Shown here piece by piece: positions 1-35,724 of a DNA stretch of 35,724 nucleotides. The notes under the pieces are model-generated. The model was not told where the DNA came from. It saw only the letters and a program-made list of their open reading frames with translations, and did not search any database. The position numbers were made by a program, and so were the translations under genes. The stretch comes from Saccharospirillaceae bacterium (GTDB lineage Bacteria > Pseudomonadota > Gammaproteobacteria > Pseudomonadales > Oceanobacteraceae). The stretch is from contig JAJOJJ010000012.1 of NCBI GenBank assembly GCA_021208685.1, forward strand, positions 1 to 35,724, given 5' to 3'. Each line of letters begins with the position of its first letter. The first letter of the stretch is position 1.

Positions 1-918
1 GATCGGCAGCGAGAGGGCCAGTCCTATTACATCGTCCCCGCCATTGCGCCCGGCGCTGAGGCCAACCGTGGGTTCGGCACGCAGGCTGTCGCGGCTCAGG
101 TGTGCGCGCTGCTGCTCGGCCTGCCAGAACAGCCGTGCGCTTTCCGTCTGCGGATGCGCCAGCGCCAGTTGCTTTAGCTGCGTGTCGTTAAGTGGCTGCT
201 GCGCTAATGATTGTCCGGGGTTATCCAGCTGCTGAATGAAGGCATCGAGGTAGTGCGGCTGTTGCTGCCAGTCTGGCAGCAGGGCCGAGAGCTGCGCGGC
301 CGCCGCCGTTAATTCCGCCTGACTGGCGGCAATATCGGCCAGCAGAGAGCTTTGCGCCAGCAGTGCCAGTTCGGCATCCAGTGCACTTAAATCACCAAGC
401 TGGCGACGCTGCTGAATCAGCTGGGTCAGCGTCTGTTGTTGCTCCTGCAAGCGCTGCATTAATTCATCACGTTGCTGCGCACTCCGGTAACGCACAATGG
501 CGGCTAAGGCGTCGGCGGTGGTTTGCTGCAGGCTTTGCTGATACTGCTGCTCTGCCTGTTGTTGCAGTAATTGCTGTTGCTGGCTGCGTGCTTCACGCTG
601 ATTCCACCAGTCGATTTTCTGGCTGATTTCCAGCGCGTAATTATGATTACTGCCTTCCTGCTCCAGCCGGGTTTGTAACTCCGGGTTATACAGCGGCTGA
701 GAGGCCGCCTGACTCCATAATGCGCGGCTGTTTTTTTGTGCAGAAGCTGCTTTTACCTGCGGCGTCTGTGTTATGCGGTTTTGCAGCCAGAGGCGGGCAG
801 CGTCGAAATCCGGACGGTTGCTGTTGGCCGCTTCAGGCGGACTTATACTGTCTGACGCATACGTGGGTATGGTCAGGGCGCTGGCGATCGCGAACGCCAT
901 AACAGGGATCATATTCAT
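1..918 (-). CDS. TolC-family outer membrane efflux protein (CzcC-like), truncated by window edge
   Basis: Open frame of 306 codons starting at 918 and running off the left edge without a stop, so only the N-terminal part is seen; CzcC/TolC proteins usually have 410-450 residues. It begins with a signal peptide ending near TYAS and is followed by long Gln/Leu/Ala-rich amphipathic helices with Q-rich coiled-coil stretches (about residues 95-200), as in the periplasmic helical barrel of TolC-type channels. Known role of the family: outer membrane channel of an RND or ABC efflux complex. The small His/Cys-rich protein encoded just upstream on the same strand suggests the CzcCBA/CusCBA metal-efflux group; the membrane-fusion and RND genes would lie beyond the left edge. 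The substrate metal cannot be read from the sequence. A second ATG lies six codons in; I prefer the first because it gives a complete signal peptide. Confidence 0.8.
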   Translation of the reverse strand, partial: MNMIPVMAFAIASALTIPTYASDSISPPEAANSNRPDFDAARLWLQNRITQTPQVKAASAQKNSRALWSQAASQPLYNPELQTRLEQEGSNHNYALEISQKIDWWNQREARSQQQQLLQQQAEQQYQQSLQQTTADALAAIVRYRSAQQRDELMQRLQEQQQTLTQLIQQRRQLGDLSALDAELALLAQSSLLADIAASQAELTAAAAQLSALLPDWQQQPHYLDAFIQQLDNPGQSLAQQPLNDTQLKQLALAHPQTESARLFWQAEQQRAHLSRDSLRAEPTVGLSAGRNGGDDVIGLALSLPI

Positions 919-1007
919 GCGGTATTCCTGAATAAAAAATACGATAAGCCACCGGAACCACAGCCATTAGCTGACGTGTGTTACCGGAGGCTGTTAAATG
1001 CGGTTAT

Positions 1008-1367
1008 TCAGGAAACAATCGGGGGGCGCAGGTGCGGGCTGAGGGCTCGTACTATCAGGGTACGGGTATAGAGGTTATTCATGCTGCCGCATTTTGTCGC
1101 AGCGGTCAGGGTGTCGTTAACCGGTAAGGATAACGGTGCGTGAGCATGGCAATGACAGCAGTGACTGCAATCGTGCTGGGCCTGGTTATCGGTCTGGATA
1201 TCATCCGTCAGCGTTTGCATCTGGTCGGTGTGATGAGCGGGCTGGTGTTCGCTCAGATGATCGGCAGCCGAACGCCCGAAGGTTTCATGCACATCCGCCA
1301 ACGCCACAACCGACTGAAACAGGGTCAGCAGTAATAAGGCGATATTGAACAGGCGGTAATTGCGCAT
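1008..1367 (-). CDS. CzcI-like small periplasmic His/Cys-rich protein (DUF2946-type)
   Basis: 119 residues. A clear signal peptide (hydrophobic residues 8-20, cleavage near ALA-D at 24) is followed by a His-rich stretch and a dense metal-ligand cluster at residues 65-77 (HDCSHCCHCHAHA). The C-terminus ends in the LRPP-type tail common in short proteins encoded before czcC/RND operons. Family knowledge: CzcI/DUF2946-type proteins sit at the head of heavy-metal efflux operons and are thought to bind or sense metal in the periplasm; their exact role is poorly defined. It lies 89 bp upstream of the CzcC-like gene on the same strand, so the two are probably cotranscribed. No strong Shine-Dalgarno is seen before the ATG; a perfect dyad lies there instead (1377-1396). 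The metal-related role is inferred from composition and neighbour. Confidence 0.65.
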   Translation of the reverse strand: MRNYRLFNIALLLLTLFQSVVALADVHETFGRSAADHLSEHQPAHHTDQMQTLTDDIQTDNQAQHDCSHCCHCHAHAPLSLPVNDTLTAATKCGSMNNLYTRTLIVRALSPHLRPPIVS

Positions 1368-1376
1368 AAATAAACG

Positions 1377-1396
1377 GCAGTATCAATCGATACTGC
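1377..1396. promoter_or_regulatory. Perfect dyad before the CzcI-like gene (operator candidate)
   Basis: GCAGTATC-AATC-GATACTGC: two perfect 8-bp arms around 4 bp, ending 9 bp upstream of the CzcI-like start codon. It occupies the place where promoter or leader of the metal-efflux transcript would be, so it may be the operator of a metal-responsive regulator or a short leader hairpin. No regulator gene is visible nearby and I cannot assign a family. Confidence 0.4.
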
Positions 1397-1517
1397 GCAT
1401 AGTAGGGCGGGGTTTAACCGGCGTCTACTGCGTGCAGGTCAGGAATTGTCACGGCGTGGGCGGCAAGGGCTGAGGGAGTTAACCGGCGCTTCTGCGCCGG
1501 AATGTGTGCCGCAGAAT

Positions 1518-2426
1518 TTATGCCGCTGCAAACGGATGATGTTCACGCCAGTGCCGGGCAATATCCGCACGGCGGCATACCCAGACCTTATCGTGGCCCT
1601 GAATATAATCGAGAAAATCCGCCAGCGCGGCAGCACGTCCGGGGCGACCGGCTAAGCGGCAGTGCAGACCAATGCTGAGCATTTTCGGGCGGTCTTTGCC
1701 TTCGGCGTAGAGTACGTCGAAGCTGTCTTTTAAGTACTGATAAAACTGCTTACCGCTGTTAAAGCCCTGGCTGGTGGCGAAGCGCATATCGTTGGCATCC
1801 AGCGTGTAGGGCACGATTAAGTGCGGCTTGCCGCCTTCTTCCACCCAGTAGGGCAGATCGTCGGCGTAGCTGTCGGCGTCGTATAACAGGTCGGCTTCTT
1901 CACAGACGAGGCGGCGGGTATTGGGGCTCATGCGGCCGGTATACCAGCCTTCCGGAAAGTGGCCGGTCAGGCGTTTATGAATCTCCAGCGCTTCGCGGAT
2001 ATGGGCACGTTCAACTTCTTCCGGCACGTACTGATAGTCGATCCATTTCAGGCCGTGGGAGGCGATTTCCCAGTCGGCTTTCAGCATGGCGTCCACCACC
2101 TGCGGGTTGCGTTCCAGCGCGGTTGCCACACCAAACACGGTTACCGGCAGTTTGCGCTCGGTAAACATGCGGTGCAGACGCCAGAATCCGGCGCGCGAGC
2201 CGTATTCGTAGATGGATTCCATATTCATATGGCGCACACCTTCCAGTGCCTGAGCGCCGACAATTTCAGATAAAAACGCTTCTGAGGCTTTGTCGCCGTG
2301 GAGGATGCAGTTTTCACCGCCTTCCTCGTAATTAATCACAAACTGCACGGCAATACGGGCTTTGTGCGGCCATTTAACGGCAGGAATATCGGCGCCGTAA
2401 CCGATCATGTCGCGGGGGTAGGTCAT
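1518..2426 (-). CDS. puuE: Allantoinase PuuE (polysaccharide-deacetylase-like, metal-independent type)
   Basis: 302 residues, close to the usual length of PuuE (about 300-310). It starts with the family's typical N-terminus (YPRDMIGYGADIP, residues 3-15) and shows a NodB/polysaccharide-deacetylase fold with FVINYEEGGEN (29-39), ASHGLKW (122-128), GWYTGRMSPNTR (160-171) and GLHCRLAGRPGR (253-264). Known reaction: hydrolysis of allantoin to allantoate in purine catabolism, in the cytosol. It is the last gene of a minus-strand pair behind a LysR gene; a hairpin with a short T run lies between them. The usual partners (uricase, HIU hydrolase, OHCU decarboxylase) are not in this window, although two purine-type deaminases are at 13842 and 32326. 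Start ATG at 2426 with AGGTG five bases upstream. Confidence 0.88.
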   Translation of the reverse strand: MTYPRDMIGYGADIPAVKWPHKARIAVQFVINYEEGGENCILHGDKASEAFLSEIVGAQALEGVRHMNMESIYEYGSRAGFWRLHRMFTERKLPVTVFGVATALERNPQVVDAMLKADWEIASHGLKWIDYQYVPEEVERAHIREALEIHKRLTGHFPEGWYTGRMSPNTRRLVCEEADLLYDADSYADDLPYWVEEGGKPHLIVPYTLDANDMRFATSQGFNSGKQFYQYLKDSFDVLYAEGKDRPKMLSIGLHCRLAGRPGRAAALADFLDYIQGHDKVWVCRRADIARHWREHHPFAAA

Positions 2427-2439
2427 GAAACACCTGAAA

Positions 2440-2459
2440 AGCTGACTGAATAGTCAGCT
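2440..2459 (-). terminator. Hairpin with short T run between LysR gene and puuE
   Basis: Perfect 8-bp stem AGCTGACT/AGTCAGCT with a 4-base loop. Read on the minus strand it is followed by TTTT, like a weak intrinsic terminator after the LysR gene. The stem ends only 13 bases before the puuE start, just ahead of its ribosome binding site, so it could instead act on puuE expression. Confidence 0.45.
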
Positions 2460-2511
2460 GAGTTTAGCGCTAAAGCCAGCGACTTGGCAGCGGGCAATGT
2501 GAGCATTCCGG

Positions 2512-3432
2512 TTACAGATCAGGCGGCTGCAGATCGTTCTGGCTGTTATCGACGATGTCTTGCAACAGGCCGCGTAACCAGCGCTGCAGGGGCCGCTGAT
2601 GACTGCGCTGATGCCAGGCCATGCTGATCGGCACCGGCGGCAGTGTGATCGGTGGCTGTCTGACAGCCAGCTCGCCGCGCTGTACGGCGCTGGCAACCAC
2701 TGGCCAGGGCAGGCTGCAGAGTAATTGGGTGGTGGGCAGCAACATTAAGGCGCTGGCGAAGCTGTTGACGGTCATGGCGATACGCCGGCTCTGACCGCGT
2801 GCTGCCAGCTGTGTATCGACCTGACCACGGGCGTCGCCCGACAAGGATACCAACAGGTGTTCAGCCTGCAGAAATGCCTCTTCGGTTAACGGCTGCTGTG
2901 CCAGTGCATGGCGGGGGCTCATGACGCAGACAAAATGATTGTCGAACATCCGCTGCTGGTGAATCTGGCGGTGTGAACCGGCAAAGTAATCGAATACCAG
3001 ATCGGCATCGGCTTCCAGCAGCTGGGTCATACCGTCACCGCGGAACGGTACGGCGTGCAGGTTCAGCAAGGGTGCCAGTTGCTCAGTGCGGGCGCGCAGG
3101 CGTGGCCAGAGAAACGCAGCAGTGCCGTCGGTCATGGCGATGCGGAGGGTATCGCTGGCGGTCGCCGGGTTGAAATCCGGTTCGTTCAGCGCCGCACTGA
3201 TGATCTCCAGCGGCTGCCGGATCTGCATCCATAGGCGCTCGGCGGCGGGCGTCGGACGGATGCCCCGGCCATCTTTGATAAACAACGGGTCGCGCCACTG
3301 ATGGCGCATGCGTGATACGGCGTTGGACACCGCGGGCTGGGTCATGGCCAGCTGACGGGCTGCCGCGGAGACGGATTGTTCCTGCATGATGCAGTCAAAA
3401 ATCACCAGCAGATTCAGATCGGTGCGGGCCAT
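2512..3432 (-). CDS. LysR-family transcriptional regulator
   Basis: 306 residues, the normal LysR length. The winged helix-turn-helix is at residues 4-62 (recognition region SVSAAARQLAMTQPAVSNAVSRM, start near 20), in the NodD/LinR-like style beginning RTDLNLLVIFD. The rest is a periplasmic-binding-protein-like effector domain. GAGGAG lies just before the start codon. It is upstream of puuE on the same strand and divergent from the oxidoreductase gene at 3583, across an AT-rich 150-bp gap. LysR regulators commonly control the divergent gene and themselves, so the oxidoreductase is the most likely target and puuE a possible second. The effector is unknown. Confidence 0.88.
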   Translation of the reverse strand: MARTDLNLLVIFDCIMQEQSVSAAARQLAMTQPAVSNAVSRMRHQWRDPLFIKDGRGIRPTPAAERLWMQIRQPLEIISAALNEPDFNPATASDTLRIAMTDGTAAFLWPRLRARTEQLAPLLNLHAVPFRGDGMTQLLEADADLVFDYFAGSHRQIHQQRMFDNHFVCVMSPRHALAQQPLTEEAFLQAEHLLVSLSGDARGQVDTQLAARGQSRRIAMTVNSFASALMLLPTTQLLCSLPWPVVASAVQRGELAVRQPPITLPPVPISMAWHQRSHQRPLQRWLRGLLQDIVDNSQNDLQPPDL

Positions 3433-3484
3433 GGCGGCTCCTCAGGGGCGGGTTAATGCATCACAATTATCAATGAATCGTATA

Positions 3485-3494
3485 TTATTAATAA
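3485..3494. promoter_or_regulatory. AT-rich palindrome in LysR/oxidoreductase divergent gap
   Basis: TTATTAATAA is a perfect 10-bp palindrome inside an AT-rich stretch (about 3460-3500) that stands out from its GC-richer surroundings. It sits about 90 bp before the oxidoreductase start and 52 bp from the LysR start, a usual place for a LysR site and the two promoters. TATATT at 3481 could be a -10 element for the rightward gene. Regulatory role inferred. Confidence 0.35.
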
Positions 3495-3582
3495 ATTATT
3501 CGCTATGAAACAGGCTTTGCATAATGACCTCATCAAACAGACAACAGCGTCTGCCCAACAACATCAGTAATGAGGAATGACT

Positions 3583-4539
3583 ATGCAAGCCATCGTGATC
3601 AATCAATACGGAAACGCCACCAGCCTGCAGCCTGCTGAGCTGGAGAAACCAACCCCGGCGGCGGGTCAGGTTTTAATCCGCGTCGCCGCCGCAGGCCTGA
3701 ACCCGGTCGATTTCCACATCCGCAACGGCATGCTGGCGGGCACCGATACCCATCAGCTGCCGCTGGTGCTGGGCTGGGATGCGTCCGGGGTGATTGAAAC
3801 CCTGGGCGCTGGTGTACAGCACTGGCAGGTGGGTGATGCGGTGATGGTGCACACGCCGATCAGCCTGCAGGGCACTTACCGTGAATACATCGTGGCCGAT
3901 GCCAGCCTGCTGGCCGCTAAACCGGCCAGCCTGAATCTGCTGCAGGCGGCGGCGCTGCCGCTGGCCGGACTCACGGCCTGGCAGGGAATCATGGTGGATG
4001 GTCAGTTGCAGGCCGGTCAGCGTGTGCTGATTCACAATGCCAGTGGCGGGGTGGGCAGCTTTGCTGTGCAACTGGCGAAAGCCGCGGGCGCCCATGTGAC
4101 GGCCACCGCTTCCGGGCGCAAACGTGATCTGGTTCTGGCGCTGGGCGCTGACCGCTTTGTGGATTACACCCAGGCGCCGTTCGAGCAGCAGTTAGCCACT
4201 GAAGAAGCCTTTGATCTGGTGTTTGCTGCCACCGGTGGCAACGATGTGCTGCCGCGTTCTTTAACGCTGATTAAGCGCGGTGGCCGTCTGATCTCTACCT
4301 TTGATGACATGGACGAAGCTCAGGCGCAGGCCGCCGGTGTGCATTACCAGCGTATGTGGGTTCATCCGGATGGTGCGCAGTTACAGCAGCTCGGACGTCT
4401 GGCCGATGAGGGGAAACTGAACGTGGTGCTGGATTCGGTATTTCCGCTGTCCGAGGTGCAGGCTGCGCATCGTCATCTGGAACGTCAGAGGGTGGTGGGC
4501 AAGTCAGTGCTGACGATTGATCCGACCATCATCGTCTGA
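3583..4539 (+). CDS. Zinc-independent MDR-family NADPH:quinone oxidoreductase-like enzyme
   Basis: 318 residues from the chosen start. N-terminal GroES-like domain with AAGLNPVDFHIRNG (about 37-50), then a Rossmann domain with the NADPH-binding motif HNASGGVGSFAVQLAKAAG (about 151-169). The structural and catalytic zinc cysteines of true alcohol dehydrogenases are absent, as expected for quinone reductase/enone reductase members. Likely reaction: NADPH-dependent reduction of a quinone or alpha,beta-unsaturated carbonyl; substrate not determinable. There are two in-frame ATGs (3577, 3583). TGAGGA directly abuts the first, leaving no spacing, but is six bases from the second, so 3583 is preferred. 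Divergent from a LysR gene that probably regulates it. A bidirectional terminator follows. Confidence 0.85.
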   Translation: MQAIVINQYGNATSLQPAELEKPTPAAGQVLIRVAAAGLNPVDFHIRNGMLAGTDTHQLPLVLGWDASGVIETLGAGVQHWQVGDAVMVHTPISLQGTYREYIVADASLLAAKPASLNLLQAAALPLAGLTAWQGIMVDGQLQAGQRVLIHNASGGVGSFAVQLAKAAGAHVTATASGRKRDLVLALGADRFVDYTQAPFEQQLATEEAFDLVFAATGGNDVLPRSLTLIKRGGRLISTFDDMDEAQAQAAGVHYQRMWVHPDGAQLQQLGRLADEGKLNVVLDSVFPLSEVQAAHRHLERQRVVGKSVLTIDPTIIV

Positions 4540-4553
4540 TGAAAAGGCATTGA

Positions 4554-4585
4554 TAAAAGCAGACAGGCCGTGAAGCCTGTCTGCT
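4554..4585. terminator. Bidirectional intrinsic terminator between convergent genes
   Basis: Perfect 11-bp stem AGCAGACAGGC/GCCTGTCTGCT with a 6-base loop (4558-4585). On the minus strand it is followed by TTTTA, a usable U tract for the lipase transcript; on the plus strand the T run is poor. It lies exactly between the convergent oxidoreductase and lipase genes. Confidence 0.8.
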
Positions 4586-4590
4586 GTTGA

Positions 4591-5655
4591 TCAATTGACG
4601 GAATTGAACACCAGATTCGACATGGTCTGGTTATCCGAACCCGGTACCGTGTTGTAAGTGCTCTTCCACAGCCACCAGCCGCTGCTGGTGGTCTGGGTGG
4701 CAAAAGACACATTCACGCCCGGATTCAGGTTGTTGTTCACATAGCTCAGCAGCACGCCGCTCTGAGTGCCGATGGTGCCGCCGTGGTGCGTTTTGTTACC
4801 CATCAGCACCGGATAGTGGTTGTACCAGAGAGCATCCGGAGCGCTGACGTTGGTCTGCTTGCCGTCAAGGGCGCGGTAACCCACACAGCTGTCGACCGCT
4901 TTCACCGCGTTACCACCGCAGGACGAGTGCAGGGCGACAACGCCATCATCGGTGCCGGGCAGGAAGCCGCCGGTCACACCCAGATATTCACTGCCACCTC
5001 CCACAAAGCGCAGACGCGGTACGCTGTTCGGTGCCATCGCGGTCTGACGGGCAACCGCCGGACGCAGATCACGCAGCACGCCGAGTTTTTCCGGGGTGAC
5101 GGTAAAGCCCAGCCAGGCGTTAACCGCGGCACGGATCGGTGCGGTCAGCCAGCTGCTGCTGCCCGCCACATCCAGCGCCAGGTCGGCCAGTTCAGAGCCA
5201 CCACCGGCACCGGCAAAGTCGAACACGGCGAGAATATTCAGCGGTTGCAGACCCGCGGCTTCGGTCCAGACATCCTGCTGATCGAGCAGGTAGCGCGTGA
5301 CCAGATCGCCGGTGGAATGGGTAACCAGTACGCAGCCGTTATTGCAGAAACCGGTGCGCGCCCACTGCATGACTTTGTCGTAAGCACGCTGGGCAGTGTC
5401 GGCGCTGAGGCGGCTTTTCGAGTTCCAGTCGAGGCGGTCATCGGCGTACTGGCTCCAGAACGCCGACCAGTAGCTGGCACCGTCGCTGGTGACTTCCTGT
5501 GGGGTTACGTTATCACGCATCAGCTGGGCCGGTTGTAAACCGTGCACCAGAATCACATGTTTACCGGCCATCTGTGCCTGCGCCTGAGCGCTCAGCAAGG
5601 CCGCTGCGGTTAAAAAAACTGCGGTGATTGCCATCTTTATTTTTATCGTCAGCAT
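4591..5655 (-). CDS. Secreted alpha/beta-hydrolase, triacylglycerol-lipase-like
   Basis: 354 residues. Signal peptide at residues 1-28 (cleavage near AQAQA). The mature part opens with HVILVHGLQ (33-41), the oxyanion-hole strand of lipases. The nucleophile motif is THSTGD with Ser114, in place of the more usual GHSxG. Candidate acid is Asp236 or Asp237 (GTDDGVV) and candidate base His280 or His290. Cysteine pairs (104/108, 246/257) suggest disulfides in the exported enzyme. Likely role: extracellular or periplasmic ester or lipid hydrolysis. It follows a beta-rich membrane-anchored protein gene by 14 bp, so the two form an operon. The partner does not look like the helical lipase foldase (Lif) that accompanies many bacterial lipases. 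Substrate and subfamily uncertain. Confidence 0.75.
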   Translation of the reverse strand: MLTIKIKMAITAVFLTAAALLSAQAQAQMAGKHVILVHGLQPAQLMRDNVTPQEVTSDGASYWSAFWSQYADDRLDWNSKSRLSADTAQRAYDKVMQWARTGFCNNGCVLVTHSTGDLVTRYLLDQQDVWTEAAGLQPLNILAVFDFAGAGGGSELADLALDVAGSSSWLTAPIRAAVNAWLGFTVTPEKLGVLRDLRPAVARQTAMAPNSVPRLRFVGGGSEYLGVTGGFLPGTDDGVVALHSSCGGNAVKAVDSCVGYRALDGKQTNVSAPDALWYNHYPVLMGNKTHHGGTIGTQSGVLLSYVNNNLNPGVNVSFATQTTSSGWWLWKSTYNTVPGSDNQTMSNLVFNSVN

Positions 5656-5669
5656 TCAGTCTCTCCTTG

Positions 5670-6743
5670 TTAATGGGTGCCGGGCGAGCCCAGCGATTGC
5701 AGAAATTGCAGACGCGACAGGGTCTGCTCATCCTGAAAAGGAATAGGTGAAAAGCGCGAGGGATCGACGTTGTTAACCGCGTAAAAGTCTTCGCGGCTGA
5801 AGCCCCACTGCACCTCGGGGCCGGGTTTTTCCGGCATCTTGCGCAGCTGCAGATTGCCGATCCATAAATTCTGAATGCCGCCTAAGTTGTACAGCAGCGA
5901 GCCGTGTACGCGCAGCTCCAGCGTCCCGCTGCTGCCAATGCGCCCTTTGCCCTGTAAATAGGCCAGTGGCTTTTTATCGGCATGGTGCAGGCTGGCGGCG
6001 AGCTTGTAGTAACCGGCGGCGGCTTGGTCAATGTCGACCGGAATGACCAGTTCGTTGTCGTCGACATAAGGCGTGCCGAGGCCGGTGATTTCGGCGACGG
6101 CGGTAAAGACCTGAAACGGCGCACTCTGGCGCAGGGTTGAGCCATCGCTCAGCTGCAGCTCAGCCACCAGATTGAGTTCGGTCGGCCAGCTGTCGCGGCC
6201 GCTGAAACGGGTGTGCAGGCGTTGTTCGCTGCGGTTGTTCTGTATTTGGGCCTGAGGCATCAGCAGTACGGTATTGCTATTGTCGCGCACGCTGAGGGTC
6301 AGACCGCTCAGCTGGCTGAACAGCGCATCGTCACCGGACAGGGTAATGTCGGCTTCTATCGGCTCGTCCTGACGGTAACGGTAGGCCGACAACTGAATGC
6401 TCAGCTGGCCGGGTAAGCCGACGCTGTTCAGGTCACGCACGCTGTGGGCGCCGGCATTGGGTTGCAGCAGTTCGGTTTGCTGGCTGTCCAGCGGAATGGA
6501 ATAAGGCGGGTACTGGCTGCTGATCTGATAGGCGGCGGCGACCTGGGTCATGGCCTGTTGCATGGCGGCTGGCAGTGGCGGTTGCAGAGCCTCCTCCATC
6601 AGCGCTGTCTCTGACGGTGCGCCGCGGATGCTGGCCGTCACGGCGGGGAAGGATTCCTGACTGACCAGTGCCACAGGCTGTTGGCGCAGACCCAGCAGCA
6701 GACCCAGTGCGGCGATCAGACCTATGGGGATCCAGATTTTCAT
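5670..6743 (-). CDS. Membrane-anchored periplasmic beta-rich protein, DUF4785-like
   Basis: 357 residues from the start chosen at 6743 (MKIWIPIG); an upstream in-frame ATG at 6776 adds 11 residues but has no better ribosome binding site. One hydrophobic segment at residues 3-18 is an uncleaved signal anchor or signal peptide. The rest has no further membrane segments and alternates short polar strands, suggesting two or three immunoglobulin-like domains. The part with YVDDNELVIPVDIDQAAAGYY and the following LELRVHG and LQLRKMP strands resembles the C-terminal domain of DUF4785 proteins; I assign this from memory of the pattern, with moderate confidence. It is the first gene of an operon with the secreted lipase, so a role in exporting, folding or holding the lipase is possible but unproven. 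Confidence 0.55.
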   Translation of the reverse strand: MKIWIPIGLIAALGLLLGLRQQPVALVSQESFPAVTASIRGAPSETALMEEALQPPLPAAMQQAMTQVAAAYQISSQYPPYSIPLDSQQTELLQPNAGAHSVRDLNSVGLPGQLSIQLSAYRYRQDEPIEADITLSGDDALFSQLSGLTLSVRDNSNTVLLMPQAQIQNNRSEQRLHTRFSGRDSWPTELNLVAELQLSDGSTLRQSAPFQVFTAVAEITGLGTPYVDDNELVIPVDIDQAAAGYYKLAASLHHADKKPLAYLQGKGRIGSSGTLELRVHGSLLYNLGGIQNLWIGNLQLRKMPEKPGPEVQWGFSREDFYAVNNVDPSRFSPIPFQDEQTLSRLQFLQSLGSPGTH

Positions 6744-7154
6744 CACGCGTATTCCGGCGGCTGTCATTGGCCACACACGTTAGAGTAAGGCGGCCTGATT
6801 GAAAAACGCCGGACAGGTACTTTGGTCTTGGTTTGTTGTTGATTGGTTACTCAGTCTGGCGCGATTGTTCCTCCATCACCCTGCTTCAGAATGAGAAAAA
6901 AGCATCTGCGTTGACATTGCTGAATTTCGCGCACGAGTTGTCCCGTTGGGTCATAGTCTTCAGGTAAATTCTGTAACCATTTGATACGCAACATTACAAA
7001 ATGCTGGCGTGTATTGTGTCGTCAGTGGCTTCTGTGGCCGTGCAGGGCGGGTTTTGGGCGTCAATTTCGCTTGGCAGGGTACGGATCATTGTTGTTGACC
7101 TGTGTCCGTGTTATTGAACTGTTCACCTTTTTGTAATCAGCGAGGGAGCTTCTG
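6744..7154. other. 411-bp divergent intergenic region
   Basis: Separates the minus-strand lipase operon from the plus-strand serine hydrolase, so it must carry both promoters. I see no convincing ORF, tRNA or strong hairpin. TTGACA at about 6913 and TTGACC at about 7098 resemble -35 boxes, but neither has a good -10 at 16-18 bp. The hydrolase has a clear Shine-Dalgarno, GAGGGAG at 7142-7148. Confidence 0.4.
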
Positions 7155-8465
7155 ATGACGGTTTTCCAATCAGGCTGGACGATTTTTACGGCGGCAGTCT
7201 TACTGACTCAACCGGCAATGGCCGCGCAAGCGTTCCCGGATGCCGTGGCCAGCGACCCGGCCAGACTCGGCTGGATGGCAGGCTCGCCGCCACCGGCGGA
7301 TAAGCAACTGCGTTTTGATGACGGCAGTTATTTCCGTTTTCCGGCCATGCGCTGGAGCGTTGCCAATTTCCGCCAGCTGATGCCGACGGTGAATGTGTCG
7401 CGCGGTCTGGGCAATGCGCAGCCGCTGGTGCAGGCGGAAGATGCGGCCATTGATCAGCTCACCTTTATACCCACCGGAGCGGATAAGCCCATGAGCTGGG
7501 AAGCTTCTCTGCTGGCCAATTACACCGATGCCATGGTGGTGATGCACAAAGGCAAGGTGGTGTATGAACGGTATTTCGGTGTGATGTCAGCGACGGCACA
7601 GCATGGCGCTATGTCGGTAACCAAAACCTTTGTCGGCACACTGGCCGCCACGCTGGTGGCCGAAGGCAAGCTCGATGACCGCAAAACCGTCGCCCATTAT
7701 GTGCCAGAGCTGAAGCAGTCGGCCTTTGGCAGTGCTACGGTGCGGCAGTTAATGGATATGACCACCGGCATCCGCTTCAGCGAAGATTACGCCGACCCGA
7801 ATGCTGAAGTCTGGGCCCATGCGGCGGCGGGTAATCCACTGCCCAAGCCTGCTGACTATAACGGCCCGCGCTCCTACTACGAATTTCTGCAAACGGTTAA
7901 AGCCGAAGGCAAACACGGTGAAGCCTTTCATTACCGCACCGCCAATACCGACGCGCTGGGCTGGGTGCTGGCGCGGGTGACCGGTAAAAGCGTGGCGCAG
8001 TTATTGTCGGAGCGTATCTGGAGTCAGTTGGGCACGGAACAGGATGCGTACATGAGTGTGGATTCCACCGGTACGCCCTTTGCCGGTGGTGGCCTGAATA
8101 CGGGCATCCGTGATCTGGCCCGCTTTGGCGAGATGATCCGCAACGATGGCCGTGCCAATGGTAAGCAGATTATTCCGCTGAAAGCCGTGCAGGATATCCG
8201 CGCGGGCGGCAAACAAAGTGACTTTGCCAAAGCCGGTTATCAGCAATTAAAGAACTGGAGCTACCGCAATATGTGGTGGGTTACACACAATGAGCACGGT
8301 GCTTTTATGGCGCGTGGAGTACACGGCCAGGCGCTGTACATAGACCCCAAAGCGGAAATGGTGATTGCCCGTTTTGCCAGTCATCCGGTGGCCGGCAATG
8401 CGGCTAACGATGCTACGTCGCTGCCTGCCTATCAGGCGCTGGCGGAGTATCTGCTGCAGCGCTGA
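7155..8465 (+). CDS. Secreted serine hydrolase, class C beta-lactamase / NylB-like family
   Basis: 436 residues. Signal peptide at 1-24 (AMAAQA). The beta-lactamase-family nucleophile motif SxxK is Ser154-Val-Thr-Lys157 (GAMSVTKTFVGTLAA), followed by the helix typical of this fold (LVAEGKLDDRKTVAHYVPEL). The second motif region is FHYRTANTDALGW (258-270), with Tyr260 as the probable catalytic Tyr. Overall pattern and length fit the 6-aminohexanoate-dimer hydrolase/esterase branch of the family, which cleaves amides or esters and is rarely a true beta-lactamase. Monocistronic: GAGGGAG gives the start, and an uninterrupted hairpin follows. Natural substrate cannot be told. Confidence 0.82.
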   Translation: MTVFQSGWTIFTAAVLLTQPAMAAQAFPDAVASDPARLGWMAGSPPPADKQLRFDDGSYFRFPAMRWSVANFRQLMPTVNVSRGLGNAQPLVQAEDAAIDQLTFIPTGADKPMSWEASLLANYTDAMVVMHKGKVVYERYFGVMSATAQHGAMSVTKTFVGTLAATLVAEGKLDDRKTVAHYVPELKQSAFGSATVRQLMDMTTGIRFSEDYADPNAEVWAHAAAGNPLPKPADYNGPRSYYEFLQTVKAEGKHGEAFHYRTANTDALGWVLARVTGKSVAQLLSERIWSQLGTEQDAYMSVDSTGTPFAGGGLNTGIRDLARFGEMIRNDGRANGKQIIPLKAVQDIRAGGKQSDFAKAGYQQLKNWSYRNMWWVTHNEHGAFMARGVHGQALYIDPKAEMVIARFASHPVAGNAANDATSLPAYQALAEYLLQR

Positions 8466-8474
8466 GGTCGCTTG

Positions 8475-8497
8475 CCGCAGCGCTCAGAGCGCTGCGG
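8475..8497. terminator. GC-rich hairpin between convergent genes
   Basis: Perfect 10-bp stem CCGCAGCGCT/AGCGCTGCGG with loop CAG, ten bases after the serine hydrolase stop and before the end of the AhpD-like gene. No T run follows on either strand, so it may terminate poorly or protect 3' ends. Confidence 0.5.
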
Positions 8498-8524
8498 TGA
8501 TTGTGCTGAACAGGACAATGTGAC

Positions 8525-8989
8525 TCAGGCATGTTGTCCTGGCTGATAACTGCCCGGCGGAAAGCCAAAGTTCTTCGCCAGCCGGTTCCAGCTGTTGATC
8601 TGCACAATGGCCAGTGTGAGATCAGCAATCTGTTCTTTGCTGAAATGATTCTGCATGAGTTCAAACGCCTGCTGACGCTCATCTTCTGCGGTATTTATCT
8701 GAGTTGTGACCTCGGTCCAGTGCAGCAGTGCCTGTTCCTGTGCCGAGTAATAGCGGGTTTCCCGCCATACCGGCGCGGAATACAGACGCAGAGCACTCTC
8801 TCCGGCCGCAGTGGCTTCTTTAAAATGCATGTCGATACAGTACGCGCAGCCGTTCAGCACCGAGGCGTAATAACGCATCAGTTCCAGCTGTGCATACGTG
8901 CTGCCGGTCAGGTTTTTTAAATACTCTTCCGTTTGCATCATGCAGGCCATCAGGCCCTGAGGAATCTGGTTAAAAGGGATTCGGTTCAT
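8525..8989 (-). CDS. AhpD-like / carboxymuconolactone decarboxylase family protein
   Basis: 154 residues, all-helical, with the redox motif Cys48-Ala-Tyr-Cys51 and His55 (NGCAYCIDMHFKEA). This is the CxxC-x3-H signature of AhpD-type alkylhydroperoxidases rather than of gamma-carboxymuconolactone decarboxylase. Likely role: thiol-dependent peroxide or electrophile defence in the cytosol. It is divergent from a LysR gene, with a perfect palindrome at that gene's start codon. This layout suggests the LysR protein controls it, probably in response to oxidative or electrophilic stress (inference). Confidence 0.82.
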   Translation of the reverse strand: MNRIPFNQIPQGLMACMMQTEEYLKNLTGSTYAQLELMRYYASVLNGCAYCIDMHFKEATAAGESALRLYSAPVWRETRYYSAQEQALLHWTEVTTQINTAEDERQQAFELMQNHFSKEQIADLTLAIVQINSWNRLAKNFGFPPGSYQPGQHA

Positions 8990-9072
8990 CGGCTTTCCTG
9001 TGTTGTTGCAGAATGTGCGGCCATTGTAGGAATAGCTTTGTGTGCATAGAATGCCGCAAAAACCTTAAGGAG

Positions 9073-9091
9073 CTTTGCAATAATTGCAAAG
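9073..9091. promoter_or_regulatory. Perfect palindrome at the LysR start (autoregulatory operator candidate)
   Basis: CTTTGCAA-TAA-TTGCAAAG, 8-bp arms around 3 bp, fits the LysR T-N11-A architecture. It covers the possible TTG start codon at 9084 and ends 7 bp before the ATG at 9099. A regulator bound here would block its own translation-initiation region or promoter and could act on the divergent AhpD-like gene, 83 bp away. Confidence 0.6.
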
Positions 9092-9098
9092 GTTGAGC

Positions 9099-10016
9099 AT
9101 GCTGGAAGCCATCCGGATTTTTCTGAAAGTGGTAGAACAGGGCAGTTTTTCCAGCGCGGCAGCGGTGTTGAATATGGCGCCGTCGTCCGTCGCGCGCACC
9201 GTCGATGGGCTGGAAAAAGAGCTGGGCTGTACTTTGCTGGAACGCTCAACCCGGCAGCTGAAGCTGACCGATAAAGGCCAGCTGTTTCTGGTCGGGGCGC
9301 AGAAGCTGGTGGCGGATGCCGGGCAGTTACGTGCAGCGCTGCAGAATGAGCCCGGAGACGCGAAGGGAACGCTCAGGGTGTCCGTATTTGAAAGCTTCGG
9401 GCGGCTCTATATTGCCCCGCTGCTGGGAGGTTTCCTGCAACATTATCCGGGCGTCAGCATGGATATTGAACTGGATAACCGCATGGTCGATCTGCTCGCC
9501 GAGGATGTGGATCTGGCGATCCGTATTGGAGTACCGGCCGATTCGCAACTGAAAGCCCGCACGTTACTGAGTAACGATATGGTGCTGTGTGCGGCACCCG
9601 CCTATCTGCGTAACTACGGTACGCCACAGGTGCCGGAAGATCTGGCACAGCATAATTGTTTGCTGCTAAATCATGGTCGCCAGCGTACATACTGGTATTT
9701 CAGCAACGGTCATAAGCCGCAAAAGAAAATCCTGCTGCAGGGCAATCTCAAATCCAAAGGGGGGACGCCTTTGCTGGCGGCGGCTGAAGCCGGTTGCGGT
9801 ATTGTGTTGCTGGCGCACTGGATGGCCGCCGATGCGCTGGCGGCCGGAAGGTTGTGCACGTTGCTGGATGACTGGCAGGTGAACCTGAATGAAAACGGCA
9901 GCGGCAATATTTATGCGGTGTATAAAGCCAGCCAGTTTCCGAATCCGCTGGTGCGCCTGTTTCTCGATTATTTACTTGATCATTTACCCTCATCAGGTTC
10001 CGCAAAACGTGCGTAA
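9099..10016 (+). CDS. LysR-family transcriptional regulator
   Basis: 305 residues from ATG 9099. A TTG at 9084 would add five residues and has TAAGGAG 11 bases upstream, while the ATG has AAAGG six bases upstream; either is possible. Helix-turn-helix at about residues 15-40 (GSFSSAAAVLNMAPSSVARTV), then ERSTRQLKLTDKG, typical of the DsdC/GcvA-like LysR branch. The effector-binding domain fills the rest. Divergent from the AhpD-like gene, with the palindrome 9073-9091 between them. Its last 24 bases overlap the 3' end of selO, which is convergent. Target and effector inferred only. Confidence 0.85.
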   Translation: MLEAIRIFLKVVEQGSFSSAAAVLNMAPSSVARTVDGLEKELGCTLLERSTRQLKLTDKGQLFLVGAQKLVADAGQLRAALQNEPGDAKGTLRVSVFESFGRLYIAPLLGGFLQHYPGVSMDIELDNRMVDLLAEDVDLAIRIGVPADSQLKARTLLSNDMVLCAAPAYLRNYGTPQVPEDLAQHNCLLLNHGRQRTYWYFSNGHKPQKKILLQGNLKSKGGTPLLAAAEAGCGIVLLAHWMAADALAAGRLCTLLDDWQVNLNENGSGNIYAVYKASQFPNPLVRLFLDYLLDHLPSSGSAKRA

Positions 10017-11528
10017 GACTTTTTCTTCTGGTTTTGGCGGTAACGCATACTCTGCGTATTCTGGCTTGCTGATGTAGGGTTCGGCGAGTACCTGCAGCAG
10101 TCGTTCGAATACTGAATAATCGCCGTCTTCGGCGGCGGCTATGGCTTCGGCGACACGATGGTTACGCGGAATAAACGCCGGATTTTTATTCAGCATACGC
10201 TGTTCCGCACCATCACCGTCGCCACGCTGATTTAATTGCTGTTGCCAGTCATCCAGCCAGTGATTTAATCGCTGTTCCAGCGCGGCCGTTGTACGGCATT
10301 CCGGCATATTCAGTAATTCCAGCAGGGCGGTACGTTCGCTGCCCGGCAGGCTGCAATCGCTTAAGCGGCGGAAAAACAGCGTGTAGTCGATTCGCCCTTC
10401 CGCCAGCAGTGCCAGCAGGTTTTCAATGAGTGCCTGATCACCGTTTTGCAGTGCGGAAAACCCCAGTTTTTCGCGCATATGCTCCAGCCAGGCCTGTTGT
10501 TGCCATAAAGCAAAATCCTGCAGGATAGCCGTGGCGTTTTCGACGGCGGTTTTTTCGTCGGCGTTAAACAGCGGTAACAGCGTTTCGGCCAGGCGCGCCA
10601 GATTCCACTGACCAATGGCGGGTTGATTCTGATAAGCGTAACGGCCATGGCGGTCAATGGAGCTGAATACGGTTTCAGGATGGTAAGCATCCATAAAGGC
10701 ACAGGGGCCATAATCGATGGCTTCACCGCTGACGGTCATGTTATCGGTATTCATTACGCCGTGAATAAAACCGAGCTGCATCCACTGGGCAATTAATTCG
10801 GCCTGCTTACGGCAAATGGCTTCGAATAATTGCCGATAAGCATCGTCATCGTTGCGGTTAATGTGCGGATAATGACGGGCCAGAACGTGGTCGGCTAACT
10901 GCTGAACGGCTTCGCCGTCGCGGCGCAGGGCAAAATACTGAAAGGTGCCAACGCGGATATGGCTGGCGGCCACGCGGGTAAATACCGCTCCGGGTTCGCG
11001 CCCGTCACGTATCACCCATTCACCACTGCTGACCGCAGCCAGTGCGCGGGTGGTGGGCACACCGAATGCGTGCATGGCTTCGCACAGAATATATTCGCGC
11101 AGCACAGGCCCAAGTGGTGAGCGGCCATCGCCGCTGCGCGAGAATGGCGTGCGGCCACTGCCTTTTAACTGAATATCACGGCGCTGGCCCTGACTATCGA
11201 GCAGGTCGCCGAGCAGAATCGCGCGACCATCCCCTAATTGCGGATTTAACTGCCCAAACTGATGGCCACTGTAAGCCATCGCCAGAGGGGCGGCGTTGTC
11301 GGGAATTTGATTGCCGGAAAATATCTGTGCCAGTTCGTTGTCACTGTTGTTACTGGAGCAGGCGCTGGAGCAGGCGGCATTAAACCCGATGCCTAATTCC
11401 TGCGCGAGAGCGCTGTTAAAACGGATTAATGCCGGATTTTTGACCGGCGTTGGCAGCACCCGCGCATAAAAACGATCGGGCAGAGCGGCGTAGGCATTAC
11501 TGAAGGGAATGTGCAGAGAAACAGACAC
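9993..11528 (-). CDS. selO: Protein adenylyltransferase SelO (YdiU family)
   Basis: 511 residues. Pseudokinase-fold AMP-transferase with family motifs AMAYSGHQFGQLNPQLGDGRA (84-103), IQLKGSGRTPFSRSGDGRSPLGP (119-141, Lys122 in the inverted nucleotide site), HGVMNTDNM (256-264) and DYGPCAFMD (272-280). Known role: transfers AMP to Ser/Thr/Tyr of proteins, linked to oxidative stress. Cys276 and Cys509 fit the redox disulfide pair of E. coli SelO. The protein ends Cys-Gly-Thr followed by two tandem TGA codons, so it stops exactly where eukaryotic SelO has selenocysteine in a CxxU motif. Starts at GTG 11528 with GGAA upstream. Its 3' end overlaps the convergent LysR gene by 24 bp. An Asn/Ser/Cys-rich insert at residues 50-65 is unusual. 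Confidence 0.92.
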   Translation of the reverse strand: MSVSLHIPFSNAYAALPDRFYARVLPTPVKNPALIRFNSALAQELGIGFNAACSSACSSNNSDNELAQIFSGNQIPDNAAPLAMAYSGHQFGQLNPQLGDGRAILLGDLLDSQGQRRDIQLKGSGRTPFSRSGDGRSPLGPVLREYILCEAMHAFGVPTTRALAAVSSGEWVIRDGREPGAVFTRVAASHIRVGTFQYFALRRDGEAVQQLADHVLARHYPHINRNDDDAYRQLFEAICRKQAELIAQWMQLGFIHGVMNTDNMTVSGEAIDYGPCAFMDAYHPETVFSSIDRHGRYAYQNQPAIGQWNLARLAETLLPLFNADEKTAVENATAILQDFALWQQQAWLEHMREKLGFSALQNGDQALIENLLALLAEGRIDYTLFFRRLSDCSLPGSERTALLELLNMPECRTTAALEQRLNHWLDDWQQQLNQRGDGDGAEQRMLNKNPAFIPRNHRVAEAIAAAEDGDYSVFERLLQVLAEPYISKPEYAEYALPPKPEEKVLRTFCGT

Positions 11529-11693
11529 GGCGATTCCAGGCTATTTGAGTAAACAATCGAAGTGAACGATCAGGGGCTGTTCACACCTATTAAACAGTCC
11601 CCGGGGTATCTCTGAATGATTCAGAAGTGCCCCAGAATATGCTTCAGCAACGCTGATGGCCAGTTGCAGATGAGCCGCACTGGCCCTGATGTA

Positions 11694-12272
11694 TCAGCCG
11701 AACGGCTTCACGCCAATCAGCATGCCATGCAGCCACAGGGCAAAGGCAACCCAGGCACCGATACCCACAACCAGTGTCAGTACATCGCGTACCGCTCCTT
11801 GATACACTTTCTTCACCCCGGCGATACGGTCACGGCGACGGGATAGCGCAAACCCGGCAATCGCCCAGATTAAGAAAGTGCCGAATAACACCAGATCGTG
11901 CAGACCGCCATTGGCGATTAAATGGGCAAAGGCCCAGAGCTTGATGCCCAGATACATCGGGTGACCGAGCTTAACCTGCAAACGGTTGCCGGGAATCTGG
12001 CTGGCAAACAGCAGAATAAAGGCGGGCAGGGTGATCAGTGCCGCCAGATGGCGTGTCCATACCGGCGGAGTCCACAGCCAGGTCGGGTTCATGCGGGCGT
12101 CGCCGTAACCGATTACCAGCAGAATAAAGCCGCCGATAGCGACCACAGAATACAAACCCTTCCACGGCAGCAGCCCCAGACGGCTGACCATGGCGTTACG
12201 CCATTGTGGCGCGATCAGGTTGGTACAGTGTCCGCCGATAAACAGCAGCAGTCCGGCCAGCAATAACGTCAT
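11694..12272 (-). CDS. NnrU-family integral membrane protein
   Basis: 192 residues with about five hydrophobic segments. Shows the NnrU signature at the N-terminus (LLLFIGGHCTNL, then R-G-L-PWKGLYSVVAIGGFILLVIGYG) and GHPMYLGIKLWAFAHLIANG in the middle. NnrU proteins are inner-membrane proteins related to isoprenylcysteine methyltransferases and were first named in nitric-oxide metabolism; the biochemical role is unclear, and no denitrification gene is nearby. Two ATGs, 12278 and 12272; GAGG abuts the first, so the second is preferred by spacing. Divergent from ansA. It lies 165 bp upstream of selO on the same strand, a gap with two imperfect hairpins (11573-11604, 11658-11685). Confidence 0.8.
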   Translation of the reverse strand: MTLLLAGLLLFIGGHCTNLIAPQWRNAMVSRLGLLPWKGLYSVVAIGGFILLVIGYGDARMNPTWLWTPPVWTRHLAALITLPAFILLFASQIPGNRLQVKLGHPMYLGIKLWAFAHLIANGGLHDLVLFGTFLIWAIAGFALSRRRDRIAGVKKVYQGAVRDVLTLVVGIGAWVAFALWLHGMLIGVKPFG

Positions 12273-12338
12273 GGTCATTCCTCAGTTTGTAGTATTTGTG
12301 CCATCATGCAGGCATATCAGCGCGGATAAAAGTTCTGT

Positions 12339-13373
12339 ATGACGTCGGCACGCAAACGCATGTACATCGCCTACACCGGCGGCACCATTGGCATGGCCCG
12401 CACTGAGCGTGGCTTTCAGCCGCTGGCCGGGTTTCTGGAAGATAAAATCCGCAGTCTGGCGGAATTCAGCCGCGACGAAATGCCGGAATTTGAGCTGCAT
12501 GAATACCAGCCGCTGCTGGATTCGTCGGATATGACCCCGGCACACTGGATGCAGATTGCTGCCGATATTCTTAGCCATTATCACCGCTTCGATGGTTTTG
12601 TTGTGCTGCACGGCACCGACACCATGGCCTATACCGCCTCTGCGCTGTCCTTTATGTTGCCCGACCTGGGTAAACCGGTGATTGTGACCGGCTCACAGAT
12701 TCCGCTGGGTGAGCCGCGCTCTGACGGCCACGATAATCTGCTCAATGCACTCTATATTGCCGCACATTATCCGCGTGCCGAAGTGGGGTTGTTTTTTCAT
12801 CACCGGTTATTGCGTGGTAACCGCGCGACCAAAATCAACAGTCAGGGCTTCGATGCCTTTGATTCACCCAACTGCAATGCGTTGCTGCATGCCGGAATTA
12901 CTATTGAACCGGGCTTGCCGGAGTTACGCCCGCTGCATCATAAACTGCCACAATTCAACGCCCTGAAAAATGCGGCGGTGGCGGTGGTAACCCTGTATCC
13001 GGGGATCGATTTCTCCCTGTTGCAGCGCCTGCTGGAACAACCACTGGATGGCATTATTCTGCAGACTTTTGGCAGTGGTAATGCACCGCAAAATCCAGCG
13101 TTAATGGCCGCCTTTAAACAGGCCAGCGAACGTGGCGTGGTGCTGGTTAATCACAGCCAGTGTATAAGCGGACGGGTGGATATGGACAGCTATGCCGGGG
13201 GACACGCCCTGCGCGAAGCCGGTTTTGTATCGGCTGCTGATATGACGCTGGAAGCAACGCTGACCAAGCTGCACGTGTTATTAAGCGCTGTCGGAGAACG
13301 CCGCCATGTGATCAGCGAAGCCCGGCGTTTAATGGAAGTATCGCTCTGTGGCGAACTCAGCGCGGCAACATAA
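12339..13373 (+). CDS. ansA: L-asparaginase type I (cytoplasmic)
   Basis: 344 residues; E. coli AnsA has 338. Both catalytic threonine motifs are present: YTGGTIGM (12-19) and HGTDTMAYTA (91-100, with the Thr93-Asp94 pair), plus RSDGHDNLLNALYIA. Reaction: L-asparagine to aspartate and ammonia in the cytosol. There is no signal peptide, which excludes the periplasmic AnsB type. The ribosome binding site is weak (GGAT about 12 bases upstream). It is divergent from the NnrU gene, with 66 bp between start codons, and is followed after 52 bp by an uncharacterised gene, probably cotranscribed since no terminator is seen. Confidence 0.93.
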   Translation: MTSARKRMYIAYTGGTIGMARTERGFQPLAGFLEDKIRSLAEFSRDEMPEFELHEYQPLLDSSDMTPAHWMQIAADILSHYHRFDGFVVLHGTDTMAYTASALSFMLPDLGKPVIVTGSQIPLGEPRSDGHDNLLNALYIAAHYPRAEVGLFFHHRLLRGNRATKINSQGFDAFDSPNCNALLHAGITIEPGLPELRPLHHKLPQFNALKNAAVAVVTLYPGIDFSLLQRLLEQPLDGIILQTFGSGNAPQNPALMAAFKQASERGVVLVNHSQCISGRVDMDSYAGGHALREAGFVSAADMTLEATLTKLHVLLSAVGERRHVISEARRLMEVSLCGELSAAT

Positions 13374-13425
13374 AAAAGCAAAAAATTAAAAGACCCTGAA
13401 AAAACCGCAGTAAACGGAGAGCGTG

Positions 13426-13821
13426 ATGACGGACTTACCTCATCCAACCCTGATTGAACTGGCGGCGATTCTTGCCGAAGCAAAGGATCGTGATCACTGC
13501 CTGCAATTACTGAAAAAAACCGGCTTACATTCACAGAGCGCAGAATGCTGGGCCGATTATATGCCGCTGGCCTTTGCCCGTGCGGCCTACCGCTTTCAGT
13601 TCAGTGGACCTTACCCGCTGGATCAGGCCCGTGCCGAACGTGGTTTACTGCCATTGCTGGAAGATGAGGTCTATCAGCAGGCCTGGGTCTGGGCCTGCGA
13701 TTGCGGCGCGATGGACAGTATTACCAGCGCACAATTCAATACCATTGTGCGTTTAAGCCCGGAGCTGGAGTTTATCCGCGCGCAGGCTGGCGTACCTTCA
13801 TTATTTAACGGAATTGTTTAA
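13426..13821 (+). CDS. Uncharacterised cytoplasmic protein
   Basis: 131 residues, not recognised. No signal peptide or membrane segment. Mostly helical, with a Trp- and Cys-containing segment (YQQAWVWACDCGAMDS, about residues 87-102) in the middle. GGAGA lies six bases before ATG 13426; a GTG three bases upstream is also in frame. It follows ansA by 52 bp on the same strand without a terminator, so it may be cotranscribed with it. The stop codon lies inside a 13-bp tandem duplication (13804-13829): without the second copy the frame would run on towards the convergent deaminase gene, so the present C-terminus may be recent. Confidence 0.7.
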   Translation: MTDLPHPTLIELAAILAEAKDRDHCLQLLKKTGLHSQSAECWADYMPLAFARAAYRFQFSGPYPLDQARAERGLLPLLEDEVYQQAWVWACDCGAMDSITSAQFNTIVRLSPELEFIRAQAGVPSLFNGIV

Positions 13822-13829
13822 CGGAATTG
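13804..13829. repeat. 13-bp tandem duplication spanning a stop codon
   Basis: TTTAACGGAATTG occurs twice head to tail, followed by a partial third copy (TTTA). The TAA stop of the upstream gene (13819-13821) lies in the second copy. It looks like a replication-slippage duplication. Confidence 0.85.
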
Positions 13830-13841
13830 TTTACCCGCTCT

Positions 13842-15247
13842 TTAAGCAATGCTGCGCAGTAAATCAGCCACGCCCGCACGCACTTCGGCGACCAGTTCGG
13901 CTTCATCAAGGCCGCAGACCTGACCGTTATCGACCACTACGCGGCCATTAATCAGCGAATACTTTACGCTCACCGGTTCGGCACATAACAGCGGTGCAAT
14001 TACCTCACTGTGTACCCCGGCAAAACGCGGCGAGCCGATATCGTACAGCACCAGATCGGCGGCTTTTCCGACGGCAATATCACCGCAGTGATTCAGCCCT
14101 AATAATTGTGCGCCGTTATGGCTGCCCCAGCGGATAATCTGTTCGGCATGGGTGGCATCGGCACCGTTAACCGCGCGGTGTAAAAGCCAGGCGAGATTCA
14201 GCTCCTGAATCATGGAACCGGATTCGGCTGAGGCGGAGCCATCCACGCCAAGGGTGATGTTCATGCCGGCCTGCTCCATCGCCAGCGCCGGAGCAATACC
14301 GCTGCCAAGACGGCAGTTAGAGGTTGGGCAGTGGGCAATACCGGTACCGCTGGCGGCCAGTTGCTGAATGGTGTATTCGTCGCTTTTGACCAGGTGGGCG
14401 AACCACACATCGTTACCTAACCAATCACAGTGGGCGGCATAATCGATGGCACGCTGGCCGTATTTTTCCTGCGCCTGACTATCGTCAAAACTGACCTCGA
14501 GTAAATGCGAGTGCCGTTTTAATTGCCGCTCCCGTGCCCAGACTGCCAGCGTGCGTAAATCATCGGCTGTGGCGGAATGGACCAGACTGGTGGGCGCGAC
14601 GACTAAGCGGCGCATGGCGTTATCGCCGGCCTGATGATATTGCCGGTAGCTGCGCTCCATGCGCTGCATCACCAATTCAACACTTTCCGGCTGTATGCCA
14701 TGCTTCAGCATGCCTTTATGGCTGCCCTGTACCGTGGCGCTGCCACGGCACAGCACCAAACGGATTCCTAACTCGTCGCCGCGGCCCAAACAGCGTCTTC
14801 CACTTCCGGACTGGAGTTGGCGTGATACAGATAATGGTGATCAGCACAGGTGGTTGCGCCAGAGCGCAGCAATTCATAAAGACCAAGACGCGCGGCGTGA
14901 TACATTAATTTCGGCGATATTTTCGGCCAGAAACGATAAGGCACCGACCCCAGCCAGTCGCCTAATGCCTGATTTAAACCTTCCGGTACGCCTTTTAAAA
15001 CAGACTGCGCCAGATGATGGTGGGTATTCACCAGCCCCGGCCAGACCACGCAGCCAGAGGCATCAATAATCTGTTCGTCATCTGCGGGCAGAAGCTGTGT
15101 GCCGATTTCAGTAATCACACCATCACGGATGCGGATATCCGTTGGCAAGGCCGGGTTTGTGCTGTCTGCGGCTATCTGAGGTTGATTGTGAGGGTGAGAT
15201 CCGGGCTCACAATAAATGGCGCGGGCATGGCGGATCAGGGTATTCAT
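13842..15247 (-). pseudogene. 8-oxoguanine/guanine-deaminase-like amidohydrolase, split by a -1 frameshift
   Basis: Two overlapping minus-strand frames together make one ATZ/TRZ-family amidohydrolase of about 465 residues. The first runs from ATG 15247 (AAAGGAGC upstream; MNTLIRHARAIY) to a stop at 14768 and carries the metal motif GLVNTHHHLAQS and GATTCADHHYLYH. The second starts in another frame near 14785 and carries HSHLLEV, FAHLVKSDE, AHCPTSN and LGVDGSAS. One extra base in GCGGCGACG (14774-14785) would join them as WAAADELGIR, so a single base is missing. There is no slippery heptamer. Known family reaction: deamination of oxidised purines (8-oxoguanine to urate) or related heterocycles. 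The HSHLLEV in place of HLAET makes the exact substrate unsure. Divergent from the binding-protein/dioxygenase operon. It may be a true pseudogene or a sequencing error. Confidence 0.85.
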
Positions 15248-15390
15248 AGCGGCTCCTTTAAACTGCACAGAGCAATGTCCCGGAGGCTGGTGCCATTCCT
15301 GACCGCTTATACTCTTGAAACGTGTCTTTTACACTTTGAATTACAGAGGCTTTTTATTGAACGTTTAAAAAGAGTGTAATGCAATTCTGT

Positions 15391-15410
15391 TTCTGAATAT
15401 TTTTTCAGAA
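15391..15410. promoter_or_regulatory. Inverted repeat, possible enhancer (UAS) for sigma-54 promoter
   Basis: TTCTGAA-N6-TTCAGAA, perfect 7-bp arms, with further TTCTG copies on both sides (about 15385 and 15411). It lies about 150 bp upstream of the sigma-54 promoter, a usual distance for enhancer-binding proteins, and about 150 bp upstream of the divergent deaminase start. It is not a consensus NtrC site, so the regulator is unknown. Confidence 0.45.
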
Positions 15411-15551
15411 TTTCTGATGCGGGCGGATTTTATCTCAGGGTCTGCTGTTTGATGTGCGCAAAAATAAAGCATCTTATTTCCAGCTGCTTTTATTTGGTGC
15501 GGATATACGCCTGAATTTACCGCTGAATGCTGCGAATCATGTCATTATTGG

Positions 15552-15568
15552 TTGGCACAGCGGTTGCT
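15552..15568 (+). promoter_or_regulatory. Sigma-54 (RpoN) promoter
   Basis: TTGGCACAGCGGTTGCT matches the sigma-54 consensus TGGCAC-N5-TTGCW exactly, with correct spacing between the -24 GG and -12 GC. Transcription would start near 15579-15580 and run rightwards, giving a leader of about 308 nt before the binding-protein gene. Sigma-54 control implies an activator and usually nitrogen or alternative-nutrient regulation, which fits purine use as a nitrogen source. Confidence 0.75.
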
Positions 15569-15601
15569 AAAGTTATTTTGTACATGTTTTGAGTAGAAGC
15601 A

Positions 15602-15694
15602 GTCAGGGGCTGACGATCATTTCAGTCCACGGGTCATTGCTCACTGTACGGCGGATAGTTATCTGTGACCGGAAACGGACGCAGGCAAGCCGGT
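15602..15694 (+). promoter_or_regulatory. Structured leader, candidate NMT1-motif (xanthine/urate) riboswitch
   Basis: Downstream of the predicted start site the leader can form hairpin GTCAG/CTGAC (15602-15614). It can then form a bulged hairpin: stem GGTCA/TGACC (15632-15636 with 15666-15670), a 15-base one-sided bulge containing CACTGTACGG, and stem CGGAT/ATCTG with a 4-base loop. An alternative hairpin, CTGTG/CGCAG plus CCG-GAAA-CGG (15663-15684), uses the same 3' strands, so the two folds exclude each other. Known: NMT1-motif RNAs are hairpins with a conserved internal bulge, bind xanthine and urate, and occur upstream of NMT1-type transporter and dioxygenase genes, the arrangement here. 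I cannot check the consensus bases, so class assignment is inference. Confidence 0.45.
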
Positions 15695-15845
15695 GCATTG
15701 AAGACAAGACCCATGACAATGAAAAAAACTGAAGATACTCAGCCAGCCATATTCAGTCCGATACTGTCATTCCACCTTGTTTTTCTTCTTCGCCTTGTTG
15801 CCTGTTCCCCATTGTGGTCATCCGATAACTGCCTGATCGGTTCGG

Positions 15846-15872
15846 CAAACAGCACTGTCTGTTTGTTTTTTT
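15846..15872 (+). terminator. Intrinsic terminator in the leader (attenuator candidate)
   Basis: Perfect 7-bp stem CAAACAG/CTGTTTG with a 6-base loop, followed at once by seven Ts. It ends four bases before the Shine-Dalgarno CAGGAG (15876-15881) of the binding-protein gene. The only gene upstream is divergent, so this terminator has no transcript to end other than the leader itself; this points to transcription attenuation. Confidence 0.75.
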
Positions 15873-15887
15873 ACTCAGGAGTGAACG

Positions 15888-16934
15888 ATGAAAAAACGAT
15901 TAAATAAAAAGGTTAACGGTTCTGCAGCGTCACGTTGTCTGTTACCGGCGCTTGGCTTATTGCTGTCGTTAGGCAGCATGACGGCACTGGCGGCAGACAA
16001 GGTCCGTTTCCAGCTGGACTGGCTGCCGGGCGGTGATAAAGCACCGGTCTATGTTGGTTTACAACAGGGCTTCTTTGCCGAGCAGGGACTGGAGGTAACG
16101 GTTGCTCAGGGGCGAGGTTCTCACGATGCCATTACCAAGCTGGCAACGGGCAACGCGGATATTGGATTGTCGGATCTGGTGGCGTTACTGCAGGCAAAAG
16201 CCGCAGAGAATGTTCCGGTGTCGGCGGTATATTCCGTTTTTTCTGAAGCGCCGCATGCTTTTTTTGTGCGCAGCGATTCCGGTATTAACAGCGTCGCCGA
16301 CGTTGCCGGTAAAAAAATCGCGACGTCGCCATTTACCTCATCCAATGTATTTCTGCCACTGCTGCTGGATGTTAATAAGGTCGATGAAACTTCCATCAAG
16401 TTGCTGAAAGCTGATCCCGGTGCGCTGAATCCGATGCTGCTGACCGGTAACACCGATGTGGTGATTTCCTGGATCACGGATTCTGAAGTGTATAAATCAC
16501 AGGCGAAAGAGGCGGGAAAAACCCTGACGATTATTCCCTGGTATGACGCCGGGCTTGAGTTTTACTCGACGGCAGTGGTTGCTTCAGACCGGTTTTTAAG
16601 TGAACGTCCGGAGGTTGCAAAGCGCTTTATAAAAGCCTACGCCAAAGCGATTGATTATACCTTCAGATTTCCGGCAGAAAGCGCTGCAGCGGTCAAAGCA
16701 GCCGTACCGGAAGTGGATGCAACCGTTGCGGAAGCCACCATCCGTTCGATAAACGGACTGGTGTATAACGATGCCAGCAGCAAAGCGGGTCTTGGCCGGT
16801 TTGATGCAGAACGGCTGATGACGACCTGGAATTGGACAGCAAAAGCGCAGGGTCTGGATGTCAGCAGTTTTGATCCTGAGCAGGCGGTTAAACGCGGTTT
16901 TATCCCGCAAACCAACCTCAGCAGCGCTGAATAA
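15888..16934 (+). CDS. ABC transporter substrate-binding protein, NMT1/THI5-like (SsuA/TauA type)
   Basis: 348 residues. Basic N-terminus, then a hydrophobic segment and signal peptide ending at ALAAD (about 35). The mature protein starts VRFQLDWLPGGDKAPVYVGLQQGFFAEQGLEVTV, the classic NMT1/THI5 opening, and continues with GRGSHDAITKLATGNADIGLSD. Known role: periplasmic capture of small N- or S-containing compounds (pyrimidine precursors, sulfonates, purine-like rings) for an ABC importer. No permease or ATPase gene is adjacent, so it must use a distant transporter. Start fixed by CAGGAG seven bases upstream. First gene behind a sigma-54 promoter, a structured leader and an intrinsic terminator. 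An oxygenase gene follows after 131 bp. Ligand is probably an oxidised purine, inferred from riboswitch-like leader and deaminase neighbour. Confidence 0.85.
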   Translation: MKKRLNKKVNGSAASRCLLPALGLLLSLGSMTALAADKVRFQLDWLPGGDKAPVYVGLQQGFFAEQGLEVTVAQGRGSHDAITKLATGNADIGLSDLVALLQAKAAENVPVSAVYSVFSEAPHAFFVRSDSGINSVADVAGKKIATSPFTSSNVFLPLLLDVNKVDETSIKLLKADPGALNPMLLTGNTDVVISWITDSEVYKSQAKEAGKTLTIIPWYDAGLEFYSTAVVASDRFLSERPEVAKRFIKAYAKAIDYTFRFPAESAAAVKAAVPEVDATVAEATIRSINGLVYNDASSKAGLGRFDAERLMTTWNWTAKAQGLDVSSFDPEQAVKRGFIPQTNLSSAE

Positions 16935-16962
16935 ACTATTTTAATCTGGAGTATAAGCAGCA

Positions 16963-16991
16963 GGACAGCATGCCCATTGGCCATGCTGTCC
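16963..16991 (+). other. Strong intergenic stem-loop between binding protein and dioxygenase genes
   Basis: Perfect 10-bp stem GGACAGCATG/CATGCTGTCC with a 9-base loop that can pair further (CC/GG). No T run follows, so it is more likely an mRNA 3'-end stabiliser than a terminator. Such structures after binding-protein genes often keep that mRNA segment more abundant than the downstream one. Confidence 0.6.
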
Positions 16992-17065
16992 CGGCATTGC
17001 TCCATGGTCTCTGCGCCGACAGCAGACCCTGTGTGTCGCAGTCAACTGACTCTGGAGAATCAGAT

Positions 17066-18124
17066 ATGAATAACGTCATTAATCATACAACCGGCAATAC
17101 CGCTGGGAATACAACGGTTAGCAGCCGTTATGATTTGCAGGAACTGAATTTCGAAAGCACCATCGGCGGTCCCGGACAGGAAAATAATGATCGTACGATT
17201 CCCGTAATTGATTTAACCGGTTTTGATCAGCGCCGGGCTGATATTCGTGAACAGCTGTGGCAGGCAGCAACGGATACCGGATTTTTTCAATTGATTAATC
17301 ACGGCATTGATGTGGCAAAAGTACGTGAGGCTTTTGCGTTATCGGAGCAGTTTTTCGCCTTAAGCGCGGAGGAAAAATCCCGCTTTCCATTAAAAGACGG
17401 CCTGAATGCCGGTTGGGAATTTATGGCGCAGGTGCGTCCGTCAACCGGCACCGCCGATCAGAAGGAATCGTATCAGATTACCTTACCGCATATGGATAAC
17501 CTGTGGCCGAACCAGACGCTGGTGCCTGAGTTTCAGCGGGTGATTCTCGATTTTGAGCAGCGCGCCTGGCAGCTGGGAATGCAGGTTTTATCCTGCTTTG
17601 CCGAAAAGCTGGGTTTTGCTCAGGACTTTTTTACTCAGGCTCACCGCCGTGATTCCGCCGAATATCAAAGCACGCTGCGGTTGCTGCATTATTTACCGCT
17701 GGCTGAAGGTGCAGGCGCAGAGCCGGGATTGTGGCGTGCCGGTGCGCATACCGATTTTGATTGCCTGACGATGGTCTTCCAGAAAACCGGTCAGGGCGGT
17801 CTGCAGGTTTGTCCGGGAAAAGAGGCGATGCACGCTCAGGAGTGGACCAGCGTGATTCCCCAGGATGACATTATCACCTGCAATATCGGCGATATGCTGA
17901 TGCGCTGGAGCGATGACAAGCTGAAATCCACCCTGCACCGGGTGCGTATGCCAAAACCGGATGAAGCCCGTGGCCCGCGTTATAGCATGGCGTTTTTCTG
18001 TCAGGCTAATAAGGATGTGATGATTCAGGGGCCGGAGAAAAAATACGCTGCAATTTCTGCACGCGATTATCTTCTTCAGCGTATTAATGCCAACTTTGCA
18101 GCGCAACCGGGCACAGTGACATAG
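17066..18124 (+). CDS. Fe(II)/2-oxoglutarate-type dioxygenase, isopenicillin N synthase-like
   Basis: 352 residues. N-terminal DIOX_N region with IPVIDLTGF (45-53) and GFFQLINHGI (72-81). The jelly-roll core carries iron ligands His228 and Asp230 (GAHTDFDCLTM) and His291 (LHRVRMP), and the co-substrate motif Arg305-x-Ser307 (RYSMAFF), so the active site is complete. Start at ATG 17066 with TCTGGAGA upstream; the open frame extends 32 codons further but without support. Second gene of the operon with the NMT1-like binding protein. Known: members hydroxylate or oxidise small molecules, and NMT1-motif riboswitches are reported to precede dioxygenase genes. Inference: it oxidises a purine-type ring or side chain supplied by the binding protein. 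It is not of the TauD-like XanA xanthine dioxygenase type. Confidence 0.85.
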   Translation: MNNVINHTTGNTAGNTTVSSRYDLQELNFESTIGGPGQENNDRTIPVIDLTGFDQRRADIREQLWQAATDTGFFQLINHGIDVAKVREAFALSEQFFALSAEEKSRFPLKDGLNAGWEFMAQVRPSTGTADQKESYQITLPHMDNLWPNQTLVPEFQRVILDFEQRAWQLGMQVLSCFAEKLGFAQDFFTQAHRRDSAEYQSTLRLLHYLPLAEGAGAEPGLWRAGAHTDFDCLTMVFQKTGQGGLQVCPGKEAMHAQEWTSVIPQDDIITCNIGDMLMRWSDDKLKSTLHRVRMPKPDEARGPRYSMAFFCQANKDVMIQGPEKKYAAISARDYLLQRINANFAAQPGTVT

Positions 18125-18164
18125 TGAGGACTGACAACAACGATAACTGACAGCAACGATACAG

Positions 18165-18192
18165 CCGCCGGTATATCCACCGGCGGTTTATT
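18165..18192 (+). terminator. Intrinsic terminator after the dioxygenase gene
   Basis: Perfect 8-bp GC-rich stem CCGCCGGT/ACCGGCGG with a 6-base loop, followed by TTTATT. It lies 40 bp after the dioxygenase stop and marks the end of the binding-protein/dioxygenase operon. Confidence 0.75.
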
Positions 18193-18207
18193 GCTGTCAC
18201 CCGCTTA

Positions 18208-18471
18208 GGGCCTGTCGACACTAATTAAATAGGCCTGTTATTGGCTAAAAATATCTCAAACAAGGCGCTGAGAGTGTGGCCTAACGGGTTAAGCGAACGA
18301 ACAGCAACGCAGGATGAGGGATTTTTAGCCATAACCCTTCGGGCTGAGGCCAGTTTTCCCCAATAACATCGTCGCTCGTCATTCATTTAGCCCGCTAATA
18401 TCACTCCTCTCTCCTTGTTCTGAGAAAAACTGGCTCTCAGCAGGATCTATTCAATTAGTGTCGACAGGCCC
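18208..18471. mobile_element. 264-bp MITE-like element with perfect terminal inverted repeats and TA duplication
   Basis: Ends GGGCCTGTCGACACTAATT and its exact reverse complement (19 perfect bp; similarity extends to about 30 bp with few mismatches), flanked on both sides by TA (18206-18207, 18472-18473). Internal inverted repeats GGCTAAAAAT/ATTTTTAGCC (18243-18252, 18321-18330) and GCCAGTTTT/AAAACTGGC (18349-18357, 18426-18434) allow extensive folding. No coding capacity, so it is non-autonomous. The TA target is typical of IS630/Tc1-like transposases; the mobilising transposase is not in the window. Its right end supplies the last base of the neighbouring gene's stop codon. Confidence 0.85.
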
Positions 18472-19481
18472 TAACAGGCCACGCTCTGATTTTTTATGTT
18501 CATCAGAATCGCCAGTGCCTGCAGACGTTTGTCGCGGTCGAAAATATCGTTGGTGAACATTAACTCATTCACCGGTATCTGGCTGACCAGTGCCTGTAAT
18601 TTCGAATGCAGGCTGGCTGGCCCTCCCGTTACAGATAACGCCAGAAACGCATCGACCTGCGCTTTGATCTGCGCATTCCAGATGCCTTCCATACTTTCCA
18701 CAGGGGGTGGTAAATACAGTGGCTGCCCCTGCATTAACGCCATAATCCGCTGCTGACTGCTGGTGGCGAGAAAGCGCGCTTCATCGTCGCTGGCGGCGGC
18801 GATAACAGGTAGGCACAGGATGACATGCGGTTTTTGCCAGGTGGCGGATGGCTGAAAACGATGGCGGTAAAGGGCGATCGCCTCACGCGCCAGGCGCGGA
18901 GCAAAGTGTCCGGCAAAGGCATAAGGCAGGCCGCGCTCGGCAGCCAGCTGAGCACTGAACAGGCTGGAGCCTAACAGCCATATTTCCACCGCACTGTTGG
19001 CACCGGGGTAAGCTTTAACGCGTTTGTGTGCGCCATCCGCTCCCAGCAGGGTCTGTAATTCTTCCACTTCCTGCGGGAAATGTTCGGCGCGCATATCATC
19101 ACGGCGCAGTGCGCGGCTGGTGAGCGGATCGGTACCGGGAGCACGGCCAAGGCCAAGATCAATGCGGCCGGGGTAGAGTGCATCCAGCGTACCGAACTGC
19201 TCGGCAACGATTAACGGCGGATGATTGGGCAGCATAATGCCACCGGAGCCAACGCGGAGTCGTTGTGTGCGTGCTGCGACCTGACCAATCAGTACGGCCG
19301 TGGCGCTGCTGGCAACCCCTTCCATATTGTGATGTTCGGCCAGCCAGAAGCGGTTAAAGCCCAGATCGTCGGCATGCTGTGCATAGTCGAGCATGGACGC
19401 CAGCGTCTGTGCCACCGTAAATCCCTGTGGCACCGAAGCCAGCTCCAGCAGCGAAAAGGGAATATCGGCCAGTGAGGTCAT
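18471..19481 (-). CDS. LLM-class flavin-dependent oxidoreductase (luciferase-like, MsnO8 type)
   Basis: 336 residues from ATG 19481 ([17 protein letters not shown]); the frame extends 15 codons upstream without a better ribosome site. Shows the bacterial-luciferase-like TIM barrel with [21 protein letters not shown] (about 40-60), [13 protein letters not shown] (about 79-91) and [15 protein letters not shown], the pattern of MsnO8-type single-component LLM proteins. Likely an FMN/FMNH2-dependent monooxygenase or reductase of unknown substrate. The TAG stop is built from the TA target site and the first base of the adjacent MITE-like element. Without the element the stop would be TAA at the same codon, so the protein is unchanged but its natural 3' end is lost. 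A terminator separates it from the upstream aldehyde dehydrogenase gene. Confidence 0.87.
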
Positions 19482-19571
19482 AATGTGGCCCACCATGAAT
19501 GCAATGAAAGGCTCACAGGGTGCCACACTGCAACAGACTGGTCAGCGTGACGCTGAGGAAAGCACTGTTGC

Positions 19572-19600
19572 AAAAAGCGGGCGGAATACATAACGCCCGC
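19572..19600 (-). terminator. Intrinsic terminator after the aldehyde dehydrogenase gene
   Basis: Read on the minus strand: GCGGGCG, 10-base loop, CGCCCGC, then TTTTT. It starts 34 bp after the aldehyde dehydrogenase stop. A second hairpin, GCCCGC/GCGGGC (19595-19609), shares one arm. It separates the dehydrogenase from the LLM gene. Confidence 0.8.
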
Positions 19601-19634
19601 AGTGCGGGCGCGTTATCAGGGTCTTAATACCGGA

Positions 19635-21155
19635 TCAGAAGAATCCCAGCGGGCTGGTGCTGTAGCTGACCAGCAGGTTTTTGGTCTGCTGATAATGTTC
19701 CAGCGCCTTTTTGTGGGTTTCGCGGCCGATACCGGATTTTTTATAGCCGCCGAAGGCCGCATGCGCCGGATAGGCATGGTAGCAGTTGGTCCAGACCCGG
19801 CCTGCCTGAATATTACGCCCCATGCGGTAAGCCAGATTCATATCGCGCGTCCAGACACCGGCACCCAGACCAAATTCGGTGTCATTGGCGATGGCCAGTG
19901 CTTCGGCTTCATCCCTGAAGGTGGTCACGCTGATGACCGGGCCGAAAATTTCTTCCTGGAAAATACGCATGTCATTTTTGCCGTACAGCATGGTTGGCTG
20001 AATGTAATAGCCTTTGCTGAGATCGCCGCTTAACGCTTCGGCATGACCGCCGAGCAATACTTTGGCGCCTTCGGTTTTGCCAATGGCAATGTAATTCATA
20101 ATGCGTTCGTACTGTTCTTCCGAGGCCTGAGCACCCACCTGAGTGTCGGTATCCAATGGGTTACCACGGATGATTTTTCCGGCACGGGCCACGACCATTT
20201 CGATCAGATCGTCATAAATCGTTTCCTGAATCAATGCACGTGACGGACAGGTACACACCTCACCCTGATTAAAGAACGCCAGAGTCATACCTTCCACGCA
20301 TTTGCTCAGATAATCATCTTCGTGCTGCATCACGTCGGCGAAATAAATATTCGGTGATTTTCCGCCTAATTCAACGGTGCTTGGAATTAATAAATCGGCA
20401 GCGCATTTCAGAATATGCTGGCCCACCGGAGTGGAGCCGGTGAAGGCAATTTTGGCAATGCGCTGGCTGGTGGCCAGTGCCTGACCGGCTTCTTCGCCGA
20501 TGCCATTCACAATGTTCACTACGCCCGGCGGCAACAGATCACCGATCAGCTCCATTAAAACCAGAATGGATGCCGGGGTTTGTTCAGCCGGTTTCATCAC
20601 CACACAGTTACCACCGGCGAGTGCCGGGCCAAGTTTCCAGGCGGCCATTAACAGTGGGAAGTTCCACGGAATAATCTGGCCGACAACACCCAGTGGTTCA
20701 TGAATATGGTACGCCACCGTGGTTTCGTCGATTTCGGCCATGGTGCCTTCCTGAGCGCGCAGACAACCGGCGAAATAGCGGAAATGATCCACCGCCAGCG
20801 GAATATCCGCGGCCAGGGTTTCACGCACGGCTTTGCCGTTATCCCAGGTTTCGGCCACGGCCAGCATTTCCAGATTCTGTTCCATACGATCGGCAATGCG
20901 CAGCAGAATATTGGAGCGTTCAGTCGCGGAGGTTTTGCCCCAGGCGGCGGCTGCATTGTGGGCCGCATCCAGCGCCAGTTCGATATCGGCACCGTCTGAG
21001 CGTGGCACCTGACAGAACACCTGACCATTCACCGGACTGATGTTATCCATATAGCGGCCGTTCACAGGTTTTACCCAGTCACCACCGATGTAGTTCTGAT
21101 ACTGGCTTTTAAAGCTGACGACCGAGCCGGTCTGTCCGGGATTGGCATAAATCAT
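19635..21155 (-). CDS. exaC: NAD-dependent aldehyde dehydrogenase, ExaC/AcoD/AldB type
   Basis: 506 residues, the same length as ExaC. Start ATG 21155 with AAGGAGA upstream. Contains the NAD-binding motif [10 protein letters not shown] (238-247), catalytic Glu262 (VELGGKSP) and nucleophile Cys301 ([10 protein letters not shown]). The C-terminus [14 protein letters not shown] is characteristic of the acetaldehyde dehydrogenases AcoD/ExaC/AldB. Reaction: acetaldehyde (and other short aldehydes) plus NAD+ to acetate, acting in ethanol or acetoin breakdown in the cytosol. Divergent from an AraC regulator gene of the type that accompanies such dehydrogenases, with a direct-repeat operator candidate between them. 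No quinoprotein ethanol dehydrogenase (exaA) is in the window. Terminator follows. Confidence 0.9.
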
Positions 21156-21257
21156 GGTGTTCTCCTTGTTATTGTTCACACGCGAGCCTTGGACTTTTGT
21201 CTGGGCTCTGCGGGTTGTGTGAGTTCAGGCTATGTGATCTGATGATTGGCCACTTGC

Positions 21258-21287
21258 CTGAGCGTCTGAATCACTGTGCTGAGCGTC
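21258..21287. promoter_or_regulatory. Direct repeat spaced two helical turns, AraC-type operator candidate
   Basis: CTGAGCGTC occurs at 21258-21266 and 21279-21287, 21 bp apart start to start. Direct half-sites about 21 bp apart are the usual AraC-family arrangement. They lie about 100 bp before the aldehyde dehydrogenase start and 136 bp before the AraC gene. An additional inverted pair TACCGC/GCGGTA (21388-21409) sits just before the AraC ribosome site. Confidence 0.55.
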
Positions 21288-21422
21288 CATGCTGCTCAAC
21301 ACCAGCCTGAATGGCTGTGGACAACCGGCGTGATGCGGGCCGTAAGGCCGAGTAAGAAGCAGATAAAAAATAATTAAAACAAAGAGATACCGCATAAGCA
21401 CAAGCGGTAACAGGAGGTCAGA

Positions 21423-22376
21423 ATGCGCGATTCCGGTCTGGCAGCTCAGGCGGCATTTAACCGCCGTACTCTTGTTCGCGGCTCGGGTCCGCAGCAATTG
21501 GTGGAAAACCGCACAGTCTTTGCCAGCCATGGCGCTGAACTGTCAATCTACGACACCTTTGCCTCGGCAGAAAAAGTCCGCCTCGATGCCGATGAGATTC
21601 TTTACTGCGGCATGATCAGTGGTAAGAAAATTCTGCATGGTAAACATCATTTTAATTCGGCATTTTTACCGCACGAATCGTTTGTGATGGCACCGGGAGA
21701 AACCGTTGCCATCGATTTCCCCGAGGCTACGCTCGATAACCCGACCAGCTGCCTGACGCTGGGTATCAGCCGTGAGCGGTTGCGCGATGTCTGTGATCAG
21801 CTCAATCAGAAAAATCCGTTACCCAAAGAGCTGGGCTGCTGGCGTCCGCATGATGATCATGTGCTGCATTTATTTCATACCGAGGCAACGCAACAATTGC
21901 TGGAACGTATTGTCGGCAGTTTTGTGCATAACGATGATGACCGTGATCTGGTATTGAATTTAGGCGTTACCGAATTATTAACCCGTATGCTGCGTCAGCA
22001 GGGGCGTAATTTTTTACTGAATTGTGCGCGCCATGATCCGACCTTAAATGGTCTGACGGATACCATCCGTTATATTGATGATCATCTGGCGGAAACGGTT
22101 GATATTGAGCAGCTGTGCCGTATTGCCTGTATGTCGCGCAGTAAGTTTTATCAGCAGTTCCGGCATGTGATGGGCACCGGACCGATGGAGTATATTCAGC
22201 AGCGCCGTCTTGAGCGGGCGCGGGAATTGCTCGATACCGGACGCGGCATTACCGAGGTCTGCTATGAGGTGGGGTATGTGAATGCCAGCCATTTTACCCG
22301 CCGTTTTCATCAGCAGTATGGTGTCTCGCCACGGGAGTATGTAAAACAACGCGAACCCCTGATTTTGCAGGGATAA
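21423..22376 (+). CDS. AraC-family transcriptional regulator
   Basis: 317 residues. N-terminal effector domain of the AraC_N type (SIYDTFASAEKVRLDADEILYCGMISGKKILHG, LPHESFVMAPGETVAIDFP). C-terminal double helix-turn-helix from about residue 215 (VDIEQLCRIACMSRSKFYQQFRHVMGTGPMEYIQQRR) to 308 (GYVNASHFTRRFHQQYGVSPREY), both helices intact. AGGAGG five bases before the start. Divergent from the aldehyde dehydrogenase gene, so probably its activator, responding to an alcohol, aldehyde or related metabolite (inference from arrangement). Confidence 0.88.
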   Translation: MRDSGLAAQAAFNRRTLVRGSGPQQLVENRTVFASHGAELSIYDTFASAEKVRLDADEILYCGMISGKKILHGKHHFNSAFLPHESFVMAPGETVAIDFPEATLDNPTSCLTLGISRERLRDVCDQLNQKNPLPKELGCWRPHDDHVLHLFHTEATQQLLERIVGSFVHNDDDRDLVLNLGVTELLTRMLRQQGRNFLLNCARHDPTLNGLTDTIRYIDDHLAETVDIEQLCRIACMSRSKFYQQFRHVMGTGPMEYIQQRRLERARELLDTGRGITEVCYEVGYVNASHFTRRFHQQYGVSPREYVKQREPLILQG

Positions 22377-22410
22377 TGGGGGTATTTGCAGCTTGCCATG
22401 ATCATGCCCG

Positions 22411-23103
22411 TTATCGCACGGGCTTACGGAAAATCACCACTCTCGGGCTGTCGCGCCAGACAATCTCCCAACCGAAATGCCGGGCAATCCAGTCCGGCGT
22501 TTTTTCCTGCATAAACACCACATGGGTCGGATCGCGGGTGTAATGCCAGCGCGAAAAATATTCTGCATCCGTCCAGCGGCTGGTCATTAAGCCGAGATAG
22601 CCGCCTTCGCACAGTAAACCACTCAGTCTGCTCAGTTCGGTGTGCGGATTGTGAAAATGTTCGAAGCATTCCGTGGCCGTAATCACATCGTACTGACGGC
22701 GTAACCGGGCCGGAAAGAAAAACGGATCATAGTCATCGCAGGCAATACCCGCAGCCGCCAGTAGTTTTGATAATGTCGGCCCCGGCCCGCAGCCGTAATC
22801 AAGTGCCTGCATGCCCGGTGTTAATAATGGCAACAGAGGGGTCAGCAGGTGCTGCAGAAACTGCACATAACCGGCATCGTCAATGCTGTTTTCATGGGTG
22901 GCGTAATAGGCTTTTTCGTCTGCGGCGCTAAGCCGTTGTTGTGGGTCGGCAAAGGCCAGTGAGCATTGGCCGCAGGCAAAATAGCGGCGCTTATCGGCTC
23001 CTTTAACGGATGGGTGCGGACCACCGGCCTGGCACAACGGGCAATGGCTGGCCGTGTTGTTGTTGGTGGGGCGGGTTTCTGTGTTGCCAGACTGTGTGGT
23101 CAC
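22411..23103 (-). CDS. Class I SAM-dependent methyltransferase with N-terminal zinc ribbon
   Basis: 230 residues. Four cysteines, Cys21/24 and Cys44/47 (CPLC, CGQC), form a likely zinc ribbon. The Rossmann methyltransferase domain has its SAM motif ALDYGCGPGPT at 100-110, an acidic loop DDYDPFF near 123-129 and a motif resembling post-I (DVITATECFEHF). Start ATG 23103. Substrate unknown; the zinc ribbon may bind nucleic acid or protein. Divergent from epd and convergent with the AraC gene, so transcribed alone. A 6-bp hairpin overlaps its stop codon. Confidence 0.78.
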   Translation of the reverse strand: MTTQSGNTETRPTNNNTASHCPLCQAGGPHPSVKGADKRRYFACGQCSLAFADPQQRLSAADEKAYYATHENSIDDAGYVQFLQHLLTPLLPLLTPGMQALDYGCGPGPTLSKLLAAAGIACDDYDPFFFPARLRRQYDVITATECFEHFHNPHTELSRLSGLLCEGGYLGLMTSRWTDAEYFSRWHYTRDPTHVVFMQEKTPDWIARHFGWEIVWRDSPRVVIFRKPVR

Positions 23104-23214
23104 GGCTCAGGCTCATTCATCAAAATAAGAAAGGGAGTGTAGCTGTTTTGCCTTGGCAGGTTAAATCCGCGAGAATAGCGCCCTTGTGTTACTGGCCCGG
23201 AGGCCGGGTATTTT

Positions 23215-24237
23215 ATGACCACCCGTATTGCTATTAATGGTTTTGGCCGTATCGGCCGCTGTGTGCTGCGTGCTCTGTACGAAAATGGCTACCGTGACCG
23301 TTTGCAGGTTGTGGCCATTAACGAGCTGGCTGATATCGAAACCATCAGCTATATGCTGCGCTATGACAGCACTCACGGGCGTTTTCCGGGTCAGGTGGAA
23401 GTGGTGGATGAACGCCACCTGAGTGTCAATGGTGACCGTATCTGTATTCGTCACGAAGCCGACGCGGCGGCTCTTGATTGGGCAGCACTGAACATTGATC
23501 TGGTGCTGGAGTGCAGTGGCCAGATTAAAACCCGCGAAGAGTGCGAACAGCATCTGGCCGGTGGTGCGCATAAGGTGCTGATTTCCAATCCGGCGGACAG
23601 CGAGGTGGATAACACCATTATTTTTGGTCTGAATCAGCATACGCTGAGCGACGATCAGCGGATTGTTTCCAACGGCTCATGCTCAACCAATTGTCTGCTG
23701 CCGATCCTGACGTTGCTGGATGAGGCTTTTGGTATCGAGGCCGGAGTAACCACCACCATTCACTCGGCAATGAATGACCAGCCAGTGATTGATGCCTACC
23801 ATTCTGATTTACGCCGCACCCGTGCTGCAGGGCAGAGCATTATTCCGGTGGATACCGGATTGCCGCTGGGCATTGCACGGTTAATGCCCAAGCTTGCCGG
23901 TAAAATCGAAAGTCTGCATGTGCGCGTACCAACCATTAATGTGTCAGCGCTGGATATCAGCCTGCAGTTACAGCAGCCAACCACGACCGATGCTGTTAAC
24001 GCGTTACTGGCCGCTGCCAGCACCGGGACATTACAGGGCATTCTTGGCATTACCCGTGAGGCCCACGCATCAATCGATTTTAATCATGACCCGCGTTCCG
24101 GCATTGTGGATGCTACCCAGACCCGCATCAGTGGCGGACAGCTGCTGAAGTTACTGGTGTGGTTTGATAATGAATGGGGTTTTGCCAACCGTATGCTGGA
24201 TACCGCCTGCGCGATGAGTGCCGGTTGCGGCCGTTGA
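23215..24237 (+). CDS. epd: D-erythrose-4-phosphate dehydrogenase (GAPDH family)
   Basis: 340 residues (E. coli Epd 339). NAD-binding INGFGRIGRCVLRAL (7-21), catalytic Cys156 (NGSCSTNCLLP; GAPDH proper has SASCTTN) and His183 (TIHSAMNDQPVIDAYH). NELAD (36-40) and the HSAMNDQPVIDAYH segment mark Epd rather than glycolytic GapA. Reaction: erythrose 4-phosphate plus NAD+ to 4-phosphoerythronate, first step of pyridoxal 5'-phosphate synthesis. In many gammaproteobacteria epd lies before pgk and fba; here it is followed after 11 bp by a convergent diguanylate cyclase gene, so that cluster is absent. Confidence 0.88.
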   Translation: MTTRIAINGFGRIGRCVLRALYENGYRDRLQVVAINELADIETISYMLRYDSTHGRFPGQVEVVDERHLSVNGDRICIRHEADAAALDWAALNIDLVLECSGQIKTREECEQHLAGGAHKVLISNPADSEVDNTIIFGLNQHTLSDDQRIVSNGSCSTNCLLPILTLLDEAFGIEAGVTTTIHSAMNDQPVIDAYHSDLRRTRAAGQSIIPVDTGLPLGIARLMPKLAGKIESLHVRVPTINVSALDISLQLQQPTTTDAVNALLAAASTGTLQGILGITREAHASIDFNHDPRSGIVDATQTRISGGQLLKLLVWFDNEWGFANRMLDTACAMSAGCGR

Positions 24238-24248
24238 TTTTACCCGGA

Positions 24249-25436
24249 TCAGGCCTCTGGTATTGTTTCAGGGGCCATAACATACTGATTGCGCCCGTTA
24301 TGTTTCGCTTTATAAAGGGCTTCATCGGCACGAATGCAGACCGAGTCAATATCGTCGCTGACCAGAACCGGTGTAATGCCGAAGCTGCAGGTAACGGGGC
24401 GATTCAGTTCTTCAATATCAAGACCGTTCTGGTTGAGTGAATTCATAATCTGCTCAACCCGTTCAAGTGCGGTTTCTTTCGTGCAGTACTGCAACAGAAT
24501 CATAAACTCCTCACCGCCAAACCGGTATATTTTATCGGTTGGGCGAATATTGGATTCGATCAGGGCAACAAAGGCTACCAGAACTTTATCACCCACATCG
24601 TGGCCAAAATCATCATTAATTTTTTTAAAGTGATCAATATCCGCCGCTATCAGGAATATGTGCTTATCACTCTTTTCCTGGCGTGATGCTGTTTTTTCAA
24701 TGTCTCTGAAATGATCATGAAAGGATCTGCGGTTTAACGCGTTGGTCAGCGAATCCCGATACGCCAGGCTTTTCAGCTGAAACGTTTTTTCACGCAAATA
24801 ATGCTGCAATAAAAATTGCCGTCTGATGTTTTTATGATGGGAAATCGACAGAAGAATACCTGCGCCATTACTGACACTATAGGCAATCATCATCATTATC
24901 TGAGCGTGCGTATTCAGATCTTTCAGCAGGAAAACAATCAGAATCGCCATCACAGAATGATACAGGCATATAATGGCGGATAGCTTTACCGTCAGTATTC
25001 CGGCTGCGTACAGACTCAGCATAATAATAATGTCGAACAGAGCATAGAGTGCGTAGTCATCCAGAAACGTAAACGAGCCAAGCTCCAGCAGGATAAAAAA
25101 CACCAGCACGGTGCTGAACACCAGTGCATCGTAAGTGATGTAACGCTGGGAGTGGGGAATGATCAGTAAAAAAAGGATACAGGTGGTAATGTGAAGCACT
25201 CTCTGCAGCAGCAGGAAGCGATCCCAGGGATCAGGTTTCACCACCAGATGATCAGACAGCATGAAAACAGGCATCGAAATAAGCACGAAGAAACACAGCC
25301 AGAAAACTAAGCGACGCTGTCTGGGCAGCTCTTCCTGGCGGAAGAGTGCCTCCATTTTGGGATCCTGAAAGGTAGCAAGAAAACGGCGGATGCTCAGCGA
25401 TCCGTATTTGATATCAATTGATTGCCCTGTATCCAT
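24249..25436 (-). CDS. Membrane diguanylate cyclase (GGDEF)
   Basis: 395 residues. Cytoplasmic N-terminus of about 40 residues, then about six membrane segments (roughly 43-62, 78-95, 104-122, 130-150, 153-172, 178-198), a short linker, and a GGDEF domain from about 222 with D267 (ADIDHFKKIND), active GGEEF at 307-311 and an inhibitory I-site Arg298-Pro-Thr-Asp301. It should therefore make c-di-GMP and be feedback-inhibited. The membrane domain is of unknown input. GAGG lies eight bases before the start. Divergent from a periplasmic binding protein gene that could supply ligand information (speculative). Confidence 0.88.
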   Translation of the reverse strand: MDTGQSIDIKYGSLSIRRFLATFQDPKMEALFRQEELPRQRRLVFWLCFFVLISMPVFMLSDHLVVKPDPWDRFLLLQRVLHITTCILFLLIIPHSQRYITYDALVFSTVLVFFILLELGSFTFLDDYALYALFDIIIMLSLYAAGILTVKLSAIICLYHSVMAILIVFLLKDLNTHAQIMMMIAYSVSNGAGILLSISHHKNIRRQFLLQHYLREKTFQLKSLAYRDSLTNALNRRSFHDHFRDIEKTASRQEKSDKHIFLIAADIDHFKKINDDFGHDVGDKVLVAFVALIESNIRPTDKIYRFGGEEFMILLQYCTKETALERVEQIMNSLNQNGLDIEELNRPVTCSFGITPVLVSDDIDSVCIRADEALYKAKHNGRNQYVMAPETIPEA

Positions 25437-25835
25437 CTTCGTGCCTCAGCGGTCTGTGAGTAACAGCATGGTTCAATTTACTTATCCTTCCACCTGCCGG
25501 TGATGATATACGGAATGCACAGACTCTCAATCGGTTGCTTGCCCCGGAGTTTATCAACACCGGTCGAACAGGTCTCCTGTGGCTGAATGCAGACAACCAT
25601 ACGAATCACCACCTTACAAATCACCCGACGAGCACCAGCAGAGCCGCCGTATCCGCCACCTGCTGAAACCGCGGCCCGGCGCGTTTCTGGGACAGGATGC
25701 ATTTGTGATGTTGTGATATTGGCGGACTTTCCTGCGGTCTTTTGGGCTGTGGTTACAAATGACAGTCTGCATTCGCAGCAGAAGTGATCGTGCACGCTAA
25801 GATAATTCTGAATACAGGGGATCAGCAGGTGATCT
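25437..25835. other. 399-bp divergent intergenic region
   Basis: Carries the promoters of the diguanylate cyclase and the binding protein; none stands out. On the minus strand a frame ending at 25478, 42 bp before the cyclase start, has an internal ATG at about 25600 preceded by AAGGTGGTG. That would give about 40 residues ending in GRWKDK with two cysteines. It has no recognisable family, so I do not call it as a gene. Confidence 0.35.
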
Positions 25836-26594
25836 ATGAAGTTACAAATGTTAATAAAGTTTGTCTGTGTTTTGTTACTTTTTACCGGACTTAAATCCGC
25901 CTGGGCGGGTGAGCTGACAACGCTGAAATACATAACCGAATCCTATCCGCCTTATAATTTTAAGGAGGGGGATAAGCTGCAGGGTATTGCTGTCGATTTA
26001 TTGGTGGCTGCAACGGTGGCTGCGGGAGATCCGTTGTCGGTCGACAGTATCAGGGTTTTACCATGGCCCAGAGCCTATATGTTGGCGCAGAAAGAGGCCG
26101 GTACGGTACTGTTCTCTACCACCAGAACGGAACAGCGAGAACCGCTGTTTCAGTGGGTGGGTCCCATCGCTTCAACGCGGGTCGTGCTGATGGCCCGCAA
26201 GGCCGATAACATAGTGATTAATAATGCCGATGATATAAGTCGTTATATGGTGGGTGCGATTCTTGATGATATTGGGGAGCAATTACTGAAAAGCGCTGGC
26301 GTTGCTGACTCCGCTATCAAAATTATTCCTTCAGCGGATGCCTTAGCCAAAATGTTGGGTGCCGGGCGCATTCAGCTTTGGGCGTACGAAGAGAACGTCG
26401 CCCGTTGGTATATTAAGCAGAGTAAACTCGACAACACTCAGTTTGAGGTTGTGCATGTGCTGAAAGAAAGTGATCTTTATTACACGCTTAACAACAATAT
26501 ACCGGCGGCAACCGTTCAGCGTTTACAGGAAGGCGTTAATAAAATCCGCAATGATAACGCTGCGTATCAGAAAATTCTGGACCGTTATTTATAA
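25836..26594 (+). CDS. Periplasmic solute-binding protein, family 3 (SBP_bac_3-like)
   Basis: 252 residues. Signal peptide 1-24 (SAWAGE). Typical opening LKYITESYPPYNFKEGDKLQGIAVDLL, followed by TRTEQREPLFQWVGPI (about 97-112) and GAGRIQLWAYEEN, the pattern of short family-3 solute-binding proteins found outside transport operons in gammaproteobacteria. No ABC permease or ATPase gene is next to it. Such stand-alone members may feed a distant transporter or a sensor. Divergent from the membrane diguanylate cyclase. AGGTG lies upstream of the start. Ligand unknown; amino-acid-like is usual for the family. Confidence 0.8.
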   Translation: MKLQMLIKFVCVLLLFTGLKSAWAGELTTLKYITESYPPYNFKEGDKLQGIAVDLLVAATVAAGDPLSVDSIRVLPWPRAYMLAQKEAGTVLFSTTRTEQREPLFQWVGPIASTRVVLMARKADNIVINNADDISRYMVGAILDDIGEQLLKSAGVADSAIKIIPSADALAKMLGAGRIQLWAYEENVARWYIKQSKLDNTQFEVVHVLKESDLYYTLNNNIPAATVQRLQEGVNKIRNDNAAYQKILDRYL

Positions 26595-26626
26595 ATCATC
26601 GGTAAGTATGTGCGTTCGAATCGTAG

Positions 26627-26643
26627 GGCGGGCACTGCCCGCC
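26627..26643. repeat. REP-like GC hairpin between convergent genes
   Basis: GGCGGGC-ACT-GCCCGCC, a perfect 7-bp GC stem preceded by GTAG. GTAGGGCGGGC-type palindromes are common dispersed intergenic repeats in proteobacteria. It lies between the binding protein and SufE gene 3' ends and has no T run. Whether it is repeated in this genome cannot be seen here. The rest of 26595-26745 shows nothing else. Confidence 0.5.
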
Positions 26644-26745
26644 AGGCTGTGTAAACGGCATTTATCTGTGGGAACGGCTTTCAGCGGTGACAACACCGGA
26701 AAATCCATCACGGTCGGCACCGCCGTGGTTATCAAACAGGCTTGC

Positions 26746-27177
26746 TCAGGCGTTACGTGCCGTATCCTGAATACGCTGTACCATGGCGCGCAGGCCATTG
26801 CCACGGGTCGGACTCAGGTGCTTTACCAGATCAATTTTGCTGAAATAATCGTCGATATCGAAGGCGATAATCTCAGCGGGGGTTTTATGGTTATAAGCGG
26901 CCAACACCACGCCGAGTAAGCCACGCACAATATGGGCGTCGGAGTCGGCTTCAAAATTCAGCACGCCGTTATTCAGTTCGCTGTCGATCCACACCTGACT
27001 CTGGCAGCCGCGCAGCAGGTAGGTATCATTTTTTTTATCCTCATTCATTGCCGGTAATTGTTTACCCAGATCAATGATGTATTTGTAGCGCTCTTCCCAG
27101 TCATCAAAAAAACTGAGGGTATCGAGAATGTCGTCGGTACTGATGTCTGTGCCAAACGGGTTCTGTACTAAAGCCAT
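26746..27177 (-). CDS. sufE: SufE-family sulfur acceptor protein
   Basis: 143 residues. SufE/CsdE fold with the sulfur-accepting Cys58 in LLRGCQSQVWI (54-64), FFDDWEERYKYIIDLGKQLP at the N-terminus, and RGNGLRAMVQRI near the C-terminus. Known role: takes persulfide sulfur from a cysteine desulfurase (SufS or CsdA) and passes it to Fe-S assembly or tRNA thiolation. It starts 9 bp after the dapC stop, so it is cotranscribed with it. No desulfurase gene is nearby, so SufE versus CsdE cannot be decided. Confidence 0.88.
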   Translation of the reverse strand: MALVQNPFGTDISTDDILDTLSFFDDWEERYKYIIDLGKQLPAMNEDKKNDTYLLRGCQSQVWIDSELNNGVLNFEADSDAHIVRGLLGVVLAAYNHKTPAEIIAFDIDDYFSKIDLVKHLSPTRGNGLRAMVQRIQDTARNA

Positions 27178-27186
27178 GATCAGTCC

Positions 27187-28380
27187 TTACAGCGATTCAA
27201 CAAAACGGCGGATACGGTGTGCGGCTTCGATACACTCATCGACGCTCGCCACCAGTGCCATTCGCACGCGGTTTTCACCGGGGTTAATACCATCAACCGT
27301 GCGCGATAAATAGGAGCCGGGGAGTACGGTTACATTCTGCTGAGCAAATAATTGCTGGGCGAAGGTTTCTTCACTAATGGGGGTTTGTACCCATAAGTAA
27401 AAACTGGCATCGGTCTGTTCGACCGCTATCACCGGATTAAGAATGTCGATGACGGCGCGGAATTTCTGTGTGTACAGCGCACGGTTATCGGCCACATGCT
27501 GCTCGTCATTCCAGGCGGCAATGGAGGCCAGTTGCGTTTGCAGTGGCATCGCACAGCCGTGGTATGTGCGGTACAGCAGGAAGGGTTTTAACAGCGCGGC
27601 GTCACCGGCAATAAATCCGGAACGCAGACCGGGCAGGTTAGAGCGCTTGGACAGCGAGTGAAACACCACGCAGTTTTTGTAATCGTGGCGACCCAGACGG
27701 GCGCAGGCTTCGAGCAGGCCCATTGGTGCTTCTTTGCCATCGACATAAATTTCGGAATAGCACTCATCACTGGCCAGTACAAAGTTGTAACGGTCGGCCA
27801 GCTCAATCAGTTCTTTAAACTGTTCAAAGCGGAGTACTGCGCCGGTCGGATTTCCCGGCGAACAGAGAAACAGTAACTGGCAGCGCTGCCAGACTTCCGC
27901 CGGCACGGCGTTGTAATCCGGGTGAAAATCATGGTCGGGCAGACAGGGCAGAAAATAGGGGGTGGCACCGGCTAAATACGCCGCGCCTTCGTAAATCTGA
28001 TAGAACGGATTGGGGCTGACGACCAGCGCATCAGGCTGACTGCGGTCAACCACCGCCTGGGTAAAGGCAAAAATCGCTTCACGCGTGCCGTTAACCGGAA
28101 TGACCTGAGATACCGGATCCATGCTGTTCAGGCTGAAGCGGCTTTTGAGCCAGCGGGCAATGGCTTCACTGAGTTCCGGCAGGCCCTTGGTGGTCGGGTA
28201 GTTTTCCAGACGGCTGATATTGTCGATCATCGCCTGCTGCACAAAGGCCGGAGACGGATGCTGAGGCTCGCCGATGGACAGTGCAATATGTGGCAGCTGC
28301 TCGTTCGCCGTAACGGCTGCTTTCAGTCTGGCGAGTTTCTCAAAGGGATAGGGCTGTAATTTACTCAGATCGGGATTCAT
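27187..28380 (-). CDS. dapC: N-succinyldiaminopimelate aminotransferase DapC
   Basis: 397 residues from ATG 28380 (MNPDLSKLQPYPFEKL, the usual DapC start); a GTG three codons upstream also opens the frame. Fold-type I PLP aminotransferase with LSIGEPQHP (about 34-42), SPGNPTGAV (about 174-182), SDECYSEIY (about 204-212) and Lys245 as PLP lysine (HSLSKRSNLPGLRSGF). Reaction: N-succinyl-2-amino-6-ketopimelate plus glutamate to N-succinyl-LL-diaminopimelate, in lysine and peptidoglycan synthesis. First gene of a dapC-sufE pair. Confidence 0.9.
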   Translation of the reverse strand: MNPDLSKLQPYPFEKLARLKAAVTANEQLPHIALSIGEPQHPSPAFVQQAMIDNISRLENYPTTKGLPELSEAIARWLKSRFSLNSMDPVSQVIPVNGTREAIFAFTQAVVDRSQPDALVVSPNPFYQIYEGAAYLAGATPYFLPCLPDHDFHPDYNAVPAEVWQRCQLLFLCSPGNPTGAVLRFEQFKELIELADRYNFVLASDECYSEIYVDGKEAPMGLLEACARLGRHDYKNCVVFHSLSKRSNLPGLRSGFIAGDAALLKPFLLYRTYHGCAMPLQTQLASIAAWNDEQHVADNRALYTQKFRAVIDILNPVIAVEQTDASFYLWVQTPISEETFAQQLFAQQNVTVLPGSYLSRTVDGINPGENRVRMALVASVDECIEAAHRIRRFVESL

Positions 28381-28523
28381 GCCTTCCACCGGAGTTCGGA
28401 ATGTCAGATGCGCGGCATTATACAGGCATTTGCGCAGGATGCTGCTTTGCCGGTCGGCGTCATTTGACGCTGGCGCTCATGCCACCCATAGTTTCTGCAC
28501 AGGTTTTGTTTTGCAGGGAGCTG

Positions 28524-28551
28524 TTCGGGTGAGGCTATTCGGGTAAGGCTA
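28524..28551 (+). repeat. 14-bp tandem repeat duplicating a ribosome binding site
   Basis: TTCGGGTGAGGCTA followed directly by TTCGGGTAAGGCTA: two copies with one mismatch. The second copy ends on the A of the ATG of the next gene, and each copy contains a Shine-Dalgarno-like core (GAGG, AAGG). The site thus has two possible ribosome sites 14 bp apart. Confidence 0.85.
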
Positions 28552-30392
28552 TGGTGCTGCGGTCCGTATTATTTGTCTGGGGTATGTTGCTGGCGCTGTC
28601 CTCTGCCGTGTTGCAGGCTGAGCCTGAGCGGCGGTTTCAGGCGCAGCAGGGCATGCTCAATCTGGCCGGTTGGTCAGCGGCTCAACCGTTAACGCTGGCG
28701 GGTGAGTGGCGTTTTGCCTGGCAGCAGCTGAGTGATGGCTCTGGCAGTCATGACTGGCCGCTGTTCATCATGCCGTCCACCTGGGATGACGGTGGCCGGG
28801 CCGGATATCAGTACCCGGGTCAGGGATTTGCGACCTTTGTGCTGGATATTCAGGGGCTGGATCCGGATATTCAGTGGGCATTGTTTGTGCCCGAAATCGC
28901 CACCGCTTTCCGTTTGCTGATTAATGGTCATGAAGTGCTGCTGGGTGGGCAGGTTGCCGATTCGGTTACGGACTTTAAACCCTATCGGGGGCATCGCTGG
29001 GTAAAGCTCCAGCCTGCTGATGATGGTCAGGCGCGTCTGGTATTGCAGGTCGCTAACTTCCGCAGTCACAGTGGCGGGCCGTGGCAGCCTGTGTTGCTGG
29101 GTTCTGAAGAGCAGATTACTCACCGTTTTGGCCATCATATTATTTATGAAGCGGTCGTCATGCTGCTGCTGTTGCTTATTGGTTTGTTGCTGCTCCTGGA
29201 GCATGCGGTGGATCATAAAGACCGCACCGGATTGTGGCTGGGATTATTTACTCTGATGCTGGCCATTCGTCTTGGGACGACGTCTTATGCCCCGCTTTAC
29301 TGGATGCTGCATATCGATCCTCCCTGGGTTCTGCATATGCGCGTTATTTATATCAGTATGATGCTCAGTCCGGTGGTGTTGTTTGCCTGGCTGCATTCAG
29401 CCTTCAGCCGCGATTTCAGCCAGCGTTCCCGCAATCGGTTCAGCCTGCCTTTTTTACTGTCATCCGGGCTTTGTCTTGTGCTGCCGCCTTCAGGCTTTAC
29501 GGCGCTATTGTGGTTATTCGGCGGCTTGCTGTTCCTGGCGGTGGCCTTGTCCTGCTGGGTTTTGTTGCGCGCGCTGTTTCTTGGCCGGCGGGGAGCCTGG
29601 CTGATTCTTCCGGGAACGCTGCTGCTGGGGGCTGCGGTGGTTCATGATGTACTGCTGAATCATCAGATGCTCAGCGGACAATACTGGTCGCCGCTGGGAT
29701 TTCTGATTTTTATAGTGTCCATGATCTGCAATTTCCTGCTGAACCGTGTCTGGGCACGGCAGGAAATTGTGCGCCTCAGTGAGCAGTTGCAGCAGGTGAA
29801 CCGTGAGCTGGAACAACGGGTGACGGAGCGTACTCAGGCGCTGGCGGAAAAAGCCGATGCGCTGCAAAACGCCAATCAACAGTTGCGTGTGCTGGCTGAT
29901 GTTGATGGTCTTACCGGTCTGCTGAACCGTCGCGCCTTGCTGACGCAGCTGAACACCCTGAGGCAGTGGCAGGGCAGTGTCGCGGTGTTGCTTATCGACC
30001 TTGACCATTTCAAACACATTAATGATGGCTTCAGCCATGCGGCGGGAGATGCGGTACTGGCGGCGTTTGGAGCCTTGTTGCGACGTCTTGGGCGTGACCG
30101 TGACCGCCTCGCCCGTTTGGGCGGAGAGGAGTTTGCCGTGTTGCTACTGGACTGTGACGCCGCGGGGGCAGAAATATTTGCCGCGCGTCTGCAGCAGCAG
30201 CTGCGGCAGCTTGAGATCGCCGGCTGGCCGCAGATCCGGAATCTTACCGCCAGTGTGGGCATTGCGGTTGCGAATCTGGTGGATGTCGATGGGGAGGCGC
30301 TGTTAAACGCGGCCGACCACGCCATGTATGAGGTCAAACATTCGACCCGTGATGGCTATAAAATTGCCAGCGGTTACTCCGGGCGTGAGTGA
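28551..30392 (+). CDS. 7TMR-DISM diguanylate cyclase (GGDEF)
   Basis: 613 residues. Signal peptide 1-23 (VLQAEP), then a periplasmic jelly-roll sensor of DISMED2 type (about 30-180, with LAGEWRFAW and MPSTWDD). Seven membrane helices follow (about 200-400), then a coiled coil (about 405-445, SEQLQQVNRELEQRVTERTQALAEKADAL). The GGDEF domain (about 450-605) has GGEEF intact (ARLGGEEFAVLL) and an I-site RDRD just before it. It should make c-di-GMP in response to a periplasmic ligand, perhaps a carbohydrate. Monocistronic; its 3' end is 14 bp from the convergent EAL gene, giving a synthase and a hydrolase back to back. Start region carries a duplicated ribosome site. Confidence 0.9.
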   Translation: MVLRSVLFVWGMLLALSSAVLQAEPERRFQAQQGMLNLAGWSAAQPLTLAGEWRFAWQQLSDGSGSHDWPLFIMPSTWDDGGRAGYQYPGQGFATFVLDIQGLDPDIQWALFVPEIATAFRLLINGHEVLLGGQVADSVTDFKPYRGHRWVKLQPADDGQARLVLQVANFRSHSGGPWQPVLLGSEEQITHRFGHHIIYEAVVMLLLLLIGLLLLLEHAVDHKDRTGLWLGLFTLMLAIRLGTTSYAPLYWMLHIDPPWVLHMRVIYISMMLSPVVLFAWLHSAFSRDFSQRSRNRFSLPFLLSSGLCLVLPPSGFTALLWLFGGLLFLAVALSCWVLLRALFLGRRGAWLILPGTLLLGAAVVHDVLLNHQMLSGQYWSPLGFLIFIVSMICNFLLNRVWARQEIVRLSEQLQQVNRELEQRVTERTQALAEKADALQNANQQLRVLADVDGLTGLLNRRALLTQLNTLRQWQGSVAVLLIDLDHFKHINDGFSHAAGDAVLAAFGALLRRLGRDRDRLARLGGEEFAVLLLDCDAAGAEIFAARLQQQLRQLEIAGWPQIRNLTASVGIAVANLVDVDGEALLNAADHAMYEVKHSTRDGYKIASGYSGRE

Positions 30393-30406
30393 CCGCAGCC
30401 AGCGCA

Positions 30407-32191
30407 TCAGCTGCCCGCTATTTTGATCATGATGTACGGGTCATTCTCCTGACCCAGACAATGCCAGGCGCTGCCGGACTTTTGCTTGGCCTGTTGTTTG
30501 GCCTGTGCGGCCAGCTGTGCGAGGCTTTGCGGGTCCTGATTTTCAATCAGGGTTGATGGCACGACGCCAATGGCCAGTCCCAATAATGGAATACGGCTCA
30601 GGCGGCCACTGCGGTCATGGGCATTCAGGTAGCCGCGATCCCAGTCATCGTTGCGGTGAAATCCGGCGCACTGCTGGTTAAACGCCTGCAACAGCTGTTC
30701 GCACAGGGGATAAAAATCTGCTTCCTGACTGATCAGCACAAAATCATCCCCACCGATATGGCCGACAAAATTAAGCGCAGAGCTGTGTTGTTGCAGCAGC
30801 CTTCCCAGCCAGCGCAGCACGGCATCACCCTGACGGTACCCGTATTGATCGTTGTAGGGCTTGAAGTGGTTCAGGTCGAGATACAGCAGATAGAAGTCGC
30901 TCTGCTGGCGCAGAAGATGCTCAATATGTTCGTCGATGGGTACGTTGCCCGGCAGCAGGGTCAGCGGGTTGGCATAGCGGGCTTTCTGAATCTGACTGTC
31001 GGTAATGTGTTTCAGCAGATCTTTGCTGTTGACCACGCCCTGATAACGTCCCTCGCAGGTAACGATCAGGTGCTGACGCAGGTCTTCGTTTTCATCGTCG
31101 GTCAGTACTTTACTGACCGCTTCCAGCGTCATGGCAGAATCGACGATGAGCGGATTCTGCTGCATAAAGTGACCGACGGTTTTACGCTCAAACAAGGCGC
31201 GGCCATACGGCAGGGCAAATAATTCCAGTAATTGACGCCGGTGCAGCAGCCCGACCGGGCGCTCTTCTTCCAGTACCGGCAGTGACATCAGTGACGGATT
31301 ATCGCGGAACAGTTCATCGACCTCACGCATGGGCAATGAGGCGGCAATGGTTTCCAGTGGCTGGCACAGGTTGCCGATGGGCTGTTCAACACCGTTGGTG
31401 TGGATCGGACCGGGGATATTCAGCCCTTGCTCCGGGGTGAGAAATTCTGCCTTGCTTTGCGGCTTGCCGAGCAGATAGCCCTGACCGATATGAATGCCCA
31501 TGCTGCGGATTAAATTCAGCTCGCCCTGAGTTTCGATGCCTTCGGCGATCACTTCGCATTGCAGTTGTTCGCACAGATGGACGACGGAAGTGACAAAGGC
31601 CTGCTTTACCGTGTCCTGATCAATCCGGTCGATAAAGTGGCGGTCAATTTTCACATAGTCCGGGCGGATTTCAGACCAGAGTTTAAGGCCGGAATAACCG
31701 CTGCCCAGATCATCAATGGCAATGCCGTAGCCCAGCTCTTTCAGATGGCCGATCAGGGTCAGAAACTGGCCGGTATTATCAATCGGAAACCGCTCGGATA
31801 TTTCCAGAACGACATCTCTGGGTTGCAGGCCGTGATGACCCAGACGTTCGGTCAGTTCACTGAGTTCTTCGCCATAGGTTTCTTTCGAGTAGTTGAGCAA
31901 GCTCTGCGGACAGATATTAATGAACAGCAGACCATCACTTTTCTGGCGCGAAAAATGGCGGATCGCCGAGCGGATGCACAGTATTTCCAGATCGGGGATA
32001 CGGTCAAACTGATGCGCGGCCTGAAACATAAGATCCGGTCGCTGCAATAAATGGCCCGGCGCTCCACGGCTCAGGGCTTCGTAGCCCAGTGCGCGGTTAC
32101 GGCTGAGATCAACAATGGGTTGCAGAACGGTGTGAATGGCTTCCTTGCTGATCAGCTCGTCCAGACTGCGTTGCAGAAGATGGGGCGCCAT
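30407..32191 (-). CDS. EAL-CBS-GGDEF c-di-GMP signalling protein
   Basis: 594 residues, no membrane segment or signal peptide. EAL phosphodiesterase domain first (about 8-255): Glu38 in YEALSRG, Asn92 (FINICPQ), Glu130 (VLEISE), Asp160-Asp161 (IDDLGSG), Lys181 (VKID) and Glu217 (AEGIET) are all present, so it should hydrolyse c-di-GMP. Two CBS-like segments follow (about 275-400), which could bind an adenine nucleotide. The C-terminal GGDEF domain (about 405-580) keeps LDLNHFKPYND but has GGDDF at 480-484 and lacks the RxxD I-site, so its cyclase activity is uncertain; it may act as a GTP-binding regulator. Convergent with the cyclase at 28551. Confidence 0.9.
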   Translation of the reverse strand: MAPHLLQRSLDELISKEAIHTVLQPIVDLSRNRALGYEALSRGAPGHLLQRPDLMFQAAHQFDRIPDLEILCIRSAIRHFSRQKSDGLLFINICPQSLLNYSKETYGEELSELTERLGHHGLQPRDVVLEISERFPIDNTGQFLTLIGHLKELGYGIAIDDLGSGYSGLKLWSEIRPDYVKIDRHFIDRIDQDTVKQAFVTSVVHLCEQLQCEVIAEGIETQGELNLIRSMGIHIGQGYLLGKPQSKAEFLTPEQGLNIPGPIHTNGVEQPIGNLCQPLETIAASLPMREVDELFRDNPSLMSLPVLEEERPVGLLHRRQLLELFALPYGRALFERKTVGHFMQQNPLIVDSAMTLEAVSKVLTDDENEDLRQHLIVTCEGRYQGVVNSKDLLKHITDSQIQKARYANPLTLLPGNVPIDEHIEHLLRQQSDFYLLYLDLNHFKPYNDQYGYRQGDAVLRWLGRLLQQHSSALNFVGHIGGDDFVLISQEADFYPLCEQLLQAFNQQCAGFHRNDDWDRGYLNAHDRSGRLSRIPLLGLAIGVVPSTLIENQDPQSLAQLAAQAKQQAKQKSGSAWHCLGQENDPYIMIKIAGS

Positions 32192-32325
32192 ATCAAAACC
32201 AAACAGAATAAGTCAGCATATACTGGCGCCGTTGCATGACCTGCAGATGACAAAATGGTAAACAAAATCAGCGGTTGTGTAAGGGGATGTGAGCAGACCC
32301 TGCCGATTGCCCACATCCGCCGTGA

Positions 32326-33677
32326 TCAAACGGTGGTCAATAACTGGCTGGCGGCCTGCCGGTGGTTGGCCATCAGCTGTTGAATATCGCCGCCCAGCCA
32401 TTGTTTATTGCGCACTTTCCAGTCGCCATTAATCATTACAGCATCCGCCTGACTGGCGCCACACAGGACCAGTGCGGCCAGCGCATCATGAGCGCCGCTG
32501 AAACGCGGTTCATCCAGTGTAAACAGCGCAATATCGGCACGCTTGCCAGGTGCCAGTTCGCCAATATCATCCCGGCGCAAGACCTGAGCCGAGCCTTTGG
32601 TGGCAAGGTACAAAGCATCCAGATGGGTAAACTCATCCGCCTGATAACGCAGGCGCTGAATCAACAATGCCTGCCGCACTTCCTGCATTAAGTTGCTGTG
32701 GTCGTTGGAGGCGCTGCCATCCACACCGAGTCCCACCGGCAGCCGGCAGCGCGCAGCTCATTCACCCGGCAAATGCCGGAAGCCAGCACCATATTGGATG
32801 ACGGACAGTGGCAGATACCGGTGCCAGCACTGCCCAGCCGCTGAATTTCTTCATCGTTAAAATGAATGCCGTGCGCCAGCCAGGTGCGGTTAGTCAGCCA
32901 GCCCACGGAATCCAGATAATCCAGTGGCCGCTGGCCAAACATCTTCAGACAGAACGTATTTTCATCGTCGGTTTCCGCCAGATGCGTATGCAGGCTGACG
33001 CTGTATTGTGCGGCCAGCTCAGCACTGGCGCGCATAATGTCGGGAGTCACCGAAAACGGCGAGCAGGGTGCCAGAGCCACTTCGAGCAGACCCTGTTCAT
33101 CGCGCTGGTGCCAGCGTTCAATCAAACGCTGGCTGTCGTCCAGAATCACCTGCTCGGTCTGTACCACCGAACGCGGTGGCAGGCCGCCGTCCTCCACGCT
33201 CAGGCTCATGGAACCCCGGGTCAGGGTGGCGCGCATGCCCAGTTTTAAGCTGATTTCGGCCTGAATATCGATGGCGTTTTCCAGACCGGCCGGAAACAGG
33301 TAATGATGATCGGCTACCGTGGTGCAGCCGGATAATAGCAATTCGACCATGGCCAGTTCCGTTGCCACGGCATGTTGCGCCGGGGTCAGCCCGGCCCAGA
33401 TCGGGTAAAGCGTCTGCAACCAGGGGAATAAGCGCTGATTGAGAGCGGGTGGACAGGCGCGGGTCAGAGTCTGATAAAAATGATGATGGGTATTCACCAG
33501 GCCGGGTAATACAACGTGCGCGCTGGCGTCAAAGGTTTGCGCCACCGGCGCTGTCGGCTGCTGGCCCTGTGCCAGCACCTCAACAATGCGGCCATCGGCA
33601 ATGACTAACCCGCCAGCTGCATTCAGCTCGTTGCCGGTAAAAACGCTGAGGGGATTTTTTATCCAGAGAGTGTTCAT
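32326..33677 (-). pseudogene. 8-oxoguanine deaminase-like amidohydrolase, split by a -1 frameshift
   Basis: Two overlapping frames together give one amidohydrolase of about 450 residues. The first runs from ATG 33677 (GGAGC upstream; MNTLWIKNPL) with GLVNTHHHFYQTLTRACP, GCTTVADHHYLFP, HTHLAETDDENTFC, AHGIHFND and CHCPSSNMVLASG, then leaves frame and stops at 32688. The second frame supplies VGLGVDGSASNDHSNLMQEVRQ with the metal-binding Asp, then the C-terminal beta part. One extra C near 32734-32745 would join them as AAGCPVGLGVDGS, so one base is missing. HLAETDDE and HHHFYQTLTR are typical of 8-oxoguanine deaminase (8-oxoguanine to urate plus ammonia). No slippery site is evident. As it stands the product lacks its last third, including a metal ligand, and would be inactive. 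No adjacent purine gene; a paralogue of 13842-15247. Confidence 0.87.
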
Positions 33678-33892
33678 GGTTGTGCTCCGCAAAATTCGCT
33701 GCGGTACAGGAGGCAGAGAAGAATATCTGTCTACCGGTCGCTAACGAATAAAAATATTCCGCGCAGGCGCGGCGTTCGTCAGCAGTGACCAGGTGTTAAT
33801 CTGCCGGTGCCGATAATATCAGGATGAAACCGGCAGACAAGCGTTCTGATCCTCCGGATACCTCTGACCACTCTGCGGCGTTTTTATAAATA

Positions 33893-33950
33893 ACCAATAT
33901 ATGAATCACAACGGACAGACTATTTTTATCTCTGAAGTCCGATTATTGGT
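33893..33950. promoter_or_regulatory. Nested inverted repeats in the 348-bp gap before the histidine kinase gene
   Basis: ACCAATA (33893-33899) pairs with TATTGGT (33944-33950), and inside it CGGAC (33912-33916) pairs with GTCCG (33937-33941), so the region can fold as a two-part stem. It lies in the divergent gap 33678-34025, between the deaminase and kinase starts; TATAAA just upstream (about 33884) could be a -10 box. I see no other gene or site in this gap. Confidence 0.4.
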
Positions 33951-34025
33951 AATAAGGTGCAGAATTTCTACACTGTTATCACCTGCGCACAAGGAATGCC
34001 AGGACAGGATAGTCAGGGAGGGGCG

Positions 34026-35495
34026 ATGAGTGCATTTCACTGGAGGACGGTTTCAGGCCGACGATTACTGCTCAGTGTATTTTTATGCATTGCAGTGCTT
34101 ACCCTGTTATCGGTAACCATTACTGGTTACGTCGATTACCGTAACGAAGCCCGCAACCATGAAACCCTGCTGCAACAGATAGAAAAAGGCTACCTGCCAG
34201 CCATTGCGCGCAGTGTGTGGACATTTGATGTCCCGCAGATTGAATTCCAGCTACAGGCTCTGGCTCACTTTACGTTTATCCGCTATGCCGTACTGAATAC
34301 CGGCAATGGTGATGATTACTTCGCCGGTGAACGCCCTGACGATATCGGACGGGAGGCCGGTTGGCTGAGAGAATTTGACCTGTATTACGATGATGGCTCT
34401 GGCAACCGTCTGGTTGGTCAATTACAACTGCAACTCGACTCATCGGCAGCGCTGCAGCAGGTGATGGCGGATATACCGCAAGTGCTGAGCATGCACTTTA
34501 TCAATATTCTGATTGTTGCGGTGCTTCTGCTGATTTTCCTGAATCAGCACTTCCGGCGCTATTTCAGCCAGCATTTACAGAAAATTGCTGACTGGGCTGA
34601 GCACCGCGATCCAAAAAAGCGCATGGAATTTGAAGCGGAAGAGGACAGAGAGCTGAATCAGGCAATATCCGCGCTGAATCACATGATGGAAATATTGAAC
34701 AAAAACCGCCATGAGCAAGTGGAGAATGAAAAAATGGCGCAACTGGGCAATCTGGTTGCCGGTGTTGCTCATGAATTAAACACCCCGCTCGGCATTTGCG
34801 TGACCGCACGCAGTTATATTGAAGATTCTGTGTTGCTGATTCAGCAACGGATTAAAGAGGGTAAGTTAGATAAAAATACCTTTTCAGAGCAGATCAATAA
34901 TATTTCGGAAGGGCTGTTGCTGATTGATGAAAACCTGAACCGATCACACCGCTTAGTGCGGACATTCAAATCGCTGGCGGTCGATGAAGAAAGTGACTTT
35001 CGGTCACGTTTCTTACTGGATGAATTTTTGCAGGAATTTTCCGGAAATAATGAAGACTTTATCGTAGAGGAATACCGCTGCCGGATTGACTGTAATCTCA
35101 GCGAACCCGTTATGATGAATACCTGTCATCAGACTCTGGAACTGGTGATCAGAGCGTTAATCGGTAATTCACTGGATCATGGCTATCCGCAAGGTGGTGA
35201 TATTCATATTCAGATGCATGCAATGGTTGATGTTGCCGCTAATCTGCTCACACTTGTCTATGAAGACGACGGTATCGGTATCAGTGACGAGGTACGCCAG
35301 CATATTTTTGAACCGTTTTTTACAACCGGTCGCAGTCGCGGAAAAACCGGACTGGGGATGCATCTTGCCTATAATCTGGTGACCCGGATTTTGCATGGCA
35401 CTATCGAAGTGCGTGAGCGCCGTCAGGGTGCGGGAAATCAGGGCGCGGAAATTCACCTGCGTATACCGCTGGATCTTGACCGTTATGAGCACTAG
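34026..35495 (+). CDS. Membrane sensor histidine kinase
   Basis: 489 residues from ATG 34026, chosen because AGGGAGGGG lies just before it; the frame is open 23 codons further upstream from a GTG without support. Membrane helix at about 12-35, a periplasmic sensor of about 120 residues (37-157), second helix at 158-174, then a long helical linker. Phosphoacceptor His249 is in AHELNTPLG (H-box of the HELNTPL type). The ATPase domain has N-box NSLDHG (381-386), G1 EDDGIGI (413-419), F-box FEPFFTTGR and G2 GKTGLGMHLAYNLV. All kinase motifs are intact. No response regulator gene is in view. The signal is unknown. Stop TAG abuts a repeat-like sequence that continues to the window end. Confidence 0.88.
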   Translation: MSAFHWRTVSGRRLLLSVFLCIAVLTLLSVTITGYVDYRNEARNHETLLQQIEKGYLPAIARSVWTFDVPQIEFQLQALAHFTFIRYAVLNTGNGDDYFAGERPDDIGREAGWLREFDLYYDDGSGNRLVGQLQLQLDSSAALQQVMADIPQVLSMHFINILIVAVLLLIFLNQHFRRYFSQHLQKIADWAEHRDPKKRMEFEAEEDRELNQAISALNHMMEILNKNRHEQVENEKMAQLGNLVAGVAHELNTPLGICVTARSYIEDSVLLIQQRIKEGKLDKNTFSEQINNISEGLLLIDENLNRSHRLVRTFKSLAVDEESDFRSRFLLDEFLQEFSGNNEDFIVEEYRCRIDCNLSEPVMMNTCHQTLELVIRALIGNSLDHGYPQGGDIHIQMHAMVDVAANLLTLVYEDDGIGISDEVRQHIFEPFFTTGRSRGKTGLGMHLAYNLVTRILHGTIEVRERRQGAGNQGAEIHLRIPLDLDRYEH

Positions 35496-35724
35496 CAGGC
35501 TGTTGATTTTCTGTCTGCGTTGCTACTGCCGTGTTAAAAACCGACTCAAAATCACTGCTGTCCCACATTTTGGAGTGACATCGTGTCACTCCAAACTGCA
35601 GCATTAATCGACGACTGTTTTTCAATCTGAAACGCCTTTCCGGGGCAAGCCCCTGGCCCCCTGCAAGGAGAGGTATCTCCTTCCGATCCTCTCTTTTCGG
35701 CGCGTCCGGCTTCATCCAGCCAAC
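35496..35724. repeat. Hairpin-rich, repeat-like intergenic sequence, runs off the window
   Basis: Starts straight after the kinase stop codon with GCAGGCTGTTGATTTTC. Contains a perfect 12-bp stem TTTGGAGTGACA/TGTCACTCCAAA with loop TCG (35569-35595), GGGGC/GCCCC (from 35642) and AAGGAGA/TCTCCTT (35665-35682). No convincing gene is present. The hairpins and the CAGGCTGTTG opening resemble a dispersed intergenic or MITE-type element whose right end lies outside the window; a pair of termini cannot be shown. Confidence 0.45.

Follow-up and report, generated by a model that had tools for sequence, protein, structure and literature searches.

The window, i.e. the whole stretch of 35,724 nucleotides that was analysed, comes from a Saccharospirillaceae bacterium, described as a marine bacterium. 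The locus extends from 13842, in a deaminase gene, to 18124, at the end of a dioxygenase gene (Table 1). What was first observed in it is largely real, and it is probably a nucleobase-scavenging unit, with a sigma-54 promoter and three xanthine-type aptamers, one of them a variant. The left edge at 15391 used in the preliminary description of this DNA has no special meaning; that description overlooked the divergent aptamer 1 and aptamer 3, before the dioxygenase.

Table 1. Features of the locus (positions are those of the window).
Feature	Position	Strand	Basis or remark
Aptamer 1, xanthine (NMT1) riboswitch, canonical	15265..15319	-	heads the divergent PRK12393-type deaminase; RF03054
PRK12393/2PAJ-type amidohydrolase (deaminase), frame broken	13842..15247	-	NCBIfam on each half; relatives; PDB comparison
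NtrC-like site, weak	15486..15500	+	two mismatches to GCAC-N7-GTGC
Sigma-54 (-24/-12) promoter	15553..15568	+	full consensus match
Aptamer 2, canonical, U at position 37	15586..15647	+	heads the binding-protein gene; Rfam 38.8 bits
Stem ahead of the binding-protein ribosome site	15844..15867	+	terminator-like in the window only
UACUCAGGA, candidate partner of the 5' P1 strand 15587-15595	15872..15880	+	covers the Shine-Dalgarno
NMT1/THI5-like (SsuA-related) substrate-binding protein	15888..16934	+	PF09084
Aptamer 3, variant (V) xanthine-type	16944..17007	+	immediately 5' of the dioxygenase; below Rfam gathering
Anti-Shine-Dalgarno strand CUCCAUGGUC	17000..17009	+	overlaps the P1 3' strand
GACUCUGGAG, dioxygenase Shine-Dalgarno region	17048..17057	+	predicted partner of 17000-17009
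IPNS/T7H-like Fe(II)/2-oxoglutarate dioxygenase	17066..18124	+	PF14226 + PF03171

The riboswitch and the gene types of the locus are already published: Yu & Breaker 2020 (PMC7373994) linked the riboswitch to pcbC (IPNS)-like, NMT1 and PRK12393 genes, including divergent pairs, and the same gene types are found here. The binding protein and the dioxygenase had been recognised at the outset as kinds of genes reported with NMT1 riboswitches, which the Pfam matches (PF09084; DIOX_N and 2OG-FeII_Oxy) confirm, and the proposed NMT1/xanthine riboswitch in the leader is indeed an RF03054 match (aptamer 2) over the gathering score of 36 bits, as is aptamer 1 (46.6 bits). The three aptamers of the window share A6, A9, G10, C11, G35, A39, U40 and U41 with the crystallised NMT1 aptamer (PMC8266621); position 7, a G in the crystallised RNA, is a U in the minus-strand and V aptamers.

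In the binding-protein leader, the 5' P1 strand UUUUGAGUA can pair with UACUCAGGA, and both strands are invariant in four of four aligned Thalassolituus-type sequences, so that the mutually exclusive pairing initially described for this leader stands as a prediction. The intrinsic terminator that was placed just before the ribosome site is weak: the stem is kept in the four aligned sequences, the T-run is present in the window only, and a simple terminator scan of 15000-18500 returns 10 sites, most of them inside genes (3.8 in shuffles, sd 2.1). Transcription attenuation, and with it the attenuator control of the preliminary description, is rejected, since the U-tract is conserved in only one of the four aligned leaders.

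Sigma-54 control, on the contrary, is borne out. The element TGGCACAGCGGTTGCT matches the consensus TGGCAC-N5-TTGCW (GG-N10-GC core) at 11 of 11 positions, and transcription would start near 15579. In the relatives set, which comprises nine riboswitch-bearing genomes including the host's own, TGGYAY-N5-TTGCW precedes a plus-strand aptamer in eight; it was not found there in genome G021. A broader sample consists of the best 80 of at least 512 confirmed relatives, making 81 sources with the window; all 80 loci are at least 58% identical, so that their contexts are those of close kin and are not independent. There, sites scoring at least 9/11 lie 15-100 nt upstream of 64 of the 75 first-position plus-strand aptamers (1.68 in shuffles), and 38 of the 75 score at least 10 (0.25 in shuffles). 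Divergent aptamers score at least 8 in 47 of 53 cases, against 3.83 in shuffles, and sites before internal aptamers are at background (3 of 43 versus 2.42); scores of at least 9 occur in 56 of 804 upstream regions of other ORFs. These shuffles preserved dinucleotides; those of an earlier run preserved base composition only. On the deaminase side of the window, the scan found no sigma-54 site.

The NtrC consensus is GCAC-N7-GTGC. With one mismatch allowed, this motif is found in 49 of 75 related intergenic regions (12.0 in shuffles, maximum 20), and the window's own site is weak. A second form, TGCAC-N6-GTGCA with two mismatches, is not enriched in these regions (15 of 75 versus 13.9 shuffled).

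At least one aptamer is present in 75 of the 80 dioxygenase loci. The model search found none in L112, L121, L124, L127 and L129, nor did a loose Rfam scan of the first four, and the aptamers of L059 all lie more than 260 nt from its dioxygenase gene. The model used for the aptamer search (R1) derives from 21 sequences, two of which are V-type (L019 and L020), so that V scores are somewhat favoured; it gave 175 matches, of which 174 were counted after L130 (E 0.23) was dropped. Aptamer classes were set by pattern, which left 9 of the 174 without a class (7 matched no pattern and 2 were "other"). The riboswitch occurs in seven of nine genomes of the genus. In a class-wide sample of 369 genomes, a scan at E up to 0.001 whose stricter filters lose weak matches gave 4 genomes with the riboswitch, the host's among them, 2 of the 4 being over the cut-off.

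Aptamer 3 scores 31.6 bits with the Rfam model (E 1.6e-5 in a 201-base search) and 29.7 bits with R1; being under 36 bits, it is treated here as a variant rather than an ordinary member of RF03054. The V class is defined by the deletion of the U14-A37 pair, which leaves P2a with two pairs instead of the three of the crystallised aptamer (PMC8266621). This class accounts for 24 of 81 dioxygenase-proximal aptamers and for none of the 93 others (window plus best 80 of at least 512 relatives), and all 24 copies, including that of the window, follow an upstream plus-strand aptamer. Aptamer 3, like all 24 V copies, keeps the nucleotides in contact with xanthine or stacked on it, as the V pattern itself requires, and position 7 is a U in seven of the 24. 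In the eight loci that were checked, seven of eight V copies fall below the Rfam threshold, against 3 of 14 other aptamers. These low scores, like that of aptamer 3 itself, are what a decayed, non-functional copy would give, but we find this explanation very improbable, since the same two-sided deletion is found in 24 copies across many genera, and both P2b and the anti-Shine-Dalgarno strand covary in V copies: with true V partners, pairs 3-5 of P2b form in 79, 67 and 75% of cases, and with swapped partners in 49, 35 and 42%. It follows from these scores that maps of the regulon which rely on the threshold are likely incomplete.

Covariation links the P1 3' strand of dioxygenase leaders to their Shine-Dalgarno region. 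The comparison used leaders that have a GGAG and a start codon no more than 110 nt away, each distinct leader counted once. Their anti-Shine-Dalgarno duplex has an energy of -9.65 kcal/mol with the cognate partner and -8.19 with swapped partners (n=38, p 1e-4), or -10.49 and -8.59 kcal/mol when only V leaders are considered (n=19, p 1e-4). The cognate excess is not significant in deaminase leaders (p 0.056) and in binding-protein leaders (p 0.14, n=7). It is important to note that the GCUCC-GGAG complementarity is partly built into the aptamer, which counts against the anti-Shine-Dalgarno argument. When P1 is imposed in folding, the Shine-Dalgarno becomes more accessible in 17 of the 24 V leaders and less accessible in none; accessibility goes up in 25 and down in 3 of 43 deaminase leaders, up in 7 and down in 3 of 31 binding-protein leaders, and the remaining 55 dioxygenase leaders give a mixed picture (up in 24, down in 6). 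This folding takes no account of aptamer tertiary contacts, the start codons come from a heuristic choice, and 11 of the 174 aptamers could not be evaluated.

The dioxygenase leaders are thus predicted, from these models, to be ligand-ON. As a general rule, it is the substrate that induces importers and catabolic enzymes controlled by nitrogen, and this rule, together with the direction predicted from the leader layout of dioxygenase loci, argues against the published reading, in which the aptamers are OFF switches for product feedback and the xanthine or urate formed by the dioxygenase and the deaminase stops translation. We regard this OFF reading as a serious possibility, although on balance a doubtful one. 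The H. intermedia aptamer, the sole member of the family reported as tested in the part of PMC7373994 used here, behaved as an OFF switch in a reporter experiment that compared the wild type with one mutant: the binding-dead mutant was expressed above the wild type, and the text consulted gives no titration with ligand. The affinities given in that same text, with a Kd of about 3.7 uM for xanthine and about 25 uM for urate, also agree with feedback by these products.

The binding protein scores 143.8 bits against PF09084, its kin in the PDB are 4nmy, THI5 and 3ix1, and it has an apparent signal peptide, as judged by eye. It was previously called an orphan, a label that is not supported: another contig of the same genome (C2) encodes a full transporter of its family (NMT1-type binding protein, ATPase and permease), with which it may work.

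The dioxygenase, whose reading frame begins with an ATG, has the complete H-D-H/R-x-S site that had been noticed at first: in an alignment of 75 sequences, H228-D230...H291 and R305-x-S307 are both present in every one. Nor is it of the XanA/TauD type, as had been stated, since a Pfam search (E up to 0.001) gave DIOX_N and 2OG-FeII_Oxy only and no TauD domain. The nearest solved structure, by sequence and by fold, is the thymine dioxygenase T7H, or thymine-7-hydroxylase (PDB 5c3p-s, 28-31% identity). The metal, 2-oxoglutarate and aromatic pocket residues of T7H are kept in the window family, and its polar base contacts N87, E122 and N294 are replaced by K, Q and Q. The equivalents of R190 and F292 are present in 75 of 75 aligned dioxygenases and also in four paralogues of 32-34% identity, so that they do not prove a nucleobase substrate. 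Judging from sequence, the enzyme most likely oxidises a nucleobase. The functions of the riboswitch-linked dioxygenases are described as not established in the part of Yu & Breaker consulted (PMC7373994), where no gene for the breakdown of oxidised purines is linked to the riboswitch.

The link to purine genes that had been suggested is supported by the aptamers of 75 of the 80 loci, recognisable purine genes being found in the fetched flanks of a minority: XdhB in 15 of the 81 sources, PuuD in 16, a TadA-like protein in 18 and NCS2 in 6 (family names checked by Pfam). That the riboswitch senses xanthine, that the family is 2-oxoglutarate-dependent and that such an aptamer precedes a Rieske oxygenase gene in genome G161 would all fit a xanthine (or hypoxanthine) hydroxylase independent of xanthine dehydrogenase, a bacterial stand-in for XanA or HpxDE. 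This is quite unlikely, however, since XdhB is above the family cut-off in nine of the nine riboswitch-bearing genomes of the relatives set and occurs in the fetched flanks of 15 of the 80 dioxygenase loci (best 80 of at least 512). On contig C39 of the host itself, xdhABC, puuD and allantoicase are grouped with a guanine-deaminase-like gene; the genome keeps xanthine dehydrogenase, hence the dioxygenase does not replace it, and substitution for this enzyme is rejected as the main reading.

The deaminase frame, continuous in the eight other riboswitch genomes, is broken in the window into two ORFs (14768-15268 and 13842-14789), and its start at 15247 was judged by eye. Searched apart, the two halves score 179.6 and 426.8 bits in NCBIfam. 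PRK12393, whose cut-off is 543 bits, matches an intact relative (L008) at 624.8 bits, a Ralstonia protein (L122) at 757.5 and the 2PAJ fragment at 748.8; the cut-off of PRK08203 (8-oxoguanine deaminase, 532 bits) is missed by L008 (398.9). All 43 riboswitch-linked deaminases are closer to 2PAJ, which we take to be an isoxanthopterin deaminase, than to 7WW2, with a mean identity to 2PAJ of about 42%. The two pocket threonines of 2PAJ, presumably the hallmark of isoxanthopterin deaminases, are kept in 42 and 43 of the 43. The 38 other amidohydrolases of these loci comprise 22 guanine-deaminase-like and 5 8-oxoguanine-type enzymes, with neither threonine, and 11 that are closer to 2PAJ. In FastTree trees, which for amidohydrolases as for dioxygenases came with long-branch warnings, 2PAJ and all 43 fall in one clade (local support 99). 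These sequence comparisons group the riboswitch-linked deaminases with 2PAJ rather than with guanine or 8-oxoguanine deaminases. The Ralstonia deaminase, 70% identical to 2PAJ, ends an aptamer-led operon (binding protein, ATPase, permease, deaminase), and the same operon is probably present in Cupriavidus (L113, 69% identical to 2PAJ), where some intervening genes were not called. The NdmH enzymes, N2,N2-dimethylguanine hydrolases, are related amidohydrolases that form xanthine from a guanine analogue (PMC13054789); by eye, and using the reported residue numbers, the window enzyme appears to have APTSLVH in place of the C-Q-x-x-N motif of NdmH, and an NdmH identity is not supported.

It may be, then, that the regulon deals with pterins and lumazines. 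The substrate would be isoxanthopterin or pterin-6-carboxylate for the deaminase and a pterin or lumazine for the dioxygenase, and the ligand of the aptamers would be a lumazine whose recognised edge is like that of xanthine. We find this rather unlikely: the mean identity to 2PAJ is low, and the recognised neighbours are purine genes, albeit from a search that covered purine families. The proximity of all 43 deaminases to 2PAJ with its threonines, the fact that 2PAJ is itself a PRK12393 member (749 bits) and the place of its close relative at the end of the aptamer-led transporter operon speak for it. The crystallised aptamer recognises xanthine by its 2-oxo urea edge, by O6 and by N7, and leaves C8 open (PMC8266621), which is also favourable, but lumazine and pterin are absent from the main text, as consulted, of PMC7373994 and PMC8266621.

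We lean, with moderate confidence, towards a nitrogen-scavenging regulon for purine-like nucleobases with ligand-ON aptamers acting cistron by cistron. Counting against it are the OFF behaviour of the H. intermedia aptamer, the U at position 7 of two of the window's aptamers, the weak NtrC-like site, the lack of a sigma-54 site on the deaminase side and the broken deaminase frame. Its basis, as read from the sequences, is the promoter, the aptamers, the covarying anti-Shine-Dalgarno helix and the gene families; the involvement of NtrC, the ligand, the ON direction and the enzyme substrates are what we infer. Under nitrogen limitation, sigma-54 RNA polymerase, probably activated by NtrC, would transcribe the binding-protein and dioxygenase genes; a separate xanthine-type aptamer precedes each cistron, as it does the divergent deaminase. 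The presence of a third, internal aptamer would be explained if control acts on translation, one ribosome site at a time, since every cistron then requires a switch of its own. Before the dioxygenase, the P1 3' strand would pair with the 5' strand when the ligand is bound and with the Shine-Dalgarno when it is free, and folding suggests the same alternative in most deaminase leaders. Ligand binding would thus free the ribosome site and turn translation on, expression would require both a shortage of nitrogen and the presence of the nucleobase, and the PRK12393-type deaminase would remove a 2-amino group.

New here are the two further aptamers, the V class, the sigma-54 coupling, the anti-Shine-Dalgarno covariation, the grouping of the deaminases with 2PAJ and the retention of xanthine dehydrogenase by the genome; the parts of PMC7373994 and PMC8266621 consulted describe neither the sigma-54 sites before first-position aptamers, nor the internal V aptamer, nor the ON layout predicted here. 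A more speculative and, in our judgement, unlikely proposal is that the regulon is at heart a sigma-54-driven, ligand-activated pterin/lumazine pathway, in which isoxanthopterin-type pterins would be deaminated to lumazines, the T7H-like enzyme would oxidise either the ring itself or a side group, and both kinds of aptamer, canonical and V, would sense lumazine or violapterin, whose 2,4-dione edge is the same as that of xanthine and urate. If this were true, the V aptamer may read a second ligand, so that tandem leaders would compute on two metabolites. The gaps left by Yu & Breaker become directly testable through the sigma-54 coupling, the per-cistron aptamers, the ON logic that we predict and the identity of the linked deaminase.

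The window is one entire contig of the genome of this Saccharospirillaceae bacterium (GCA_021208685.1, 4.0 Mb in 46 contigs); Thalassolituus alkanivorans, with a dioxygenase of 91% identity, is the closest named relative that we identified. Above the Rfam threshold, the window contains two xanthine (NMT1) riboswitches arranged back to back, and the search of the whole genome reported no further one. The PRK12393-type deaminase led by aptamer 1 is split into two ORFs in the window; in all eight other riboswitch genomes compared, its frame is continuous. Aptamer 2, which starts 33 nt past the start of a full-match sigma-54 site, precedes the gene of an NMT1-type binding protein and then that of a dioxygenase, as the preliminary description had claimed; PMC7373994 already describes these gene types. 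In relatives G001, G005 and G007, plus-strand aptamers lead directly into the dioxygenase. A second deaminase of the window, of the 8-oxoguanine type (PRK08203), is likewise split over two frames, and Rfam shows no aptamer before it. Directly 3' of the dioxygenase lies a MITE-like repeat of about 270 bp with 28-bp terminal inverted repeats; the genome holds six near-full-length copies including this one (92–100% identity) and many partial copies.

Features of the window discussed in the text
Feature	Position	Strand	Remark
Xanthine (NMT1) riboswitch, aptamer 1	15265-15319	minus	Rfam, above threshold
NtrC-like site	15486		two mismatches; sole version of the motif in the window
Xanthine (NMT1) riboswitch, aptamer 2	15586-15647	plus	Rfam, above threshold
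Aptamer 3	16940-17011	plus	R1 match, between binding-protein and dioxygenase genes
CUCCAUGGUC	17000-17009		takes in part of the P1 3' strand
GACUCUGGAG	17048-17057		ribosome site
MITE-like repeat	18205-18474
Second deaminase (PRK08203)	32326-33692	minus	split

We scanned the 15–100 nt upstream of each aptamer for sigma-54 sites (score out of 11, dinucleotide shuffles as control). Among first-position plus-strand aptamers, 64 of 75 score at least 9 (1.68 in shuffles), 38 at least 10 (0.25) and 14 are perfect (0.03), which, with the full-match site before aptamer 2, bears out the sigma-54 promoter proposed earlier. Divergent aptamers reach at least 8 in 47 of 53 cases (3.83), at least 9 in 26 (0.85) and at least 10 in 7 (0.15); no site was found on the minus (deaminase) side of the window. 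Internal aptamers stay close to background (3/43 at 8 or more, 2.42 in shuffles), two of these three sites (L109 and L111) being perfect. Upstream of other ORFs, 56 of 804 regions score at least 9, and 10 at least 10. Allowing one mismatch, 49 of 75 intergenic regions contain the NtrC-like motif GCAC-N7-GTGC (consensus from E. coli glnA), compared with 12.0 in shuffles; a second form of it shows no enrichment (15 vs 13.9). Judging from these counts and from the window's weak NtrC match, both the family and the window have good support for predicted sigma-54 control, and NtrC control is supported at the family level only.

A covariance model (R1) built from 21 relatives' aptamers returned 175 matches over 80 named loci and the window; 174 entered the counts. 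Aptamer 3 scores 31.6 bits in Rfam, under the cut-off of 36, and its alignment has a single-base gap on either strand. It lacks both U14 and A37 in the crystal-structure numbering of PMC8266621, so that P2a is one pair shorter; the bases contacting or stacked around xanthine in that structure are kept, with U instead of G at position 7. This variant (V) form accounts for 24 of 81 dioxygenase-proximal aptamers and for none of the 93 others (window included), and an upstream plus-strand aptamer accompanies it in 24/24 cases; in 33 of the 51 non-V loci the dioxygenase-proximal aptamer is the sole plus-strand one, and in 18 it has company. The trait changes 6 times along the dioxygenase tree, so the 24 copies do not stand for as many events. 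Covariation supports a predicted P2b helix in V: true partners make pairs 3–5 in 79, 67 and 75% of cases and swapped ones in 49, 35 and 42%, the gap being smaller for pairs 1–2 (79 and 83% vs 69 and 69%). In 8 loci checked at the Rfam threshold, 1 of 8 V copies passes, as do 11 of the 14 other aptamers detected by R1 in the same loci.

Tandem aptamers occur within one dioxygenase leader at L057, L058 and L060, where the second is of the V type, and also at L064, L097 and L123; such a leader possibly has two inputs. By eye, positions 12 and 37 covary in canonical aptamers (L055–L134): deaminase leaders combine G12 with A37, and most dioxygenase leaders on the plus strand combine A/U12 with U37. 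Positions 13 and 38 also covary (G-C vs U-A), and the canonical aptamers may therefore fall into subclasses.

In the dioxygenase leader, CUCCAUGGUC can pair with GACUCUGGAG; both are kept across four sequences and the intervening stretch differs. Across loci, this anti-SD pairing is stronger between true than swapped partners for the dioxygenase leaders taken together (-9.65 vs -8.19 kcal/mol, n=38, p 1e-4) and in V leaders (-10.49 vs -8.59 kcal/mol, n=19, p 1e-4); the same comparison gives p 0.028 for non-V dioxygenase leaders (n=19), 0.056 for deaminase leaders (n=28) and 0.14 for binding-protein leaders (n=7). Imposing P1 (163 of the 174 aptamers evaluable) raises the accessibility of the ribosome site in 17 of 24 V leaders and lowers it in none; rises and falls number 25 and 3 of 43 for deaminase leaders, 24 and 6 of 55 for other dioxygenase leaders, 7 and 3 of 31 for binding-protein leaders and 3 and 1 of 10 for others. 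For aptamers close to their gene, this geometry tentatively predicts a ligand-ON switch, unlike the OFF result published for the H. intermedia leader (PMC7373994), which comes from comparing the wild type with one binding mutant.

The dioxygenase is nearest thymine-7-hydroxylase (T7H) by sequence (E 7.8e-28), and the first eleven Foldseek rows for its structure model (pLDDT 83.9, pTM 0.85) are T7H chains. The metal and 2OG ligands and the equivalents of T7H Arg190 and Phe292 are kept in 75/75 dioxygenase sequences, whereas Asn87, Glu122 and Asn294 of T7H are replaced; 68 of 75 have Phe at the Tyr217 position, a substitution that T7H largely tolerates (PMC4787775). A nucleobase is the likely substrate, but Arg205 and Phe311 (the Arg190 and Phe292 equivalents) recur in four paralogues with 32–34% identity. 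Two Streptomyces orthologues (L112 and L127, 61–63% identity) have no aptamer match; in the former the gene comes after an ABC ATPase and another dioxygenase frame, and in the latter a xanthine/uracil-type permease lies downstream. At L021/L024 (genome G161), divergent aptamers head a Rieske oxygenase on one side and, judged by eye, an NMT1-like binding protein on the other; here another oxygenase occupies the dioxygenase's place.

The best PDB match of an intact relative's deaminase is 2PAJ (343 bits), ahead of the 8-oxoguanine deaminase 7WW2 (277 bits). A FastTree tree of 84 amidohydrolases shows three separate groups: a PRK12393/2PAJ clade (55 rows, local support 99) that holds all 43 aptamer-linked deaminases, and guanine-deaminase-like (22 rows) and 8-oxoguanine (7 rows counting two references) groups with none. 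Of two 2PAJ threonines, one is conserved in 42 and the other in all 43 of these enzymes. 2PAJ corresponds to Sgx9339a, which Hall et al. 2010 reportedly described as an isoxanthopterin deaminase that also accepts pterin-6-carboxylate. With this placement, a pterin/lumazine pathway has to be taken seriously as a rival to the purine reading, although the recognised neighbours are purine genes, in a search for purine genes over 81 sources (the window and the best 80 of at least 512 relatives, these 80 being at least 58% identical): XdhB in 15, PuuD in 16, a TadA-like deaminase in 18, UraH in 10 and UraD in 10, within flanks of at most 8 kb often ended by contig ends.

As for purine catabolism, XdhB is above cut-off in 9/9 riboswitch-bearing genomes (55 genomes searched). 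In the bacterium's own genome, contig C39 carries a guanine-deaminase-like gene, xdhABC, puuD and an allantoicase gene, and contig C2 a cluster of LysR-like, dioxygenase-paralogue, hydrolase-like, SBP, ATPase, permease and TadA-like deaminase genes (most Pfam-checked in both); the C2 cluster has no aptamer match. The window's binding protein could work through the C2 transporter.

Yu & Breaker (PMC7373994) had already described the riboswitch and its ligands, its association with pcbC-like, NMT1 and PRK12393 genes, a divergent pair and the near absence of terminators. Among the open-licence papers listed on xanthine riboswitches and sigma-54, on riboswitches and RpoN, and on riboswitches with lumazine and pterin, none addresses the points given next as new, and IPNS in purine catabolism gave no match. 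What appears new for this riboswitch family is its predicted coupling to sigma-54, the putative V aptamer ahead of the dioxygenase, an anti-SD strand that covaries and would imply an ON switch, and the probable grouping of the aptamer-linked deaminase with 2PAJ.
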